Part shown: one piece after another, positions 1-64,000 of the stretch | How positions within the stretch are numbered: position 1 is the first letter of the stretch | How the letters are laid out: each line of letters opens with the position of its first letter | Source: an uncultured Planctomycetaceae bacterium | GTDB taxonomy: Bacteria > Planctomycetota > Planctomycetia > Pirellulales > Pirellulaceae | Direction of reading: 5' to 3' | DNA length: 64,000 bases | Assembly (NCBI GenBank): GCA_937862885.1 | Contig: CALMEE010000152.1 | Location: forward strand, 1 to 64,000 | Notes under the pieces: model-generated | Databases searched by the model: none | What the model saw: the letters and a program-made list of their open reading frames with translations, nothing else | Told to the model about the DNA's origin: nothing | Translations under genes and position numbers: made by a program

Positions 1-467
1 GCGTTGTTAGCCCACGAACCGCTGTTAATCAGAGATTCGGAGAGCTTCGGGCCGAGATTTCGGGGGTCCGAGACCAACCTTGACGGTCGCCTTCGGACTC
101 TGGTTCGCGTCTCTCGAAACGGAGACCTTTCGGGACGTCGTCGGATCGGCGGAAACCCTTGCGAGAAACGCAAGAAACGCGAAAAGCCGAGCCAGCGCGC
201 TTTGGATGTGTTCGACACGATCTATGAAATGGAAGACGGAGTGCTGACTCGGCAGACAAGCCACCTTACCGTGGCCTGATTGGTAGTTTTCCCTCGGCGG
301 CACGACCTGTTTGCGAGACCGCGCCGCGAAACTGGCGACGGGATTTGAACGACTTCATCATGCGGCGACCAAAGACGTTGCGTCAAATTGGCCGAAAACT
401 CAGAGGAACGAGCCGTGCCTGTTGAACTTTTCTCTCGTCGACGTAACTCTAGTCCCCACAATGAGAA
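1..467. other. No recognisable gene
   Basis: This stretch has several overlapping open frames on both strands, but none has a protein-like composition or a motif I recognise. It is GC-rich with many short inverted and direct repeats of CGAAAC-like words. I see no RNA gene before the tRNA terminator at 468. Confidence 0.5.
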
Positions 468-495
468 AGCCCTTCGACGTACTCGCCGAAGGGCT
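468..495 (-). terminator. Intrinsic terminator-like hairpin after tRNA-Pro
   Basis: A perfect 9-bp inverted repeat (468-476 with 487-495) lies 16 bases past the 3' end of the tRNA. On the minus strand it is followed by TTCTCATT, so the T tract is weak. Position and stem strength fit a tRNA terminator. Confidence 0.65.
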
Positions 496-510
496 CATTT
501 CTGAAAATAG

Positions 511-585
511 TCGGGGTGAGAGGATTTGAACCTCCGGCCTCTACGTCCCGAACGTAGCGCTCTAGCCAGGCTGAGCTACACCCCG
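511..585 (-). tRNA. tRNA-Pro (anticodon CGG)
   Basis: The minus strand folds as a full cloverleaf of 75 nt. The acceptor stem is CGGGGTG pairing with CACCCCG, with A as discriminator base. The anticodon stem CTACG/CGTAG closes the loop TTCGGGA, giving anticodon CGG, which reads codon CCG (proline). The T arm is canonical (GGTTCAAATCC). No CCA is encoded, so the 3' end must be added by tRNA nucleotidyltransferase. A hairpin terminator follows at 468-495. Confidence 0.95.
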
Positions 586-781
586 CAATCAGTGATGCGG
601 ATTGCATTATACAATCAGTTCGCGTCCGAGAAAATTGGATTTGCAAATCTGTACTCTACCCAATTGATCAATCGCGCCGGATAGGCTGAATTGAGCATTT
701 TTTCGCTGGTTTTGCACAACAACCAATTCGCATGAGCTAGGCAAGTCTCTTGTACCTTTTGATTTCATTTTTAGAATAGAT

Positions 782-1180
782 TCACTGCCGAAGGTTTATT
801 GGGTGGCGAGTCTGCATCGTGTTGATCCCAATGTCGGCGAACGCCTTCATCATTCCGGCACAGTGCTGTTGATTCAGCCGGCATCGCGCGAATAGCTCCG
901 CCCGCAGCTCCTGGTTGATCTGACTGGGCTATTCTTGTTTGGCAGGAGTAGTCTGAGTCATCCAACCCAAGCAGACGCCCGTAACAAACAACGAAAAGCG
1001 TTTGGTGGATTGTTGGTCGGTCCGCTGCGTGTTGCGATGCTCCTGGATAGTCGTTGGTTGTCGAATTAATCGGACGCACATCGCAGGTCGAATTAATTCT
1101 GCAAATCGACGGATTGGTGTTTCTTTCGAAATTGCAACTGAAAGAACCGAAAAGTGTAAACCAAGATAATTCCTATACAC
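782..1180 (-). pseudogene. Possible remnant of a small secreted protein, interrupted by TAG
   Basis: On the minus strand one frame contains a signal-peptide-like stretch (KRFSLFVTGVCLGW). It then meets a TAG at 929-931 and continues in the same frame for 48 more codons with a protein-like composition (SQINQELRAELFARC) to a TGA at 782-784. No good ATG is visible upstream of the hydrophobic segment. I do not recognise a family. The reading as one broken gene is an inference; chance open frames are a real alternative. The rest of 586-1092 shows nothing else I can support. Confidence 0.25.
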
Positions 1181-1635
1181 ACGGCCGAAACCAGGTTTTC
1201 ACGGTAACCCGTCGACCCGTAAGTAGTATCGGCCCACGCAGGAATTACTTCGGGGAAGGTTGACAAGGCGATCAGGCTTGTTGAGAGCGTGTAGCCGCGA
1301 GCCTGCAACCACCGTTCGGGACGAATCAATCCGACGATAGCCGCCGCCAGCAAAACGGCAAGTTGGTGTCCGATAATTTGTGGATAGTTGAGATAAACGA
1401 AAGCAGCATTCCAGAACGTGTACTCAATGATCCATTTTCGATTCATCCCAATGTAAATGCAGTCGTTATGGCGCGAAGATTGGTCGATCTGAATCGAACG
1501 TCGGAAGGAAGGTAACGTAACGATCAACAGAATTCCCGAAAACACCACCAACCAATGCGCCAAATGCTTCCCGGTAGCATCTTGAATGATCGCTTCGATG
1601 ATGTTGATGATATTCCCTGCAGATCTCCATACAGG
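1093..1635 (-). pseudogene. Small multi-pass membrane protein, probably 5'-truncated
   Basis: The frame codes for about 156 residues from a TTG at 1563, with roughly four hydrophobic helices and a basic tail (FRKKH). It stays open and protein-like upstream of that TTG (NIINIIEAIIQDATGKHLAHW) to a TAG near 1636, with no ATG, so the original N-terminus appears to be missing. The 3' end of the DUF2130 gene overlaps it in another frame, which suggests the two were joined by a deletion near 1,610. I do not recognise the family. It could be expressed from TTG, but no ribosome site supports that. Confidence 0.4.
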
Positions 1636-2786
1636 CTAGCTGTGTTGGTGATCGCTCGCTCCAGTTGCTTTTCACGCTTGGACCACTGTTTTTTGAATGC
1701 GCGTTTTTCGCTTTCCAGGTCGGATTGCATCGTGATAAACGCTTCGGCAATTCCGGCTACTCGTCGCTGGAATTCGCTACCCGCCAAGTAATTGTAGACC
1801 AACTCCTGCTTTGCATTTTGGCCTTGGATTGCCGTTCGGGCCTTGGCAACTTCGATTAATCCGTGCCGAAGCGCGGTTGCCAAAGACTTCGCTGCGGCCC
1901 AGCTAGTAACCCAGACGCCTTCGATAAATGCGAAAGACAGAACTCCCTCCGGCAGCGCCTCGGAGACAATGACGACGCAGTCTGACCGAGACTCGCGAGC
2001 ATCGTCCCTGGATTTTGCCAACCAATCTGCACCCCAACGCTTTGTGCGCTTGGACTCCCACAGCACTCGACCACAGACCTGAGCATTTCCGTTGATCACA
2101 ACTTGCATGGCATCGCCGCCATTGACCCCCTTGCCGACCGGATCAATCTCATCAAATGGGAAGGCCGCGGACAACATTTCTTCCAGCGCCAATTCTTGCA
2201 CTTCACCCTGAAGTTGTTGGGAACCTTGTTCCACTTTCCGTTGCATTTCTTTCAGCTTGGCAGCCAAGTCGGCGATAGTCTTGTCCTTTTCAGCCTGCTT
2301 GAGCTGATGTTCCTGGTCGAATTGTTCCTTGGCCGACTGAATTAGCTGTTTTCTTTCAGCGTCCACCTGTCGAACGACCTCTAATTTCAACGCTTCCTTT
2401 TCGGTTTCAAGCTGGCGCTGTTGCTTGCGGAGTTCCAGCTCTTGTTCACGGGCCGATGTTAGCATTTTAGTCAGCTCGTTGAGTCGTTCATCACGGTCAG
2501 CGATCTCGATGGCCAGTGCTTCGGTCGCTCGCTTTTTCGCCTCTGCAAGCAAAATCCCCCGCTGATTTTCCACTTGTGCATTGACTTGATCCTTCAGCGA
2601 CTCACGTTCCTTTTCGAGAGCCTGTCGCTGCAGCTCAAGCTCCCTTTGCTGGCTGTCAATTTCACGCCGGCGTTTCGTTGCCTCAACTTCAAATTCACTC
2701 CGAATTTGAGTTGCGACTTGAGAACGCATCAACTCCGTGACCTAGATCTCGTGACTACAATTTGGGCATTCAAGTGTGTTTCTCAA
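1524..2786 (-). pseudogene. DUF2130 family protein, broken
   Basis: The product is a long coiled coil (about residues 15-200 of the open part) followed by the conserved DUF2130 C-terminal domain, with the hallmarks GRVLWESKRTKRW, AIVEAF-like AGIAEAF, EKRAFKKQWSKREKQ and LYGDLQGI. Family members start with a zinc-ribbon-like CPNC motif. Here that motif (LECPNCSHEI) is present from a TTG at 2786 but is followed in frame by a TAG at 2742-2744. Translation could restart at TTG/ATG 2732-2727 and lose the motif. After LYGDLQGI the frame runs into unrelated sequence to 1524. Both ends are therefore damaged. Function of the family is unknown to me. Confidence 0.7.
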
Positions 2787-2933
2787 GGCTTTGCTCTCGT
2801 TAATGTTGTTTGAATTGACGTTTCATCAAACCAATAAAGAGAGCCGCCAAAAACCATCCGGTGAAATCAAAGAAAACATTTTGGAAACCTTGTATTCATG
2901 CATGCAACGACTTTTCAGTCATGCGCAGAATAG

Positions 2934-4879
2934 TTACTGTGGCAATGCGTCGCGAACGGGCCGTGCCTTGTCCTCGTCGTAATCTTCGCGAGGTAGCACT
3001 AACAGCAAGTCGCCTTCTCTTAAATTTGCGAAAGCTACCCTGTCTACCATCGCTCGACTCGAAACATGGTATTCATTTCCATCGTCGTCCTTGGCAAAAA
3101 GAAATGCTCGAAAATTTCCGAATGAGTCACATGGCCGAGCATAGACTCGAACCGGAATATAGCCGTATTGCGCCAAAGCTGGGTCCTCAGCTTGGCGAAG
3201 GGTAACTGCTTTTGGTTGAGAAACTTTGGCCTGGCTGGCTAAATCCTGCACGCGTTCAACAAATTGTACGATGTTCTCGTCCCCCAGCGAAATTCGATTA
3301 TGGATGTTGCAGATTGGTACCAAATGCTGGTCAATAAACGTAGCCAATTTTTCAATTGATGACTTTTCAGGGTTTATGACGGTTAGCTTATCTGAGATTG
3401 AAGCAATCGCATTGACGGCCTCGGCAACGACAAAGCCTACGTATCCATCGGAATTAAAAATTGAGTCCAAACAACCTGTCAATTCTGATATATAGCCCGA
3501 CGCTCGTTGTACAGAGTTTTCGTTTCTGAGTAATCGTCGAATCGCGGTAACATAAATCGACCCCTTAATCGCTCGAGACACAGGATCAATACTCCAGTCA
3601 CGAGTTCGAGTAGCAACTGAGTTCTCTTCACCAAGCCAAATTTCCACGAGCCAAGTGACTCGGGCCAAGCGAGCAAGATTTGTGCGGTCAGTTCTGTCAG
3701 CACTAAACCAGCCATCCTTCAGCAACGGCATTGCAACCTCCTTGCACTCGTTGTACATCTCGTCATCCTTGTAGTGCTCTGCAAGCATGAGACGCGCTGC
3801 AGGGTCCAGGATGTCTTGTTGACGCGCTTGTTCAAGAATTTGTCGAGCACTACTTCGATCATTGAGTGCGTAAAACAACACCGTCGCAGCACGATACAAT
3901 TCCGAGACACTGTGCTCTCGCATATGACCTCGAAGGTCATCAAGATGATCCGCCATTGATGCTTTTGATGCATTCCGTTGGACCATGGAAAACGCCGTCA
4001 GCAACGGTTGCGCCAATTGAGGAACGCAATTGGGCGGAATGAAATCCCTGTCCAATGGATCTGCACGATCCTGCGTTTTCAAACGCGCGAGTTCTTTTTC
4101 CTGACTACTAAGCCTATGAACAACCGATTCGCGTGTTTTTTCGTCCAGTGGATTGCGCAACAAGAGGTCGCGAATTGAACCGCTGAGACTGTAACTTTCA
4201 ACGCTGGAGTCGGCATGGCGAGAAATCAGACTGGTCCTAATAAGCGACTGAAGTCCTGTCGCTATCGTGTCACTGTCAGTTTCCAGGAGTATCCGTATTT
4301 CGCTTCGCGAAAGCTGAGTATTGGCGGCGAACAAGCATTCAAGAATTCTATTCGACACCGGTGGTAGACTTTGAAGCAGGTTTTTATACGAGAAATCAAG
4401 TATGCCATCTTTGGTCTGGCTCAACGCCTCGTTGACGTCAAGTCCGGCAACGATGCCGTCAATCGTTATTCTGATGGCTAGGGGATTGCATTGTGTCTTT
4501 TCTGCCAAGCGTTCAATGGTTTCTGTATCAAGACTTGTCTCGCCCCGAATACTGGCGTAGCTCTTTGCTAGCCGCTGGGCGGCTCCGACGTTCATTGGAT
4601 TGATCGCAACATTGGTTGCAGATTCGACTGGGACACGACTTGTGACCAAATCGCCATGTCGAGAATTTCGGAGATATAAGATTCTTGAACAAGTTGATCA
4701 ACACTGCCTACCTTCTTTTCACCAGCCGTAAATCGTTTGGTTTGTTTTTGTGGCAATTCATTGAGCTCGGTGATGTTCTCTCGAACGTATCCGCCAAGCG
4801 ATTGCTCCAACGCGTACAATACCATCGACGAACGATTTAAGTTCTTTCGCGTTTCGCTATACTGAAGCTCTTTTGGCAT
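2934..4879 (-). pseudogene. STAND/NB-ARC-type TPR protein, P-loop region deleted
   Basis: Two frames form one broken gene. The 5' part (4592-4879, 95 residues) resembles an N-terminal HEPN-like helical domain of conflict proteins (ALEQSLGGYVRENI, SVDQLVQESYISEI). The 3' part (2934-4649, 571 residues) starts at the end of an NB-ARC fold (VTSRVPVE), then a winged-helix-like region (SRSEIRILLE), TPR-like helices and a C-terminal cold-shock/OB-like domain (YGYIPVRV, HVSSRAMVD, LREGDLLLVLP). No Walker A motif exists in either frame. The parts meet near 4650 out of frame, so an internal deletion removed the NTPase core. The HEPN and cold-shock assignments are pattern-based and tentative; the loss of the P-loop is directly visible. 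Confidence 0.6.
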
Positions 4880-4925
4880 GAGTTGACCTTTCGGAATGCA
4901 ATCGTTGTGAATCTAGGGTTTGTGT

Positions 4926-5075
4926 TTAATCAGACTTTTTCCGTTCACTGTACCGATCGAACAGTAGATCATTCAGGAATTCGGCGAACTCGGGTTTGTC
5001 GTTGATTTGTTTGTAAAACTTGAAATTGGTGTCGATCATGTCCTGGACGTGGTCGCGGACTTTGTTTTCGAAGGT
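4926..5075 (-). pseudogene. 3' remnant of type I restriction endonuclease R subunit
   Basis: About 49 codons before the TGA at 4926 read VRDHVQDMIDTNFKFYKQIN, DKPEFAEFLNDLLFDRY, SERKKSD. This matches the usual C-terminal end of HsdR proteins, where a charged helix with NFKFYK precedes a final LFDRY-type helix. Upstream of about 5075 the frame loses this character and the plus strand becomes coding instead. I therefore read it as the last 5% of an hsdR gene, cut by a rearrangement. No HsdM or HsdS is present in the window. Identification rests on a short stretch. Confidence 0.5.
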
Positions 5076-6432
5076 TATCGCCGGTCTGCTGGCTATCGTC
5101 GATTCCATAAACGGAAAGGCAAATGATCTCTTTGCCGCTGCCTGCGCATGCGTATCCCCGACAGTTGATAATTGGCTGGAGCCCTCTAAGTCCACCCGCA
5201 CAAAACTGAAAGCCTTGGAACGAGAGATTGGCTCAGGCAGCTTGCTCATTCGGCATGAAAAGGACTCTGAAGCTGAAGAATTCGACCATCTTTTCAAAAC
5301 GGTCTGGACTGTTAAGGAATTGGCGGATCTACGTGATCAACTTATGCAATCAGGACTACTCGAAAACTTGCAAAAACATGTAACCTTGAAGCCCGAACAT
5401 GCTTCGGCGATTTCAGCTCGAATCTCGTCGCTTATGAGCAGCGAGGAGACGTTTGAGCAAGCAGGCAATTTTATCGCACGCCTGCAAAAGCGGTTTGACA
5501 GTGATACGCCATTGCGGATTCGCATTGAAGTTTTAAACGCGGAAGAGGACTTGCACCGGCATAGTGGAAGATTCGATCAGGCAATCCTGGCTTGCCGACA
5601 ACGCTCGGAATTCGAAAACGATCCTGCAATTGCCTGTTATGAACGTCGCCTGCAATCGGACAACCGTTTAGCGGCAGCGTTGTTTGATGGTCACAGTTTC
5701 GATGAAGCCGTGTGCATCCTAACGCCTTGGATGAAACACTTTGAAGATTGTCCGCAAATCTGTTTGCCTGAAACTCGCGCAATTGTGATGAATACACTTG
5801 CGCGATGCTGTGTCCCATTGAACGACAACCGATGGGAGAATTTGTTCCAGAGGTCCCTGGTACTTCAGAAGGCGACGGAGACGACAAGTGCAAGTCGCAC
5901 CATGAACTACTTAATTCATGGATACCTGAAAACAAATCGCTTGACAGAAGCGAAAGAATTATTGGCAGGAACTAATGAACAATCCAATGATGCCTATTTG
6001 ATTTGGCTACGTGCCGATTATGAACGAAGGGTCGGAGGCACCTGCTCCAACATCGACCGTTTTATACACAGTATTCCCTGGCAAAACCATGTTTATGGTC
6101 TGATTCTTCAGGCATTGGCAAGGCAACTGGATCGAAGTCTGGAATCTCGTCTCGAGCTCTTGCAAGATGCAAAACGAAGCTTTGAGTTTGGTATTGAGGG
6201 TAGTTCGACAAATATTAAACACCTTTTGGCACAAGTCTGCGAAATTGGAATTTACTTCCTTGAAAATGATATCGATCTAATGACCTCGACCGTCGGATTA
6301 GTGAAAGTTATGCTGAATCAAACAGGATTGTCTTCAGCGAGTGCATGGTACGGAGCCACGTTGTCGGCTCTAGAGACATCACCGACATGGCGGAACGTCA
6401 ATAACCTGTTTGAACGGGTACCACACTTCTAA
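5020..6432 (+). CDS. TPR-like helical protein, probably N-terminally truncated
   Basis: The frame encodes up to 470 residues of mostly amphipathic helices with TPR-like spacing (residues about 130-400, for example FDQAILACRQRSEF and LTEAKELLAGTNEQ). I recognise no catalytic motif. The first 18 codons are the complement of the HsdR remnant, so protein-like sequence begins near 5076 (VIAGLLAIVDSINGKAND). The annotated start (TTG 5020, or ATG 5038) is thus probably secondary, and the true N-terminus, perhaps a catalytic domain, was lost at the junction. The remainder has no frameshift. It ends 46 bp before the GmrSD-like gene. It may be a pseudogene. Confidence 0.45.
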   Translation: MKLVSIMSWTWSRTLFSKVIAGLLAIVDSINGKANDLFAAACACVSPTVDNWLEPSKSTRTKLKALEREIGSGSLLIRHEKDSEAEEFDHLFKTVWTVKELADLRDQLMQSGLLENLQKHVTLKPEHASAISARISSLMSSEETFEQAGNFIARLQKRFDSDTPLRIRIEVLNAEEDLHRHSGRFDQAILACRQRSEFENDPAIACYERRLQSDNRLAAALFDGHSFDEAVCILTPWMKHFEDCPQICLPETRAIVMNTLARCCVPLNDNRWENLFQRSLVLQKATETTSASRTMNYLIHGYLKTNRLTEAKELLAGTNEQSNDAYLIWLRADYERRVGGTCSNIDRFIHSIPWQNHVYGLILQALARQLDRSLESRLELLQDAKRSFEFGIEGSSTNIKHLLAQVCEIGIYFLENDIDLMTSTVGLVKVMLNQTGLSSASAWYGATLSALETSPTWRNVNNLFERVPHF

Positions 6433-6478
6433 ATATGATCTGATAGTACCAGCCAGAATTTCCTAGACAATCGGTTAA

Positions 6479-8656
6479 ATGGAAACACAAGTACGAACGC
6501 CACAAGCTGTCTTTACACAACCGCAGCGGTTAGTTGTACCACTATTTCAGCGACCTTATGTTTGGAACGAAGAGAACCAATGGGAGCCCCTTTGGAGGGA
6601 CTTAGCTCGCATGGCCGACAGGCTGTTGGATAATCCCCAGTCCAGGCCTTCTCCGCATTTTTTGGGCGCTGTTGTGCTTCAACAAATACAAAACCCGAGC
6701 GGGTCAATGCAAGAGCGCACGATTATTGACGGTCAGCAACGGCTGACGACGCTTCAGGTTCTGTTCGATGCTCTTCATTCGCAACTTGTCGAGTTCAAGA
6801 TCAAAGCCGCCGCGATGCGTTTGGAAACACTTATCGTGAATCCGGAGGCATTTTGTGCGAAGCCAGAAGACCGATTCAAGGTATGGCCTACCAATCGCGA
6901 CCGACCCGCATTCAATGAAGTTATGGGTGCCGATCCGCCCGTAGATTATTCGAATCTTAATCATCGTTCCGAGCGTCTTGTTGAGGCTCATATTTTTTTT
7001 GCAATTCGTGCGAAACAATGGCTGGAAGCCGAAGGATCGGATCGCGTCGAATTGCGGGCAAACTGTATGGAAACAGCGGCCAGAGAGTTTTTGCAGATGG
7101 TTGTCATTGATTTGAACGCCGACGAGAACGCTCAAGAGATTTTTGAAACACTTAATGCTCGTGGTGCCCAGTTGACTGCTGCGGATTTGATTAAGAACTT
7201 CATCTTTCAGCAGTTACTGGAGCGTGGCGGCGATGTCGAAAGGTCTTATGAAAGACACTGGAAGAATTTTGAAACCGCGTTTTGGGAGACTGAGATTGCA
7301 AGCGGCCGATTTCGTTACCCGCGATCTTCGGTCTTCTTGAACCACTGGCTGGCCTCCCAAACGGGCGAAGAGATTGTAGCTCGCGAAGTTTCCACCCGCT
7401 TCAAGAGGTTTTCGCTTGAATCAAATCAGGAAATGAACGACTTGTTGGCCCTGCTTGACCGGGCTTCGGGCGTTTACCGCTCATTCGTCGATGGCGGTGC
7501 GAAAATGACCGGTCCCGTTGACCGATTTCAGTTGTTTGCCTATCGGACGGGCGTGTTAGAAAGCGAAGTCGTCAAGCCGTTGATTTTGTTCTTGTACAAC
7601 CCAGAGCTGCCGAAGATTCCCAACGAACAGTTGGATAAAGCTCTATCGACCATCGAGAGCTGGATGGTTCGTCGGATGTTGGTGCGTGCAACTACGAAAA
7701 GCTATACACAAGTCATCGCTGAGTTGATTCGTCATCTGAAAGGTGAAAACAGGAGAACGACCGCGGGTGATTCGATCGAATCATTTTTGGCCAGCCAGAA
7801 AAGTGATGGTCGGTATTGGCCGGATGATCAAGAACTGCGAAACACACTCCGAGGTCTTCCCGCCTATCGGCGCCTCCAGCGCGGGCGACTTCGAATGGTG
7901 CTGGAGGCGATCGAAGATCACTTGCGGGGTTGGAAAGGGGATTCGACTGGCTTAGGAGGCGAACGGGTCACACGAGGAAAGTATGCCATCGAGCACATCA
8001 TGCCTCGTAAATGGAATTTGAATTGGCCTCTGCCGGAAGGCTCTCGAGTAGAAGTTGAACGCGACGCGTTGATCCATACGATCGGAAACCTCACTTTGAT
8101 AACGAGGCGACTGAATTCCAAGCTCTCCAACGGACCGTGGGAAGGAGACGCAGGTAAGCGTCAGACTCTAGAATCGCACGACGTTTTGATTATGAACCGA
8201 GAGATATTGAAGAATCAGACAGAAGCATGGTCTGATTCGTCGATTCGGAATAGATCTGATGAGTTGACCAATTTAATCATTGAAATCTGGCCAGTGCCTG
8301 AGGGTCATCGGTCGGAGCAGTCGTCCGAAACGGTTACCTTCCGGCATCGCGTCGACTTGACCGATCTGCTTAGTGGCGGCTACGTTCACGTCGGCGATGT
8401 CTTTACTCCTCGCCCGAAGAAATACGTTGACTTCAAGGCGACCCTGCTAAGTGATGGTCGCTTGGATGTTGGTGGAAAAATATATTCAACCCCCTCCGAA
8501 GCAGGAAAGTCGATTCGTGGGCGATCGACGAATGGCTGGTATTTCTTTTTGGTTGATCCAAAATTGAAGCTTTCTTTGGGACAGGTTCGATCCAAGTATC
8601 TAGCGTCCATTTCAGCTGATGACGAAGATGACGAGGTCGAAGATGACGACGATTGA
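6479..8656 (+). CDS. GmrSD-like type IV restriction protein (DUF262-DUF1524-RAMA)
   Basis: A 725-residue protein with three recognisable parts. Residues about 15-330 are a DUF262 (GmrS/ParB-like NTPase) domain with PLFQRPYVW and IIDGQQRLTTL. Residues about 430-590 are a DUF1524 (GmrD, HNH-type nuclease) domain with EHIMPRKW, HTIGNLTLI and the downstream N/K residues. Residues about 619-710 resemble a RAMA domain (LLSGGYVHVGDVF, STPSEAGKSI, NGWYFFL), followed by an acidic tail (DDEDDEVEDDDD). Single-chain GmrSD proteins restrict DNA with modified bases in characterised phage defence systems; the substrate here is unknown. The gene appears intact amid pseudogenes. Start is ATG 6479 without a strong ribosome site. 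Confidence 0.85.
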   Translation: METQVRTPQAVFTQPQRLVVPLFQRPYVWNEENQWEPLWRDLARMADRLLDNPQSRPSPHFLGAVVLQQIQNPSGSMQERTIIDGQQRLTTLQVLFDALHSQLVEFKIKAAAMRLETLIVNPEAFCAKPEDRFKVWPTNRDRPAFNEVMGADPPVDYSNLNHRSERLVEAHIFFAIRAKQWLEAEGSDRVELRANCMETAAREFLQMVVIDLNADENAQEIFETLNARGAQLTAADLIKNFIFQQLLERGGDVERSYERHWKNFETAFWETEIASGRFRYPRSSVFLNHWLASQTGEEIVAREVSTRFKRFSLESNQEMNDLLALLDRASGVYRSFVDGGAKMTGPVDRFQLFAYRTGVLESEVVKPLILFLYNPELPKIPNEQLDKALSTIESWMVRRMLVRATTKSYTQVIAELIRHLKGENRRTTAGDSIESFLASQKSDGRYWPDDQELRNTLRGLPAYRRLQRGRLRMVLEAIEDHLRGWKGDSTGLGGERVTRGKYAIEHIMPRKWNLNWPLPEGSRVEVERDALIHTIGNLTLITRRLNSKLSNGPWEGDAGKRQTLESHDVLIMNREILKNQTEAWSDSSIRNRSDELTNLIIEIWPVPEGHRSEQSSETVTFRHRVDLTDLLSGGYVHVGDVFTPRPKKYVDFKATLLSDGRLDVGGKIYSTPSEAGKSIRGRSTNGWYFFLVDPKLKLSLGQVRSKYLASISADDEDDEVEDDDD

Positions 8657-8684
8657 TGCTTTCGATTTTTGAAAGGTCATCTTT

Positions 8685-9767
8685 TCATGTTTGTGCATGC
8701 GTCAAGTAGTGCATGATTCGATCAACTATCAATTCTACCCTATATTCGCTCTCCGAATGTTTTTGTACGGCTTGGCGATCCAAGTTCTGTGCGCACTGTA
8801 AGGAAAGTAGATAATCTTGCATAGCGCGGTGGGCGGATTCGGTCTCGGCAAACTGTTGAGCAGGTTGTAAACGCGCGACCACAAAACCAGTAGCGCCGTC
8901 TTTGACAAAGGATACTCCTGTAGTGACACCGACTACTGGCGGCCGGTGAGGAGGATTTTTTCAGGGCTAACGTGCCGTGGTCGGCGGCGGCAAGATAGGC
9001 GCAGGCGAGGGAGCGGCGGGCGGGCTCGGTGATGTCGGCGCGCTTGTATTCGCCGTAGTGGAATTGGTTGGGGTAGAGTTCGGCCAGGTGTTCGAGCAGG
9101 CAGGGGTGATGACCGTTCTTGGCGTAGATCAGCAGGTCGTACTCGGCGCGAAGCGGGCCTTCGGGTATGGGGTCGGTTGATATGGCCACATGACGATTTC
9201 GGATTGGTTCTTGGGCCCGCGATTGGCCAGGATCAGGTCGCGATACCATTCACTGTGGCAGAACAACATCAAGCGGTTCGGCGAATCGAGCAACACATAC
9301 TCCTCGCGGTCAATGCTGGGGTTGGCTGAGTTGATGAACTGCAGGTTAGTATCTTGGATGAAGTGAAGTCGCTCAGAGTCCCGATACATCGTATGACGAC
9401 GGAAAGCCGAAATCTTCCAACCCTTTCTGCGGCAGGTGTCCTCGCAAACCCCATACGTCGGATGAATACACGAAGAACTGAACAGTTTGCTGTCTGGGAA
9501 TGACCGGACCGCTTGCCCGCGCGAAAAACAGTCTCGTGACTCCGGAACCCTTCCCTGCGAAGTTTTTGACGCTGTCTTCGCGCTAGAATCGGCTATCACA
9601 GCCAAGCCCAAGCATCGCGTCCCTGGCATCGCGTAGAACATTGCCGTTGCGTCGACATCTTTCACGCGGGCCAAGGGACCGAGCTTATTCACCCGCAGAT
9701 GGCTGGGGCACCCCTGATGGGTACAGATTTGTTTGTCAAAGCCGAATTCAATCCCATAAAAAGTCAT
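8685..9767 (-). pseudogene. Glycosyltransferase, multiply frameshifted
   Basis: Three minus frames join into one glycosyltransferase-like sequence. The first (to about 9170) carries ADP/lipid-sugar style text such as LLDSPNRLMLFCHSEWYRDL and IVMWPYQP. The second continues PIPEGPLRAEYDLLIYAKNG and ends in a run of six T at 8956-8961 (plus strand), where one base seems lost. The third gives PVVGVTTGVSFVKDGATGFV to the TGA at 8685. At least three indels are needed to restore it. The order matches a GT4/GT-B C-terminal half. The first 100 codons after ATG 9767 are not clearly part of the fold. It cannot make an intact enzyme. Confidence 0.65.
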
Positions 9768-9899
9768 TTCGGAAATGATGTCTCCGCAAAATACGACGAT
9801 CTTCTAAGCGTGTTGTAATATCCCATCGTTCCAATTGTTCCGTATGGAGCAACGCCGCTATAGGAATAAAGTGTTATGCTTTACAGAGAGACATGGCAA

Positions 9900-10289
9900 T
9901 TAATGCTTGGTGACTTGTTCTCGTAGCGCGACCACCTGTAATTCCAGTCGCTTGATTTCCCGAATAGTGCTGTATTTCTCCATCTCAAGCCAGGCCCAGA
10001 TCTTCATGATCGAGACAGCTAAGATGCCAACGATGAATGCGACGGACCAGGCAATCAATTCCTTGATCTCGACTGCCAAATAGAATCGATAAGCTGAGTA
10101 GCCCGATAAGCCTACGCAGGCCAAACCACAAACAACCATGATGGAGTTGATCCAACGATTTCGACCTCGAAAGATCTGCATTGCTTGGGCGAATAGCGAT
10201 TGTTCATCGAAGCCCGGAAGCAGGTCTGGCGGCGCATCTTCCTTCAATGCAGCTTGGATTTTTGCATCAATACTATTCTTCTCGGTCAT
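9900..10289 (-). CDS. DUF6768 family membrane protein
   Basis: A 129-residue protein with an acidic soluble N-terminus (about 1-45, PDLLPGFDEQSLFAQAMQIF), two transmembrane helices (about 47-70 and 77-102) and a C-terminal heptad-like helix (TIREIKRLELQVVALREQV). This layout matches the DUF6768 proteins that sit beside ECF sigma factors in planctomycetes. It overlaps the end of the sigma factor gene by 17 bp, so the two are translationally coupled. A role in controlling the sigma factor at the membrane is inferred from position only. Confidence 0.75.
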   Translation of the reverse strand: MTEKNSIDAKIQAALKEDAPPDLLPGFDEQSLFAQAMQIFRGRNRWINSIMVVCGLACVGLSGYSAYRFYLAVEIKELIAWSVAFIVGILAVSIMKIWAWLEMEKYSTIREIKRLELQVVALREQVTKH

Positions 10290-10848
10290 GGTTTTGCCTT
10301 TCTAATTTGGACAAACTGAGCTTGAGCTTTTGACGAATCTGATATAATCTCGATTTGGTTGCGGATTCGGAATTGCTCGTGATTGCTGCGATTTCACGAA
10401 TGGAAAGTTCGTTGTCGTAGTACAAGACGAGTAAGGCACGTTCGGCAGGAGGCAGAGCGTCAATCAGTCTCTGAATGTTCACTAGCTCGCTATCTTCCTC
10501 GGCAGGCTCGGTATCCCGATTGGCTGCCATCGATCGCCCCAAACCTTCCAATTCGACCCTTTCCCGGACCACGTACCGCAAGCAGTCCATTGACTTGTTG
10601 TGAACAATTCGAAAGACCCAAGAGCGGAAGGCCGCCGGGTCTTGCAGTCGACCGATGGTTTTCAAGACGCTGAGCCAGGCTTCCTGGACCACGTCCCGAG
10701 CCGTATGAACATTTCCCACAAGCCGAAATGCATAAGCCACAAGATCCTGCTGAAACAGTTCCGCCAATTGGCCGATCGCCTTTGGATTGCCCGATTGAGT
10801 CTGGATCACCAGGAATTCAATAAGGACATCTCGTTTGTCTCGGCTCAT
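10273..10848 (-). CDS. ECF-type RNA polymerase sigma factor
   Basis: A 191-residue sigma-70 family protein of ECF length. Region 2 spans about residues 25-95, with the core-binding and -10-recognition helices (AYAFRLVGNVHTARDVVQEA, FRSWVFRIVHNKSMD). Region 4 spans about 125-180, with the helix-turn-helix (LSIREIAAITSNSESATKSR). The linker between them (ELEGLGRSMAANRDTEPAEE) is acidic. The ATG at 10848 is the only good start. It is followed by an overlapping DUF6768 gene, the expected partner. Target promoters cannot be told from the sequence. Confidence 0.9.
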   Translation of the reverse strand: MSRDKRDVLIEFLVIQTQSGNPKAIGQLAELFQQDLVAYAFRLVGNVHTARDVVQEAWLSVLKTIGRLQDPAAFRSWVFRIVHNKSMDCLRYVVRERVELEGLGRSMAANRDTEPAEEDSELVNIQRLIDALPPAERALLVLYYDNELSIREIAAITSNSESATKSRLYQIRQKLKLSLSKLERQNHDREE

Positions 10849-10941
10849 TTTGACGCTTGTGCCTTTCTCGTTATGCAGTTAGGTCGCGGGCATCGTTGTT
10901 TGGTTGCAAAAAATCTGGGAAGGGCTGAGAATATTTTAGTT

Positions 10942-11712
10942 CCGGTACCCAATTCGATCGATCGTCTCTGAAAAGCTATTTAACCAAGTCCAAGAGATTC
11001 TCAAAACCAATCGAGTTTACACGCACAAGCACCAAACAACTCGATTCGCTTTGCTGCGGCGGATGGTTTATTGCGGCGAATGTGGAAGTTTGGTCATGCC
11101 CGCCTGGACTCGGCAGAAAGGCCACGAATATCGCTACTACACTTGTGCCAAGAAAGTCAAAACGGGCTATAAGAAATGTGAACTTCCGTCGATACCTGCT
11201 GGCGAATTGGAAGGGATCGTGGTTGACCAACTGCGATCACTCCTAAAGCACCCGGACGTTATTGCTCACACGTTTCGCGAGGTTTGCGCCAAGGGGGGGA
11301 AGACGGAGAATTGGCCACTGTCTCCAGACTTGACGAACTACGCGGTCGTCGCCACTAGGCGGAACAAGCGGTCCGGTTCCTGTTGGGGTTGAACGATCCC
11401 GAAAGCTCGATGGTGCAATCCGAATTGAAAAGGCTGATTGGAGAGATCAAGTCTCTGGGCCCTTCGATTCAAGGTATCGAATCCAGGGCCGCGCCAAATC
11501 GGACGATTGAGTTGAATGAAGTTACGGCCACCCTGCAGCAACTCGATCCTGTCTGGGAGGTGCTGTACCCGGAAGAGCGCCGCCGTGTCCTAGAATTGTT
11601 GATCAAATCGATTACGGTTACGAAATCTACGGTCAACATTCACTTTCGGCCCAACGGGATCGAGCAAATTGTGGACGAACTAACCCCGATTAGTGAACAG
11701 CGAGATGGCTAA
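10942..11712 (+). pseudogene. Serine recombinase C-terminal remnant
   Basis: Open frame begins just after a TAG at about 10939 with text typical of the recombinase domain of large serine recombinases (SEKLFNQVQEILKTNRVY), then the zinc beta-ribbon (VYCGECGS, YYTCAKK, GYKKCELPSI) with four ordered cysteines, then the coiled-coil tail (11383-11712, PVWEVLYPEERRRVLELLI). The N-terminal catalytic resolvase domain with its nucleophilic Ser is absent. A frameshift lies at the G7 run near 11295-11301 and an in-frame TAG at 11356-11358. The gene is dead. Its end overlaps the start of the next gene by 8 bp (ATGGCTAA). Confidence 0.8.
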
Positions 11713-12178
11713 ACAAAAATCAAAATCAGAACCTGCAGCGGGTAAGAAATCTAAGCCTAAAAAATCTCCTAAAAGTCAAGTCCGTGTACGCCGCGAGGGT
11801 GACACGGTGATCGTCTCAGTGCCTGTAAAATTCTATCGTCGCAAAGGCAGACAGGCCGTGCTGACGAGTTTGGGATCAGATACAAAGGATAGCGAAACAT
11901 TGCAGGATGTAAATTCAACGTTTGTTTCTTTACTTGCCAAAGCCTATGCATGGCAAGACGAGCTTGAATCGGGTGAGCACGGAACATTTGAAGAAGTAGT
12001 GGATGCCAAAAAAGTCGGACGCACTTATGCGGGTCGAATATTGCGACTTACCTCGCTTTGTCCAGAAATTGTCGAGTCCATTGTCAATGGTGACGAATCT
12101 TATGGTCTTAGTCTTCGTCAATTGCATAAAGGAATTCCCATTGGCTGGAACCAACAATTAACGGTTTTCAGCAGGTGA
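11705..12178 (+). CDS. Small basic protein coupled to serine recombinase
   Basis: A 157-residue protein with a lysine-rich N-terminus (about residues 1-30) and a C-terminal helix-turn-helix-like segment (KKVGRTYAGRILRLTSLCPEIVESI, described as key residues VGRTY and LCPEIV). I chose ATG 11705 because it overlaps the recombinase stop; a GTG at 11693 is also in frame. From memory, similar small proteins follow serine recombinases in planctomycete mobile elements, which suggests a role in recombination directionality or excision, but this is inference. It is intact although its recombinase is not. Its 3' end overlaps the convergent AbiEii gene by 21 bp. Confidence 0.6.
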   Translation: MAKQKSKSEPAAGKKSKPKKSPKSQVRVRREGDTVIVSVPVKFYRRKGRQAVLTSLGSDTKDSETLQDVNSTFVSLLAKAYAWQDELESGEHGTFEEVVDAKKVGRTYAGRILRLTSLCPEIVESIVNGDESYGLSLRQLHKGIPIGWNQQLTVFSR

Positions 12179-13096
12179 TGAAAGCCAAGGGCCTCCGGAA
12201 AGCCATTGTTTGGACAGTGTCTGGCCATTTCGAACTGCCGCAGTTGGTGGAAGCAAGAACTGCTCCAATTTGTTTACAACCGATGCTAGGCTTAGGCTCT
12301 CTGAGATCAATCCATTTCTGCTGATGAAAGCGCGCCATTGTGTTTGTTTTTGCTGATCGTCAAAAAACTCGCGTGACATCGCAATCGGTCTTCCATCGGG
12401 AAGTTCAGTATTACGGCGTTTAAATGTGGCGAGAATTGCATTGCAAAGGTTGGCACCCTCAAATGCAAACTGTTCACAAAGGCTCCAAATATCAAAGAAG
12501 TCTTTCATTCGGCTATTGGTGATTCCTAATACCACCATTGCCTGATATTTTTCGGCAACGACTGTTTCTCGGGGATAAGACTTCAGTCTAGGCGCATCAA
12601 AATCGAGGATCGTAGGATATACGATATCAATGGGGCCGGGAGTGATCGCGTCGCCAAAACCAATGTCGACTTGTATGGGAATTCGTGCTGATCCGAGTAG
12701 CGATTGCAAGGTGACCCTAATCCCCTGGTATTTTTCGTTTTCTTTCATCGTCGATACTCGGATCGACTTCCCTACAAATTCTAGACCATCAGGCTGTGCG
12801 TCAATCTTACAAATGTCTTCGAAAATTTTTTGATATCGGGACTCAGAGTGTTCGCCCTGACCCAAGAAATCAATATCTCGTGTTGGTCGATGTGATTGCT
12901 GACTCCAAATTTGGAACAGCATCGCGCCTTTAAGAATAAATTGATCGCGGTATTCTGAGTTGGAGATCCTGTACAATAGCCGTTCCAGCGCATATCTGAT
13001 CAGTACCAACTGAAAATCTTCGCCTTGTTGCCGAGAAATATTCAGGAGTCGTTGGCGGACGGAAGCGGCAATGTTTTTGGGTTGTTCTTGAGTCAC
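12158..13096 (-). CDS. AbiEii/AbiGii-type nucleotidyltransferase toxin
   Basis: A 312-residue member of the nucleotidyltransferase toxin family of type IV toxin-antitoxin systems. The key motif is visible: LKGAML (about residues 55-60) followed by RPTRDIDFLG (about 70-79), giving the GS-like and D-x-D metal/NTP-binding signature. Conserved later elements include VDIGFGDAITPGP, YPRETVVAEKYQAMV and RMKDFFDIW. I place the start at GTG 13096, which overlaps the antitoxin stop (GTGA); the frame is open further upstream but inside the antitoxin gene. Known AbiEii proteins nucleotidylate RNA targets and mediate phage abortive infection. Confidence 0.85.
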   Translation of the reverse strand: MTQEQPKNIAASVRQRLLNISRQQGEDFQLVLIRYALERLLYRISNSEYRDQFILKGAMLFQIWSQQSHRPTRDIDFLGQGEHSESRYQKIFEDICKIDAQPDGLEFVGKSIRVSTMKENEKYQGIRVTLQSLLGSARIPIQVDIGFGDAITPGPIDIVYPTILDFDAPRLKSYPRETVVAEKYQAMVVLGITNSRMKDFFDIWSLCEQFAFEGANLCNAILATFKRRNTELPDGRPIAMSREFFDDQQKQTQWRAFISRNGLISESLSLASVVNKLEQFLLPPTAAVRNGQTLSKQWLSGGPWLSSPAENR

Positions 13097-13698
13097 GAAA
13101 CCGCCTCCAGGTAAGGTCTCATCACATTGGTCATCCGGCAGATTTTTGCGGCCTCCCAAAGTTGGTCATTGGTGGCTGCCCGTTTTGCTCGGCAATCACG
13201 CAGCGCCTCAATTGCTACGTCCAGGCCGATTTTGTTTCGGTACTTAAAGCAATCGGCGACGGTCTTGGCTGGGCTGTAAACTTGAATCGTAATTCCTTCG
13301 ACCTGCTTTTTCTGAACCCCAAACGAAAGCGAACCTGCAGAGAAACGGAAGATTCGCAGGATCGGATAGTCAACTCGGGGGTGCCTCGCCTTTTCACCGA
13401 TCGCCATCCAAATTTCAAACGGCGATTGAGTTGTCAGGTCATGGAAACGCAGAGCTGACAGCAGGCAGATGATCCCATGCGGGACTCGTTGGCATGCCTC
13501 GACATACGATCGATATTCGGAAGGGGCCGTTTCCGGGAGTGAGTAAAGCCCACGACTGGGTCGGTCCAGAATTCCCTGAGCGTACAGTTTGTTGAGATAC
13601 TCGCGCGATACGTTAAGCGAATCGAGGTCTCGTGGCCGTAGCACGCCCCTGGTTTTGAGAAGCTTGAGAATTCGATCTTTTTGGGATTCGTTTGTCAT
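13093..13698 (-). CDS. AbiEi-type antitoxin and repressor
   Basis: A 201-residue protein with an N-terminal winged helix (residues about 8-50, RILKLLKTRGVLRPRDL, then YLNKLYAQGILDRPSRGLY) and the AbiEi C-terminal domain (ICLLSALRFHDL, VYSPAKTVADCFKYR, IGLDVAIEALRD). It stands upstream of the toxin with a 4-bp overlap, the normal order for AbiE operons. In characterised systems the antitoxin represses the operon by binding inverted repeats in the promoter; I did not find a clear pair in 13699-13800. Start ATG 13698. Confidence 0.85.
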   Translation of the reverse strand: MTNESQKDRILKLLKTRGVLRPRDLDSLNVSREYLNKLYAQGILDRPSRGLYSLPETAPSEYRSYVEACQRVPHGIICLLSALRFHDLTTQSPFEIWMAIGEKARHPRVDYPILRIFRFSAGSLSFGVQKKQVEGITIQVYSPAKTVADCFKYRNKIGLDVAIEALRDCRAKRAATNDQLWEAAKICRMTNVMRPYLEAVS

Positions 13699-13897
13699 TC
13701 AGATATCGTCGGGGGAAAAAAATAAGTCCCGACAAAATCTTACTCAAAGACTTTAAGACTAGCAAGAGGAATTCCTGGGCAAATCGAGCTAAGACTAATG
13801 ACACTCACTTTTTTTTAACATTAGGGTTGGCAGCGGAACCCAAAAAACCTTAGGAGGCGATCTCTCCCAAAGATGGGAAATTCCCGGCTAAAACATC

Positions 13898-14108
13898 GCG
13901 GCACTCGTTCGGGGTGAGTGCCGCTATTTTGAGCCTTTCGGTTCGGTTTGAGCCTTTTTGGCGTTCGAACGCGTGGGGGTGAGTCCCGCGATGGCTGGCG
14001 GACATTTTTTGCCGAATGCAAAAACCACGCGAATTTCCGCGTAGAAATAGATAGACCCGCTGGGGTGAGCCAGCGGGTCATTTTGCTGATGGTCACCATG
14101 CGGTGACC
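13898..14108. repeat. Hairpins with GGGGTGAG loops between AbiE and ssrA
   Basis: In the gap 13699-14115 the word GGGGTGAG occurs at 13911, 13976 and 14062. The first lies in a perfect 9-bp stem (13898-13906 with 13916-13924) followed by TATTTT. The second lies in an imperfect stem (CGCGTGGG with TCCCGCG). The third is the loop of the 10-bp stem at 14054-14079. A fourth hairpin without the word is at 14091-14108. GAGCCTTT is directly repeated at about 13931 and 13950. These may be terminators or a small interspersed repeat. Confidence 0.55.
14054..14079 (-). terminator. Terminator-like hairpin after ssrA
   Basis: A perfect 10-bp stem (14054-14063 with 14070-14079) with a 6-nt loop lies 37 bases beyond the tmRNA 3' end. 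On the minus strand it is followed by TATCTATTTC, a weak T-rich tract. A second 7-bp hairpin (14091-14108) lies between it and ssrA. Confidence 0.6.
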
Positions 14109-14115
14109 CAGTGAG

Positions 14116-14478
14116 TGGAGGCGGCGGGGATTGAACCCGCGTCCCGCGATATTTCCACGATGGCCTCTACGTGTGTAGTCGATTTTTTTGTTTTCATTCA
14201 GGCACCCGTCAATCGACAGACTGATGCCCAAACTAGTCAAGAACTTGTTTTAGCTGCAAACGTACTCGACATGATTTGCCGCGAGCTGGATTTGGCGACC
14301 AGCTTTTTGGACTCTCCAGCAAAGTCCATCAGCCGGGGCTACCGTTTTTCTTAAGCAGCCAATGCGAAGGTGTTATCTTCTGCAATTAAAGTTTTAGTCA
14401 GATTTTTACGTGGCCTTCTGACTAACCACGACACGCCACCAGCGTTTCTACCTACCCGGTCGATTCCAATTCGCCCCC
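14116..14478 (-). ncRNA. ssrA: tmRNA (transfer-messenger RNA)
   Basis: The 363-nt gene rescues stalled ribosomes with SmpB. The 5' end GGGGGCG pairs with CGCCTCC at the 3' end to form the acceptor stem with A as discriminator. The T arm has stem GCGGG/CCCGC and loop TTCAATC. The tag reading frame is at 14351-14383: resume codon GCA, then EDNTFALAA and TAA, so the tag is AEDNTFALAA. The ALAA end is the normal signal for ClpXP-type proteolysis. It is a one-piece tmRNA, not permuted. A possible promoter is TAGAAC at 14485-14490 with TTGAGT at 14506-14511 (15-bp spacing, weak). No CCA is encoded. Confidence 0.93.
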
Positions 14479-14492
14479 GATTTCGTTCTACG

Positions 14493-14834
14493 CTCGGTCA
14501 CAAACACTCAACGCGTTGTTCAACCTCGATGAATGCTTTCCAGCACAAATCAATCACGCACTCGCAAATTTCCAAACGCTCGAATTACTCTATGCATCCG
14601 AAAATTCAATGCACCTAAAAGATTAAACAACTCGAAATACCAAAGAACTCAAAATTTTAAAGAACTCGTAAATTCAATGTTCTCGAAGATTCCTCGCGCA
14701 CGTTTAACTCACGTGCTCGCCAAGCAGAAGCTTTTAAGAATCTCGTTTGAGCGGGAATGCCGAACGCCTGGAAACACCAACCGCTCGAAACAGCCAACCG
14801 CTTGAACAGCCATGGGCTCGAAAGTCTAGCCCAG
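14493..14834. repeat. Degenerate 17-bp tandem repeat upstream of ssrA
   Basis: The word CTCGAA or a one-to-two-base variant recurs at 14561, 14579, 14631, 14648, 14665, 14682, 14716, 14767, 14784, 14801 and 14817, with spacings of 17 or near-multiples of 17 (16-18). Units such as CTCGAAACAGCCAACCG (14784) and CCTGGAAACACCAACCG (14767) match at 11 of 17 positions; CTCGAAATACCAAAGAA (14631) and CTCAAAATTTTAAAGAA (14648) at 13. About 20 decayed units fill the gap between ssrA and about 14834. The period is not a multiple of three, so it is not coding. Nothing else is seen to 15107. Confidence 0.6.
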
Positions 14835-15107
14835 AAAAAATGGCGGTTACGCGATTTCAACGCCTGCAACTCAGCAGACTTAGAGGCGTAAACTGCCCTG
14901 CTCTGACTGACAAGTCGATAATTCTTTAAACGTCTGATTTGCAAAATTCTCTATTGAACTAATTATCGACTACCAAGCACTTTTTTCCAGTCTAAATTTG
15001 AGATTTTCGGCGAGCAGAAGTTGGAAATAATCGAGGCAAGTCTCGCCTAAGTTCGCTTTACCTCCGCTGGCGACGTATCTAATGAACGATAGATGCGGAT
15101 TCGGTGA

Positions 15108-16145
15108 CTAGCGGATTTCCATCAGGCGCCATTCGGCCTGATAGTTCATGCCCAGCGAGATAATTCGCTCCAGCAATTCCTCGTACGAAATGCCGGCTGC
15201 TTCGGCGGATTCTGCAAAATCTTCGCCGTATGAAAGATTCGGGTTGGGGTTGGCTTCAAGCACGTAGACTTGTCCTTGGTCGTTTAGGCGTAAATCCATG
15301 CGCGCGTAGCCGCTGAGATTGAGGGCTCGGTAGACACGTTTCACCGTATTGATGATGCTGCGCTCAATGTCGGGCTCGAGATCCGTCGCGGCATTGGTTT
15401 CAATCCCCAACTTTTTCTGGTAGGCCTCGTCCCATTTCACGCGGGCGGTAGCGATTTGCGGAAGTCCTTTGGGCGCCTTACGAAAATGGAGTTCCCAAAC
15501 CGGGAATGTCGTAAGACGGCGATTGCCCAGCACACCCACGTAAAGTTCGCGCCCTTCGATGTACGATTCCACCATCGCATCGGTTTCCAATTCGCCATGG
15601 ACATAGGCAACGCGATCCTTCAATTGTTGGTCGTCATAAACGATTGACTCCTCGGTTATCCCCAACGAGGCCTCTTCGATCACGGATTTGACCAACAGCG
15701 GAAATTGCAAGTCGCGGCCACGTCGCACTTTTTTCCCCTTCGAAACAACGATGAATCGTGGCGTCCGAATACGATGGAAAGCCAAGATCTTCTTGGCCAG
15801 CGCTTTGTCATGTGAGAGCAACATGCCGCGCGGATTACAACCTGTATAATGTTGTTTCATCAACTCAAGGTAACTCACGACATGTTGGTCATAAACGCCA
15901 ACACCATGGAATTCCTCAAGCAGGTTGAATGCGATATGTGGTTTGAACTCAAGTATGCCATCTCGCAGCACACCCAGATTGTCACTGATACCCAAAGGCT
16001 GCACTTCGTGGCCGATATTGCGTAGGGTCGTGACCACGTCGAACTCGGTCTTCCACTCATTAATTTCTTCCTCAGTGTAGCCATCCATGGTTTCGGGTGG
16101 TACGAGTGAAGCATGCATCAGAACTAGAATACGCTTTTTTTTCAT
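15108..16145 (-). CDS. ATP-grasp ligase (D-Ala-D-Ala ligase-like)
   Basis: A 345-residue enzyme of the ATP-grasp superfamily. The N-terminal domain (about 1-100) has the Rossmann-like start KRILVLMHASLVPPE. The central ATP-binding lobe carries FPLLVKSVIEEASLGI and ESYIEGRELYVGVLGN. The C-terminal lobe has the metal-binding stretch YARMDLRLNDQGQVYVLEANPNPNL, where the E and N ligands are intact. D-alanine ligases look like this, but so do other carboxylate-amine ligases, and the substrate cannot be set. Its ATG overlaps the stop of the upstream metallopeptidase gene (ATGA), so the two are coupled. Confidence 0.8.
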   Translation of the reverse strand: MKKKRILVLMHASLVPPETMDGYTEEEINEWKTEFDVVTTLRNIGHEVQPLGISDNLGVLRDGILEFKPHIAFNLLEEFHGVGVYDQHVVSYLELMKQHYTGCNPRGMLLSHDKALAKKILAFHRIRTPRFIVVSKGKKVRRGRDLQFPLLVKSVIEEASLGITEESIVYDDQQLKDRVAYVHGELETDAMVESYIEGRELYVGVLGNRRLTTFPVWELHFRKAPKGLPQIATARVKWDEAYQKKLGIETNAATDLEPDIERSIINTVKRVYRALNLSGYARMDLRLNDQGQVYVLEANPNPNLSYGEDFAESAEAAGISYEELLERIISLGMNYQAEWRLMEIR

Positions 16146-17221
16146 AGGGCGATCAGGTGCTTTCCACTATGAAGATAGTTCATGGTATGCACCGCCAGCA
16201 TGACCGCCGCGTTGTTTAGCAGCCCTGTTTCGTCTTGAGGAACATAGAGTTTGAGAATACGGCACCGCTCAACCATTTCACGCAGAACTTGGTTCACGTT
16301 ATATCGATACTCACCTGTCCAGTGAGAAACGACCGAGCACAAATCCATCTGGTTCTTCTGCAAAAATGCTGCTGCCGTTTTCTGGTTGGGCTTGAGGCGT
16401 CGTTCGTTGAACAGACGTTTCAGATCCCGATCGAATCCCGTCGGGCAATCGAGACGGTAGCGATCGTACCGTTGCTGATAATGTTCCCGTAATGTTTTAG
16501 TCAAGCGGTTAACCGGTTCGATTTTCGCGCGCGATTGCTTCTTGATCCTGGGGAGCTTTTTCATCAGGCGATCGACAAACTCAATCTTTGTCTTTGCGTG
16601 CCACCCCTCATACGTCTTTCTCCAGCCGTCACCTGGAGTCAACCAAACAGCAAATGTCTCAGCAAAATCTTCCGCAGGGTGGCTTTGTGCGTACCACGGC
16701 TCCAGATGCTGTACGAAACGTTTGCTGTGGGGGCGAGGACGATAGTAGTCAGGATATGGGGCTGTGTAGTCACCAAATACTTCAATGTATCGTCTACGGC
16801 GATAGAGTTGGTAGGCTGTGTCAATGGCATGTCCAGTTTCATGCCGCAGAATTCTCATGCACGATTTCTCGTTTCCACCTTCAACCTCAAACATCAACTT
16901 GCGTTCGAGACTCATCAACCTCGGGTGCGCCAAGTAAAATGGAATCGCGATCCCTGGTACGTCGTCTGGAGAAAACCATTCGTCGCCGAGCCAACAATGC
17001 GGACGAAACCGGATTCCGCGGGCCGCAAGCTCGGAATACAGTTTGTCAATACGGGAAACCACTGGGGTTCCTTCGAGCTTCAAACCCAAATCGCAAATCC
17101 GATAATCCAGCAGTTCTTCATCAGTGCACTTGGTCCAGGATCTTTTCCCTCGGACGGACTTGGGTTTCGGTTTCGTATTGTCAGGGCGTGCAACCTTGGC
17201 CCCGGATCGATGCTTTGCCAC
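16142..17221 (-). CDS. Putative zinc-binding metallopeptidase
   Basis: A 359-residue protein with a basic N-terminal tail and a gluzincin-type motif HETGH at residues 127-131 (LRHETGHAIDTAY). A third ligand region is plausible in HPAEDFAETFAVWL, where the Glu/Asp follow the HExxH helix by about 65 residues. This matches the putative zinc-binding metallopeptidase family found widely in proteobacteria and planctomycetes. There is no signal peptide, so it is probably cytosolic. It starts at GTG 17221 and ends overlapping the ATP-grasp gene by 4 bp, suggesting that the two act in one pathway. Confidence 0.75.
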   Translation of the reverse strand: MAKHRSGAKVARPDNTKPKPKSVRGKRSWTKCTDEELLDYRICDLGLKLEGTPVVSRIDKLYSELAARGIRFRPHCWLGDEWFSPDDVPGIAIPFYLAHPRLMSLERKLMFEVEGGNEKSCMRILRHETGHAIDTAYQLYRRRRYIEVFGDYTAPYPDYYRPRPHSKRFVQHLEPWYAQSHPAEDFAETFAVWLTPGDGWRKTYEGWHAKTKIEFVDRLMKKLPRIKKQSRAKIEPVNRLTKTLREHYQQRYDRYRLDCPTGFDRDLKRLFNERRLKPNQKTAAAFLQKNQMDLCSVVSHWTGEYRYNVNQVLREMVERCRILKLYVPQDETGLLNNAAVMLAVHTMNYLHSGKHLIAL

Positions 17222-17227
17222 GATAGA

Positions 17228-17437
17228 CTATGTCTTTTCCCTATTCAATTCAAAAGCAGACACGCTGGTAAGACTTACCGAATTTGTATCGGCATCATAA
17301 ATTTCAACATTCGCGTAAATTTTAGCTTGCCGTGTAAAATTGCCAATCACCAAATCATATCGGGGATTCCAAATCAAAAAACTAGGAGTCACTTGGGCCG
17401 ATCGCGCTGGATGGGTGAGCGGGCGGCCCCTTGGCAT
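17228..17437 (-). CDS. Possible small protein, unidentified
   Basis: A 69-codon frame from ATG 17437 ends 6 bp before the metallopeptidase start. Its C-terminal half has protein-like composition (FLIWNPRYDLVIGNFTRQ, YDADTNSVSLTSVSAFELN), while the N-terminal half is Pro/Arg-rich and less convincing. It might be a real short leader gene of the operon or an upstream extension of the mRNA. I see no family. The rest of 17438-17675 shows nothing I can support. Confidence 0.3.
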   Translation of the reverse strand: MPRGRPLTHPARSAQVTPSFLIWNPRYDLVIGNFTRQAKIYANVEIYDADTNSVSLTSVSAFELNREKT

Positions 17438-17675
17438 ATCGGGGTCGATTTACCGTCCGAATACTGCCAACCCAGGCCAACAAAACGGAGAATTTGCCGG
17501 TTCTTTAGGTGCGGCAGTGCGGCTTGAACCAAGGTGATCGACTGGCCCGCATCCTATTCAACACCGTCGTTTGGATTACGGAATGACGAGATTTGTGTGG
17601 CGGGAATTGATTGCGTCGCGGCAGTCGTTAAAATGACAGAATTACTTTGTCTACGCTGTTTTTTTGGAGTTTTGC

Positions 17676-18089
17676 ATGAAAGCGATCGTACTCTTGAGTG
17701 TTTCGGCAATTGTGTTTGGCATTTCTTCACCAGTAGCCCTCGACGGCACGGGCGAAAAAGACAACTTAACCACGGTGTCTGTACGGGTGGTTAATCAGGG
17801 TGATCCGGAGCATTCGATTTCCGATGTTATGAAAAAGGCGCACGGAGCCAAAGGCCTCGCAAAAAAGGCCATCGATGGCGATGCATCTGACGAAGAGCTT
17901 AAGGAACTCGTGAAGCTCTATGTGGACATGCTCGACAACGATCCGCCCAAAGGAAAAAAGGAAGACTGGCAAAAGTCATCAACGGCGGTTGTCTTGGCTG
18001 CGACACGTGTCATGTTAGGGCAAGAAGGCGCGGGTGAAGAGCTGAAGAAGGCCACCAATTGCAAAGCTTGCCACGATAACCATAAATAG
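17676..18089 (+). CDS. Small secreted c-type cytochrome-like protein
   Basis: A 137-residue protein with an N-terminal signal peptide (MKAIVLLSVSAIVFGISSPV) and a single haem-binding motif CKACH close to the C-terminus (NCKACHDNHK). The middle is helical and rich in Lys, Asp and Glu (DEELKELVKLYVDMLDNDPP). Proteins of this layout resemble cytochrome c' -like or planctomycete cytochrome domains in which a four-helix bundle precedes the haem site. I chose ATG 17676 because the hydrophobic leader begins there; an upstream in-frame ATG at 17664 is possible. The electron partner is unknown and it stands alone. Confidence 0.7.
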   Translation: MKAIVLLSVSAIVFGISSPVALDGTGEKDNLTTVSVRVVNQGDPEHSISDVMKKAHGAKGLAKKAIDGDASDEELKELVKLYVDMLDNDPPKGKKEDWQKSSTAVVLAATRVMLGQEGAGEELKKATNCKACHDNHK

Positions 18090-18189
18090 CGACGGGATGG
18101 AAACTGCCCATTGGATTTCGCCCCTGCGCCCCTGTTTCAGTGCTGCTGGCCAATGTTTATTCCGATGCGACAGCTCATTTTGCGCAAAT

Positions 18190-18378
18190 TAGCCTGGCGA
18201 CGAATTAGCTGAATTGCAGCTTCGTCGCATGGTTGTTGACTGGAATAGTACGGCTGTTCGGGAAAAAGCTGAGGCGTAGTTTATGGGTCCCCAATCCAGT
18301 TGATTCTGCGACTTATGAAAGTTGGGGCTGTCGCCAATGGTCTGCTCAGGCCATTGACGACCGGCCCCATTTTTTTTT
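18190..18378 (+). ncRNA. Candidate structured small RNA
   Basis: Between the cytochrome gene and the desulfurase gene the plus strand carries nested complementarity. GCGACGAA (18197-18204) pairs perfectly with TTCGTCGC (18221-18228). GTCGCA (18224-18229) could instead pair with TGCGAC near 18307, and ACTGGA near 18238 with TCCAGT near 18295. The region ends in a strong intrinsic terminator at 18323-18378. There is no protein-like frame. It could be a free sRNA, or an attenuator whose two alternative folds compete. I recognise no known RNA family, and no promoter is certain. Nothing else is seen in the rest of 18090-18662. Confidence 0.35.
18323..18378 (+). terminator. Strong intrinsic terminator
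   Basis: The stem joins TGGGGC (18323-18328) with GCCCCA (18364-18369), GTCG (18330-18333) with CGAC (18358-18361), and CAATGG (18335-18340) with CCATTG (18351-18356), 16 pairs in all with a 10-nt loop. It is followed directly by nine T (18370-18378). It lies 234 bases after the cytochrome stop. Confidence 0.85.
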
Positions 18379-18662
18379 GGTTTTACATCTGTCGGGACGA
18401 GAAGTAGCGGGTAGTGTAGTATTGTCGAGCAGCGTGCCCAATGTCCAGCGAGAATCGGGATCTTCCTGTAAGCCAGTTCAGACGATCAACCTGCGACCGC
18501 CGAAAGCGAAGATTGTTGCCGCCTGTGAAATGCCAATCGCTTGCCTTCCGGTCAGTTACCTTTCGGTTTAAAATGGTCTAAAAGGTACATCAGAACGTCT
18601 GCGTCGCACCTATTTGAGCGCACTCTCCAAGCTGCAAAGGTTCCCAAAAGTTCTTTAGAGGA

Positions 18663-19844
18663 GTGATTGAGCTGAAGCCAGAACGAATCTATCTCGACAA
18701 CGCTGCTACAAGTTGGCCCAAACCCCCCGAGGTCATTCAGGCGTTAGCTGACTTTTATAATGATATTGGGAGTTCGGCTGGGCGGGGAAATAGCCTCAAA
18801 TCCCTGCAAGCCAAGGAAATCATTGAGTCGACGCGTGCCCTGCTGACTGCTTTCATTGGTGGCGGCAACGCCTACCAGACAATCTTTACGACGAATGGTA
18901 CAACGGCCCTGAATCAGGCCATTCTCGGCTTGCTCAAAGCCGGTGATCACGTCATCACCACGCAGGCTGAACATAATTCTGTATTGCGTCCCTTGCGGCA
19001 CTTGGAAGATCAACAAGTCATCTCGGTTAAGCGACTTGAGGTCGACTCAAACGGTCAGATTGGTGTCGAGTCACTTCGCTCAGCGATCCAGGAGAACACC
19101 AAGCTGGTCATCGCATGTCACGCCAGTAACGTAACAGGAGCGATTCAGCCGATTCGGGAAATTTGCGAAGTGGCTCAAAACGCTGGGGTATTCACTTTGA
19201 TCGATGCTGCACAAACGGTCGGGCATTTGCCTTTGAACGTGGCGGAGATCGGTTGCGATATGTTGGCGGCCTCCGGGCATAAGGGCTTGCTGGGACCTTT
19301 GGGCACGGGATTCCTTTGCGTTCGTGATGAATTAGCTAGGTTACTGACGCCGCTCTTCTTCGGAGGTACTGGTTCGACAAGCGAATTAGACACGCAGCCT
19401 AATGAAGGACCAGCAAAATTCGAATCCGGCAACCTCAACACCGCTGCGATTGCCGGCCTGGCAGTTGGGATTAAGCACAACCAAGTCGAATCCGTTGCCG
19501 AATTTCAACAGCGCATCTTACCAGTATGCGAATACGTACTCAATGAGCTGGCGAACATTGAGGGAATTACTTGTTACGGACCTTTGAGCCCCACACAACG
19601 GGTCCCGGTTTTCAGTTTCAATGTCGATGGATTAGACGCCCGTGAGGCATCCGCTTTGTTAGAGTCAGGTTTCGGCGTGGAGACGCGGGGCGGCCTGCAT
19701 TGTGCTCCGCTGATCCATCAGGCGTTGCAGACAAATAAATCTGGAGGGACGGTTCGCATGAGTTTGGGGCGATTCAATACCGAATCACAAGTTGAACGGG
19801 CAATCGAGGCAGTCAAACAGGTCGCGGCATCGAACATTTTTTAG
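18663..19844 (+). CDS. Cysteine desulfurase-like PLP aminotransferase (class V)
   Basis: A 393-residue fold-type I PLP enzyme of class V. Visible landmarks are YLDNAATSWPKPP at the N-terminus, the cofactor loop TNGTTALNQAI, AEHNSVLRPL, the Asp of LIDAAQTVGHLP, and the Schiff-base lysine in ASGHKGLLGPLG. The C-terminal domain contains GVETRGGLHCAP, where the Cys is placed like the catalytic Cys of SufS/CsdA-type group II desulfurases. The start is uncertain: GTG 18663 overlaps the ribosome site AGAGGAG, so CTG 18672 or ATT 18666 may be used. No other sulfur-mobilisation genes are adjacent. Confidence 0.85.
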   Translation: MIELKPERIYLDNAATSWPKPPEVIQALADFYNDIGSSAGRGNSLKSLQAKEIIESTRALLTAFIGGGNAYQTIFTTNGTTALNQAILGLLKAGDHVITTQAEHNSVLRPLRHLEDQQVISVKRLEVDSNGQIGVESLRSAIQENTKLVIACHASNVTGAIQPIREICEVAQNAGVFTLIDAAQTVGHLPLNVAEIGCDMLAASGHKGLLGPLGTGFLCVRDELARLLTPLFFGGTGSTSELDTQPNEGPAKFESGNLNTAAIAGLAVGIKHNQVESVAEFQQRILPVCEYVLNELANIEGITCYGPLSPTQRVPVFSFNVDGLDAREASALLESGFGVETRGGLHCAPLIHQALQTNKSGGTVRMSLGRFNTESQVERAIEAVKQVAASNIF

Positions 19845-20081
19845 TTGGACCCGGCGAAAAAAACCAGAGATCGTTAGCAGCAAAGCCGTTTCAGAATTTG
19901 GTTTTGAGTGGTGGAGAATGTTTGTCAGGCCGTCGGCGAATTTGTATGTCTTCAAGTCTGTGATTCATGGTCTTGCTCGGGCAAATTTGTGGTTTTCCGC
20001 CCTTGAGGATTAGCGATCCAACAAGTTTGTGCTATAAAAAACCTATAACCAATCATTACGTGGACGAAAGCGATTCGACGA

Positions 20082-20555
20082 ATGCAAAATCGACGAGATA
20101 ACAACTCTGACGGTGAAAGAGACCTAGATCTAAACGAGGACGATGGACAACCGTGGTACGCTGGCGGTCTGCAATTTCAATGCACGGGTTGCGGTGATTG
20201 CTGTACTGGAGCACCCGGTTACGTTTGGGTCAACAAAGAAGAAATCAGGAGTTTGGCAGAACGGGTTGAGTTGACGGTCGAGCAGTTTATGCAGGTCTAT
20301 GTGCGGCGCGTTGGCGTACGCTATAGCTTAAAAGAGTATGCAAATGGCGATTGCATCTTTTTTGACAATAAACGGAGGAATTGCAAAGTTTACCAAGATC
20401 GTCCGCGCCAATGTCGGACGTGGCCATTTTGGGATTCGAACATCCGCACACCTGAAGCGTGGGAACACACCTGCAAGATTTGTCCCGGTTCCGGAACGGG
20501 AAAGCTCTATTCATTGGAAGTTATCGAGGAGCAGCGCCAGCAAATTCGCATCTGA
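20082..20555 (+). CDS. YkgJ-type cysteine cluster protein
   Basis: A 157-residue protein with the CxxCxxCC signature (FQCTGCGDCC, residues about 34-41) and further cysteines in NGDCIFF, RNCKVYQDRPRQCRTWPFW and TCKICPGSG. This pattern defines the YkgJ/PF03692 family, thought to bind an iron-sulfur cluster or zinc; molecular function is not established. The first 25 residues are polar and acidic and unlikely to be structured. The gene stands alone, 240 bp after the desulfurase-like gene and transcribed in the same direction, so a link to cluster assembly is possible but only positional. Confidence 0.85.
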   Translation: MQNRRDNNSDGERDLDLNEDDGQPWYAGGLQFQCTGCGDCCTGAPGYVWVNKEEIRSLAERVELTVEQFMQVYVRRVGVRYSLKEYANGDCIFFDNKRRNCKVYQDRPRQCRTWPFWDSNIRTPEAWEHTCKICPGSGTGKLYSLEVIEEQRQQIRI

Positions 20556-20731
20556 CCGAACGGCCATGTGACGAATTCTCTTGTCTGGACCAAATTGGAA
20601 AAATTTTAATCGAAAAACCAGGATTGAAAAAGGGCTAAGTCATCAGGCGAACTGGTCGGCATGTGATCTAGCCGTTGATCTTTCCCGACGCGTTACTACA
20701 TTATCCACCTATTCGCGGCGGAAAGGATCAA

Positions 20732-23700
20732 TCACAACGCTTTCTCGGTCCTGCCTCGCACGGCATTCAAGTGTTCATCCAGGTATAATTCCAGTTCGTC
20801 GTTACGGACTTCCTCCAAGTTTGTAAACGCCATGCTAACAACATCACGGCCGCTGCCAATCGAACGGACTTTGGGTTCATTGGCGAACGAAACGATGCGC
20901 CCCAGCACGGAAATGCTGGAAGGGCCCGTCAGGTGTAACCAAACTGCGTCATGGCGTTTGGTTTGGATGCTGGCCCACGGTTCCTTTTGTTCCGAAACGA
21001 ACAAGTGAATCAGTTGTTTGTTGTTCCAAAGGAATTGGCAGTCACCAGCAATATTTTTCAACAAGTCGACGAGTTCTTCTAATACCTCGACGTCCCATGC
21101 GATCTTCTTGCCAGTGGTGAAGCCTTTCCGCATGTAATGCCATTTCTCTCCCAACTTCGTCCATGGCGTGTGGTCTTTAATCTTGAATTGCGCGTCGGAT
21201 GTGCTGTCCAAAAAACTCTGACAAGCAGAGTCAATAAAATCCCAAAACGCGGCAATGTCGATTTCACCTAATTCATGTAAGCGAAATTCAATCTCTTGCC
21301 ACATCCCTTTTTGATTTGAAATTCGGATACGCGGTTGGTTTCCGTACAACGGAATATCATCCATCTCATTCAGCGTTTTCAGGGGAATGTTTCTGAGCAA
21401 TTCATCGCGTTTGAAGGCGTTCTTGCGGCAGCGGAACTTTAGTTTCAACAGCCATTGTTCACCGGTTATCGCATGGAGGAACCACCCTCTTTGTTTTGTT
21501 GCAGCTGAGATCTCGACGACGCTGCGCGAATTCCAATCGGTTGGAGAAAACCCATCCATCGCCTCGATTTTGTCGATCACTTTTGACAAGATCCTGCCGT
21601 CCCACTTGACCGGCTCGCCGTTGCGACCGACGCGCTGTAGCGTATGCCAACCTCGGCCATCGATTTCCCACGGCATCTTGACAGTGCTACCAAAATCATT
21701 GATATCGAGTTCGTCACTTGCTGATTCATGGACTTGATTCGCAACAAACTCCTGTCGCTCGAAGTATTGAGCCGATTTCAGCACCGGAGCCAAAGCCTCA
21801 CCGGTGTAGCTGCGCAGCAGCTTGCCGTCTCTGCTACGTTTCGCTTTTTCAGCATGTTCGGCCACCATCTCCGGGGTTCCCGCAACGACCACTTTGCCTC
21901 CCTCGTTACCCGCTTCTGGTCCTAGATCGATGACCCAGTCAGCACATTTGATCACGTCCAAGTTATGTTCGATCAATACGACCGTATTCCCGATATCGAC
22001 CAAGCGTTGCAAGACTTCGAGGAGTTTTACGAGGTCACTGAAATGCAAACCAGTTGTCGGTTCATCGAGAATGTACAGTGTATTTCCGGTGTCTGGCCGA
22101 GAAAGTTCCGCCGCCAACTTTACACGTTGAGCTTCACCGCCGCTCATTGTTGGTGCGGATTGCCCCAATTGCAGATAGTCAAGTCCAACGTCGCACAACG
22201 TTTGCAGGCTGCGACGAATTTTTGGCACGTTTTCAAATAGTCTCGCTGCATCGGCACAAGTCAGGTTCAGTACGTCATTGATCGAGTGTCCGTTAAACTT
22301 TACCTCAAGAGTTTCTTGATTATATCGTCGCCCTTGGCATGTTTCGCATTCGACCCAAACGTCGGGAAGAAAGTGCATTTCGATGCGTATCTGCCCGTTT
22401 CCTTCACAGTTTTCGCAACGTCCTCCCGGAACATTGAAGCTAAATCGCCGTTGTGAATAACCGCGAACTTTGGCGTCAGGGAGCTGTGCAAACAGTTGAC
22501 GAATCAATTCGAAAACACCCGTGTATGTGGCAGGATTCGACGTTGGTAGATTCCCCAATGGGGACTGGTCGACTTGGATCACCTTATTAATATGTTCCAA
22601 ACCTTGAATCTGATCGTGCGCGCCGGGTTGGGTTGATGCTCGATTCAATCGTCTGGCAACCTCGCGATACAGAATATCGTTGATCAAGGAACTCTTGCCA
22701 CATCCACTTGGGCCGGTAACGACCGTTAACGTTTGCAGCGGGATGCTAACATCGACGTTCTTAAGATTGTGATGTCTGGCCCCGAGAATATCGATTGAAT
22801 TGACCAACACCAATGGTTTACCCGTTTGTTTTCCCGCGCGTGAGCGCTTGTTCGCATTTTCCTGCGGTTTGACCGGAACAAGACCGGGTCGTCGCGTCGC
22901 GGGAATCGGGATTTGTTTTTGGCCGTTGAGGAACGGGCCGGTAACGGACGCTGGTTGTTGCACAAGTTGTTTTGGTGTACCGTAACCCACAATTTGACCA
23001 CCGCCAGAGCCAGCTTGAGGTCCGAAGTCAAAAACGCTGTCTGCGTTTTCGATGATCTCGCGGTCGTGCTCGACAACGAGCAGCGTATTCCCGAGATCGC
23101 GAAGTTTCTGCAAAGCGTGCAGCAGACGTGTGTTGTCGCGCGGATGCAGGCCGATTGTGGGTTCATCGAGAACGTACAAGACGCCACAAAGTCCACTACC
23201 GAGTTGGCTGGCCAAACGAATGCGTTGGGCTTCTCCATTGGACAGCGTGTTCGCGGCTCTAGATAGCGTGAGGTAGCCGAGGCCAACGTCGTTGAGGAAC
23301 GCGACCCGATTCTTGATTTCGCGGATGATCTCCCCCGCCACTTTTTTTTGCCTCGCCTCAAACTTCCAACCTGAGATTTCGCGTTGTAGCTGGTTGATTG
23401 GCATACGACAGACATCGTCGATGGTAACGTCATTGAACCTAAAGGCGGCGGCGTCAACACGCAGCCGGCTGCCAACGCACGACCCACAATCGACAGTCTC
23501 AACCATCGTATTTATTTTCGCGCGAAAGGCGGCGGACAGGCGAATCGATTCCTGAATGGCTGGGTTGATCCCCTTGAATTGAAATTTGAAAGGAGGCTGC
23601 GCCGGGCTTGTCGCCTGTTGTAAGTCTATGCCGGGAACGTTAAACCATCGTTCGCCAGTTCCGTAAAACAATAGGCGCCGTTGGCGGGAATCGAGCTGAC

Positions 23701-26700
23701 TAAAGGATTGTCGACTGGAAATGCCCGCTTCTCGATCTAGGCATTCAACCATGCGCTGCGCGAGTTCGTTTTGTTCGGCGGGGATCATGTTGACGGCCCC
23801 TTCAGCTAAAGAGAATTCAGTTCCGCGCAAGTAGACGTGAGGACTGATTCCCACTTGAGTGCCCAAGCCTTCGCAAGATGGGCACCAACCGAGTTGGCTG
23901 TTGAATGAAAAATGATGTGGCGAGAGACGTTCGAAACTGCGCCCGCAGGCGGAACACGCGAGGTGTTGGCTATGCGTGACTACTGGCCAGTGAATTTCAT
24001 TGGTGTTGTCGTCGACGAGGACCGTATTCATCACACCGGCCCCCATGGACAACGCGACCTCGACGCTTTCCGCAATGCGTGCCCGAGATTCCGGTTTGAC
24101 CGTTATTCGGTCCACAATGATCTTGATATCGAATTTTGCTCGGCGATCAAGGATCGGTGCGTCATCAACATTGTAGGTTTGTTTATTGATGCGAACCCGC
24201 ACGAACCCCGACGAGCGAATCTCTTCCCACAATGCAGCGTAATCTTGCACTTCGGCCGTATTGACCGGTGCCATCAGGTACATGCGGCTGCCCACTTCAC
24301 AGTCCATGACCTTGTCCACGATCTGATCAGCTGTTTGCGTGCCAATTTCAATGTCGCAATCAGGGCAATACGGTGTCCCTAATCGCGAATAGAGAATCCT
24401 CAAAAAATCGTAAACTTCCGTCACGGTCCCCACGGTACTGCGCGGCGTATTGCCCACATTTTTCTGTTCGATGGCGATTGCCGGTGAGAGCCCATCGATG
24501 TGTTCGACCTTGGGTTTGGACATTTGATTGACGAATTGCCGAGCATAAGAACTCAGGCTTTCTACATAACGTCGCTGACCCTCAGCATAGATGGTGTCCA
24601 TCGCCAAAGAACTCTTACCGCTGCCGCTGGGCCCGCTGAATACCGTCATGCGATCGCGAGGAATGTCCAAGTCAACCGATCGAAGATTGTGTTGTGCCGC
24701 ACCCCGGACACGAATGTGATGATTGATGGCTGGCTGGGTTGTTTGGTCAGTCGTTGTTCGCTCGGTGGAAATCTTGATTCGTTCACCGCCAGTTACCGCT
24801 CGCAGAGCCTGCCCCGTGTACGATTCTTCTACCTGCATGATTTGTTGGGGAGTGCCCGCAGCCACAATTTTTCCTCCCCCTGCTCCACCTTCCGGGCCGA
24901 TGTCAATTATCCAATCAGCCGTCTTAATGACGTCAAGATTGTGTTCAACTACCAACACCGTGTTCTTGGCGTCGACGAAATTATGTAGGACCTTGAGTAG
25001 CAAATTAACATCGGCAAAGTGCAGACCGGTTGTCGGCTCGTCCAATAAATAAAGGGTCTTGCCCGTACTCTTTTTGGAAAGCTCTTTAGCGAGTTTGACG
25101 CGTTGGGCCTCGCCGCCGGACAAGGTTGGAGAAGGTTGGCCTATTTTGATATAGTCCAGTCCGACATCGTGGAGCGTCTGCAGGCGGTGTTGAATTCGCG
25201 GAATGTTATCGAACAACCTCATCGCTTCCTGCACATCCATGTCCAGTACGTCGGCGATGGTGAAGCCCTTAAACTTGACCTGCAATGTTTCGCGGCTGAA
25301 TCGCTGGCCGTTGCAGACGGGGCATGTTACCCAAACGTCTGCCAAGAAATCCATTTCGAGCTTATTGGCTCCATTGCCATCACACGCCTGGCATCTCCCC
25401 AGCTTGACGTTGAAGCTAAACCTCCCGGGCGGATAGCCGCGGCGTTTGGACTCAGGCAATTCAGCGTATAGCTTGCGGACTTCATCAAAGACTTTAATGT
25501 ACGTGCCTGGATTACTGCGCGGTATGCGACCGATGGGAGTTTGATCGATGGCGATCAACTTATCGAGTTGCTCAATGCCCTCAATGCGATCGTGCGCACC
25601 GGGTTCACCAATGCCGAAGTTCAACTGTTCACGCAATGCTTCAACCAAAATGTCGTTGATCAGGGAACTTTTGCCGCTGCCAGAAACGCCGGTCACACAA
25701 ACAAATAATCCGAGCGGAATTTCGACATCAATTCCCTTCAAATTATTGTGTCGCGCATTCACGATTCTTAGCACCCGCGACTGATCAATTGGGCGTTGTA
25801 CCGCGGGTGCTTCAATCTTTAGTTTTCCAGAGAGATATCTACCGGTAACGCTTTTCGCAGACTTCACAATTTGGCCCGGCGGTCCTTGAGCAACAACGTG
25901 ACCGCCGCGGACTCCCGGTCCCGGACCAAAATCGATGATGTGATCCGACGCCAGCATCGTCTCTTCATCATGCTCCACGACGATCACCGTGTTCCCCTGA
26001 TCGCGGAGTCGCTGCAGCGTATTGATCAGCCGTTGGTTGTCGCGTGCGTGGAGGCCAATCGATGGTTCGTCAAGGATGTACAAAACTCCGACCAAGCCGG
26101 ATCCAATTTGCCCAGCCAGGCGAATACGCTGGCTTTCGCCACCGGACAACGTGGGTGCTGTGCGGTCCAAGGTCAAATAGTTCAACCCGACGTTCATGAG
26201 GAAACCTAAACGGTTGAGGATTTCTTTGATCGCCTCAGCCGCAATGAACTGTTCCGTTTCCGTCAATTCCAGGTGCGATATGAACTGTATTGTTTCCTCA
26301 ATCGGCAAGCTGCACAGTTCAGGTAATGCAAGCAGCCGTTGCTCAGGAAATTGGGGATGGAGCGTGGCCAGCCTTATATGACTCGCTTGATCATTGAGGC
26401 GACGACCGTGGCAGCCGGGACAAGGGATATTGGCCATCAATTCCTCTAGTTGACGCTGACGAGATACGCTCGTAAGCGCGCGGTATTTTTCGTCAAGTTC
26501 GGGAATGATCCCTTGATAGGTGCCTCCGTATTTCATCGGGCGGTTACCACCTCGCCACGTAAACGTGATTACTTGATTGCCGGTCCCGTGCAGCAATGGC
26601 GCGCGATATCGTTCTTCCAGATCACGCCATTTGGTTTCGAGGATCGTCCCGGCTGGCAGTTCAAACTTTCGCTCCAACATATCGGCGACACCTTGATAAA

Positions 26701-27835
26701 TGTGGCGTCGCCAGCGACCCAAATCATCCCATTTACCAATTGTAATTACGCAACCTTGTTTGAAAGTCAGATTGTCATCCGGGATCAGACGTTGAGGATC
26801 GAAAGTGAGCAACCTTCCCAAGCCGTCGCAGACGGTGCACATGCCTTGGGGCGAATTGAAACTGAAGAGTTGGGGGGTGGGAGGGGCAAAGCTCACGCCG
26901 CAAGGAGTGCATGCATAGTCCGCCGAGTAAACTCGATCGATGAATTGCATACTTGGACTGGCGGTCGGCGTGGCTGATTTCTTTGGAGAAGAAACGCGTT
27001 TAGCGAGTTTTCCACGCGCAGCAGATTTCGCGTTGTTGTTCAACGGGAAAATTTCATCGCCGGTTGGCAAATCATCATGGGTAGGACGTGGCGAGGAGTC
27101 GATGTTCATGTGACTCTGCGAAATTGCGACGACAATATTTCCTCCGCCAACATTCAGGGCCGTTTCGACTGCCTCCGCAACACGCGCGCGTTGATTGGGT
27201 TTTGCAATCAGGCGATCGACGACAACTTCGACATCATGGCGCATCTGGCGATCTAGTTCGACATTGTCGTTGAGCGATCGAATTTCGCCATCGACTCGCG
27301 CGCGCACGAAACCGCGTTTTAGCAGGTCTTGGAACAGGTCTTTGAACTCCCCTTTCTGGCCACGGACTAACGGGGCCATCACAATGAACTCGGCGTTTTC
27401 GGGGAGTTGTAGAATACTGCCGATAATTTGATCACGGGTTTGCGCTGTGATCGGAGCGCCACACGAGGGACAGAATCCTTTGCCAATTCGCGCATAGAGT
27501 ACGCGCAGGAAATCGTAAATTTCAGTAATCGTGCCGACGGTACTGCGCGGATTGTTTCCGGCTGATTTTTGCGAGATGGAAATTGCTGGACTGATACCGG
27601 AAATCAAGTCGACGTCGGGTTTCGGCATCTGGCCCAAGAAATGTCGAGCATAGCTGGATAAGCTTTCGACGTAGCGTCGCTGCCCCTCAGCGAACAAGGT
27701 GTCAAACGCCAGAGAACTTTTGCCGCTTCCGCTCACGCCCGTGAGACAGATTAATTGGTTTCGCGGCAAGACTAGATTTACGTTTTGAAGATTGTGCTCG
27801 CGAGCACCCTTGATCACAATATCGGATTCAGGCAT
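20732..27835 (-). CDS. uvrA: Giant tandem UvrA (excinuclease ABC subunit A, duplicated)
   Basis: A 2,367-residue protein made of two complete UvrA units plus a tail. Unit A (about 5-1015) and unit B (about 1040-2015) each have two ABC ATPases: Walker A GVSGSGKSS and TGVSGSGKSS in A, SGPSGSGKSS and TGPSGCGKSS in B, with signatures LSGGESQ, LSGGEAQ, LSNGEAQ and MSGGEAQ. Both units keep the zinc-finger cysteines (CTVCDGLG, CQACDGNG; CPSCEGLG, CENCEGNG) and the UvrB/DNA-contact stretch YVESLSSYAR. UvrA normally acts as a dimer of about 940 residues in nucleotide excision repair, so this chain is probably a covalent dimer. Residues about 2015-2367 form an extra domain I cannot identify. LSNGE in unit B departs from the consensus. 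Confidence 0.95.
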   Translation of the reverse strand: MPESDIVIKGAREHNLQNVNLVLPRNQLICLTGVSGSGKSSLAFDTLFAEGQRRYVESLSSYARHFLGQMPKPDVDLISGISPAISISQKSAGNNPRSTVGTITEIYDFLRVLYARIGKGFCPSCGAPITAQTRDQIIGSILQLPENAEFIVMAPLVRGQKGEFKDLFQDLLKRGFVRARVDGEIRSLNDNVELDRQMRHDVEVVVDRLIAKPNQRARVAEAVETALNVGGGNIVVAISQSHMNIDSSPRPTHDDLPTGDEIFPLNNNAKSAARGKLAKRVSSPKKSATPTASPSMQFIDRVYSADYACTPCGVSFAPPTPQLFSFNSPQGMCTVCDGLGRLLTFDPQRLIPDDNLTFKQGCVITIGKWDDLGRWRRHIYQGVADMLERKFELPAGTILETKWRDLEERYRAPLLHGTGNQVITFTWRGGNRPMKYGGTYQGIIPELDEKYRALTSVSRQRQLEELMANIPCPGCHGRRLNDQASHIRLATLHPQFPEQRLLALPELCSLPIEETIQFISHLELTETEQFIAAEAIKEILNRLGFLMNVGLNYLTLDRTAPTLSGGESQRIRLAGQIGSGLVGVLYILDEPSIGLHARDNQRLINTLQRLRDQGNTVIVVEHDEETMLASDHIIDFGPGPGVRGGHVVAQGPPGQIVKSAKSVTGRYLSGKLKIEAPAVQRPIDQSRVLRIVNARHNNLKGIDVEIPLGLFVCVTGVSGSGKSSLINDILVEALREQLNFGIGEPGAHDRIEGIEQLDKLIAIDQTPIGRIPRSNPGTYIKVFDEVRKLYAELPESKRRGYPPGRFSFNVKLGRCQACDGNGANKLEMDFLADVWVTCPVCNGQRFSRETLQVKFKGFTIADVLDMDVQEAMRLFDNIPRIQHRLQTLHDVGLDYIKIGQPSPTLSGGEAQRVKLAKELSKKSTGKTLYLLDEPTTGLHFADVNLLLKVLHNFVDAKNTVLVVEHNLDVIKTADWIIDIGPEGGAGGGKIVAAGTPQQIMQVEESYTGQALRAVTGGERIKISTERTTTDQTTQPAINHHIRVRGAAQHNLRSVDLDIPRDRMTVFSGPSGSGKSSLAMDTIYAEGQRRYVESLSSYARQFVNQMSKPKVEHIDGLSPAIAIEQKNVGNTPRSTVGTVTEVYDFLRILYSRLGTPYCPDCDIEIGTQTADQIVDKVMDCEVGSRMYLMAPVNTAEVQDYAALWEEIRSSGFVRVRINKQTYNVDDAPILDRRAKFDIKIIVDRITVKPESRARIAESVEVALSMGAGVMNTVLVDDNTNEIHWPVVTHSQHLACSACGRSFERLSPHHFSFNSQLGWCPSCEGLGTQVGISPHVYLRGTEFSLAEGAVNMIPAEQNELAQRMVECLDREAGISSRQSFSQLDSRQRRLLFYGTGERWFNVPGIDLQQATSPAQPPFKFQFKGINPAIQESIRLSAAFRAKINTMVETVDCGSCVGSRLRVDAAAFRFNDVTIDDVCRMPINQLQREISGWKFEARQKKVAGEIIREIKNRVAFLNDVGLGYLTLSRAANTLSNGEAQRIRLASQLGSGLCGVLYVLDEPTIGLHPRDNTRLLHALQKLRDLGNTLLVVEHDREIIENADSVFDFGPQAGSGGGQIVGYGTPKQLVQQPASVTGPFLNGQKQIPIPATRRPGLVPVKPQENANKRSRAGKQTGKPLVLVNSIDILGARHHNLKNVDVSIPLQTLTVVTGPSGCGKSSLINDILYREVARRLNRASTQPGAHDQIQGLEHINKVIQVDQSPLGNLPTSNPATYTGVFELIRQLFAQLPDAKVRGYSQRRFSFNVPGGRCENCEGNGQIRIEMHFLPDVWVECETCQGRRYNQETLEVKFNGHSINDVLNLTCADAARLFENVPKIRRSLQTLCDVGLDYLQLGQSAPTMSGGEAQRVKLAAELSRPDTGNTLYILDEPTTGLHFSDLVKLLEVLQRLVDIGNTVVLIEHNLDVIKCADWVIDLGPEAGNEGGKVVVAGTPEMVAEHAEKAKRSRDGKLLRSYTGEALAPVLKSAQYFERQEFVANQVHESASDELDINDFGSTVKMPWEIDGRGWHTLQRVGRNGEPVKWDGRILSKVIDKIEAMDGFSPTDWNSRSVVEISAATKQRGWFLHAITGEQWLLKLKFRCRKNAFKRDELLRNIPLKTLNEMDDIPLYGNQPRIRISNQKGMWQEIEFRLHELGEIDIAAFWDFIDSACQSFLDSTSDAQFKIKDHTPWTKLGEKWHYMRKGFTTGKKIAWDVEVLEELVDLLKNIAGDCQFLWNNKQLIHLFVSEQKEPWASIQTKRHDAVWLHLTGPSSISVLGRIVSFANEPKVRSIGSGRDVVSMAFTNLEEVRNDELELYLDEHLNAVRGRTEKAL

Positions 27836-27861
27836 TCCTTACATTCTTTCCGTTATCAACA

Positions 27862-27906
27862 AAGGTTGAGCGTAAATTATTTTTAGATAACTTTGTGCTC
27901 AACCTT
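27862..27906 (-). promoter_or_regulatory. Candidate uvrA promoter inside an inverted repeat
   Basis: A perfect 10-bp inverted repeat, AAGGTTGAGC (27862-27871) with GCTCAACCTT (27897-27906), lies 26 bp upstream of the uvrA ATG. On the minus strand TTGAGC (27897-27902) and TAATTT (27874-27879) are 17 bp apart, a sigma70-like spacing. One repeat arm overlaps the -35 and the other follows the -10. This is an operator-like layout; the regulator is unknown and the sequence is not a LexA box I know. No gene or other signal is seen in 27907-28360. Confidence 0.45.
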
Positions 27907-28360
27907 GAATTTTTGGGTAACCCGACATTTTACTTCTTTCTCCGCGACAACCCAACCCGTTATTTTTTTAATGTTTAACAGCACTTGGTAGTTGGAACGA
28001 TTCCGTGGCGGAAAGCGGCCCAAGAACAACGTTTGGAGGCAACTAGTCACCTGGATTGAAGGCTGAATTTACTCGCGCTCCGGTAAAAGAGGCACAAGAT
28101 AACTGGTCCAGATCATTAACAAGTGGAGATGTGACCATTAAGAATCAAGTTTTGAAATATCCCAACTCAGTCTCGGTTAGGATAGATGTTCCCACTCAGA
28201 ATTCTTGCGGAGTCATTTCGTTAGCTAGGCGATCCAAGCTGCCAAACAGAAAATTGTTTGTCACACCGATGCGCACGGCCTGCAACAGGAGAGGATCTGC
28301 CCTTTACGCTTAAATTCACGACAAGATGTCGGCACGGGAGGAGAAAATCAAAAACGGTAT

Positions 28361-29332
28361 CTATTTCGATTGCTTTGGCTTCTTGGAATCTTTCCCGGAT
28401 TTCTTCGACGGCGCTGGTTGCGGCAGTCGCTTGGCCAGTTGCGCCTCCATATACTCGCTTTCGAATTCATACGCGACATTTTTGAATTCAGGACGACTTT
28501 CACGCAGGAAGGTAATCGGACGCTTTGCACCCCCCAATTCAATTTTGACTTCCATATCGTCTTGCGCAAATCGACCAGTCGCACCTTTTTCAACTGTTCT
28601 ACGCCAGGTAATGAACTCATTGCAAACAGTGGAGCCGGTGGCAGCGAACGAAATATGACAGCCGTTCTCTTCTTCAACGCGACGCAAACGCGTAACGAGT
28701 TCGATCACGTGTGATGCCGGTTTGTCCTGGCGACCAGTAACCAGCTTCTTCAAGTCGAAATAAAACTCTTCGTATCGATAAGCGTAGAAGTACTTAACGC
28801 GATTCCAATGTTGCTGGGCATACTTTTGCAAATCCGTGGCGCTTACCGTCATTAGAGTACGTTCTTTTCCGAGATCCAATTCGGCTTGAGAAAATCGAAA
28901 ACTCTGTTCGATCGATTTCAAAAAGACTTTGTCCGAAATCATCAAGATTTGATTTGTCCGTTCGATCCAGTCAAATTCATTTGCATCTAAACCTGGGCTG
29001 GCTTCGAGTTTAATCTCGACATGATCGGGGCGTATGTACAATTGCCGAATCGACTTGTTTTGCTTGACCATCGATAAGGCCCAATCCTTGGCCCAAGGGT
29101 TCATGGCATAAGAAAACTCGATTGCACCTGACGGAAAGACCTTACCGTGAAGTAATTTAGGCATGTACGCCCCCGCGTTGCCAAAAACGTGATTAGTGGA
29201 AGTGTCGACGCGCAACAGGCTCAGCTGTATGAATTTTTCAGCAATCAACCAACGAGCAGACGGTTGAAAAAAGGGGCCGACGAACAACGTTGCCCCAGTT
29301 TGAACCTGCGGTGTCCACAAGTAAACATCCAT
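28361..29332 (-). CDS. Uncharacterised protein, lysine-rich tail
   Basis: A 323-residue soluble-looking protein with no signal peptide or membrane segment. The start ATG 29332 has AAGGA four bases upstream. The chain mixes beta-rich stretches (VYLWTPQVQTGATLFVGPFF, SIRQLYIRPDHVEIKLEA) with helices (LQKYAQQHWNRVKYFYAYRYEEFYFDLKKL); its last 25 residues are Lys/Ser/Pro-rich (PQPAPSKKSGKDSKKPKQSK). I do not recognise a family or a catalytic motif. It is a single gene, between uvrA and the thioredoxin-fold gene, all three on the minus strand but with gaps of 260-520 bp. Confidence 0.65.
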   Translation of the reverse strand: MDVYLWTPQVQTGATLFVGPFFQPSARWLIAEKFIQLSLLRVDTSTNHVFGNAGAYMPKLLHGKVFPSGAIEFSYAMNPWAKDWALSMVKQNKSIRQLYIRPDHVEIKLEASPGLDANEFDWIERTNQILMISDKVFLKSIEQSFRFSQAELDLGKERTLMTVSATDLQKYAQQHWNRVKYFYAYRYEEFYFDLKKLVTGRQDKPASHVIELVTRLRRVEEENGCHISFAATGSTVCNEFITWRRTVEKGATGRFAQDDMEVKIELGGAKRPITFLRESRPEFKNVAYEFESEYMEAQLAKRLPQPAPSKKSGKDSKKPKQSK

Positions 29333-29596
29333 TGTTCCTTGCTTGCGTCGCAGTTATTTCGTTTGCGGCCTGCTGAACAGCTGCGCTGATGCTGATGAGA
29401 CGGCTTGTCTCTAATTTGACTTTAACTAGAGTGGCTGATCAAAGCAATCCAAATTCTTGCAAATCGATGATCGATGGCAACGCGAATCTGGCCGTGCCAC
29501 ACGCACATATCGTACATGCAAGTCAACTCGACGGAAGCTAGACGATCAATTACTAAGCAATCTAAATATACGCGTGGTTTGACTTTGCCATGCGGT

Positions 29597-31045
29597 TTAT
29601 CTCGATCCTGTGCCGCTACGTTCGCGGACCTGGTCGATCAACCTTTGTACTTGTGCACGTTCGTCTTTATTCTGTACGATCTCAAGCGCGCGACTTTCTG
29701 AACGCAGGGCAGCAGTTGTCTGGCCCTGCTCGCGCAAAATCATGGCCTTATGAACGAGGACCTCGGCGCGCAAGTCAGCGGGCATCGCGGTGTTATCCGC
29801 GAATTTATCCAATTCGGAAAGAGCGAGTTCTAGCTTTCCCAATTCGACCAGGGCATCGGCTTTTGCTCCAATAAGCTCGACCAACATGTCGGCGTTTGAA
29901 CTGGCGGCCGTTAATGATTGGTCATACGTATTCACCGCCGCCTGATAATCACCGCCGCTATCCAACACCTCCCCTTTAGCAACAACCAGCATCAAGTTCT
30001 CAACTCGCGCTTTAATTTCATTAGTCAATATTTCTAGAGCGGCGTCGCGTTTTTCACTTCCTACCAACAGGTAAACCTTCTTGATGATTAAGCGTTGCAA
30101 TCCGACAGGAGTTAATTCCGGTATTCGCAGCATTTCGTCCAGCAACGCAATGGCTTCGCTATAGCGCTTTTCTTTTGAGAGGATTTGCAACTTAAAATTC
30201 AGTGCCTGCAACAGCATGCTTGGTGGCAGCTCAATCTCCGCCAGTCGTTCATCGATGTATTGCAACGCGTCATCCGGCCGCCGCAGTCGCGCGGCGATCG
30301 CCATGTCGGTCAGCGCTTCTTTCCGCAGTTCTTTGTCAATCGCCGCAAAATATTTTGAGCGGAGCCCGAGTTTGTCTTCCTTATCCAGCGAGGCGATTTC
30401 TTCAATGACGGTTTCGTAATAGACTTCCGCGATCTCGATCGTCATCTGAGATAATCCTTGATCGAGCAAGTTCGCTCGCTCATCGCCTTGAGCGGCCTCG
30501 GCTTGAGCGAAAAACTCGTCGCGGCTGACGCGGATTTGTTGTAAGTTAGATATGTGCGTGGCGTATGCTTCCGGGGTGTCATCTCGAAAGCCCGTGAATG
30601 CGTACGGTCTTTGCTTAGGATCCAACAACATTACCGTCGGAAACGAAGTGATTCCATAGCGTTTAGCCCATTCAGTATTTTGCTCCTTGATCGCGGCCTG
30701 TTGTTCGCTGTTACGCGGGTAGTCCAGACGCAGCAACAGAAATTTATCTTTGACTCCCGATTGAAAATCAGTCTGACTTAGAATTTTGGTTTCCAGTTGA
30801 ATGCAGGGCGGGCACCAGTCAGAACCCGTGAACAGAACTAAAATATCTCGCCCCCCCGATATCGATTCGGCAACAGTAGTCGCCGCGTCTTCAGACCAAA
30901 TGTCGTCCGTCGCCACAAGACAATTTGCTCGGCCCTCGACGTGCAGAGCAAGCAAGTGAAAAGAAAAAAGAAGCGTGATCAAAGAAAATCGCGCCTCAGA
31001 ACTACAGTTGAAAGTGGCGAAAGCGGCGAGAAGTTTGCTCATCAT
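29597..31045 (-). CDS. Secreted thioredoxin-fold protein with TPR domain
   Basis: A 482-residue protein. I chose ATG 31045 (MMSKLLAAF) because a signal peptide follows; an upstream TTG at 31108 would add an arginine-rich leader. Residues about 40-170 are a thioredoxin fold with active-site-like CPPC (GSDWCPPCIQL) and the cis-proline region ITSFPTVMLLDPKQRP. Residues about 180-480 are TPR-like repeats (AIALLDEMLRI, ALSELDKFADN, AALRSESRALEI). It is probably a periplasmic disulfide reductase or TlpA/thioredoxin_7-like factor with a helical binding scaffold. It stands alone. Confidence 0.8.
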   Translation of the reverse strand: MMSKLLAAFATFNCSSEARFSLITLLFSFHLLALHVEGRANCLVATDDIWSEDAATTVAESISGGRDILVLFTGSDWCPPCIQLETKILSQTDFQSGVKDKFLLLRLDYPRNSEQQAAIKEQNTEWAKRYGITSFPTVMLLDPKQRPYAFTGFRDDTPEAYATHISNLQQIRVSRDEFFAQAEAAQGDERANLLDQGLSQMTIEIAEVYYETVIEEIASLDKEDKLGLRSKYFAAIDKELRKEALTDMAIAARLRRPDDALQYIDERLAEIELPPSMLLQALNFKLQILSKEKRYSEAIALLDEMLRIPELTPVGLQRLIIKKVYLLVGSEKRDAALEILTNEIKARVENLMLVVAKGEVLDSGGDYQAAVNTYDQSLTAASSNADMLVELIGAKADALVELGKLELALSELDKFADNTAMPADLRAEVLVHKAMILREQGQTTAALRSESRALEIVQNKDERAQVQRLIDQVRERSGTGSR

Positions 31046-31108
31046 GTTCAATTTGTGTGTGTGAATCAAGCAAAGGCGCATTGAGAAGCGCGAAAGCCAA
31101 CGAATCAA

Positions 31109-31498
31109 GGGCCATGATCGAAGAACACTTACGGCAAGTGTTCAAGTTCTTCATATCATAACGTTCACGCGAGCGTGAGGCAATTATGTGATATTGACGG
31201 AATATCCGAAATGCAGCGTTTAAGTTACACCTGAGTTACATAGCGCAGCCTAGATTACTTGGAGTTAGAGTAAGCCTTGATCAACGTATGGCAAGAATGA
31301 CTAATCATTGAAAGAAAATAATGGAAGCTGGGTGCCAACCCCTCAATTGTTGAATCTGTTTGGACATTACCCCGTCAAGCGGCGGCATCGCTTCCCCAAA
31401 ATGTAAAGGAATAAGCGGTTGCAATGCGGGTGACCATGTTTTGCAACAACTGCACATGATTCAAAGCGGCTAGCATTGACGCGGTTTGATATGGACCC
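31109..31498. other. Divergent intergenic region
   Basis: This 390-bp gap separates two divergently transcribed genes and must contain both promoters. It is AT-rich, with the word GTGATATTGACGGAATAT near 31190. I see no clear hairpin, repeat or small gene. Confidence 0.4.
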
Positions 31499-32425
31499 AT
31501 GCATGCTCAGCGTCTACCATCCTCTGCCCTGATTTCTGTTGAACTAGCCATGTCTTTTCCAACACGGCCAAGTGCAAAAAGTTATATGAACAACGCCACA
31601 GCATGCATCGTCGTGCCTTGTTTCAATGAAGCAAGACGATTAAACCCAGAATCTTTGTTGACGTTCGCCTTGGAACATCGCAACGTGCATTTCGTGATGG
31701 TCGACGATGGCAGCACCGATTCAACTGCTGAAATCCTCTCAGAATTACAATCCCTCTTTCCCGAATCTTTTGAGTTCTTGACGTTAGCCGACAACTCGGG
31801 AAAAGCCGAGGCCGTGCGCCAAGGCTTGTTGCACGCCATCGGAGGGGGCGCCGAATTCGTTGGTTATTGGGACGCTGACCTGGCAACGCCGCTGTCGACG
31901 ATTTGTGAATTCCATCAAGTTTTGATGAAAAATGATGCGATTGATGTGGTGCTTGGATGTCGAATTCAGGGACCGGGTCATGATATTAGACGTCCATTGA
32001 TTCGCGCGACCCTCGGCAGGCTGTTCGCACGTGCGGCGTCGTTCGTTTTGCGCATGCATTTGTTTGATACGCAATGTGGAGCAAAGCTGTTTCGTGTCAC
32101 CGAAGATTTAAAAGTGGCCATCCAAGACCCGTTTACGTCGCGCTGGATTTTTGATGTCGAACTCTTAGCACGCTTGTCCAAATATCGCTCATCGAGGGCA
32201 GCTCTGTTCGATGCCATTTATCAAATGCCATTGCGACGTTGGCACGAGCAAGCTGGCTCGAAACTGCGGCCATGGCACTTTGTCAACGCCGGTATCGAGC
32301 TTTCCACGATCTACTTCAATATGCATGCGCCTGCTGCGTCCACCAACCAAAATCGACGCGAAGCACTGGAGTTGGTGATGGGAACGACTAACGAGAGGGC
32401 GATCGATGTTTCTCGGGCAGCATAG
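31499..32425 (+). CDS. Family 2 glycosyltransferase (dolichyl-phosphate glucose synthase-like)
   Basis: A GT-A fold transferase of up to 308 residues. The catalytic domain starts at ACIVVPCFNEARRL and carries the nucleotide-binding VDDGSTDST and the metal-binding region YWDADLATPL (DxD-like). The later text FDTQCGAKLFR and WIFDVELL is typical of polyprenyl-phosphate sugar transferases. Those enzymes load a sugar onto a lipid carrier at the membrane. The start is uncertain: ATG 31499 gives a 37-residue leader before the domain, and ATG 31550 or 31586 are alternatives. The stop overlaps the next start by 20 bp, and the next gene encodes a likely user of the lipid-linked sugar. Confidence 0.85.
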   Translation: MHAQRLPSSALISVELAMSFPTRPSAKSYMNNATACIVVPCFNEARRLNPESLLTFALEHRNVHFVMVDDGSTDSTAEILSELQSLFPESFEFLTLADNSGKAEAVRQGLLHAIGGGAEFVGYWDADLATPLSTICEFHQVLMKNDAIDVVLGCRIQGPGHDIRRPLIRATLGRLFARAASFVLRMHLFDTQCGAKLFRVTEDLKVAIQDPFTSRWIFDVELLARLSKYRSSRAALFDAIYQMPLRRWHEQAGSKLRPWHFVNAGIELSTIYFNMHAPAASTNQNRREALELVMGTTNERAIDVSRAA

Positions 32426-34349
32426 TTCGCTTCCATCAAGTCAGGAATCACCTCATGACGGACGACCGAGATTTCTCACGTCTGATGCGTGTTGGTGGTT
32501 CATCCTGGGCGCAAGTCTTATTCTGTTCATGAGCAGTTTAGGCGCGACAAAACTCTGGGATGAAGACGAAGGGTTTTATGCCAGTACCGCCGCAGAAATG
32601 TATCGAAATGGTGAATGGGTCGTGCCAACATTCAACGGCGAGTTGTTCGCGCATAAACCGCCCTTCATGTACTGGATGATGATGCTTGGCTACTCGATTT
32701 TCGGAGTGAGCGAAATCGGTGCTAGGTTTTTTTCGTCCATATTTGCCGTGGCAACTATTTTGATGACATACCTTCTGGGCACGCGACTTTTTAACGCGCG
32801 CGCCGGGGTGTTGTCGGCGATTGTTCTTGCGACAAGCCTACTGTTTTCCATAGGTGGGCGCGCTGCAACTCCCGACGTGTATTTAACATTCTTCGTGACA
32901 ACAGCCATCTACTGTTTCGTTCGTCTCAGGGAAGCAAACCAGACAGCGGATGCGAGTCGATCGGTTGTAACGCATGCCGATCAGCGATCCGCCAAGTGGT
33001 CACTGCTTTTTCTAATGTATATTGCGATTGCTTGTGCAACACTGTGCAAAGGTCCAATTGGCATTCTGTTTCCGGCAACGATCATTGGTTGTTATTTGAT
33101 TTGGGCCGCAATGCGTCGAAGTAACCGAACGATGCACAGCCTAGACGAAGAGGACATTGGCCGATGGCGAAGTTCAGTCGGCAGAAATTTGCTTCGCTCG
33201 GTCCTCGGTTTGCGACCGATTACGGGCCTCTTGATCGTGTTCGCAGTTGCGGGGCCTTGGTACGTGGGAGTAGGCGCACTTACGGAGGGTGAGTTTCACC
33301 GCGAGTTCTTTGGCGTCCATCATTGGCATCGCGCTTCGACCGCCATGGAGGGGCATCGGGGGCCTGTTTTTTACTATCCAATTTCAGTTTTGGTCGGAAT
33401 GTTTCCTTGGTCGATTATCACGATTCCGGCCATAATTATCTGGTGGCGATCGTTTAAGGACACGCAAATCAACCTCAATGGCTTGAGACTGGTCACCTGT
33501 TGGATTTTGGTATACATCATTGTGTTTTCAATGGCGGCAACCAAACTTCCAACCTATATCTTGCCCGCCTATCCGGCTATGGCGCTTTGCTTTGGCTTGG
33601 CCTTAGACGTATGGTTGTCCAAACCAGTGAGTTTTCCCGTGCACTGGCATCGTATTGCATTCTCCATCCTGATTTTGCTTGGGTTCAGTTTCGTTATTGG
33701 CTTTCCAATCCTGGCCACTTGGAAATTTGCCGGGCAGACGCTCTTGGATAAAGTTGGACTGGCCCAACCAATCCAAGCGGGATTCGGCTGGCTGGGTCTA
33801 TTGGGGCTACCCTCGCTGATCGGGGGCATTGCTGCCTTTTATTTTGCCGACAGACGCTCGATTCAAAAAGCCATTGCCGTTTGCGGGGTGACTGGCGTGC
33901 TCACGCTGTTCGGTCTCTGGAATTTCGCTGCTTCCTGGATTGACCAATTCCAAGGTCCACAAGTCGTTGTGGAACGATTGCGAACAGCCGATCCAACTGA
34001 GGAAATGCAACTTGCAACGTATGGGTTCTTTCGTCCCAGCATGGTCTTTTACAATCGCAACGTGGTACAACGATTTTGGGAAATCAACGATGTCCACGAG
34101 TACTTTGCAACAAATGAACCGAAGTATCTGATTATCGAAGCACGAGTCTTGCCTGAGATCGAAGATCGAATCCCGAATCAAATGGCGGTTGTACAAAGGC
34201 GAGCGAGATTTCCTGAAAAAGGTGAGTTGGTGCTGCTGACTAATCGGGTAGCAAGCCAAACCGCAAGTCCAAGTCCAAATCAGAGGAATCCACGGACGAT
34301 GGAACGGGCGATGGAAATGAAACAAGTTGCTACAACAAGATCAGACTAA
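32406..34349 (+). CDS. PMT/ArnT-like membrane glycosyltransferase (GT39/GT83)
   Basis: A 647-residue multi-pass membrane protein. After a first helix (about 25-45) comes the catalytic periplasmic loop LWDEDEGFYASTAAEMYRNG, with the acidic pair seen in PMT and ArnT enzymes, and HKPPFMYWMM. About 12 hydrophobic helices follow, then a soluble C-terminal domain (about 520-620). Such enzymes transfer a sugar from a polyprenyl-phosphate donor to lipid A or protein. ATG 32406 has GAGAGGGC five bases upstream and overlaps the GT2 gene. The GT2/PMT pair suggests donor synthesis and use in one operon, possibly with the PAP2 gene next. Confidence 0.85.
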   Translation: MFLGQHSSLPSSQESPHDGRPRFLTSDACWWFILGASLILFMSSLGATKLWDEDEGFYASTAAEMYRNGEWVVPTFNGELFAHKPPFMYWMMMLGYSIFGVSEIGARFFSSIFAVATILMTYLLGTRLFNARAGVLSAIVLATSLLFSIGGRAATPDVYLTFFVTTAIYCFVRLREANQTADASRSVVTHADQRSAKWSLLFLMYIAIACATLCKGPIGILFPATIIGCYLIWAAMRRSNRTMHSLDEEDIGRWRSSVGRNLLRSVLGLRPITGLLIVFAVAGPWYVGVGALTEGEFHREFFGVHHWHRASTAMEGHRGPVFYYPISVLVGMFPWSIITIPAIIIWWRSFKDTQINLNGLRLVTCWILVYIIVFSMAATKLPTYILPAYPAMALCFGLALDVWLSKPVSFPVHWHRIAFSILILLGFSFVIGFPILATWKFAGQTLLDKVGLAQPIQAGFGWLGLLGLPSLIGGIAAFYFADRRSIQKAIAVCGVTGVLTLFGLWNFAASWIDQFQGPQVVVERLRTADPTEEMQLATYGFFRPSMVFYNRNVVQRFWEINDVHEYFATNEPKYLIIEARVLPEIEDRIPNQMAVVQRRARFPEKGELVLLTNRVASQTASPSPNQRNPRTMERAMEMKQVATTRSD

Positions 34350-34427
34350 ACGAATTAAGTTCAGTTCGAATAGAAAGAATACAACTAATTACAAATATTG
34401 GTTTAGCGGAAAGTTTTAATACGAATC

Positions 34428-35240
34428 ATGCTTCAGCAAAAACGAGCAAGCTCACGTCGCTATTTAGTGTCGATCGGAGTTCTAGTCGTTCTGGGGGTCA
34501 TCATTAGCCTGTTCGACGGTGTCATCGCGCGCGATCTGAACTACCACAATTTGCCCGGGGAAATCCGTCGTGTGCTCAGTTGGGCTGAGGTGTTAGGGCA
34601 TGGACTAGGCCTTGCGACGATCATGGTAGGCATTTATGCTTTCGCTCCGAGTTTTCGCAAATTCTTGCCGCGAATTGCGGCTTGCACGATCTGTGGCGGT
34701 TTGTTGGGGGACGCGGTGAAGTTAGTTGTGGAGCGAGTTAGGCCCGTGGCCGTTTATCATCAATTGGACGACATCGCCGGGCACGCATTATCGGGATGGG
34801 GAGAGACTCCGGATATGCACGCCAGCGCTGTAACCTCATATCATCTCGGTTCATTTCCCAGCTCACATGCCGCCACAGCTTTTGCCTTTGCGGCAGTTAT
34901 GGTTTGGCTGATTCCTCGCAGCGGCTGGTATTTCTATACATTGGCCGCCCTGGCCGGAATCCAGCGCGTTGCCTATTTGGGGCACTGGACAAGCGATGTC
35001 GTCGTAGGGGCAGTCATCGGTCTGCTTATGGGGATGCTGTTCACACAAACAAAGTTTGCCAATCGCATCTTTGCGAGACTGGAGCAACGGTCGAACTGGA
35101 AGGCAATCTTGCTGCACCAAGACGATGCGAACCGACGGCGACAGAAAAATGAGGCGGCTACTGAAAAGAGTGAGCATCGCTCTCGGTCCGTGCAACGTCG
35201 CAACCCTCGCAAAAAACTTGAATACAATCGTGCGGCCTGA
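34428..35240 (+). CDS. PAP2-family lipid phosphatase
   Basis: A 270-residue membrane protein with the full three-part phosphatase signature: KLVVERVRP (KxxxxxxRP), PSSHAAT (PSGH-like with Ser) and RVAYLGHWTSD (RxxxxxHxxxD). Five or six hydrophobic helices span residues about 12-205. The C-terminal 50 residues are basic and polar (NWKAILLHQDDANRRRQKNE and RSVQRRNPRKK). The family removes phosphate from undecaprenyl pyrophosphate or other lipids. Placed 78 bp after the PMT gene, a role in recycling the lipid carrier used by those two transferases is plausible but inferred. Confidence 0.85.
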   Translation: MLQQKRASSRRYLVSIGVLVVLGVIISLFDGVIARDLNYHNLPGEIRRVLSWAEVLGHGLGLATIMVGIYAFAPSFRKFLPRIAACTICGGLLGDAVKLVVERVRPVAVYHQLDDIAGHALSGWGETPDMHASAVTSYHLGSFPSSHAATAFAFAAVMVWLIPRSGWYFYTLAALAGIQRVAYLGHWTSDVVVGAVIGLLMGMLFTQTKFANRIFARLEQRSNWKAILLHQDDANRRRQKNEAATEKSEHRSRSVQRRNPRKKLEYNRAA

Positions 35241-35357
35241 CCGGACCAGCTAACCCAAGTTTCACAGTCACGTTACGACGGCTCAATTTTTCGGTGGTGT
35301 TCCAAAATTCCTTCAAGGGGGAGCGTTACGCAGATGCTGGAACCTTGCGTGAGTCGC

Positions 35358-37178
35358 TTAACCCAAGGAGGCTCTTTCTGACGCAATTGTCGGACCGTTG
35401 ACTGGATTAAGTTCTGCTTCGGGAACGGCATCGCTGCTTACGTCAAACCAATCGGGCCGGAATTGAATGTAGCCGCCATGCAATTCGGATTGCGAGCGCC
35501 TGATGGCCAGATTCGCGGTCAACGCAATTACGGCGTCCCCTAGCGCGACGGTGCCATTGCAGCGAGGTTGGTTCGTCCAGTCTCCGGTGCTGATGCACCA
35601 AGCCCAATGCTCGATTTCTTCGCGATAGCCTCGACTCACTGGGCCACCAGAACTCTCCGCCGCACGCGCCGGGGCAGGATCTCCGCTGGCGGCTGTATCG
35701 AGGATCGCGGAGTCGGCCGCACCGCGAACACCCACACTCATGTTGGCGCTGCCAGCAGCATACAGCATGACTTCCGTTTCGTTCTTGAGTAGCAAAGTGC
35801 CTCGACTTCCCATCACGACTTCGCCATATCCGCCAAACCCATTGCCGTTAATCGATGAATAGGTAACCACGATGCGTTTGTTCGAATCTTGTTCAAAGGA
35901 CGCGATGCCAGACTGCGGATGAGGAAAGTTGTTGATCTCATCGCTGTATCCGACAGGGAAGTCGTAGTCATAGCCCTGACCTGGGAATTCGAACATACAA
36001 TAGACATGGTCGGCGGAGTCGCGGTCCGGCGGGAATATATGCCGACCACCGACAGCATGTACAGTCAAGGGATGCACATGGTGTCCTACTTCGCGACTCA
36101 AGGCAGAAATAAAGATGCTGGAAGCATCCAGTTGATGGCTCCCCAGTTCCGCCATCAATCCTCCGCCAGTTCGGTTCCACAAACGCCAACGGACAAGTTC
36201 CTCCAGTGCCGATCGCGTTCGGCCGTCCCCGCGAATATTGTCGTCGTCGACGTAACCGTAATTGGCTGCGGCAACTTGCTTGTCTTGGTCCCATGCCGTC
36301 CACTGAGCAACCTTTTTCTGTAGCTCCTCGACTTGAGCTGGCGAAGCATTGGCCAATCTCGAACGGAAACTGTTGAGTTGCGATTGAATACGATCAATCT
36401 TGCGGTTCGCAGCGGAAGAAAACTCGCCTCCGGGTAAAGGAGGTGCCCAGCTGTCACTTCCGGGTAGATTGCCGCGATGCCATTGTGCGCGGATATGGTG
36501 GACTTCACCAAGAATCCCCCAGCGCAGCAAGTTTACGGCGTTGTCGTACAGCAGACTATAATGCCGTTGATGTCCCACTGACAAGAAACGACGCATTTCA
36601 ATGGAGGCACGAGCCATCAATTTGCATTGAGCGATATTGTGAGCCATTAATTTTTCAACGAGCACATGCTTACCGGCACGCATCGCGTCCAAAGTCATTT
36701 TGGCGTGTAAGTGCAATGGTACTGCGATGATAACTCCTTCGATGGAATCATCGGCCAGCATCTCTCGGTAATCTTCATGGACTTTGACATGACGCCGCGC
36801 TTCCTCTTCATCCTTCCATCCATACACGGACAACAAACCTGGGCGTACCGCCAACGTGTTTGGGGTTGACCAGTCGCCATGAAACGCGCGATGAATACTT
36901 GAAGGACGGATATCACAAATGGATTTCACTTCAACGTACGCTGGATTCAGAGCTCCGATCAGCACGTTCCCTTCATCACCTGTACCGATGATTCCTACGC
37001 GAATTGGACGTGGGGGTAGATGGTAGCCGAAATACATGGCACCCACACCAGCTGCGATGGTTGCACCTCCGGCGACAGTCCGCTTGAGAAAATCGCGGCG
37101 ATGTAGGTTCTCATACGCGGTCACCGCCGAATAGTAATTATCGCGGCCGATTTGTTCTTGTTCGTTGGTAAGGTCCAT
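35358..37178 (-). CDS. Tat-exported Gfo/Idh/MocA oxidoreductase
   Basis: A 606-residue protein with a twin-arginine signal (RRDFLKR, about residues 27-33, then AGGATIAAGVGAMYFGY). The Rossmann domain begins with RVGIIGTGDEG (about 61-70) and continues with GVIIAVPLHLHAKMTLDAMRAGKHVLVEK, where K is the usual catalytic/cofactor lysine. It is longer than typical dehydrogenases (330-450) because of an insertion with a coiled helix (about 220-290). Family members oxidise sugars with NAD(P). I chose ATG 37178 over an upstream start since the Tat motif then sits near the N-terminus. Many planctomycete paralogues exist; the substrate is unknown. Confidence 0.88.
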   Translation of the reverse strand: MDLTNEQEQIGRDNYYSAVTAYENLHRRDFLKRTVAGGATIAAGVGAMYFGYHLPPRPIRVGIIGTGDEGNVLIGALNPAYVEVKSICDIRPSSIHRAFHGDWSTPNTLAVRPGLLSVYGWKDEEEARRHVKVHEDYREMLADDSIEGVIIAVPLHLHAKMTLDAMRAGKHVLVEKLMAHNIAQCKLMARASIEMRRFLSVGHQRHYSLLYDNAVNLLRWGILGEVHHIRAQWHRGNLPGSDSWAPPLPGGEFSSAANRKIDRIQSQLNSFRSRLANASPAQVEELQKKVAQWTAWDQDKQVAAANYGYVDDDNIRGDGRTRSALEELVRWRLWNRTGGGLMAELGSHQLDASSIFISALSREVGHHVHPLTVHAVGGRHIFPPDRDSADHVYCMFEFPGQGYDYDFPVGYSDEINNFPHPQSGIASFEQDSNKRIVVTYSSINGNGFGGYGEVVMGSRGTLLLKNETEVMLYAAGSANMSVGVRGAADSAILDTAASGDPAPARAAESSGGPVSRGYREEIEHWAWCISTGDWTNQPRCNGTVALGDAVIALTANLAIRRSQSELHGGYIQFRPDWFDVSSDAVPEAELNPVNGPTIASERASLG

Positions 37179-37266
37179 TATGCCAGTTCCTTCGCTGAAA
37201 GATGTTCCGCAATGGGCAAGCCACAAGGTGCCGGTAATTCAAGAGTCGTGGATCGCACAAATGTGG

Positions 37267-38343
37267 TCAAATTACACCAGCATTCATATTCGCAGTCTGG
37301 CGTCGGGGCAAAAGCTGCCGGATAAAATAATCGACTCCTGCAATTCTACCAGCGCACGTCGCAAAAATCACGGCAAGCGCTGCAATCTCGATCCATTGCA
37401 ACCAAGTATCTGCGGTTCCCGTTACCCAAAATGGCTGACTCAGCGCAATTGAGGCAAGGAAAACGCCCGCAAGTAGTGCTGCTACCCGCGTAAAAAGACC
37501 CAGAATTAACAATGCACCAACCACCGTGTCAAACCAGGGCACAACGGCATTGATGATTTTAAGGAACGACCGATCCAAATCGAATGGCCGATGAATCCTC
37601 AAAGGAGCGGTAACACCCGATTTTTGCTCGCTTAATGCCAACGCGTTCATTTGTGATTCGAACGAATTCCATATCGCTTCAACCGATGCAAACCACTGGG
37701 GAAGCTGCGCAGCGCGTTTGCGAGCTATTTCATTCAACTGATTGCGCAGCGACGTGACTTGTTGGGCAGCGGCTTGCCGATTTACGCCATCTTGAGGAAA
37801 GCCATCTAGTCTGCTTGCCGATTGTACATAGGCCAGGATCTCCAGACGGTTCTCATCTAAAAAGTCGGTTAACATTCGTTCATGTTGCCGCCGGATCTCA
37901 CGCGAACGCTCCACTTGTTTTTCAAGCAACTCAATCTTCTGTTCTAATTCAACACGCTGCACAGGATCGCTCGTTGACGACACTTGTTCACGCAATGTCT
38001 TCAACAAGAAAGGATCTGCAAAGCGGAATTTCTCTGCGGCTTGGGTGGCAAAGTCATCCCAAATCGCAAAGGTAATCGATGTATCGATGGTTGGTTTAGC
38101 CGAGGCGTCGCTGGAATCAGCGTGGTTGATACAAAGTCGCCAGTAACCATCTTTATCATCGAGTACACGCTGAAAAAATGGCTGTAATGGACCTTTGGCT
38201 TGACGCAAAAAAGGTTCAGCATCAAATGAACCCGTTTGCAATTTGGAAATGCCTTCATGAAAGAAATGGTAGCCCACAACCATCCTTAACACGACCAAAG
38301 CGGCCAAGGCCACCAGCAATTGTTTTTGAGTCAAATAGATCAC
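37267..38343 (-). CDS. DoxX-like membrane protein with coiled-coil insertion
   Basis: A 358-residue protein. The first helix (QLLVALAALVVLRMVVGYHF, about 8-27) and the C-terminal four-helix-like region (VPWFDTVVGALLILGLFTRVAALLAG and following, about 255-340) form a split DoxX-type membrane domain. Between them lies a soluble insert of about 220 residues rich in Glu, Lys and Gln (ELEQKIELLEKQVERSREIR), predicted coiled coil. GTG 38343 is preceded by GAGGG at seven bases; an upstream start at 38406 would overlap the TPR gene. The role is unknown; DoxX proteins are linked to redox or respiratory functions. Confidence 0.7.
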   Translation of the reverse strand: MIYLTQKQLLVALAALVVLRMVVGYHFFHEGISKLQTGSFDAEPFLRQAKGPLQPFFQRVLDDKDGYWRLCINHADSSDASAKPTIDTSITFAIWDDFATQAAEKFRFADPFLLKTLREQVSSTSDPVQRVELEQKIELLEKQVERSREIRRQHERMLTDFLDENRLEILAYVQSASRLDGFPQDGVNRQAAAQQVTSLRNQLNEIARKRAAQLPQWFASVEAIWNSFESQMNALALSEQKSGVTAPLRIHRPFDLDRSFLKIINAVVPWFDTVVGALLILGLFTRVAALLAGVFLASIALSQPFWVTGTADTWLQWIEIAALAVIFATCAGRIAGVDYFIRQLLPRRQTANMNAGVI

Positions 38344-38362
38344 TAAATCCCTCGGTGTGAGC

Positions 38363-40087
38363 TCACTTCTTGCCTGAGCCTTGAGCGGTCGCCGGGAGGA
38401 CCGCAACTGCGCGGATACGCTCTATCTCATTGACGTGATGCGCCGCCTTTTCCTTGTCCCCCAGTTCTTCGTAACAAATTGATAGTGCATAGTGCAGGTT
38501 AACGAAATCAGGCATGTGTTCAAGTGCCAGTTGGAACTGTTTAATTGCGTCCTCATATCGCTCCTCATGAATCAGCATTTCGCCACGCGTGATGAGGAAT
38601 AGATAGTTCTCAGGCCATGCCTCCGCAGCGGCATCGAGCAACACATGTCCATCAGCTTGTCGCATTACCTGTTGGGAGCACAACGTCACGGCGATTGAGC
38701 TTACGATAGATCTGGTAGCTTGTGGGTCGATTTCCTTGGCCAATTTGAAATAGACTTTGGCTTTGTCGAGATCACCGCTTAAGGTTGACCGCGCAAACAA
38801 CGTTATCTGATTGACCACGTGGGAAAGCTTGGTGGTAAACAACAAATCGTTGATTTTTTCGTTGTCGAGGTCCAACGCCATTTCGATGAACTCCCTGATG
38901 GCCGCAACATTCGCGGGATTTAGCTCAATGGCCTTTGAAATCGGAATAAGCCGCAACTCAAAGTCGATCTCCTCGCGGTCTTTGAGATCACTGGCGAGTT
39001 CGTAATACAGACCAGACAACAAAAAGCGTAGTTGCGATCTTACTTGTTCCGTATTCGCTGTCGCGTACGCTTTTTCGATCGTCTCCAAAGCCGAAGAGTA
39101 GTCCTTTGTGGCATGATAACATTGAACAATTAGCTGCCAGCCCAAGACGTTCGAGGGATTATTGCCCAAGACTGCTTTTACGCGTTCGATGACCCGATCG
39201 CGATAGCGCAGAATCGTGGCAGGATTATCTCCCCGTTCAAACATTAATTTGAGCAACGGCGGTCCCGCCGATGACATTGCTAAAATTTGATCGTCGAACA
39301 TATCTCGGCGAGAAAAATCATAATCAACGAGAAAACGATAGCCTTGAATCGCTTCATTAATTCTTCCTAAACGCTCGTTGACGACGGCAAGCTGTAGAAC
39401 CGCCTGTAAATTGTCACGATCCGTAATTTGCAAGGCAAACTCCAGATGTTCTTTAGATTTTTCCAGGCGTTCAGTCTCTGGGATCGCTCGCACTTCAGGA
39501 GTTTGCGCTTCCAAGTAATGCCCCGCAATCCATTGATGTGCATCGGCAAAACCATCCTTGTCGAAGGTTGCCAACAACCTCATGATTGAAATTGCCTCGT
39601 CAGTATCGTTTACTTCGGGGCTATTGTTGCCACGCCCCAACTTAGCGAGGGCCAAAAGGTACTTGTACCGTGGTTGATCGGGAACCGAATTGATTAATCG
39701 ATTCGCCAAGGTAATTGCTAATTGCGGCTCTCTCTCGCGCATCATCCGGTTAATTTGCATTTCATAACGATTGAGCACGATGTTGCGATGAAAATGGTTG
39801 AAGATCAAGATTCCCGCGACGACACCAGTCGCCGTGATTAACGCGGGAAAACCAAAAACAAACGCGCGGCCGGATCGTGATGTTGCCCAGTTGGAAATCA
39901 AGAAGACAACGATCATCCAGAAGAAGTGAAACGGTAACAGCAAAATTTGTCCGATTCCCCGGCGCGACTTAGCCTCCTGTGCCAATCCTCGTTCCGATTT
40001 TGAGAATACTCTGACAAGCGGTCCGAACAACCTGGAAAAGCTGAAGCGAGACTGGCGAAATTCGTACGATTTGCGACGTTTAAACAT
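38363..40087 (-). CDS. TPR membrane protein
   Basis: A 574-residue protein with a basic cytoplasmic start (MFKRRKSYEFRQSRFSFSR), one or two membrane helices (about 50-75 and 85-110) and a long periplasmic or cytosolic TPR array to residue about 560 (for example AIQGYRFLVDYDFSR, YEDAIKQFQLALEHMPDF, LHYALSICYEELGDKEKAAHH). No catalytic motif is visible. I chose ATG 40087 because the basic-plus-hydrophobic start then follows; an upstream start at 40147 is possible. It lies 81 bp past the stop of a paralogous gene and 19 bp before the DoxX gene, so the three are probably co-transcribed. Confidence 0.75.
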   Translation of the reverse strand: MFKRRKSYEFRQSRFSFSRLFGPLVRVFSKSERGLAQEAKSRRGIGQILLLPFHFFWMIVVFLISNWATSRSGRAFVFGFPALITATGVVAGILIFNHFHRNIVLNRYEMQINRMMREREPQLAITLANRLINSVPDQPRYKYLLALAKLGRGNNSPEVNDTDEAISIMRLLATFDKDGFADAHQWIAGHYLEAQTPEVRAIPETERLEKSKEHLEFALQITDRDNLQAVLQLAVVNERLGRINEAIQGYRFLVDYDFSRRDMFDDQILAMSSAGPPLLKLMFERGDNPATILRYRDRVIERVKAVLGNNPSNVLGWQLIVQCYHATKDYSSALETIEKAYATANTEQVRSQLRFLLSGLYYELASDLKDREEIDFELRLIPISKAIELNPANVAAIREFIEMALDLDNEKINDLLFTTKLSHVVNQITLFARSTLSGDLDKAKVYFKLAKEIDPQATRSIVSSIAVTLCSQQVMRQADGHVLLDAAAEAWPENYLFLITRGEMLIHEERYEDAIKQFQLALEHMPDFVNLHYALSICYEELGDKEKAAHHVNEIERIRAVAVLPATAQGSGKK

Positions 40088-40168
40088 TTTTATTGGATGT
40101 GTTAACCGTGAAGAGTTTGCTATAAAACCAGAATCGATGCGTGACAACCTCCAAGTTGGCTCGGCATA

Positions 40169-41797
40169 TCAATTTCCGCTGCCGGCCTCTTGATCTTGCA
40201 GTAGTTTTTCAATGTTGGCTTCCCGCGCTTCTGCCAATTCATCGAGTTTTAGTTCTCGATAGCAAAACGCCAACGCTCGATTGACGTTAACGTCATTGAC
40301 CTTTCCACGTTGTTCCGCCATGAGGAAGCTCGAAACGGCTTTTTCGTATTGCTTCAATTCAACCAAAATATGTCCGCGCGTATCATAAAGGTTGGGTGAC
40401 ATCGGCGCTCGTTGCAAGCCTTTATCGATTAACTCTAATGCGCGGTCTGGTTGTTCACGCCGTATGCCAAACGCCAAATTGTTGAGCAGGATCGGATTGC
40501 TTTGGTCTTTCTTTAGGGCAATTTCTAAGAGTTCGATACCCAGCGTAAAATCTCCGTGGCTCAATTCGTAGGTGCCTCGTGCTACCAACGTTTCGACGCT
40601 TGCATTTTGTGGATCTACAACGGGATCATAAATCTCGCGTGCCATCTTAGCGTACTCAGAGTCACCCTGGCCGGAGGCGGTAAGCATCTGCAACACTCGT
40701 TGGTTCTTGTTGTCTGCAACATACCCCTTTCGCAAGAGTTCAAAATATAAGTCGATAAAACCCTTATCCGTAAATCCGATGTTTGCCCCCTTTTGCCAAG
40801 TATCTCCCGCCCAAAATGCATAAAATTGACCTAAAACGTCATCGAATTCACGTTTCAAAGACTCGTCGGTGATGCTTTCGATTTTCTCCAACAACAACGA
40901 TTCTCCTTTTTCAAATTCTTGCCGCAAGGACAAGATCCGTAGGTAGCGCTCCCAGAGTGCAGCGTTGTCGGGAAATTTTTCAATCCGATCTACATAGGTC
41001 TGTGCGGAGACATCCAAATATTTGGCAAGCTCGCTTTCACGGTTCAAAGCCTTTAAGATCTCGGCGATTTGAAAAGTGAAGACCGGATACTTGCGATAGT
41101 ACCTCTCATAAATCTCCAACGCCTTTGCGTACTCTCGTCGCAACAGGTGCAGTTGAGCCATTTTTAGGTTAACTTCATCATCATTTCTGTCTAACCGATA
41201 GGCGAACTCAACCTGTCGCTGTGCAGCGTTCAATTCGTTCTCGGAGTTGCTTGCTTGGTAGGACTGAATCATCAAATCGGCGCGCAAAAGGTGAGATTTC
41301 GCATGCACGGCTCGGTCCGATGGTGCCAATTGATTCAGCAACATGCCGCGTGCAGTCATTTGGTACGATGCAGTATCTTCACTTGGAATCTGAGTTGCTT
41401 TTACAAAATTGCACAGAAAGATTCCGTGCAAATAGTCGTTGTTGTCCTCATCGAACTGACGTAATTTTTTCCAGTAGGCCTCGGCGATGTTCAATTGTCG
41501 GTTTGCCAGATCCAAATAATTATCACCTGGTTTTAACTCCAGCAATCGCTGGGCCTCATTTTGTGCTTTCGTAGCACGTTCATAGTAATCCCGTTCCAAT
41601 CTGGCATTGTTCGAGAGCAAGGCGAACAACCCGGAAAGCGAAAGAACGCCCCCCATAAAGACGGCCGGCAATGACAACAGAGACGCTCGTCCTCGTCCTG
41701 GCTTGCGCCATTGTGCGACTAGCCACATCGTCGGAAGGATTACGAGGTCGGCAAAAAAGACGAACACACGCTTAAAGAAAAACAAAATTGTATTCAT
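40169..41797 (-). CDS. TPR membrane protein, paralogue of its neighbour
   Basis: A 542-residue protein with the same plan as the 38363-40087 product: two N-terminal hydrophobic segments (VFVFFADLVILPTMWLVAQW and LPAVFMGGVLSLSGLFALLS) with a basic loop between them, followed by TPR-like helices across residues about 80-530 (AKALEIYERYYRKYPVFTF, EKAVSSFLMAEQRGKVNDVN). Similar length, order and spacing make a duplication likely, though sequence identity seems low. The start ATG 41797 is clear. I recognise no partner protein; such scaffolds usually bind peptides or assemble complexes. Confidence 0.75.
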   Translation of the reverse strand: MNTILFFFKRVFVFFADLVILPTMWLVAQWRKPGRGRASLLSLPAVFMGGVLSLSGLFALLSNNARLERDYYERATKAQNEAQRLLELKPGDNYLDLANRQLNIAEAYWKKLRQFDEDNNDYLHGIFLCNFVKATQIPSEDTASYQMTARGMLLNQLAPSDRAVHAKSHLLRADLMIQSYQASNSENELNAAQRQVEFAYRLDRNDDEVNLKMAQLHLLRREYAKALEIYERYYRKYPVFTFQIAEILKALNRESELAKYLDVSAQTYVDRIEKFPDNAALWERYLRILSLRQEFEKGESLLLEKIESITDESLKREFDDVLGQFYAFWAGDTWQKGANIGFTDKGFIDLYFELLRKGYVADNKNQRVLQMLTASGQGDSEYAKMAREIYDPVVDPQNASVETLVARGTYELSHGDFTLGIELLEIALKKDQSNPILLNNLAFGIRREQPDRALELIDKGLQRAPMSPNLYDTRGHILVELKQYEKAVSSFLMAEQRGKVNDVNVNRALAFCYRELKLDELAEAREANIEKLLQDQEAGSGN

Positions 41798-42306
41798 GTT
41801 TTTTACGCGCTAAAACAATATCAAAAGATTACAAGTGCGATGGGTGGCAGAGTTACCAGTTTCTCAACATCGAAATGAACGAATTCCGCATCAAATCGAT
41901 TTGACTGCTGGCCACTATTTGACAACGACAGAACAGCTAGCAGCCATGCCCGTCTTCCGCTCTTATTTCGGCGACATTCGAAAAAAACAAGAGCAGCTTC
42001 CACAACAAAATCCCAGATCAGCTTGCTGGCATTTACGTTGCGCTTCGAAACTTTTCAACCAGATCCTATTCCGCGGTCCACATCAATATTATATCAACGC
42101 GGCTGAGCGATTTAAACCCGCTAGCGAGCAGACAATCGATCGTCTTTCAAGGATTCGTTTTATCGGACTAACCCATCGATTTGGAAATTCTGGAAAAATC
42201 GTTAAAAGTTACCTGTTCGCGGATGCCGAAGTTAGCTGTTGTAAAGTAATCGCGCGGCGCCTACGTGCCGTAGCAGTTTCAACTGAGCCCAATTTCGGCT
42301 GGACCT
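41798..42306. other. Intergenic region upstream of BBP7 gene
   Basis: This 509-bp gap separates divergent genes. An open frame of 179 codons (41835-42374, plus) covers it but reads as low-complexity non-protein text and would overlap the signal peptide of the next gene in another frame, so I do not call it. No strong hairpin or repeat was noticed. Confidence 0.45.
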
Positions 42307-44025
42307 ATGAAAACTACAACCTTTTTCCGCAAACTCCGTTTTCTGCTAACAGGATTCGTTGTTTCATGTGGTAGTTATAACGCGTTGAGTGCCCAAGAGT
42401 TGACGCCAATACTGCCACAACAATCGACAAGAAAAGTTGCGTCACCATCGCCGGAAAACGCAACACAAATACCTGTTAACTATGAAAATGATCTACCGCC
42501 GATCATTTCGAAATCTAAATCCTCTACTTCGTCATCGAACGAACAGATGCCGCCAATTGTCAAGGCAGACCAGTTGAACTCGCGCCCACAACTGTTTCGC
42601 GCGACGCCACTGAATCCGACTGATTTAGGGCCAACGCCATCAGATGAATTTGGTCCAGCGAGATCGATTGACGCTCGGATGAATCAGGCAGACGATGCAG
42701 CCTTCAATCCGATCATGATGACAAATCACTGGCAAGAGTCACAATATCGACAACAGCCGCAGAGTATCCCCTCTCCCGACGTTCCGATCATCACAAAGTC
42801 GCAGACTTCGCGAGGTTTAAACGCCCATGAGACGGCTAACTCTAACGATATTCCAATTGTAAAGCCAACCAATCGTGCTCAATTCCAGCCGAACCAACCA
42901 ATCGTCTCCAATGTGAGACATCGACAGGATGAAATGCTCGTCGCCCCACCTGGAGCGGCTACCGCAGAACATTCTGAGCAATTTGCCCACGCCATTCAAC
43001 ACGGCGAATTCGACGCCTACGGCTACCATCAACATCATGCACCCATGGTCGATGGTCATGGACACTACGGGCATGCACATTCATACGGATATTCGGGTGG
43101 CCACTATTCTGATGGTGGCTATGGATTTGATCCCTCCACGGATTACTTCCATGGTTGTGGATTCATGATGGATGCGTGTTCGTATTTTATTGGTGAGACG
43201 CTCTACTGGTGGCGCGATGGCGGTTGGGTATTCGGCGGTAATTTTTCCGGCTTTGATTCTTTTGATGACACGCTGGGTGGTCGCTTTACTTATGGTCGTC
43301 GCTGGGATGAGGTTCGCGGCTGGGAAGTGAGCTTCATGGGCTTTGATTCGTTTCTGGCGAATACAACCCAGTTCAACGGAGCTGGCCTGTTGTTCGGCAA
43401 CTTGCAAGGTACACCATTCGGATTGAGCGAAGCGTTTTTCACTTCATTCCGCAACAATACGTTCCTTGATCAAGTGCAAAAGTCGCAGTTGTTCAGCGTT
43501 GAATCGAACAATATCTGGTTTGGCTGGGACGTTGCGAAGCTTTTCTGGGGTTTTCGATACATCAGCTTTGAGGACGATTTCCGCCTGACGGGAAGCAATA
43601 TCGGGGGTCAAACGGGACTCTATGATCTGCGACTGGACAATCATCTCTATGGATTGCATATCGGCGGTGAGTTGTTCCATGATGTCGGATACCGATTGTC
43701 ATTCTCAATCCGTGCGAAACTCGGTGCCTACATCAACAACAGCCGTGGCTCAACACTCTTCGTAAACAATGGAAATACTGTCGTGGCGAACGCTGCTCGC
43801 GAGACGGATATTAGCTACAGTGTTGAATTAGGACTGTACGCTCACTATCAACTATTGCCTCGCTTGCGTGCCGTTGGTGGTTTTGACTTGTTTAGACTCT
43901 ACGATGTCGCTACCACTGCTGGGAACTTCAGTCCAATAACTACCACGCTCACGGGTACAGCCTACTCGTTGGATGATGATGCAACGTTCACTGGTTACTC
44001 GGTTGGTATCGAATGGTATCGCTAG
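42307..44025 (+). CDS. BBP7-family outer membrane beta-barrel protein
   Basis: A 572-residue exported protein. It has a signal peptide (MKTTTFFRKLRFLLTGFVVS, cleavage near ALSAQE), then a disordered Pro/Ser/Asn-rich region (about 35-230), a His/Gly/Tyr-rich segment (about 240-270, for example HGHYGHAHSYGYSGGHY), and a beta-barrel domain from about 290 to the end. The barrel has alternating strands with aromatic ends and finishes in a C-terminal aromatic-Arg (GIEWYR). The motif TLYWWRDGG and the order of strands match the BBP7 family known only from planctomycetes. It is followed by a strong terminator at 44100. Function is unknown; metal binding by the His-rich stretch is a guess. Confidence 0.8.
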   Translation: MKTTTFFRKLRFLLTGFVVSCGSYNALSAQELTPILPQQSTRKVASPSPENATQIPVNYENDLPPIISKSKSSTSSSNEQMPPIVKADQLNSRPQLFRATPLNPTDLGPTPSDEFGPARSIDARMNQADDAAFNPIMMTNHWQESQYRQQPQSIPSPDVPIITKSQTSRGLNAHETANSNDIPIVKPTNRAQFQPNQPIVSNVRHRQDEMLVAPPGAATAEHSEQFAHAIQHGEFDAYGYHQHHAPMVDGHGHYGHAHSYGYSGGHYSDGGYGFDPSTDYFHGCGFMMDACSYFIGETLYWWRDGGWVFGGNFSGFDSFDDTLGGRFTYGRRWDEVRGWEVSFMGFDSFLANTTQFNGAGLLFGNLQGTPFGLSEAFFTSFRNNTFLDQVQKSQLFSVESNNIWFGWDVAKLFWGFRYISFEDDFRLTGSNIGGQTGLYDLRLDNHLYGLHIGGELFHDVGYRLSFSIRAKLGAYINNSRGSTLFVNNGNTVVANAARETDISYSVELGLYAHYQLLPRLRAVGGFDLFRLYDVATTAGNFSPITTTLTGTAYSLDDDATFTGYSVGIEWYR

Positions 44026-44099
44026 TCCTTGGACTCTCATCAACAGATTTTTCGTGGTTGGCCTGATGCCCATCACACAAAATGCGAATATGATAGAAG

Positions 44100-44127
44100 C
44101 CGGAAGAATTTCTCTTCCGGTTTTTTT
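44100..44127 (+). terminator. Intrinsic terminator of the BBP7 gene
   Basis: CCGGAAGA (44100-44107) pairs with TCTTCCGG (44113-44120) around a 5-nt loop and is followed by seven T (44121-44127). It lies 75 bp after the BBP7 stop. Confidence 0.9.
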
Positions 44128-44196
44128 ATTGATTCCGCGTTCTAACGCCGTGCTGCAGAGCATTGCTGATTCAACGTTAACAGGAGTTTGGTTCGA

Positions 44197-45429
44197 GTGA
44201 TCAAGTCAGACGTGGTTGTGATTGGTGGTGGAGTTGTCGGGCTCGCCACTGCTTGGCAGCTTTCGCGTCTGCAACCACGGCTTTCGCTCACCGTCCTCGA
44301 AAAAGAACAGGAAGTAGCGGCGCACCAAACCGGTCACAATTCCGGTGTATTGCATTCGGGGATTTACTACAAACCCGGTTCTCTCAAAGCCGAGAATTGC
44401 CGCCTTGGCAAACTGGCGATGGAAGTCTTTTGCTCAGAGTACGGAATCCCCTTCGATCGTTGCGGCAAAGTCATCGTGGCGGTCGAGGAATCAGAATTTG
44501 CTGGCTTGGAACGCATCTATGAACGCGGTCTCCAAAACGGCGTTGCATGCTCGATAATTGACAAACAACGTCTTGCTGAATTGGAGCCGCACGCTCGAGG
44601 TGAACGCGCCATCCATGTCCCCGAAGCCGGAATCGTTGACTATGCACAGGTAGCGGAACGGCTCGCTCAGCTTTTGCGCGATGCGGGACATCGAATTGAA
44701 TTGGGCCGAAAGGTCAATACGATTCGGCGCGGTAAGGTTTCCGGGCGCGATGAAATCATCGTCACTTCTCAAGGTGAATATGCGTGCCGCTTGATCGTTA
44801 ACTGCGGCGGCCTGCATTGTGACCGAATTGCATCAATCGGCCGGCAACCGACAGATGCTCGCATCATTCCTTTTCGCGGAGAGTATTATGAGCTGATCCC
44901 CGAAAAACAATACTTGTGTAAGAACTTGATCTATCCCGTGCCCGACCCTAATTTCCCGATTCTAGGAGTTCACTTTACGCGCATGATTCATGGGGGCGTC
45001 GAGTGTGGGCCGAATGCTGTGTTGGCATTCGCGCGCGAAGGTTATACCAAGTCAACCATCAATGTGCGTGATTTGTCGGGGACACTGGCGTTTCCAGGAT
45101 TTTGGAAGATGGTGCGACGTCATTGGAAAATGGGTTGCGGGGAAATGTGGCGTTCATTCAGTAAACGTGCTTTCGTCAAAGCCTTAAGGCGGTTGATGCC
45201 CGAGATTCAAGCCAGCGACCTCAAGCCTGCCCCTGCGGGCGTGCGCGCGCAGGCGATGTTGCGAAATGGTCAGTTGGTGGATGATTTTTTAATACAAGAA
45301 GACGAGACCATGGTCAGCGTCCTAAACGCGCCATCCCCGGCCGCCACGGCATCGTTGAACATCGGAAAACTTGTGGCTGAACGTGTGTTGGCACGAATCG
45401 ATGCAACCGTGCAAGTAAGCAGCCCGTAA
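44197..45429 (+). CDS. lhgO: L-2-hydroxyglutarate oxidase-like FAD protein
   Basis: A 410-residue FAD-dependent oxidoreductase of the DAO family. The dinucleotide fold starts directly: DVVVIGGGVVGLATAWQLSR. The LhgO hallmark HNSGVLHSGIYYKPGSLKA follows, then CGKVIVAVEE, EAGIVDYAQV and the C-terminal PSPAATASLNIGK. In E. coli LhgO oxidises L-2-hydroxyglutarate to 2-oxoglutarate at the membrane. I chose GTG 44197, with AGGAG ten bases upstream, over TTG 44188, whose spacing would be one base. It is a single gene between a terminator and a convergent neighbour. Confidence 0.85.
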   Translation: MIKSDVVVIGGGVVGLATAWQLSRLQPRLSLTVLEKEQEVAAHQTGHNSGVLHSGIYYKPGSLKAENCRLGKLAMEVFCSEYGIPFDRCGKVIVAVEESEFAGLERIYERGLQNGVACSIIDKQRLAELEPHARGERAIHVPEAGIVDYAQVAERLAQLLRDAGHRIELGRKVNTIRRGKVSGRDEIIVTSQGEYACRLIVNCGGLHCDRIASIGRQPTDARIIPFRGEYYELIPEKQYLCKNLIYPVPDPNFPILGVHFTRMIHGGVECGPNAVLAFAREGYTKSTINVRDLSGTLAFPGFWKMVRRHWKMGCGEMWRSFSKRAFVKALRRLMPEIQASDLKPAPAGVRAQAMLRNGQLVDDFLIQEDETMVSVLNAPSPAATASLNIGKLVAERVLARIDATVQVSSP

Positions 45430-45531
45430 ACCAAAGATAGCTTTGCTGATCGAAAGTCGATGTTGCCTACGCGGATTAGATCTTCCCTAGAATTCCGCAA
45501 TCTTGCACGTTCAGCCAATCCTCGACTTCCA

Positions 45532-46371
45532 TCATTTTTTGTCCGATAAATCGCTTGCCGGGATCTTGAGCGTTCCCAGATCTAACGTCTCATTGGGCAC
45601 GATGGTGAAATTAACCGTGTTCCGACGCTGATCGATGATTTTCTTTCCATCTTGCGTCAGGTTCTTGATATAACCTACGCGGCTATGCCAAAATTGAAAG
45701 GTCCATTCTCCGGCCGGTAAATTAGCAATCGTGAATCGGCCTTCAGCGTCGGTTATCGCCGCGTAAGGTTCATCGCGGACTAGAATGACGGCCGACATCC
45801 ATGGGTGAATGTCACATTTGACTGGCCCTGGCACGCGTTCGGACTTCTTCAATTGGGTTTCAACCGTCTCGCCAATTGGAATGTTGGCGTTGATCTCGTT
45901 ATTGAACAAAACAATATGGCAGTTATGGCCAACCTCATCACTATTTTTCATGGCAAGCGTCTGGCTCGTCCGAAGAAAAACAGCGTAGGGTTCAAATCTG
46001 CACTTCACATTGTCCAAGACAATTTTCGCATCAGCCGACCCAAGATATGATTCGTGCACAGGTGGAGCCTCCTGGCCACGAGCAATTGAGAGCATTACGA
46101 ATGCGTCTTTCAATTCCCCCTCTTTGCCAATAATCAACGATGGATCAGCGATTTCGGATTGATCACGTAGACAAAAAGTTCGATCCTTGTCCACCGTCAG
46201 CGCCGCAGGCGCAGGAGCTTTACCATCGACAATGATTTGGCCCGTTAAATTTCCCCAGCCATGATCGGCTTGGGAAAAACTATAGCTTCCATAAGCAAAA
46301 CTGCCAACAAACAGCAATATGGCGACGTTGGCAATGTTCGGAATGAAAACTATGCGGGACAAATACTTCAT
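45532..46371 (-). CDS. Secreted cupredoxin-like protein with carboxypeptidase-regulatory-type domain
   Basis: A 279-residue exported protein. A signal anchor (about 8-30) precedes a beta-rich domain beginning LTGQIIVDGKAPAP. Two motifs resemble a type 1 copper site: NSDEVGHNCHIVLFN (His and Cys) and KCDIHPWMSAVILV (Cys, His, Met). The C-terminal part (EGRFTIANLPAGEWTFQFWH) is a carboxypeptidase regulatory-like beta sandwich. Proteins like this are frequent in planctomycetes and annotated as methylamine-utilisation or cupredoxin-like. I chose ATG 46371 (MKYLSRI). Redox function is inferred from the motifs. Confidence 0.75.
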   Translation of the reverse strand: MKYLSRIVFIPNIANVAILLFVGSFAYGSYSFSQADHGWGNLTGQIIVDGKAPAPAALTVDKDRTFCLRDQSEIADPSLIIGKEGELKDAFVMLSIARGQEAPPVHESYLGSADAKIVLDNVKCRFEPYAVFLRTSQTLAMKNSDEVGHNCHIVLFNNEINANIPIGETVETQLKKSERVPGPVKCDIHPWMSAVILVRDEPYAAITDAEGRFTIANLPAGEWTFQFWHSRVGYIKNLTQDGKKIIDQRRNTVNFTIVPNETLDLGTLKIPASDLSDKK

Positions 46372-47033
46372 GGTCGAATGCTCCAAGATATATGTTAAGT
46401 TTAACGTTACGTAGTGTTACGAAAGGCAGTTTTTGGCCGCACATTCTCCGCGAATTGATGACAGGAACGTTCTGTTATCACGGTAACCTTCAACGACACT
46501 TGACGCCAAACGAAAATTGGGTTCGTTAGTTCACTTGCCCGCGATCAGACCCATCTAATTTTCCTGATGGCGTTTCATTACATTGACGCCGCACATTCAC
46601 GCCACGGAAGCCCTAACCGAATCCAACAGAAAGTATGAACTCATCAACTCGGTTTCCGGTGCTAGTCAACTTGGTGGCGTTGGGTGGCAAGGCCGCGACC
46701 TCTTTGTTCACGCACGCAACTTAGAAACTTGTGTGCGGTGCACCCATCAGTATAGTTGAAACGTACCTACTGAAAACCGGACTCCAATCATGCAGGATAT
46801 TTTCGCCGGTTTCGGTATGTTTCGTCTCTTTCGGGTTACGCGATCGCTGTAAGGGGACCAAGTCCAATCCAGGTCCATAGAGACACGCAGAGACATACGT
46901 TCGCTAGCAGAATCGTGGATTGACTGATGTTTGTGATTTTCCTGATTTTTACTAAACTAGCCATCAATCCGAAATAACCTGGTTCGCCATGAAGAACCAA
47001 TAAACACACATTTCAGGCGCAGGGAGGTACCTG
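46372..47033. other. Divergent intergenic region
   Basis: A 662-bp gap between divergent genes, so both promoters are here. I see scattered short words such as TTAACGTTACGTAGTGTTACG near 46400, but no convincing hairpin, repeat or short gene. Confidence 0.4.
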
Positions 47034-48260
47034 GTGGCTGATCAGCTAAAATTCATCCACAGTTCAGACTTTCATTTAGATCGTCCAATCGAGGGATTAT
47101 TGGAGATCCCCGCCCACTTGAAACAAAAGTTGGCCAACGCGCCGTATCAGGCCGCTGAGCGAGTATTCGATTTGGCCGTAAACGAAAAGGTGAATTTCGT
47201 TCTGCTGGCCGGTGATATTTGCGATTTGGAAAACGGCGGTCCGCGGGCGGCGGCATTTCTATTGAGCCAATTGGAGCGGTTGGCAGATAAAGGCATCATG
47301 GTCTATTGGTGTGGCGGAACGACCGACCATCCAGATCGCTGGCCGAATGCCGTCAAGCTTCCTGATAATGTCGTCACATTTTCTGGGTCGTTAGTCGAGC
47401 GAGTAACGTACCAGCGAAACGGCAAACCATTGGCCACAATTGCCGGTTGCGGCCAAACTACGAAACGGCGTTTACCATCGGATTTCTATTGCGAACCGGA
47501 CTCGCCATTCACAATAGCGTTGTACCATGGCGACTTTGATTCCACGAATTTGTCGTCGCAGAATGTCCGCTATTGGGCGTTGGGTGGTATTCATCAACGC
47601 AAGGTGCTGGACAAGACCGACACGGTAGCGATCTTCCCAGGCACGCCGCAAGCGCGAAACCCGCGAGAGGACGGAGCCCACAGCTGTACCATTGGCCGGG
47701 TAGACGCCGAAGGCAGATTGCGAACGCACGAAGTGGATGTCGATTCCGTTCGCTGGATCACTCAGTCAATCAAGATGTCTGAACAAGTTAAGTTAGATGA
47801 TCTGAAAAACATGTTGGGTGATCGATGTTTGCAGATGCGGTTAGAAGCCCCTGAGCAAACGTGTTTGGTCAAATGGGACATTTCGACGACGGGCGACTTC
47901 AATCCCGATCTTCGATCCACAGCTTGGCATGACACGATCGTTGGTTATCTGAGAAACCAGTATGGCCAAGAGGGGGGCGTATGGACGGATGAGTTGAATA
48001 TTGCCCCACCCCCTAATCTTCCAACTAGTTGGTACGAGGAAGACACGATTTTGGGAGACTATTTACGCGCGGTCGGGCGGTTTCAAAGCGATGACTCGAT
48101 TAAATTGGGCCTGCATGAATACATTCCGGCAGATATTCAAGACGAATATCTCGTGGGGCTGTCCCAACTCGACTCCGCGGAACGCAAACGACTGCTGCAG
48201 CGTTCGGCCTTAATTGGAGTTGAGTACTTAGGTGTGGGCGATGATCGAGAAATTGAATGA
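47034..48260 (+). CDS. SbcD/YhaO-like metallophosphoesterase with altered motifs
   Basis: A 408-residue protein of the DNA-repair phosphoesterase family. Motif I (SDFHLD, Asp12/His14) and motif II (AGDICD, Asp61) are intact. Motif III, normally GNHD, reads CGGTTDHP (94-100). Motif IV has HGD (165-167). Motif V, normally GHxH, reads GGIH (184-187), so one His is lost. The C-terminal half contains a probable cap domain. In SbcCD or Mre11-Rad50 this subunit is the nuclease; here nuclease activity is doubtful. Start GTG 47034 has GGGAGG six bases upstream. The SbcC/YhaN-like ATPase gene follows after 137 bp. Confidence 0.8.
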   Translation: MADQLKFIHSSDFHLDRPIEGLLEIPAHLKQKLANAPYQAAERVFDLAVNEKVNFVLLAGDICDLENGGPRAAAFLLSQLERLADKGIMVYWCGGTTDHPDRWPNAVKLPDNVVTFSGSLVERVTYQRNGKPLATIAGCGQTTKRRLPSDFYCEPDSPFTIALYHGDFDSTNLSSQNVRYWALGGIHQRKVLDKTDTVAIFPGTPQARNPREDGAHSCTIGRVDAEGRLRTHEVDVDSVRWITQSIKMSEQVKLDDLKNMLGDRCLQMRLEAPEQTCLVKWDISTTGDFNPDLRSTAWHDTIVGYLRNQYGQEGGVWTDELNIAPPPNLPTSWYEEDTILGDYLRAVGRFQSDDSIKLGLHEYIPADIQDEYLVGLSQLDSAERKRLLQRSALIGVEYLGVGDDREIE

Positions 48261-48397
48261 GTAAAGCGTCATCGTTGATTCCGTCGTATTGTGGCCCGTT
48301 TTTTTCTGCATTTTGATCTGGTACTCATCGAAACAACGCATGCCAGCCGCAGCGACGATGCCGTTCTGGATTCCGATTGAATAAGGGAGTTTAAACC

Positions 48398-51300
48398 GTG
48401 AGAGTAAATGACATTCAAGTTGATGGCTTTGGAGTTTGGAAGGGCCTGAAGATCGATGGGGTCTCCGAGAACTTCACGCTTTTTTACGGCCAAAACGAGG
48501 CGGGTAAAACGACGTTGATGCAGTTTATCCGCTCCATCATGTTTGGTTTCTCTCCAGAACGACGCAAGAAGTACATTCCTCCCGTATATGGCGGTTTGGC
48601 CGGCGGATCATTGCATGTCATCACTCCGCATAGCGATTACGAAATCGAACGGCACATCGATCCTAACCGAATCACTGATCCGATCGGCGATTTGTCCGTG
48701 ATCGACGCGAAAGATGGTACGGTTCACGGTCGCGCCACGTTGGGTAATGTATTGAGTGACATTGATGAATCGATATTCAACAATGTATTTGCGATCGGAT
48801 TACGGGAGATTCAGGAACTCAATGCCCTGAACAGCACTGACGCTGCGGAACATTTGTATAAGCTGACGAGCGGACTTGATCGTGTATCGTTGGTCGATGT
48901 GATGCGCGACTTGCGTGCGCGACGCGAGAAGATCTGGTCATCCAGCGAAGAAAAACCTGGACGGTTGCGCGGGCTGACGGCGCGCCGCAGGGAACTCATG
49001 TTGGAGATTGACGAGTTGATGTCGCGATCGCGTCGCTGGTCGAAAATTGCCGTGCAAACCAGCGAAATCAACCAGCAGATCGAAGAAATTGATGAGCAAG
49101 TCAGCACGCTGGAGCATGAAGCCAAGGTCTTGGAGGTAGCCATTCAGATTGGCGATCGTTGGCACTCGCGCAGCCTGCTTGATGATCAAATTGCGACATT
49201 TGGCACGCTGCCGAAACTGAACGAAATTTCTGTTGAAGAATTGGATCGACTCAACGCGCGTTTGGTGAAACATCGTGAACGAATTTCGCTGATTAAGAAA
49301 CAACGCAATGAACTGCGGCGCGAAGTGGAGCAACTTCCCATCAATCGTCCAGTGTGGAGTCAGGCTGCGCGAATCGATGCGATGTGCGAACATCTGCCGT
49401 GGATCGAATCGATGCAGCGACAAATTGAAAGATTACGCCGCGGGATTGCCGAATTGACGTCGACCCTGGGTGGTGAAGTGGATGGCCTTGGTTCCAAGCT
49501 AAATCTAACCAATAAAGATATCCGCGAAATCGCCACGCGCAGCTTCAGCACCTTGCGCGAATCAGGGCGGAAGATGTTGGATCAGAAGGAGTTGGTTAAC
49601 AAGTCCCAAAATGAAGTTGATCGAGCGAAGTTGGAACTGAGCCAACTGGAAGAGCGACTAAAATCGACGTATTCTGCGGCTCAAAAAGTGTCGACTGGCA
49701 CGATTGATGATACCGGGCGATTGGTGACGCGTCTGCGGCGTCGGATCGAACTGGAAGAAAAGATCGAAAAACTTAACCAAACGCGGCACGAGCTGGAACG
49801 CGATATCGACGACGTCGTTAACGAGCAAGTGTTGCCAGTCGGCAAGCTAACCACCTTGGGATTCATCTTCATTTTGGGTGTGATTTTCGCTGGGTTCGGT
49901 TTACTTTCGTGGTGGTGGACACGCGGGATTGCCGGTTCGACGTCGACAGAAGTCGGCTTTTTGCTGATGATTTTGGGAACAGGGTTCGGGATTTTCTCAT
50001 TGGCACTAAAACATCACTGGGAACGAGTCGCGCGGGAAGAGTTGGATGACTTCCGGCACCAATTTGATTTGGTACGCCAACAACTCAAACGTGCCAAGGC
50101 AGAGCGCGACGAAATCGATCGCCATATTCCCGCCGGTGCTGGCGAATGGAATCTGCAATTGAAAGAGGCTGAAGGCCATTTAGCACGATTAGAAGATCTG
50201 ATGCCGATGGAAAATCGCTGTAAGACAGCCAAATTCCAAGTCGAAGAAGCTGAGCGTCATCGCACGCGGGTCGAGGCCGAGTATGAACAAGCCAAAAAGA
50301 ATTGGCGAGATGTGCTGCGCAATGTTGGTTTGCCCGACACATTGCAACCGTCGGACATCGATGGAATCACACAGAAATCCGAGCGAATCTCCGGCTTCCA
50401 TAACCGATTGGAGCAGTACAAGGCTGAGCTGATCGAACGTGAGACGGAGTTAGAAAGCATTTCCAAGCGCGTCGATACGCTGATCGCGGAATGTGACTTG
50501 AGCTTTGAAAACACGAGTCTGGTCGAGCGGGTAGAACGACTCCGCAACGTATTGGGTGACCAGCGACGATTGATCGGTAGCCGAAAAGAACATGCGGCCA
50601 AGTACAAATCATTGCGTATTTCGTATGGGAAGATCAGCCGCGAGATCGAACGTACGCTTGGCTTGAAACGAAAACTTCTGGCTGCAGTTGCTGCCGAAAC
50701 TGAGGACGATTATCGCGCCTTTCAAACGAAGCATAAACAACGTGCAAAACTGGTCGATAAACGGGATCAACTGAGCGACCAAATTGCGGCAGCACTCACC
50801 AGTAGTGTAACGGAACAGAAGATCGCCGAAAAAATGGCCCAATACGGTCAGGCCGGACTAGAGCGTCGCTGGGAAAAGTCGCAAGCTGAAATCGACGAGT
50901 TGAAAGGCATGCAGACGAAGCTGCACCAACAACGGGGAGAACTCTTGCAAGAAGTGAAGATGTTGGGAGAGGACTCGCGACTCGATGAGGCCCGCATGGA
51001 ATTGACCTCAGTTAATTTACAGCTTGAAAAGATCAAGCGTGAGTGGCAAGTGCTTTGCATCTCCAGTCAGATGCTTGAGTCGATTCGCGAAAACTATGAG
51101 GCTCAACGGCAACCTGAGACGTTGCGTGAAGCCTCCAATTATCTCGCAAAATTGACCGAAGGGCATTACGTAAGAATTTGGACCAGACTCAGCGGAGAAG
51201 AACTGCTGGTTGATAATCATGAAGACGAAACATTGTCAGTCGATTTACTTAGCCGGGGAACACGCGAAGCCGTATTCCTTGCGCTCAGATTGGCGCTTGT

Positions 51301-51811
51301 TGGAGCATACGCGCGGCGTGGATCGGTACTCCCGATGGTGTTAGATGACGTGCTGGTCAACTTTGATTCAAAACGGGCCCGAGCTGCGGCCACCGTTCTG
51401 CGTGATTTTTCTTTACTCGGATACCAGATCATGATGTTTACATGTCACGATCATATTCGTGATCTGTTCGACACGATTGATGTGGATGTGCGCATACTGC
51501 CGTATCATAAAGACGTGGTCGAATCTGACGCGGTGCCGGTCCCCTATCGCCGCAAACTTGCCCCGGAACCCGTTCCAGTTGCTGTTGCAGCACCAACGCC
51601 GGCGCATTTTGAAGTCGAAGAGGAAAATGAAGTTGTTTTTGTCCCCGCTCCACGCCGTTCCCGCTTGCCCGTCGATGTAGACGAGTTTGATCCGGAATTG
51701 AATTTCGAATTGACGGCTATCGAACAAGATCAAATCAATGAAACGCGATTGACGAATCGCTTTGTGCGAGCAGAATGGTTGGACGACTGGCACGACCAGG
51801 CATCAGCCTAG
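48398..51811 (+). CDS. SbcC/YhaN-like SMC-type AAA ATPase
   Basis: An 1,137-residue ATPase with N- and C-terminal halves of an ABC-type head. The N-terminus has a P-loop FYGQNEAGKTTL (about 31-40). The C-terminal signature is LSRGTREAVFLAL (about 950), with Walker B LPMVLDDVLVNFD and the switch CHDH. Two long coiled coils (about 200-480 and 545-900) flank a hydrophobic pair, LGFIFILGVIFAGFGLLSW and FLLMILGTGFGIFSLAL (about 485-540), as in YhaN proteins, which suggests membrane anchoring. The tail (about 1040-1137) is Pro/Glu-rich. It pairs with the upstream SbcD-like gene. Confidence 0.88.
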   Translation: MRVNDIQVDGFGVWKGLKIDGVSENFTLFYGQNEAGKTTLMQFIRSIMFGFSPERRKKYIPPVYGGLAGGSLHVITPHSDYEIERHIDPNRITDPIGDLSVIDAKDGTVHGRATLGNVLSDIDESIFNNVFAIGLREIQELNALNSTDAAEHLYKLTSGLDRVSLVDVMRDLRARREKIWSSSEEKPGRLRGLTARRRELMLEIDELMSRSRRWSKIAVQTSEINQQIEEIDEQVSTLEHEAKVLEVAIQIGDRWHSRSLLDDQIATFGTLPKLNEISVEELDRLNARLVKHRERISLIKKQRNELRREVEQLPINRPVWSQAARIDAMCEHLPWIESMQRQIERLRRGIAELTSTLGGEVDGLGSKLNLTNKDIREIATRSFSTLRESGRKMLDQKELVNKSQNEVDRAKLELSQLEERLKSTYSAAQKVSTGTIDDTGRLVTRLRRRIELEEKIEKLNQTRHELERDIDDVVNEQVLPVGKLTTLGFIFILGVIFAGFGLLSWWWTRGIAGSTSTEVGFLLMILGTGFGIFSLALKHHWERVAREELDDFRHQFDLVRQQLKRAKAERDEIDRHIPAGAGEWNLQLKEAEGHLARLEDLMPMENRCKTAKFQVEEAERHRTRVEAEYEQAKKNWRDVLRNVGLPDTLQPSDIDGITQKSERISGFHNRLEQYKAELIERETELESISKRVDTLIAECDLSFENTSLVERVERLRNVLGDQRRLIGSRKEHAAKYKSLRISYGKISREIERTLGLKRKLLAAVAAETEDDYRAFQTKHKQRAKLVDKRDQLSDQIAAALTSSVTEQKIAEKMAQYGQAGLERRWEKSQAEIDELKGMQTKLHQQRGELLQEVKMLGEDSRLDEARMELTSVNLQLEKIKREWQVLCISSQMLESIRENYEAQRQPETLREASNYLAKLTEGHYVRIWTRLSGEELLVDNHEDETLSVDLLSRGTREAVFLALRLALVGAYARRGSVLPMVLDDVLVNFDSKRARAAATVLRDFSLLGYQIMMFTCHDHIRDLFDTIDVDVRILPYHKDVVESDAVPVPYRRKLAPEPVPVAVAAPTPAHFEVEEENEVVFVPAPRRSRLPVDVDEFDPELNFELTAIEQDQINETRLTNRFVRAEWLDDWHDQASA

Positions 51812-52368
51812 CTGTGGATTGATTTTGTGGCCTCCGATAAGCGAGCTGAAGACTGGATTGAATTAAGGCGAAATTTGTTCGCGCTCGATTGAATAGTAGC
51901 GCGATAATGTTTCAATTGCAATGCACCGGCAATATCATAATTTTTGGACGGTTGCATGCAGATAAGACGGTGTTTTTTGACACGACCGTTATCAACTTTG
52001 GTCGGATTGAAGTTGATTTCCATGTGTTTGTATAAGTGTATCGCGCGGATTCGATTCTTGATCGCAAATTTACACGGACCGCTTGGTCTGTGCTCTTGAT
52101 CGTCGCCCCTTTCTTCGCTTATGGTAACAACTAGGTCGAGCAAAGTCCTCGTGGTTTGAAAATTGGCAATTGCCTAGCCCAGCCGATTTTACAGTACGCG
52201 GATCTTTTATGTGCAACGATTTCTATTGCCATCAATGAAACCGCGTTTCCCGATGTCGTTTCTTGAACCAAACCTGCAAGACCGAACCGGTTTTGGGGTA
52301 GAATCACCGATTGCGAAACAATAAAACGGGTCAAGGTAGATCCATTGAAAGAGATAAGGTAGCTCAAC
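51812..52368. other. Intergenic region, no gene seen
   Basis: This 557-bp gap between two plus-strand genes has no protein-like frame on either strand. A promoter for the next gene may lie near 52290 (GGGGTAGAAT), but the elements are weak. No hairpin terminator was found. Confidence 0.4.
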
Positions 52369-54096
52369 GTGACTAAAGAAATGGTTAAAGAGAAGACTGG
52401 GTCGCCGACAGCGGGCTCTACACAAGTGGTTCCGAGAAGATTTCCCATTTGGCTCACGATCCTCTGGATAATTGGCTTGAGTGCCGTGGCATTGATGTTT
52501 TGGTTTGCGGACACGTTGAATGATAGCCTTGCACGACATGACGGTGGAGTCCTCTACTTCATCGCCGCAGGGATTCTTGCCGTCTGCACAATTTGCCTAT
52601 TTGTTTGGCTGTTTTTCTTTAGCTATTGGAAATTTTGGATAGCGAGGTTTGTACCCGCTTTCTGTTGCATCTTGTGCCTAGTTTTTTTGGTGTTGTTTAA
52701 GCCTCGACATGGTGGGAATGTCGAAATCGTGGGGTGGGAACCTCGTTTTTGGAGCGTTGAGCCCAAAGCCATTTCGCAAAATGAACAAGCGAATTTTCCC
52801 AGCACAACCGGCGATGATTTTTGGCAGTTTTTGGGACCTAGTCGTAATGCTCTGGTCTCGAACACGACCATGCTCACCGACCAGCAACCCAAGCTAATTT
52901 GGAAGCAACCGATTGGCAAAGGCTGGTCTGGGTTCGCTGCGGTTGGCGACTATGCAGTAACCATGGAACAGCGCGGCGAACAAGAAGTTGTTACCTGTTA
53001 CAACATCTTGGATGGGAAATTGCTATGGATGTATGGCCACAATGCCCGTTACGAAGACCCTATGAACTTGGGCGGAAGCGGACCACGCAGCACGCCCTGC
53101 ATCGTCGATGGACGTGTCTATGCGCAAGGTGGCACCGGGCGATTAGTTTGTCTCAACGCCAATGATGGCAAGCTGATTTGGGAGGTCGACCTCGTGCAAC
53201 TTTTAAACATTGATAAAAAGGTGATGTCGACAAGTACTGGACTATCATATTCGCAAGAGGACAACAAGCTGTTTTGGGGACGTGCCGGATCGCCGCTGGT
53301 GTTTGGCAATTTGGTAATCGTTCCGGGCGGCGGGCCGCGTGGGGGGCCATTCGTTTCCCTAATCGCTTTTGATCGATTCACTGGTGCCGAGCGATGGCGT
53401 GGTGGCGAGCAAATGATTTCATACAGTTCCCCCGGACTTGCTCGCTTGAGCGGTCGAGATACGATTCTGATTTTAAATGAAAACAGCCTCGCAGGTCACG
53501 ATCCAGAAACTGGCGTCGAGCTTTGGCGACACGAGCGGCCCGGCAACAGCGATTCGGACGCGAATTGTTCCCAACCGATACAAGTGGGTGAAGACTTGGT
53601 GCTGATCGGCAAAGGGTATGGAGGAGGCGGCGAACTCTTGCGGATCAAGGACAATCAGGTAGAAACAGTCTGGAAAAATGCGCTGGTGGTCAAAACGAAG
53701 TTCACAGTCCCAGTGGTCGTTGATGGATTCATCTATTGTCTTTCAGATGGCATCATGGAATCCACGGAACTGATGACCGGCAAAAGACGATGGAAGAAAA
53801 ACCGGTTTAGCCATGGACAATTGTTATTGGTGAATGACAAGCTGTTGGTTCACTCGCAAAATGGAACTCTGCATCTGGTACAAGCTTCTCCGGATGATTA
53901 TGTGGAGTACGAAAATTTTAAGCTCAACACGATTTCGGGAACGTGTTGGAATATGCTCTGTTTGCAAAATCGGCGTCATTTGTTGGTGCGCAGCGAATTG
54001 GAAGCTGCCCTAATCCAACTACCTGTCGTTGAGGAGAAGACAGCCACGCGTAGCGATTTGAATTTGCAGGATTCACATGGCAACAAGCGCCAATGA
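52369..54096 (+). CDS. Membrane-anchored PQQ-like beta-propeller protein
   Basis: A 575-residue protein. Residues about 25-115 hold three hydrophobic helices (ILWIIGLSAVALMFWF, GVLYFIAAGILAVCTICLFV, FVPAFCCILCLVFLVLF). From about 150 a beta-propeller of PQQ-type repeats follows, with typical blade ends (LIWKQPIGKGWSG, RLVCLNANDGKLIWEVDL, AFDRFTGAERWRGG, GHDPETGVELWRHE). The start of the propeller, WQFLGPSRN, is the planctomycete form of such proteins. No cofactor or enzyme residues can be assigned. Start GTG 52369; ATG 52381 is also possible. It overlaps the SDR gene by 20 bp. Confidence 0.85.
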   Translation: MTKEMVKEKTGSPTAGSTQVVPRRFPIWLTILWIIGLSAVALMFWFADTLNDSLARHDGGVLYFIAAGILAVCTICLFVWLFFFSYWKFWIARFVPAFCCILCLVFLVLFKPRHGGNVEIVGWEPRFWSVEPKAISQNEQANFPSTTGDDFWQFLGPSRNALVSNTTMLTDQQPKLIWKQPIGKGWSGFAAVGDYAVTMEQRGEQEVVTCYNILDGKLLWMYGHNARYEDPMNLGGSGPRSTPCIVDGRVYAQGGTGRLVCLNANDGKLIWEVDLVQLLNIDKKVMSTSTGLSYSQEDNKLFWGRAGSPLVFGNLVIVPGGGPRGGPFVSLIAFDRFTGAERWRGGEQMISYSSPGLARLSGRDTILILNENSLAGHDPETGVELWRHERPGNSDSDANCSQPIQVGEDLVLIGKGYGGGGELLRIKDNQVETVWKNALVVKTKFTVPVVVDGFIYCLSDGIMESTELMTGKRRWKKNRFSHGQLLLVNDKLLVHSQNGTLHLVQASPDDYVEYENFKLNTISGTCWNMLCLQNRRHLLVRSELEAALIQLPVVEEKTATRSDLNLQDSHGNKRQ

Positions 54097-54889
54097 AACT
54101 CGACCAGCGGTTGTTGTCACTGGATCATCAACTGGAATCGGGCGAGCAGTTGCTTTGCACCTAGCTGCCCAGGGGCACCCAATCGTCCTGCATGGGCGAC
54201 AGTTTTCGAGCGAACTTGTATCGACTTGTCGAGATGTGACAAAGGCTGGTGTCGAATCTTGTGTTATACCGGCCGATTTTGAGGAAGAGTCCGCTGTCGT
54301 GCGTTTCTTTCAGGAAGCCATCCGTCAATTTGCTGGTCCGCGGATTTGGGTCAATATGGCTGGAGCAAATATACTGACGGAAGGACGAGCCGACGCTTCA
54401 TTCGAAAGAGACTTGGAGCAACTCTGGAAGGTCGACGTGCGAGGCACTTTGTTACTCAGCCGATTGGCCGCCGAGCACATTCGCGACGCTGCGCGCAGTT
54501 CGAATCCACCCCACACAAACTGGGGATCGATCATCACCATCGGCTGGGACCAAGCCCTCACTGGGTTCGCTGGAGAAAGCGGTTTGCTATTTACGACGGC
54601 AAAAGGGGGCGTTATGGCGATGACCGCAAGTTTGGCAAAAACCTATGCGCCGTATGTACGGGTGAACTGCGTGGCTCCGGGTTGGATTCGCACGGAATGG
54701 GGATGCCAAGCAAACGCCTACTGGCAACATCGTGCGACAAATGAATCATTGATGAACCGTTGGGGTACTCCCAATGACATCGCTAAAGCAATCGGTTTTT
54801 TGGTGAGTGAGGACGCCTCGTTCATCAATGGACAGGTCATCGCCCTCAACGGTGGATTTAAAAATTCAATTGAACAGGACAACAGGTAA
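54077..54889 (+). CDS. SDR-family protein lacking catalytic residues
   Basis: A 270-residue protein of the short-chain dehydrogenase/reductase fold. The NAD(P)-binding TGSSTGIG (about 15-22) and the NMAG (93-96) motifs are present, as is VNCVAPGWIRTEW. The catalytic tetrad Asn-Ser-Tyr-Lys reads Asp120, Gly156, Phe172 and Lys176 (LLFTTAK in place of YxxxK). Loss of Tyr and Ser makes normal oxidoreduction unlikely; it may bind nucleotide as a sensor or use another chemistry. It overlaps the PQQ-propeller gene by 20 bp and the hydrolase gene by 1 bp (TAATG), so the three are tightly coupled. Confidence 0.85.
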   Translation: MATSANETRPAVVVTGSSTGIGRAVALHLAAQGHPIVLHGRQFSSELVSTCRDVTKAGVESCVIPADFEEESAVVRFFQEAIRQFAGPRIWVNMAGANILTEGRADASFERDLEQLWKVDVRGTLLLSRLAAEHIRDAARSSNPPHTNWGSIITIGWDQALTGFAGESGLLFTTAKGGVMAMTASLAKTYAPYVRVNCVAPGWIRTEWGCQANAYWQHRATNESLMNRWGTPNDIAKAIGFLVSEDASFINGQVIALNGGFKNSIEQDNR

Positions 54890-55629
54890 TGAATCTATCC
54901 CTTTCCATGGTCGAACGGCACATCGGTGATTTGCTGTGTCGCGTAGTCGATACGTCGATGTCCGCCGCAAACCCTGAAAAAGTTGTCCTTCTTTGCCATG
55001 GTTATGGTGCCGGAGGCGATGATTTGGTGCCATGCGCTTATGACCTACATCGCGCAGCCGAAATTTCGCGTACCCGATTTGTGTTCCCTGCGGCTCCGAT
55101 CGAATTGGATGATTTTTATGGCGACGCACGAGCTTGGTGGCCGATTGATGTGATGGCTTTGCAGGATGCAATCGCCACTGGACGAATTCGCGACTTACGC
55201 AATGACGAACCCGAGCTTTTGAAAGTGCGGCGAGGCGAAATTGTTGAAGTAATAGAGCAGTTAAGAAACGAAACAGGCCTGGATACGTCCAAGTTGATTT
55301 TAGGCGGGTTTTCACAAGGGGCCATGCTGACGACTGATGTGGCATTAAATATTCAAGGAGGAATTGGAGGCTTGCTCATCTGGTCTGGCACATTGCTGAA
55401 CGAGACGAATTGGACTCGCTTGGCGGCGCAGATGTCGGCGGACGAGAAGTTTCCCATTTTTCAGAGCCATGGGCGTTTGGATCCGATTCTTCCTTTCAGC
55501 AACGCGGAAAGGTTGAGGGACATGCTGTTAGCAAATGGGTTCCCCGTGACATTTCAGGAATTTTTGGGGCCACACACAATTCCGCCTGAGGCTATTGCTT
55601 CAGCGGCGCAAGTTATCGAAAATTGTTGA
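54889..55629 (+). CDS. Alpha/beta hydrolase (carboxylesterase/phospholipase family)
   Basis: A 246-residue hydrolase of the YpfH/phospholipase-carboxylesterase type. The oxyanion region is LLCHGYGAGGDD (about 35-46). The nucleophile elbow is GFSQGAM (about 140-146, Ser near 143). The acid is in RLDPILPF and the His in GPHTIPPEA near residue 228. No signal peptide is visible, so it acts in the cytosol. The ATG shares one base with the stop of the SDR gene, and both are likely translated together. The substrate is unknown. Confidence 0.85.
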   Translation: MNLSLSMVERHIGDLLCRVVDTSMSAANPEKVVLLCHGYGAGGDDLVPCAYDLHRAAEISRTRFVFPAAPIELDDFYGDARAWWPIDVMALQDAIATGRIRDLRNDEPELLKVRRGEIVEVIEQLRNETGLDTSKLILGGFSQGAMLTTDVALNIQGGIGGLLIWSGTLLNETNWTRLAAQMSADEKFPIFQSHGRLDPILPFSNAERLRDMLLANGFPVTFQEFLGPHTIPPEAIASAAQVIENC

Positions 55630-55842
55630 CGTCAACCGCGCCGTGCGATGGCGAACGATCGCCCTTTGAACTTTGGCTTTCGGCAATTCTATCATCAACA
55701 CAAACCTCGAATGTGCCGAGCGATGTGCTGATTGACAGGTTGCAGATACCGATGGTTTTGTGTCAAGTGACAAGCTGGTTCGGCGCGGCGAAGTGCGCGT
55801 TAGCGAGATAATCCCGGTCTCACTCGTAAATCGGAAATACTT

Positions 55843-56337
55843 ATGGCATGGTTTAAGTTACGGCCAACTTTCCGAATTCCATTGAACGAGACGCGTGATA
55901 GTGCTATCAAAAAGCTAAACGACTATCATGCACAGGTCGAGAGTTCTGCGGAATTTCTGATGTTCGGCGAATACGGAGAATTGCATTTGCCGACAATCGA
56001 ACATCGACTGTGGTCTCCCCATCTGTCGTTCTATGTGTTTGAAAAGGACGAGGAATGCTATATTTTCGGGCGGTTTGCTCCGCGTGTCGATGTATGGACT
56101 ACTGTCTGGATTGCCTATTTGGCTCTGATATTTTTAGCGTTCTTCGGCGCCATGCTGGCGATATCGCAATTCATGCTTGGTTCCTATGTCTGGGGAATTT
56201 GGGTCATGGTGGGCGCGTTCGTAGCATTGGCAGCGGTTTATGCAGTTGCCCATATTGGGCAACAATGGAGTGCCGACCAAATGCAAAAATTGCGAGATTG
56301 TTTTGAGGAAATTGTGCTGCGGGCTAATATAAAATGA
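55843..56337 (+). CDS. Small membrane protein, unidentified
   Basis: A 164-residue protein. Residues 1-85 are a soluble alpha-beta segment (KLRPTFRIPLNETRDSAIKK, GEYGELHLPTIEHRLWSPHL) and residues about 86-145 hold two hydrophobic helices (WIAYLALIFLAFFGAMLAI and GIWVMVGAFVALAAVYAVA). The last 20 residues are amphipathic. I do not recognise a family. It stands 213 bp after the hydrolase gene, transcribed the same way. Confidence 0.65.
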   Translation: MAWFKLRPTFRIPLNETRDSAIKKLNDYHAQVESSAEFLMFGEYGELHLPTIEHRLWSPHLSFYVFEKDEECYIFGRFAPRVDVWTTVWIAYLALIFLAFFGAMLAISQFMLGSYVWGIWVMVGAFVALAAVYAVAHIGQQWSADQMQKLRDCFEEIVLRANIK

Positions 56338-56592
56338 GATGAGCCCGCAAGTCCCATAATGTTTTTGCTCCATCGTCCATCCTAGGCTGGATATCTGTTA
56401 GGCGCTGGCGGATACAACCACCTTTGCGTTAATACCCTTCTGTGGGAAATGGACTTCGGTATCAAGCGGTAAAGAGTATCTACAATTACTCGATCGCAGG
56501 GATGCCGCAGAGAATAGAATTTTCGCTTATTCGGTGTGTGGCAAATTGCTGATATCCGGGCCACTCGTTAAACCGAAGCAGCATCAGCTGTG

Positions 56593-57405
56593 CTAGGGAG
56601 AGGAATCACCTGTCGCGATCAAGATGATCGAGCAGACGATCTGCATAACGAAGGCCAGGGCGAGAACGATTGCTAAGATTCGGGGCCAAGACCCCCTCGT
56701 GAACCCATAGTAGATTGCGTAGATAGGAATCAAAAGACTCAATACTCCTTGCACGACCTCGTCCATGAACGCAAAGACAACGATGGTGATATGGCAGGAA
56801 AACGCGATTATCCCCGAAACAACAACGGCGATAACGGCCGGATTGATATCGGCGGGTGTATATTCCATCACCAGCACTACAGCTAAACCAGCCAAGATTA
56901 AGATCCCGGCTACGGCAGCCGCAACAAATGCGATCACAATTGAGTCAGCTCCATCGCCGAAATCCTGCTCTTGAGAAGAGATCGGAGTTTCGGAGATGTC
57001 TTTTTCGGCTTGAGCCAACAATAACTCAGCGTTCGTTTTGCCCTCAAGGCTTGGATCATAGTCTTCACCGTAGTCGATGACGGTTTGCAAGTGTTCGCCA
57101 GTTGCGGTATTGAAGCCGCAATTAACGCAGATAACTGAACTGGCCGACATCACATTGCCGCATGACTGGCATATTGGACCTTGTGGAAGACCTTGAACGC
57201 CCTCTTCATCCAGCAGATCCAGCAACGCTCGGTTAACACTTCGTCCGGAAAGTGAAGCCGATTTACCAGCTTGTACAGCGGCCTTTTCTGGAGCGGATGG
57301 AATTTGCAGAGCTTGCGTACATCGCGGACACTTCACCCGCTTGCCAGCTAATTCATTCTTGGCATTAAATGAGAAACCACATTGGCAAGTTGTTCGGATC
57401 GACAT
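56593..57405 (-). CDS. Zinc-ribbon membrane protein
   Basis: A 270-residue protein starting at ATG 57405. The N-terminus is a planctomycete-type ribbon (CQCGFSFNAKNELAGKRVKCPRC), followed by a second ribbon near residue 75 (CQSCGNVMSASSVICVNCGF). Residues about 130-265 hold four hydrophobic helices (VIAFVAAAVAGILILAGLAV, AVIAVVVSGIIAFSCHITIV, GVLSLLIPIYAIYYGFT, ILAIVLALAFVMQIVCSIIL). The linker is acidic. Such proteins are common in the phylum with no known function; the ribbons may bind zinc and partners. Confidence 0.8.
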   Translation of the reverse strand: MSIRTTCQCGFSFNAKNELAGKRVKCPRCTQALQIPSAPEKAAVQAGKSASLSGRSVNRALLDLLDEEGVQGLPQGPICQSCGNVMSASSVICVNCGFNTATGEHLQTVIDYGEDYDPSLEGKTNAELLLAQAEKDISETPISSQEQDFGDGADSIVIAFVAAAVAGILILAGLAVVLVMEYTPADINPAVIAVVVSGIIAFSCHITIVVFAFMDEVVQGVLSLLIPIYAIYYGFTRGSWPRILAIVLALAFVMQIVCSIILIATGDSSP

Positions 57406-58038
57406 CGTCTTATTTAGTTGACGTTGAGGCACTGAAGCGGTGTTTGAGCGACATCTTCAGATTAGCTAATTGTGCCGTTTAATCAATCTATTCGTTTCAA
57501 CGGCTGAGCGAAAATTTAGGTGCAAAGTCCACTTTTTGCGGTAATGACGGTTTCATGTTCACGATATGGTATCCGTCAATACCAGAATTCTACTTGCAAT
57601 TCGGTACTAGACTAGCCGGGAATTGCCAATTCTCCAATTCTCTTTGCCTAGTCAGGGCGTTTTTGACAACTCCGACACAATACAATCTTGGGGAAATTTG
57701 GTTGTATCGACTCGCCCCGTAGCACGCCAAATCTAACCATCAATTGGCGTCGTCGAGTTGCTGGGGCACCCAGCCATCTGTTTGTGAAATGATTAATGAG
57801 CCAGGTGAAGTCAACTTTAAATCGAAAGGCCCGTGGATTAGAATTCGCATATTGCCTGTAAGCACTCAAGCCACGGGGTTAACCGCCAAAGATGGTTGAG
57901 CTAACGGTTTGACTCAAAGACATTGTCGGACGCGATGCTTACCGCGTTAACATGACTATGTGTGTTGTAAGCAGTCGCCTTGCCAATGTTCGGTTGGCAG
58001 AGTTAACAAGTTTTGGCGTTCGGGGGAGATACTTGGGT
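57406..58038. other. Divergent intergenic region
   Basis: A 633-bp gap between divergent genes. It is AT-rich around 57560-57650 with repeated AATTC and AATTGC words. I saw no RNA gene, terminator or protein-like frame. Confidence 0.4.
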
Positions 58039-59175
58039 ATGCAGTTTCTGGAAAAAATTCTTGCGACGACACGATTTGAATTTATGCGTTTACTGACAGT
58101 TCAACGGCTCGCGTTATCAATGATCATGGCACTTTTTCCACCAGCGATGTTATTCCTGGTCGGCGAAAACACAACTCCCGAAATCGTCCCGTTCTTCATT
58201 TCTGCTTTGGTCTTATTTATTGGATTGTTATCCTTGCTCCTGTGGGCAACGCCAAATGTGCATGGGGAGTTAGAGGCGAAGAGTTGGAGTTACATCACCA
58301 GCCGTCATGGCGGTCGCTTTGCAATCTTATTTGGCAAATATTTGAATGCCATGATATGGACGATAATGGTCAGTTGGACGTCAGCGGCTCTGTGCATCGC
58401 GTTTGCCGAAGGCCTCAGATTGAACGTTTATGTTTATCCCGTGGCTCAAAATAAAAACACCAAAGTACACACATGGGCGAGTGAAGATGACTTGGAGATA
58501 ATCGATCTACAAGATGAGGACGAAGATGAGAGCTTTGTTGAAGAAGTGCGGAGCCGGAGGCATGAGCGGAAATCTGGTTTTGATGAGGATATCGTGCTTC
58601 GAGATCGGGATGCAAACACAGATCTGGAAGAGCGATCTGAGCAAAATGAGAATCAGTCTGACAAGCACGTGGAAACGGTTTCCCCCGCTCCGCCGCCACG
58701 CGATAGATTAGGGGAGAATATTAAAGCGAACCAGAAACGTGAACAAGAAACAGCAGATTACGACACCGCTATGGAATATGCTTCACCCGGCGGTTATTAC
58801 CTGCTCGCATTGACTGGCTTGATTTTGGTTGCTGCTCCATTCTATGCGGCAGTTTTCTCATTGATGGGTGTTTTGTTCTCCAGGAAATCGATGGTGTTCG
58901 GAGCAGCCTATGTGGTCATCAGTGAACTTGTGTTGGCTTCAGTGCCTGCTAACGTAAACAAGTTGACCGGGAGGTACCACTTGACAACCATCGCAAGCGA
59001 ATTTTTCGGCTTCTGGATCCTACCATTGCCCAAAGAGGAATATGAGGCTTTATTTGGTCGAGTTTCTTTTTGGGGAAGCATGGCAACGCTGGTTTCGCTC
59101 ACCCTCATCTTAATGACCGTTGCAGCACTTGTAATTCGGTTTCGAGAATACATAACCAGCGACGAAGCGGGTTAA
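58039..59175 (+). CDS. ABC-2-type transport permease-like protein
   Basis: A 378-residue membrane protein with about six helices. The N-terminal half has LALSMIMALFPPAMLFLV, FFISALVLFIGLLSLLLWA and the motif YITSRHGGRFAILFGKYL found in ABC-2 membrane subunits. Residues about 150-240 form a strongly acidic, charged loop (IIDLQDEDEDESFVEEV, then ERSEQNENQSDKHVETVSP). The C-terminal half has three to four helices. I chose ATG 58039 with GGGGGAGAT upstream, over ATG 57952. No ATPase gene is next to it. Function is unknown. Confidence 0.65.
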   Translation: MQFLEKILATTRFEFMRLLTVQRLALSMIMALFPPAMLFLVGENTTPEIVPFFISALVLFIGLLSLLLWATPNVHGELEAKSWSYITSRHGGRFAILFGKYLNAMIWTIMVSWTSAALCIAFAEGLRLNVYVYPVAQNKNTKVHTWASEDDLEIIDLQDEDEDESFVEEVRSRRHERKSGFDEDIVLRDRDANTDLEERSEQNENQSDKHVETVSPAPPPRDRLGENIKANQKREQETADYDTAMEYASPGGYYLLALTGLILVAAPFYAAVFSLMGVLFSRKSMVFGAAYVVISELVLASVPANVNKLTGRYHLTTIASEFFGFWILPLPKEEYEALFGRVSFWGSMATLVSLTLILMTVAALVIRFREYITSDEAG

Positions 59176-59992
59176 GCCAACGACGGCGCAGAAGAAAATT
59201 GAGGACGCCGACGTCACCTCTGAAACGAAAATGAGCGAACACTCCGTAGACCTGTACTAACGGATAGCAGAAGCCGTGCAAATCGACGCTGCAATTTGTT
59301 AGAACCGGGACTGGCTTTTAAGAATGAATTGTTCGCAAGTTAAAGAACTGGAAACGCAGAAACGCAGAGGGCGCAGAGTAGTGTTGCGTTCGATTTCGAC
59401 GTGTGCTCAGGGCCTCCACGATTGAAAAAAATTGTCGCGCCGATTCAGCCTGAACTGTTGTTTCAGCCCGCGTCGTCAAAAAACGCTTATACATCCTCCA
59501 AGTTTGAGAATTCGCGCAGCGAAGCTCGAATGCGTATGCGTCGTAACCTTGCGACGTGCAGGTATGGCCTCGTCGATTCTCGATGAGGTGCTTTGGAGAA
59601 TGTCGAAAGAGCGCGTGTTGCATTGGCGATCAGCTGTCAACATGGTCGTCTTCCGTCGCGTTTACGTGTTAAGCGACGCATCGCGAAAATGTCCTTTTGC
59701 TAAATGGACGATATTTTCCGCGTTTTTGCTGGCATCTGCTCAGAGTTTCGCTTTGATTTTCCTCGGACACGCATTTCACCAGCTTGCTAAGGTACACGCC
59801 GCAGCATTGACCGATTCAGAATTGCATATAATGGCTGCATTGAATTGGCAAGTTCGGTAGGCGGACTTCTGCCTGTGCGGCTGAGTTTTGGGCAATCCGA
59901 CAAGGCAAACGCTGGCGAGCTTCGCACAATTCTCCGTGAAATGATCAACGATCAACTTGTGAATTGGAAATTCCTTCTGGAACAGGAGAACG
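59176..59992. other. Intergenic region, no supported gene
   Basis: An 817-bp gap. A plus-strand frame of 142 codons (59432-59860) exists but its composition, rich in Arg and Cys with no motif, does not support a gene. Repeats such as GAAACGCAGAAACGCAGAGGGCGCAG (described by its core GAAACGCAG at 59351 and 59359) are short. Confidence 0.4.
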
Positions 59993-61414
59993 ATGAATAC
60001 GACGACCATCTCGCGTCCGACAACTTTGGAGCAATTGATAGATAGCGGCTGGACCTCACGCAGCGTAAAAGCGGAGATCCAGGCGAATTTTGTACGCAAG
60101 CTGGAATCTGGCGATGACTTGTTCCCCGGGATCATTGGCTACGACGATACTGTCATTCCTGAGCTAAATATCGCGCTATTGTCGGGGCATGACCTGCTCT
60201 TTTTGGGTGAAAAGGGACAGGCAAAAAGCAGGTTGATGCGCGCGCTGGTGCAGTTCCTCGACGAGGAAATACCCTACCTCGCTCTACCCGATGTACCCTT
60301 TCATGAAGACCCATTTCGCCCCTTAACGAAAGCGGCAAAAGAGTATTTGGCCAACAACTCGCCTGACCAAGTCCAGATCGCCTGGTGGAAACGCGAAGAT
60401 CGTTATGGCGAACGATTAGCGCCAGGAACAAAATTTGCCGACATCATCGGGGAAATCGATCCAGCGAAACTGATGCGGGGAACTGGAATGTCGGCTGAAG
60501 AAGCCTTGCATTTTGGTTTGATTCCCAGAATGCATCGGGGCATCTTCGCCATTAATGAACTGCCGGAACTCGACGAATTGGTCCAAGTGGGTCTTTTCAA
60601 TATATTGGAAGAAAGGGACGTTCAAATTCGAGGCTATCCGATTCGCTTTGATATCGATGTCATGATCCTGTTCTCCGCAAACCCCTCGACGTATAACCGT
60701 AGCGGAAAGGTCATTCCGCAATTGAAAGACCGCATTGGCTCGATTATTCAAACACACTACCCGCAGGAGCGAGATCTGGGAATCCAAATCTGTGAGCAGG
60801 AGGCGGATATCGAGTTGGCGGGGGAGTACCCAGTGCTTGTCCCTTATTTCATGAAGGAGATTTGTGAAGAGATAACTCTGGCGGCCAGGAAGTCCAAGTA
60901 TGTCGATCACCAATCCGGTGTGAGCGCACGATTCAGCATCGCCAATTATCGCACGATGATCTCAAGCGCGCGACACCGCGGGATCGTATTGGGCGAACGT
61001 CCGGCTGTGCCGCGGATCAGCGACTTAGCTCATTTGTCTGCGTCCGCTCTGGGCAAGTTAGAGTTGGATCTGATGCGCAACCAGCAGATGAAAGAGACTC
61101 AGGTGTTGGATGCAATCGTCGCCCAAGCCGTGGCCAAGGTTTTCCAGGAGTATGTGGATGTGCATGGCCTGCAAGAAATAACCGAAGTCTTCGCAAAAGG
61201 TGTAAAGATTGAAGTTGGCGATATGGTGCCATCGGGGCAATATGCTGAGCGATTGAAACGAATTCCAAAAATTTGGGATGTCGCGTTCCAGGTTAACGCT
61301 GCCGAATGTGAAGCAGTACGAGCGTCCTGCGTTGAATTCATTTTGGCTGGACTTTATTCAATGGACAAGATTTCCCGAGCCCAACGCCACGGTCGAACGA
61401 GTTACGATCTTTGA
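59993..61414 (+). CDS. MoxR/RavA-like AAA+ ATPase
   Basis: A 473-residue AAA+ ATPase. The Walker A is GEKGQAKS (about 72-79), with Ala in place of the usual Gly as in RavA-type proteins (GPPGIAKS). The Walker B region is [21 protein letters not shown] and sensor 1 is FSANPSTYN; a downstream Arg-rich segment, [18 protein letters not shown], fits an arginine finger. RavA-type ATPases form hexamers that remodel substrates with a VWA partner. The start ATG 59993 has AGGAG six to eight bases upstream. The VWA gene follows after 48 bp, so they form one operon. Confidence 0.85.
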
Positions 61415-61462
61415 CCAGCCGAGAAATTCGCACCGGCGTTGCAGGAAAGACTGAGGTGGATT

Positions 61463-63169
61463 ATGAATCGTAATCGAGCGAATAAGCTTGGCGGTATTTT
61501 GCACACGTATCAAAAGTTTGATCCCGCAAAATTTCCGAGCCCCTCGGCGCCGCCACCAGATTTTGTTTCCCCCATATTCGAACAGATGATGGCCTTCGGG
61601 AGATTTCGCCGCCTCAGCGAGGAGGAGTTGGCACGCGCGGTCCGATTGGATCCAAGCCAGTTCTCACAACTCGGTCCAAGTATCGAGATGATCCGTGCGA
61701 TCCTATTGGAACGTCGCCGGCGAATTTTGGAAACGTACGAAACCGATAGTGTAAAGCTCCTTGCGCACAAGGCGTTTCATGAGCCTGCGGCGGCGATACA
61801 GCCTCCGCACAATCGTGCCAAGTTCTATCGCGAAGCCATCATCCAAGAGCAGCTGTATGATTTGGAAAAGCTCTGGTACAGTGTCAGCGATGATGCGAGT
61901 CCGTTTTCCCGATCACTTGTTATCCTTATGGAACATTTGGGGAATAAATACCAAATTGATGAATTAGCCAGCAAGTATGAGTTCACGGGTCCAGAACCGA
62001 TGACGATTGAACTCGCGCTGCAGATCAAAGAGGAACTCGAAAAAATTGACGAGTTGCTGAAACAGCTTGATGAAGCAGAACAGACTGCGCAGATTGCCGT
62101 TATTGATATGGAGTCTTTGGAGCAATTCGTGAATCCATCCGAATTAGCTCCCTTGGATGAAATGAAAAGGCTGATTGAGAATTACGTCCGTGAGCAGGCC
62201 GAACGCCAAGGCTTTGAACACGATGGCAAGCAATTTCAGCTGACCCCGCAAGCCTTGCGGATGTTTCAAGGCAAACTTTTGGAGCGAATTTTTGACAAGC
62301 TCTCCGATGCAAGAACTGGACGGCACCAAAACGCTGTAATTGGCGATGGGGCAATTGAACTCGCCGCGACGAAGCCTTATGAATTCGGAGATTCGGTATC
62401 CCAGATGGACATTCCGCAATCGATGGTAAACGCCATGATTCGCCAAGGGGTTGGCGACTCCATCACATTGGTGCCGCAGGATATCGAAATCCATAAGACG
62501 CGAAATTCGCCCAAATGCGCGACCGTAATAATCATGGACATGAGCGGATCGATGAGGTACGACGGTCAATATATCGATGCGAAGAGAATGGCGCTCGCTT
62601 TGGATGGGTTGATCCGCAAAGAATATCCCGGTGATTTCTTAGCTTTTGTCGAAATGTATACCTTCGGGAAGGTTGTGCCTCCCAGCGAGGTCATTGATCT
62701 CATGCCCAAACCGGTAACTCTGTTTGATCCCGTCGTGCGATTATCGGTCGACATGAGCCGAAACGAGATCAGTGAGCACATGGTGCATCAACACTTCACG
62801 AATATGCAGCACAGTTTAAAACTTGCTCGACAGTTACTCAGCACTCAAAACACGCTGAATCGACAGATCGTTCTCATCACGGATGGTTTGCCCACAGCGC
62901 ATTTTGATGAAACCGTTTTGCATTTGATGTACCCAGCTCATCCAGAGACTGAGGCAGCGACAATGCGGGAAGTTGGGTTGTGTGTTCGCGAGAACATAAC
63001 CATTAATATGTTTCTAGTGCCAAGTTGGTCGCAGTCAGAAGAGGACATCCGATTTGCTTACCGTTTGGCGGAGTCGGCCAAAGGGCGAGTTTTCTTTACG
63101 AACGGCAAGGACTTGGATCGTTTCGTGGTTTGGGACTACTTGACTCGAAAACGCGAGATATTGGGCTAG
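61463..63169 (+). CDS. VWA-domain protein (ViaA-like)
   Basis: A 568-residue protein. Residues about 1-340 are helical and charged (EELARAVRLDPSQFSQLG, KEELEKIDELLKQLDEAEQ). The C-terminal von Willebrand A domain begins ATVIIMDMSGSM (about 355-366) with the metal-ion-dependent adhesion site DMSGS and continues with VLITDGLPT. This order matches ViaA, the partner of RavA. I chose ATG 61463, with GAGGTGG five bases upstream, over TTG 61439. It pairs with the preceding AAA+ ATPase, which probably acts on substrates bound by the VWA domain. Confidence 0.8.
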   Translation: MNRNRANKLGGILHTYQKFDPAKFPSPSAPPPDFVSPIFEQMMAFGRFRRLSEEELARAVRLDPSQFSQLGPSIEMIRAILLERRRRILETYETDSVKLLAHKAFHEPAAAIQPPHNRAKFYREAIIQEQLYDLEKLWYSVSDDASPFSRSLVILMEHLGNKYQIDELASKYEFTGPEPMTIELALQIKEELEKIDELLKQLDEAEQTAQIAVIDMESLEQFVNPSELAPLDEMKRLIENYVREQAERQGFEHDGKQFQLTPQALRMFQGKLLERIFDKLSDARTGRHQNAVIGDGAIELAATKPYEFGDSVSQMDIPQSMVNAMIRQGVGDSITLVPQDIEIHKTRNSPKCATVIIMDMSGSMRYDGQYIDAKRMALALDGLIRKEYPGDFLAFVEMYTFGKVVPPSEVIDLMPKPVTLFDPVVRLSVDMSRNEISEHMVHQHFTNMQHSLKLARQLLSTQNTLNRQIVLITDGLPTAHFDETVLHLMYPAHPETEAATMREVGLCVRENITINMFLVPSWSQSEEDIRFAYRLAESAKGRVFFTNGKDLDRFVVWDYLTRKREILG

Positions 63170-63771
63170 TTCTCGCTCAACGATTGGGGCTGATCAAGGA
63201 ATTCACTCAGTTCCTATCCTCTTTGTGCCAAATTGGCACCCCACAAACGGTGGTGTGCCGCGAGCAACCCACGACTTTGTGCAACCCGCCGCCATCAAAG
63301 TCATATAAACCAACGGCTTTTGAATGAATTCGACTGCCCTTTTGATTTTTGGAATTTTGTTTGGACTGCAGTCGGCACATTTGTGGGTTCGGCGCGCGGA
63401 TTGCAAGGTAGGTGATTAGGTGTCGCGAAACCTGAAATCTTGTCAGTCACGAACCTGAGCCGCGCTGCGTATTGCTGGCCGATTGGGAGGCAAGGTTAGT
63501 TCCTCTTTTTCAAGGCGAGAAACTCGTCCAAGAGAGGTGTGCCCGTCCAAACCGGGTAGATCGTGATCTTCTCAAGTCGGTCTTGATTTCCAGTTGTAGG
63601 TAGATGCATACCTCTACTTTGCTTCGTAAAAGTTGCGAATCAGGACCGAATTCGTTTAGACACCAGACTATCCGATCCCGTAGCGATCAGGTCGTTTTTC
63701 GGACAATTCAAACAGACATGATTCATAATTAACGTTTGTGCAAACTAAGTCATTGCAAGGAGATTACACAC
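63170..63771. other. Intergenic region upstream of groES
   Basis: A 602-bp gap with no protein-like frame. It should hold the groES promoter. I looked for a CIRCE element (TTAGCACTC-N9-GAGTGCTAA) and did not find one, so HrcA control is not supported. A -35/-10 pair near 63705-63735 is possible but weak. Confidence 0.4.
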
Positions 63772-64000
63772 ATGGCAGCAACGGCGACTAAAACAAAAAA
63801 GTCGATTAAGCTCAACCTTCAACCCATTGGCGACCGGATTGTTGTTCGGCGAGACGATTCGGAATCGACAACATCGGGCGGAATTATTCTCCCCGATTCT
63901 GCCAAAGACAAACCAGCCAAAGGAGTCGTGTTGAGTGTTGGCAATGGGAAGCTGTTGAACAATGGAAATCGATCAAAAATGCAACTGTCGATTGGAGACC
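63772..64000 (+). CDS. groES: Co-chaperonin GroES, truncated by the window end
   Basis: The first 76 codons are visible. After a basic leader of about 14 residues (MAATATKTKKSIKL) the fold begins NLQPIGDRIVVRRDD, continues with the mobile loop SESTTSGGIILPDSAKDKPA and GVVLSVGNGKLLNNGNRSKM. GroES forms the heptameric lid of the GroEL folding chamber. ATG 63772 has AAGGAG nine bases upstream. The leader before the conserved core is a little longer than in most bacteria. The gene runs beyond the window, and groEL is expected next. Confidence 0.92.
   Translation, partial: MAATATKTKKSIKLNLQPIGDRIVVRRDDSESTTSGGIILPDSAKDKPAKGVVLSVGNGKLLNNGNRSKMQLSIGD

Follow-up and report, generated by a model that had tools for sequence, protein, structure and literature searches.

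Precursors of tmRNA carry 5' extensions, which are removed by RNase P. The degenerate repeat array described here, from an uncultured Planctomycetaceae bacterium, resembles such extensions in lying immediately 5' of the mature tmRNA and on the same strand, and variable-length leaders can be inferred in relatives. However, the ~340 nt of repeats found here exceed the leaders predicted in relatives, most of which measure 20–150 nt (270 nt in the locus L087). A different point of comparison is provided by the short non-coding satellites and minisatellites of prokaryotes (Subirana & Messeguer 2019, PMC6749651), which, like the present array, consist of short head-to-tail units extending over a few hundred bp, are non-coding, and occur singly without a transposed family. 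Here, in contrast, the units are strongly decayed (identity of 0.43 at lag 17) and the array is placed directly against ssrA. Degenerate direct repeats of 16–22 bp are also shared with plasmid iterons, as represented by the 22-bp array beside a RepA-like gene at L206 of the same assembly, but the ssrA array has a different unit and no initiator gene.

Anatomy of the array and its neighbourhood

The window, by which we mean the whole stretch of 64,000 nucleotides that was analysed, carries ssrA on the minus strand at 14115–14478 (ARAGORN and Rfam RF00023, 183.9 bits), with an intact tag peptide, AEDNTFALAA. Its upstream neighbour, a D-Ala-D-Ala-ligase-like ATP-grasp gene that shares its strand, spans 15108–16145 (an ORF matching Pfam PF07478, E 2.6e-27); the nearest named relatives of the protein are from Pirellulaceae including Mariniblastus, with identities of up to 74%. 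When we examined 30 loci of this ATP-grasp gene from the family and 20 from named genomes, ARAGORN detected a tmRNA within the examined stretch in this genome's locus only. The 2 genes are separated by 629 bp (14479–15107), of which the array occupies the ssrA-proximal half; upstream of the array, the gap also contains an inverted repeat found by repeat search, AGTCGATAATTCTTTAAA / TTGAACTAATTATCGACT, at 14913–14971 with 23 nt between its arms.

Near the 3' end of ssrA, which is a known integration site (PMC3146451), are genes for an AbiEi/AbiEii type IV toxin-antitoxin system (13698–12158, minus strand) and a recombinase zinc-ribbon fragment (11051–11392), which together look like the remains of an island inserted at ssrA; the 64-kb window yielded no further copy of the 3' end of the gene. 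Farther away, a reading frame of 2367 aa at 20732–27835 is UvrA-like and looks like 2 UvrA copies fused head to tail.

The first-pass annotation had reported a 17-bp periodicity in the segment 14493–14834, and the autocorrelation of this segment bears it out: identity was 0.425 at lag 17 (z 6.76), 0.396 at lag 34 (z 5.21) and 0.357 at lag 51 (z 3.71), relative to 500 dinucleotide shuffles, whose best lags had a 99% quantile of 3.58. No other period that is not a multiple of 3 is as strong anywhere in the 64 kb (runner-up, z 4.06). Tandem Repeats Finder, which had been proposed as a check, likewise reported arrays of period 34, 17 and 16 at 14599–14679, 14625–14667 and 14771–14823, respectively. 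Together with a wraparound profile, these observations define a degenerate tandem array at 14490–14828 on the minus strand, comprising ~21 units of 16–20 (mostly 17) bp that run from 14828 to ~14490 in the ssrA sense with the consensus TGCATTGAAATTTCGAG. The units are thus arranged head to tail with a period above chance, as in a minisatellite. With ssrA on the minus strand, the array is indeed upstream of the gene, as the first-pass annotation had it, and ends at 14490–14493, ~12–15 bp from the 5' end of ssrA, in agreement with the ~15 bp originally estimated.

The wraparound profile places the best-ordered core of the array at 14500–14698 (minus strand), with units starting at 14698, 14681, 14664, 14647, 14630, 14613, 14596, 14578, 14560, 14543 and 14523, and the local lag-17 signal peaks at about 14561–14700. 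A distal sub-array of CGGTTGGCTGTTTCGAG-like units is found at 14766–14828 (minus strand), as seen both in the wraparound profile and in the period-16 array of Tandem Repeats Finder. The intervening segment, 14749–14687, is largely off-consensus; from its predicted helices, this interruption would form a branched hairpin as minus-strand RNA, and it contains the palindrome GCACGT-N7-ACGTGC at 14698–14716, which was present in no other locus that we retrieved, save overlapping copies of this one. The array extends over about 340 bp, as reported, but is not continuous over that length. The units match the consensus at ~60%, and a MAFFT alignment of overlapping unit triplets slipped by whole units. 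For neighbours in the core, the matches number 8–13 in 17 positions rather than the 11–13 claimed for adjacent units.

It had been argued that a 17-bp period excludes coding. This does not hold, since 51 bp equal 17 codons, so that the period alone is insufficient, and open reading frames do cross the array. We nevertheless rejected a coding interpretation: the crossing frames gave no significant Pfam match.

Heterogeneity among the columns of the unit was normal, 26% of neutral simulated arrays being as heterogeneous. A contiguous 7-bp core, TTTCGAG, was however conserved relative to the rest of the unit beyond 99.4% of the neutral simulations (0.6% as extreme), in a test that was chosen after the fact and that applies to one sequence only. 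Such conservation could reflect selection on the core, whether for pairing in RNA or for binding of a protein, or else a single unusual history of duplication.

Related loci and other repeats in the genome

The 17-bp period was absent from 57 other planctomycete ssrA upstream regions, taken from the family and the order, in which the highest z at lag 17 was 2.7 as compared with ~6.7 here. When the array was used as a BLAST query on 241 genomes of the family, it recovered itself and short, non-periodic matches, with no homologous array; we do not regard these matches as homologues, the best of them (L222, E 6e-5) being without a 17-bp period. The orthologous site in relatives thus lacks the array, as would be the case for a minisatellite of local origin, the comparison being made at the level of family and order in a set with no genome of the same genus. 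The idea of a conserved regulatory array does not survive the test that the first-pass annotation had itself set, namely absence of periodicity from related ssrA upstream regions, and the observation of the repeat is left intact. Two relatives, L086 and L087, carry 7-bp ACTGCCG repeats between the predicted promoter and the tmRNA, in the last 250 nt before ssrA, and L087 has a duplicated longer stretch as well in its predicted pre-tmRNA leader. These repeats are unrelated to the 17-bp unit.

Within its own genome, BLAST of the array found itself alone. A search for other 17-bp arrays had also been recommended; our period scan, which covered 1.65 Mb (31% of the genome), showed one other long, non-plasmid, degenerate and non-coding array, but its period is 16 bp and its unit is unrelated. 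This array (L122:36–375, unit CAGAATCCTCTAACTT) has a kinase-like reading frame a short way downstream, at the end of contig C7, and adjoins a 66-bp sequence also present at other contigs. We looked for a motif common to the 16-bp and 17-bp units, and the likeness was not above that of shuffles. Several degenerate repeats of ~22 bp resembling ACCGTGAACTGNGACAGGAA occur at L206:7655–7850, directly upstream of the RepA-like (PF10134) gene, and are probably the iterons of a plasmid that forms part of the assembly. Pairs of TTCGAG spaced by 17 bp, exact or with one mismatch, were found 48 times elsewhere in the genome as against 20 for the reversed pattern, as scattered singles with no second cluster. 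Membership of a dispersed family was rejected, given that the array found only itself and that the 2 exact 17-spaced TTCGAG pairs elsewhere lie in non-periodic sequence. Also rejected was an origin from fragments of the tmRNA, similarity to which is no longer than 8–9-mers.

Promoter, leader and RNA folding

In many relatives, a recognizable, TATAAT-like -10 element is located mostly 20–150 nt before the mature tmRNA, and the leaders predicted for L086 and L087 are ~190–270 nt long; these lengths are approximate, inasmuch as in some relatives (e.g., L083 and L085) the top promoter match is not the AATAAT site seen by eye. For the present locus, a promoter model trained on the relatives' ssrA upstream regions gave a best score of 7.5 over 700 bp upstream, as compared with a shuffled mean of 9.9. 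A simple scan of the gap found a single sigma-70-like site, TGGAAA-16-GATAAT at 14962–14989 on the minus strand (1 found, 1.0 expected), which scores 6.2 under the relatives' model and is not above chance. The suggestion of an array placed across the ssrA promoter thus could not be upheld, no ssrA promoter being recognizable. The array does occupy the position of a leader, being on the strand of the mature tmRNA and immediately 5' of it, and may plausibly be transcribed. An excess of G+T on the sense strand, which starts at about 14840, would be accounted for by a transcribed leader or, more simply, by a founder unit rich in G and T.

The ssrA-sense RNA from 14834 to 14479 was predicted to fold with a minimum free energy of -121.5 kcal/mol, z -3.70 relative to shuffles, as against z -0.89 for the antisense strand. 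The predicted outer stem pairs 14767–14744 with 14513–14490, and there are several inner hairpins; mean pair probabilities of the stems are mostly 0.8–0.99, many above 0.9, and the sub-fold across the interruption (14682–14749) has a z of -2.67. Since a repetitive sequence folds more readily than its shuffled counterpart, we used stricter controls, which were chosen after the fold had been seen and, like the test of core conservation, concern a single sequence. With the order of all units shuffled, the observed fold stood at z -3.96, and none of 300 shuffles was as good. When the order of the core units alone was shuffled, with the flanks kept, 2 of 400 arrangements reached the observed energy, as did 2 of 190 core rotations; permutation within columns gave folds as good in 3% of cases, or in 2 of 400 when confined to the core with the flanks kept. 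Neutral 17-bp arrays were also simulated with matching composition and decay, and 1.25% of them, each compared with its own shuffles, reached a fold as good. The core alone, compared with shuffles of its own units, had a z of only -1.25. The stability of the array RNA thus exceeds both shuffled and repeat-preserving controls, yet 12 of 58 ssrA upstream 300-mers, this one included, have a sense z of -3 or below, which probably stems from terminators or other repeats in several of these regions. L087, the predicted leader of which bears repeats too, also folds strand-asymmetrically upstream of ssrA (sense -5.83, antisense -0.47), and the 16-bp control array of L122 folded not significantly better than its shuffles on either strand. 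An assignment to a known RNA family was rejected, as Rfam, searched down to E 10, returned nothing but the tmRNA itself and a chance match.

Origin of the array and possible functions

The first-pass annotation had offered 3 interpretations, an old minisatellite, a protein-binding array and a remnant of a spacer-type array, and the first of these is the best supported. We consider the array most likely, with a probability of roughly 0.6, to be an old, decayed, lineage-specific 17-bp minisatellite situated ahead of ssrA, in the intergenic gap or in the leader. A short G/T-rich unit upstream of ssrA would have been tandemly duplicated, by slippage or unequal exchange, grown to about 20 units and then drifted through substitutions and small indels to its present match with the consensus. 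The array probably sits inside a long, transcribed pre-tmRNA leader; most likely, this would be a 5' extension of the precursor that is not translated and that is removed by RNase P, as general tmRNA biology suggests. It would have been tolerated because the length and sequence of the leader are hardly constrained, as indicated by the wide variation of the relatives' predicted leaders and by the unrelated repeats that 2 of them carry in theirs. That the sense strand folds well would then be mainly a by-product of self-pairing of the unit core, UUCGAG, with the help of G-U pairs. The real and local periodicity, its absence from the 57 other ssrA upstream regions, the lack of a homologous array in the 241 family genomes, the second degenerate non-coding array in the genome, the normal column heterogeneity and the G+T excess expected of a GT-rich founder all count for the minisatellite. 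The conserved TTTCGAG core and the sense-strand fold fit pure decay poorly; counting against a pure minisatellite are this conservation, the comparison of the fold with simulated arrays, the 2 of 400 unit-order shuffles and 2 of 400 column permutations, and the 16-bp control, in which folding was not significantly better than in shuffles.

One rival is a selected, structured RNA leader. In such a leader, for which the 17-bp repeats would have been the raw material, the transcribed array would fold into a compact, branched form, which would protect the precursor, display the site for RNase P or regulate tmRNA maturation. The strand asymmetry and high pair probabilities of the fold, its superiority to unit-order shuffles, column permutations and 98.75% of simulated decayed arrays, and the similar asymmetry in L087, whose predicted leader also bears repeats, speak for it, and provide a weak hint that the RNA form may fold on purpose. 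However, the structure is predicted from a single sequence with no homologue among 241 family genomes, Rfam is silent on it, its z is not rare among ssrA upstream regions and the core by itself is less striking; we judge a selected leader to be unlikely. That the precursor carries a ~340-nt repeat-built leader which folds into a selected branched structure controlling tmRNA maturation or abundance, with repeat-built leaders having arisen separately in other Pirellulaceae (L086 and L087), seems to us more doubtful still.

The conserved 7-bp core with its variable spacer could also be read as a series of protein-binding sites, in which TTTCGAG elements spaced by 17 bp would recruit a regulator acting on ssrA as a silencer or an activator; here the core is kept beyond simulated decay, the array adjoins ssrA, and the lack of a recognizable ssrA promoter makes an unusual control region conceivable. 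But 17 bp correspond to ~1.6 helical turns, so that the sites would wind around the helix unphased, and some units are 1–3 bp longer or shorter. Comparative support is also lacking: the sites of an operator array should be conserved where the gene is orthologous or under shared control, whereas the 57 other ssrA regions have no such array and the 17-spaced TTCGAG pairs at other places in the genome stand alone. We regard binding by a regulator as improbable. Least credible, to the point of being nearly dismissed, is a remnant of a CRISPR or similar spacer-type array, or of plasmid iterons. The period of 16–20 bp does fall in the iteron range, and the genome has its 22-bp repeats beside the RepA-like gene at L206, but the array unit is by eye unlike the L206 repeat, and the ORFs examined beside ssrA, where the neighbours are the D-Ala-D-Ala-ligase-like gene and ssrA itself, included no replication initiator. 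Nor is there the constant repeat separated by unique spacers that a CRISPR-like array would have; it is the unit itself that repeats, with no alternation of repeat and spacer.

The significance of the array is modest unless RNA data reveal a structured leader. If a leader structure has been selected, a minisatellite would here have been converted into an element that serves the processing or regulation of the RNA behind ribosome rescue. Should the array be a decayed minisatellite, its main lesson is that the sequence 5' of ssrA is free to change in Pirellulaceae.
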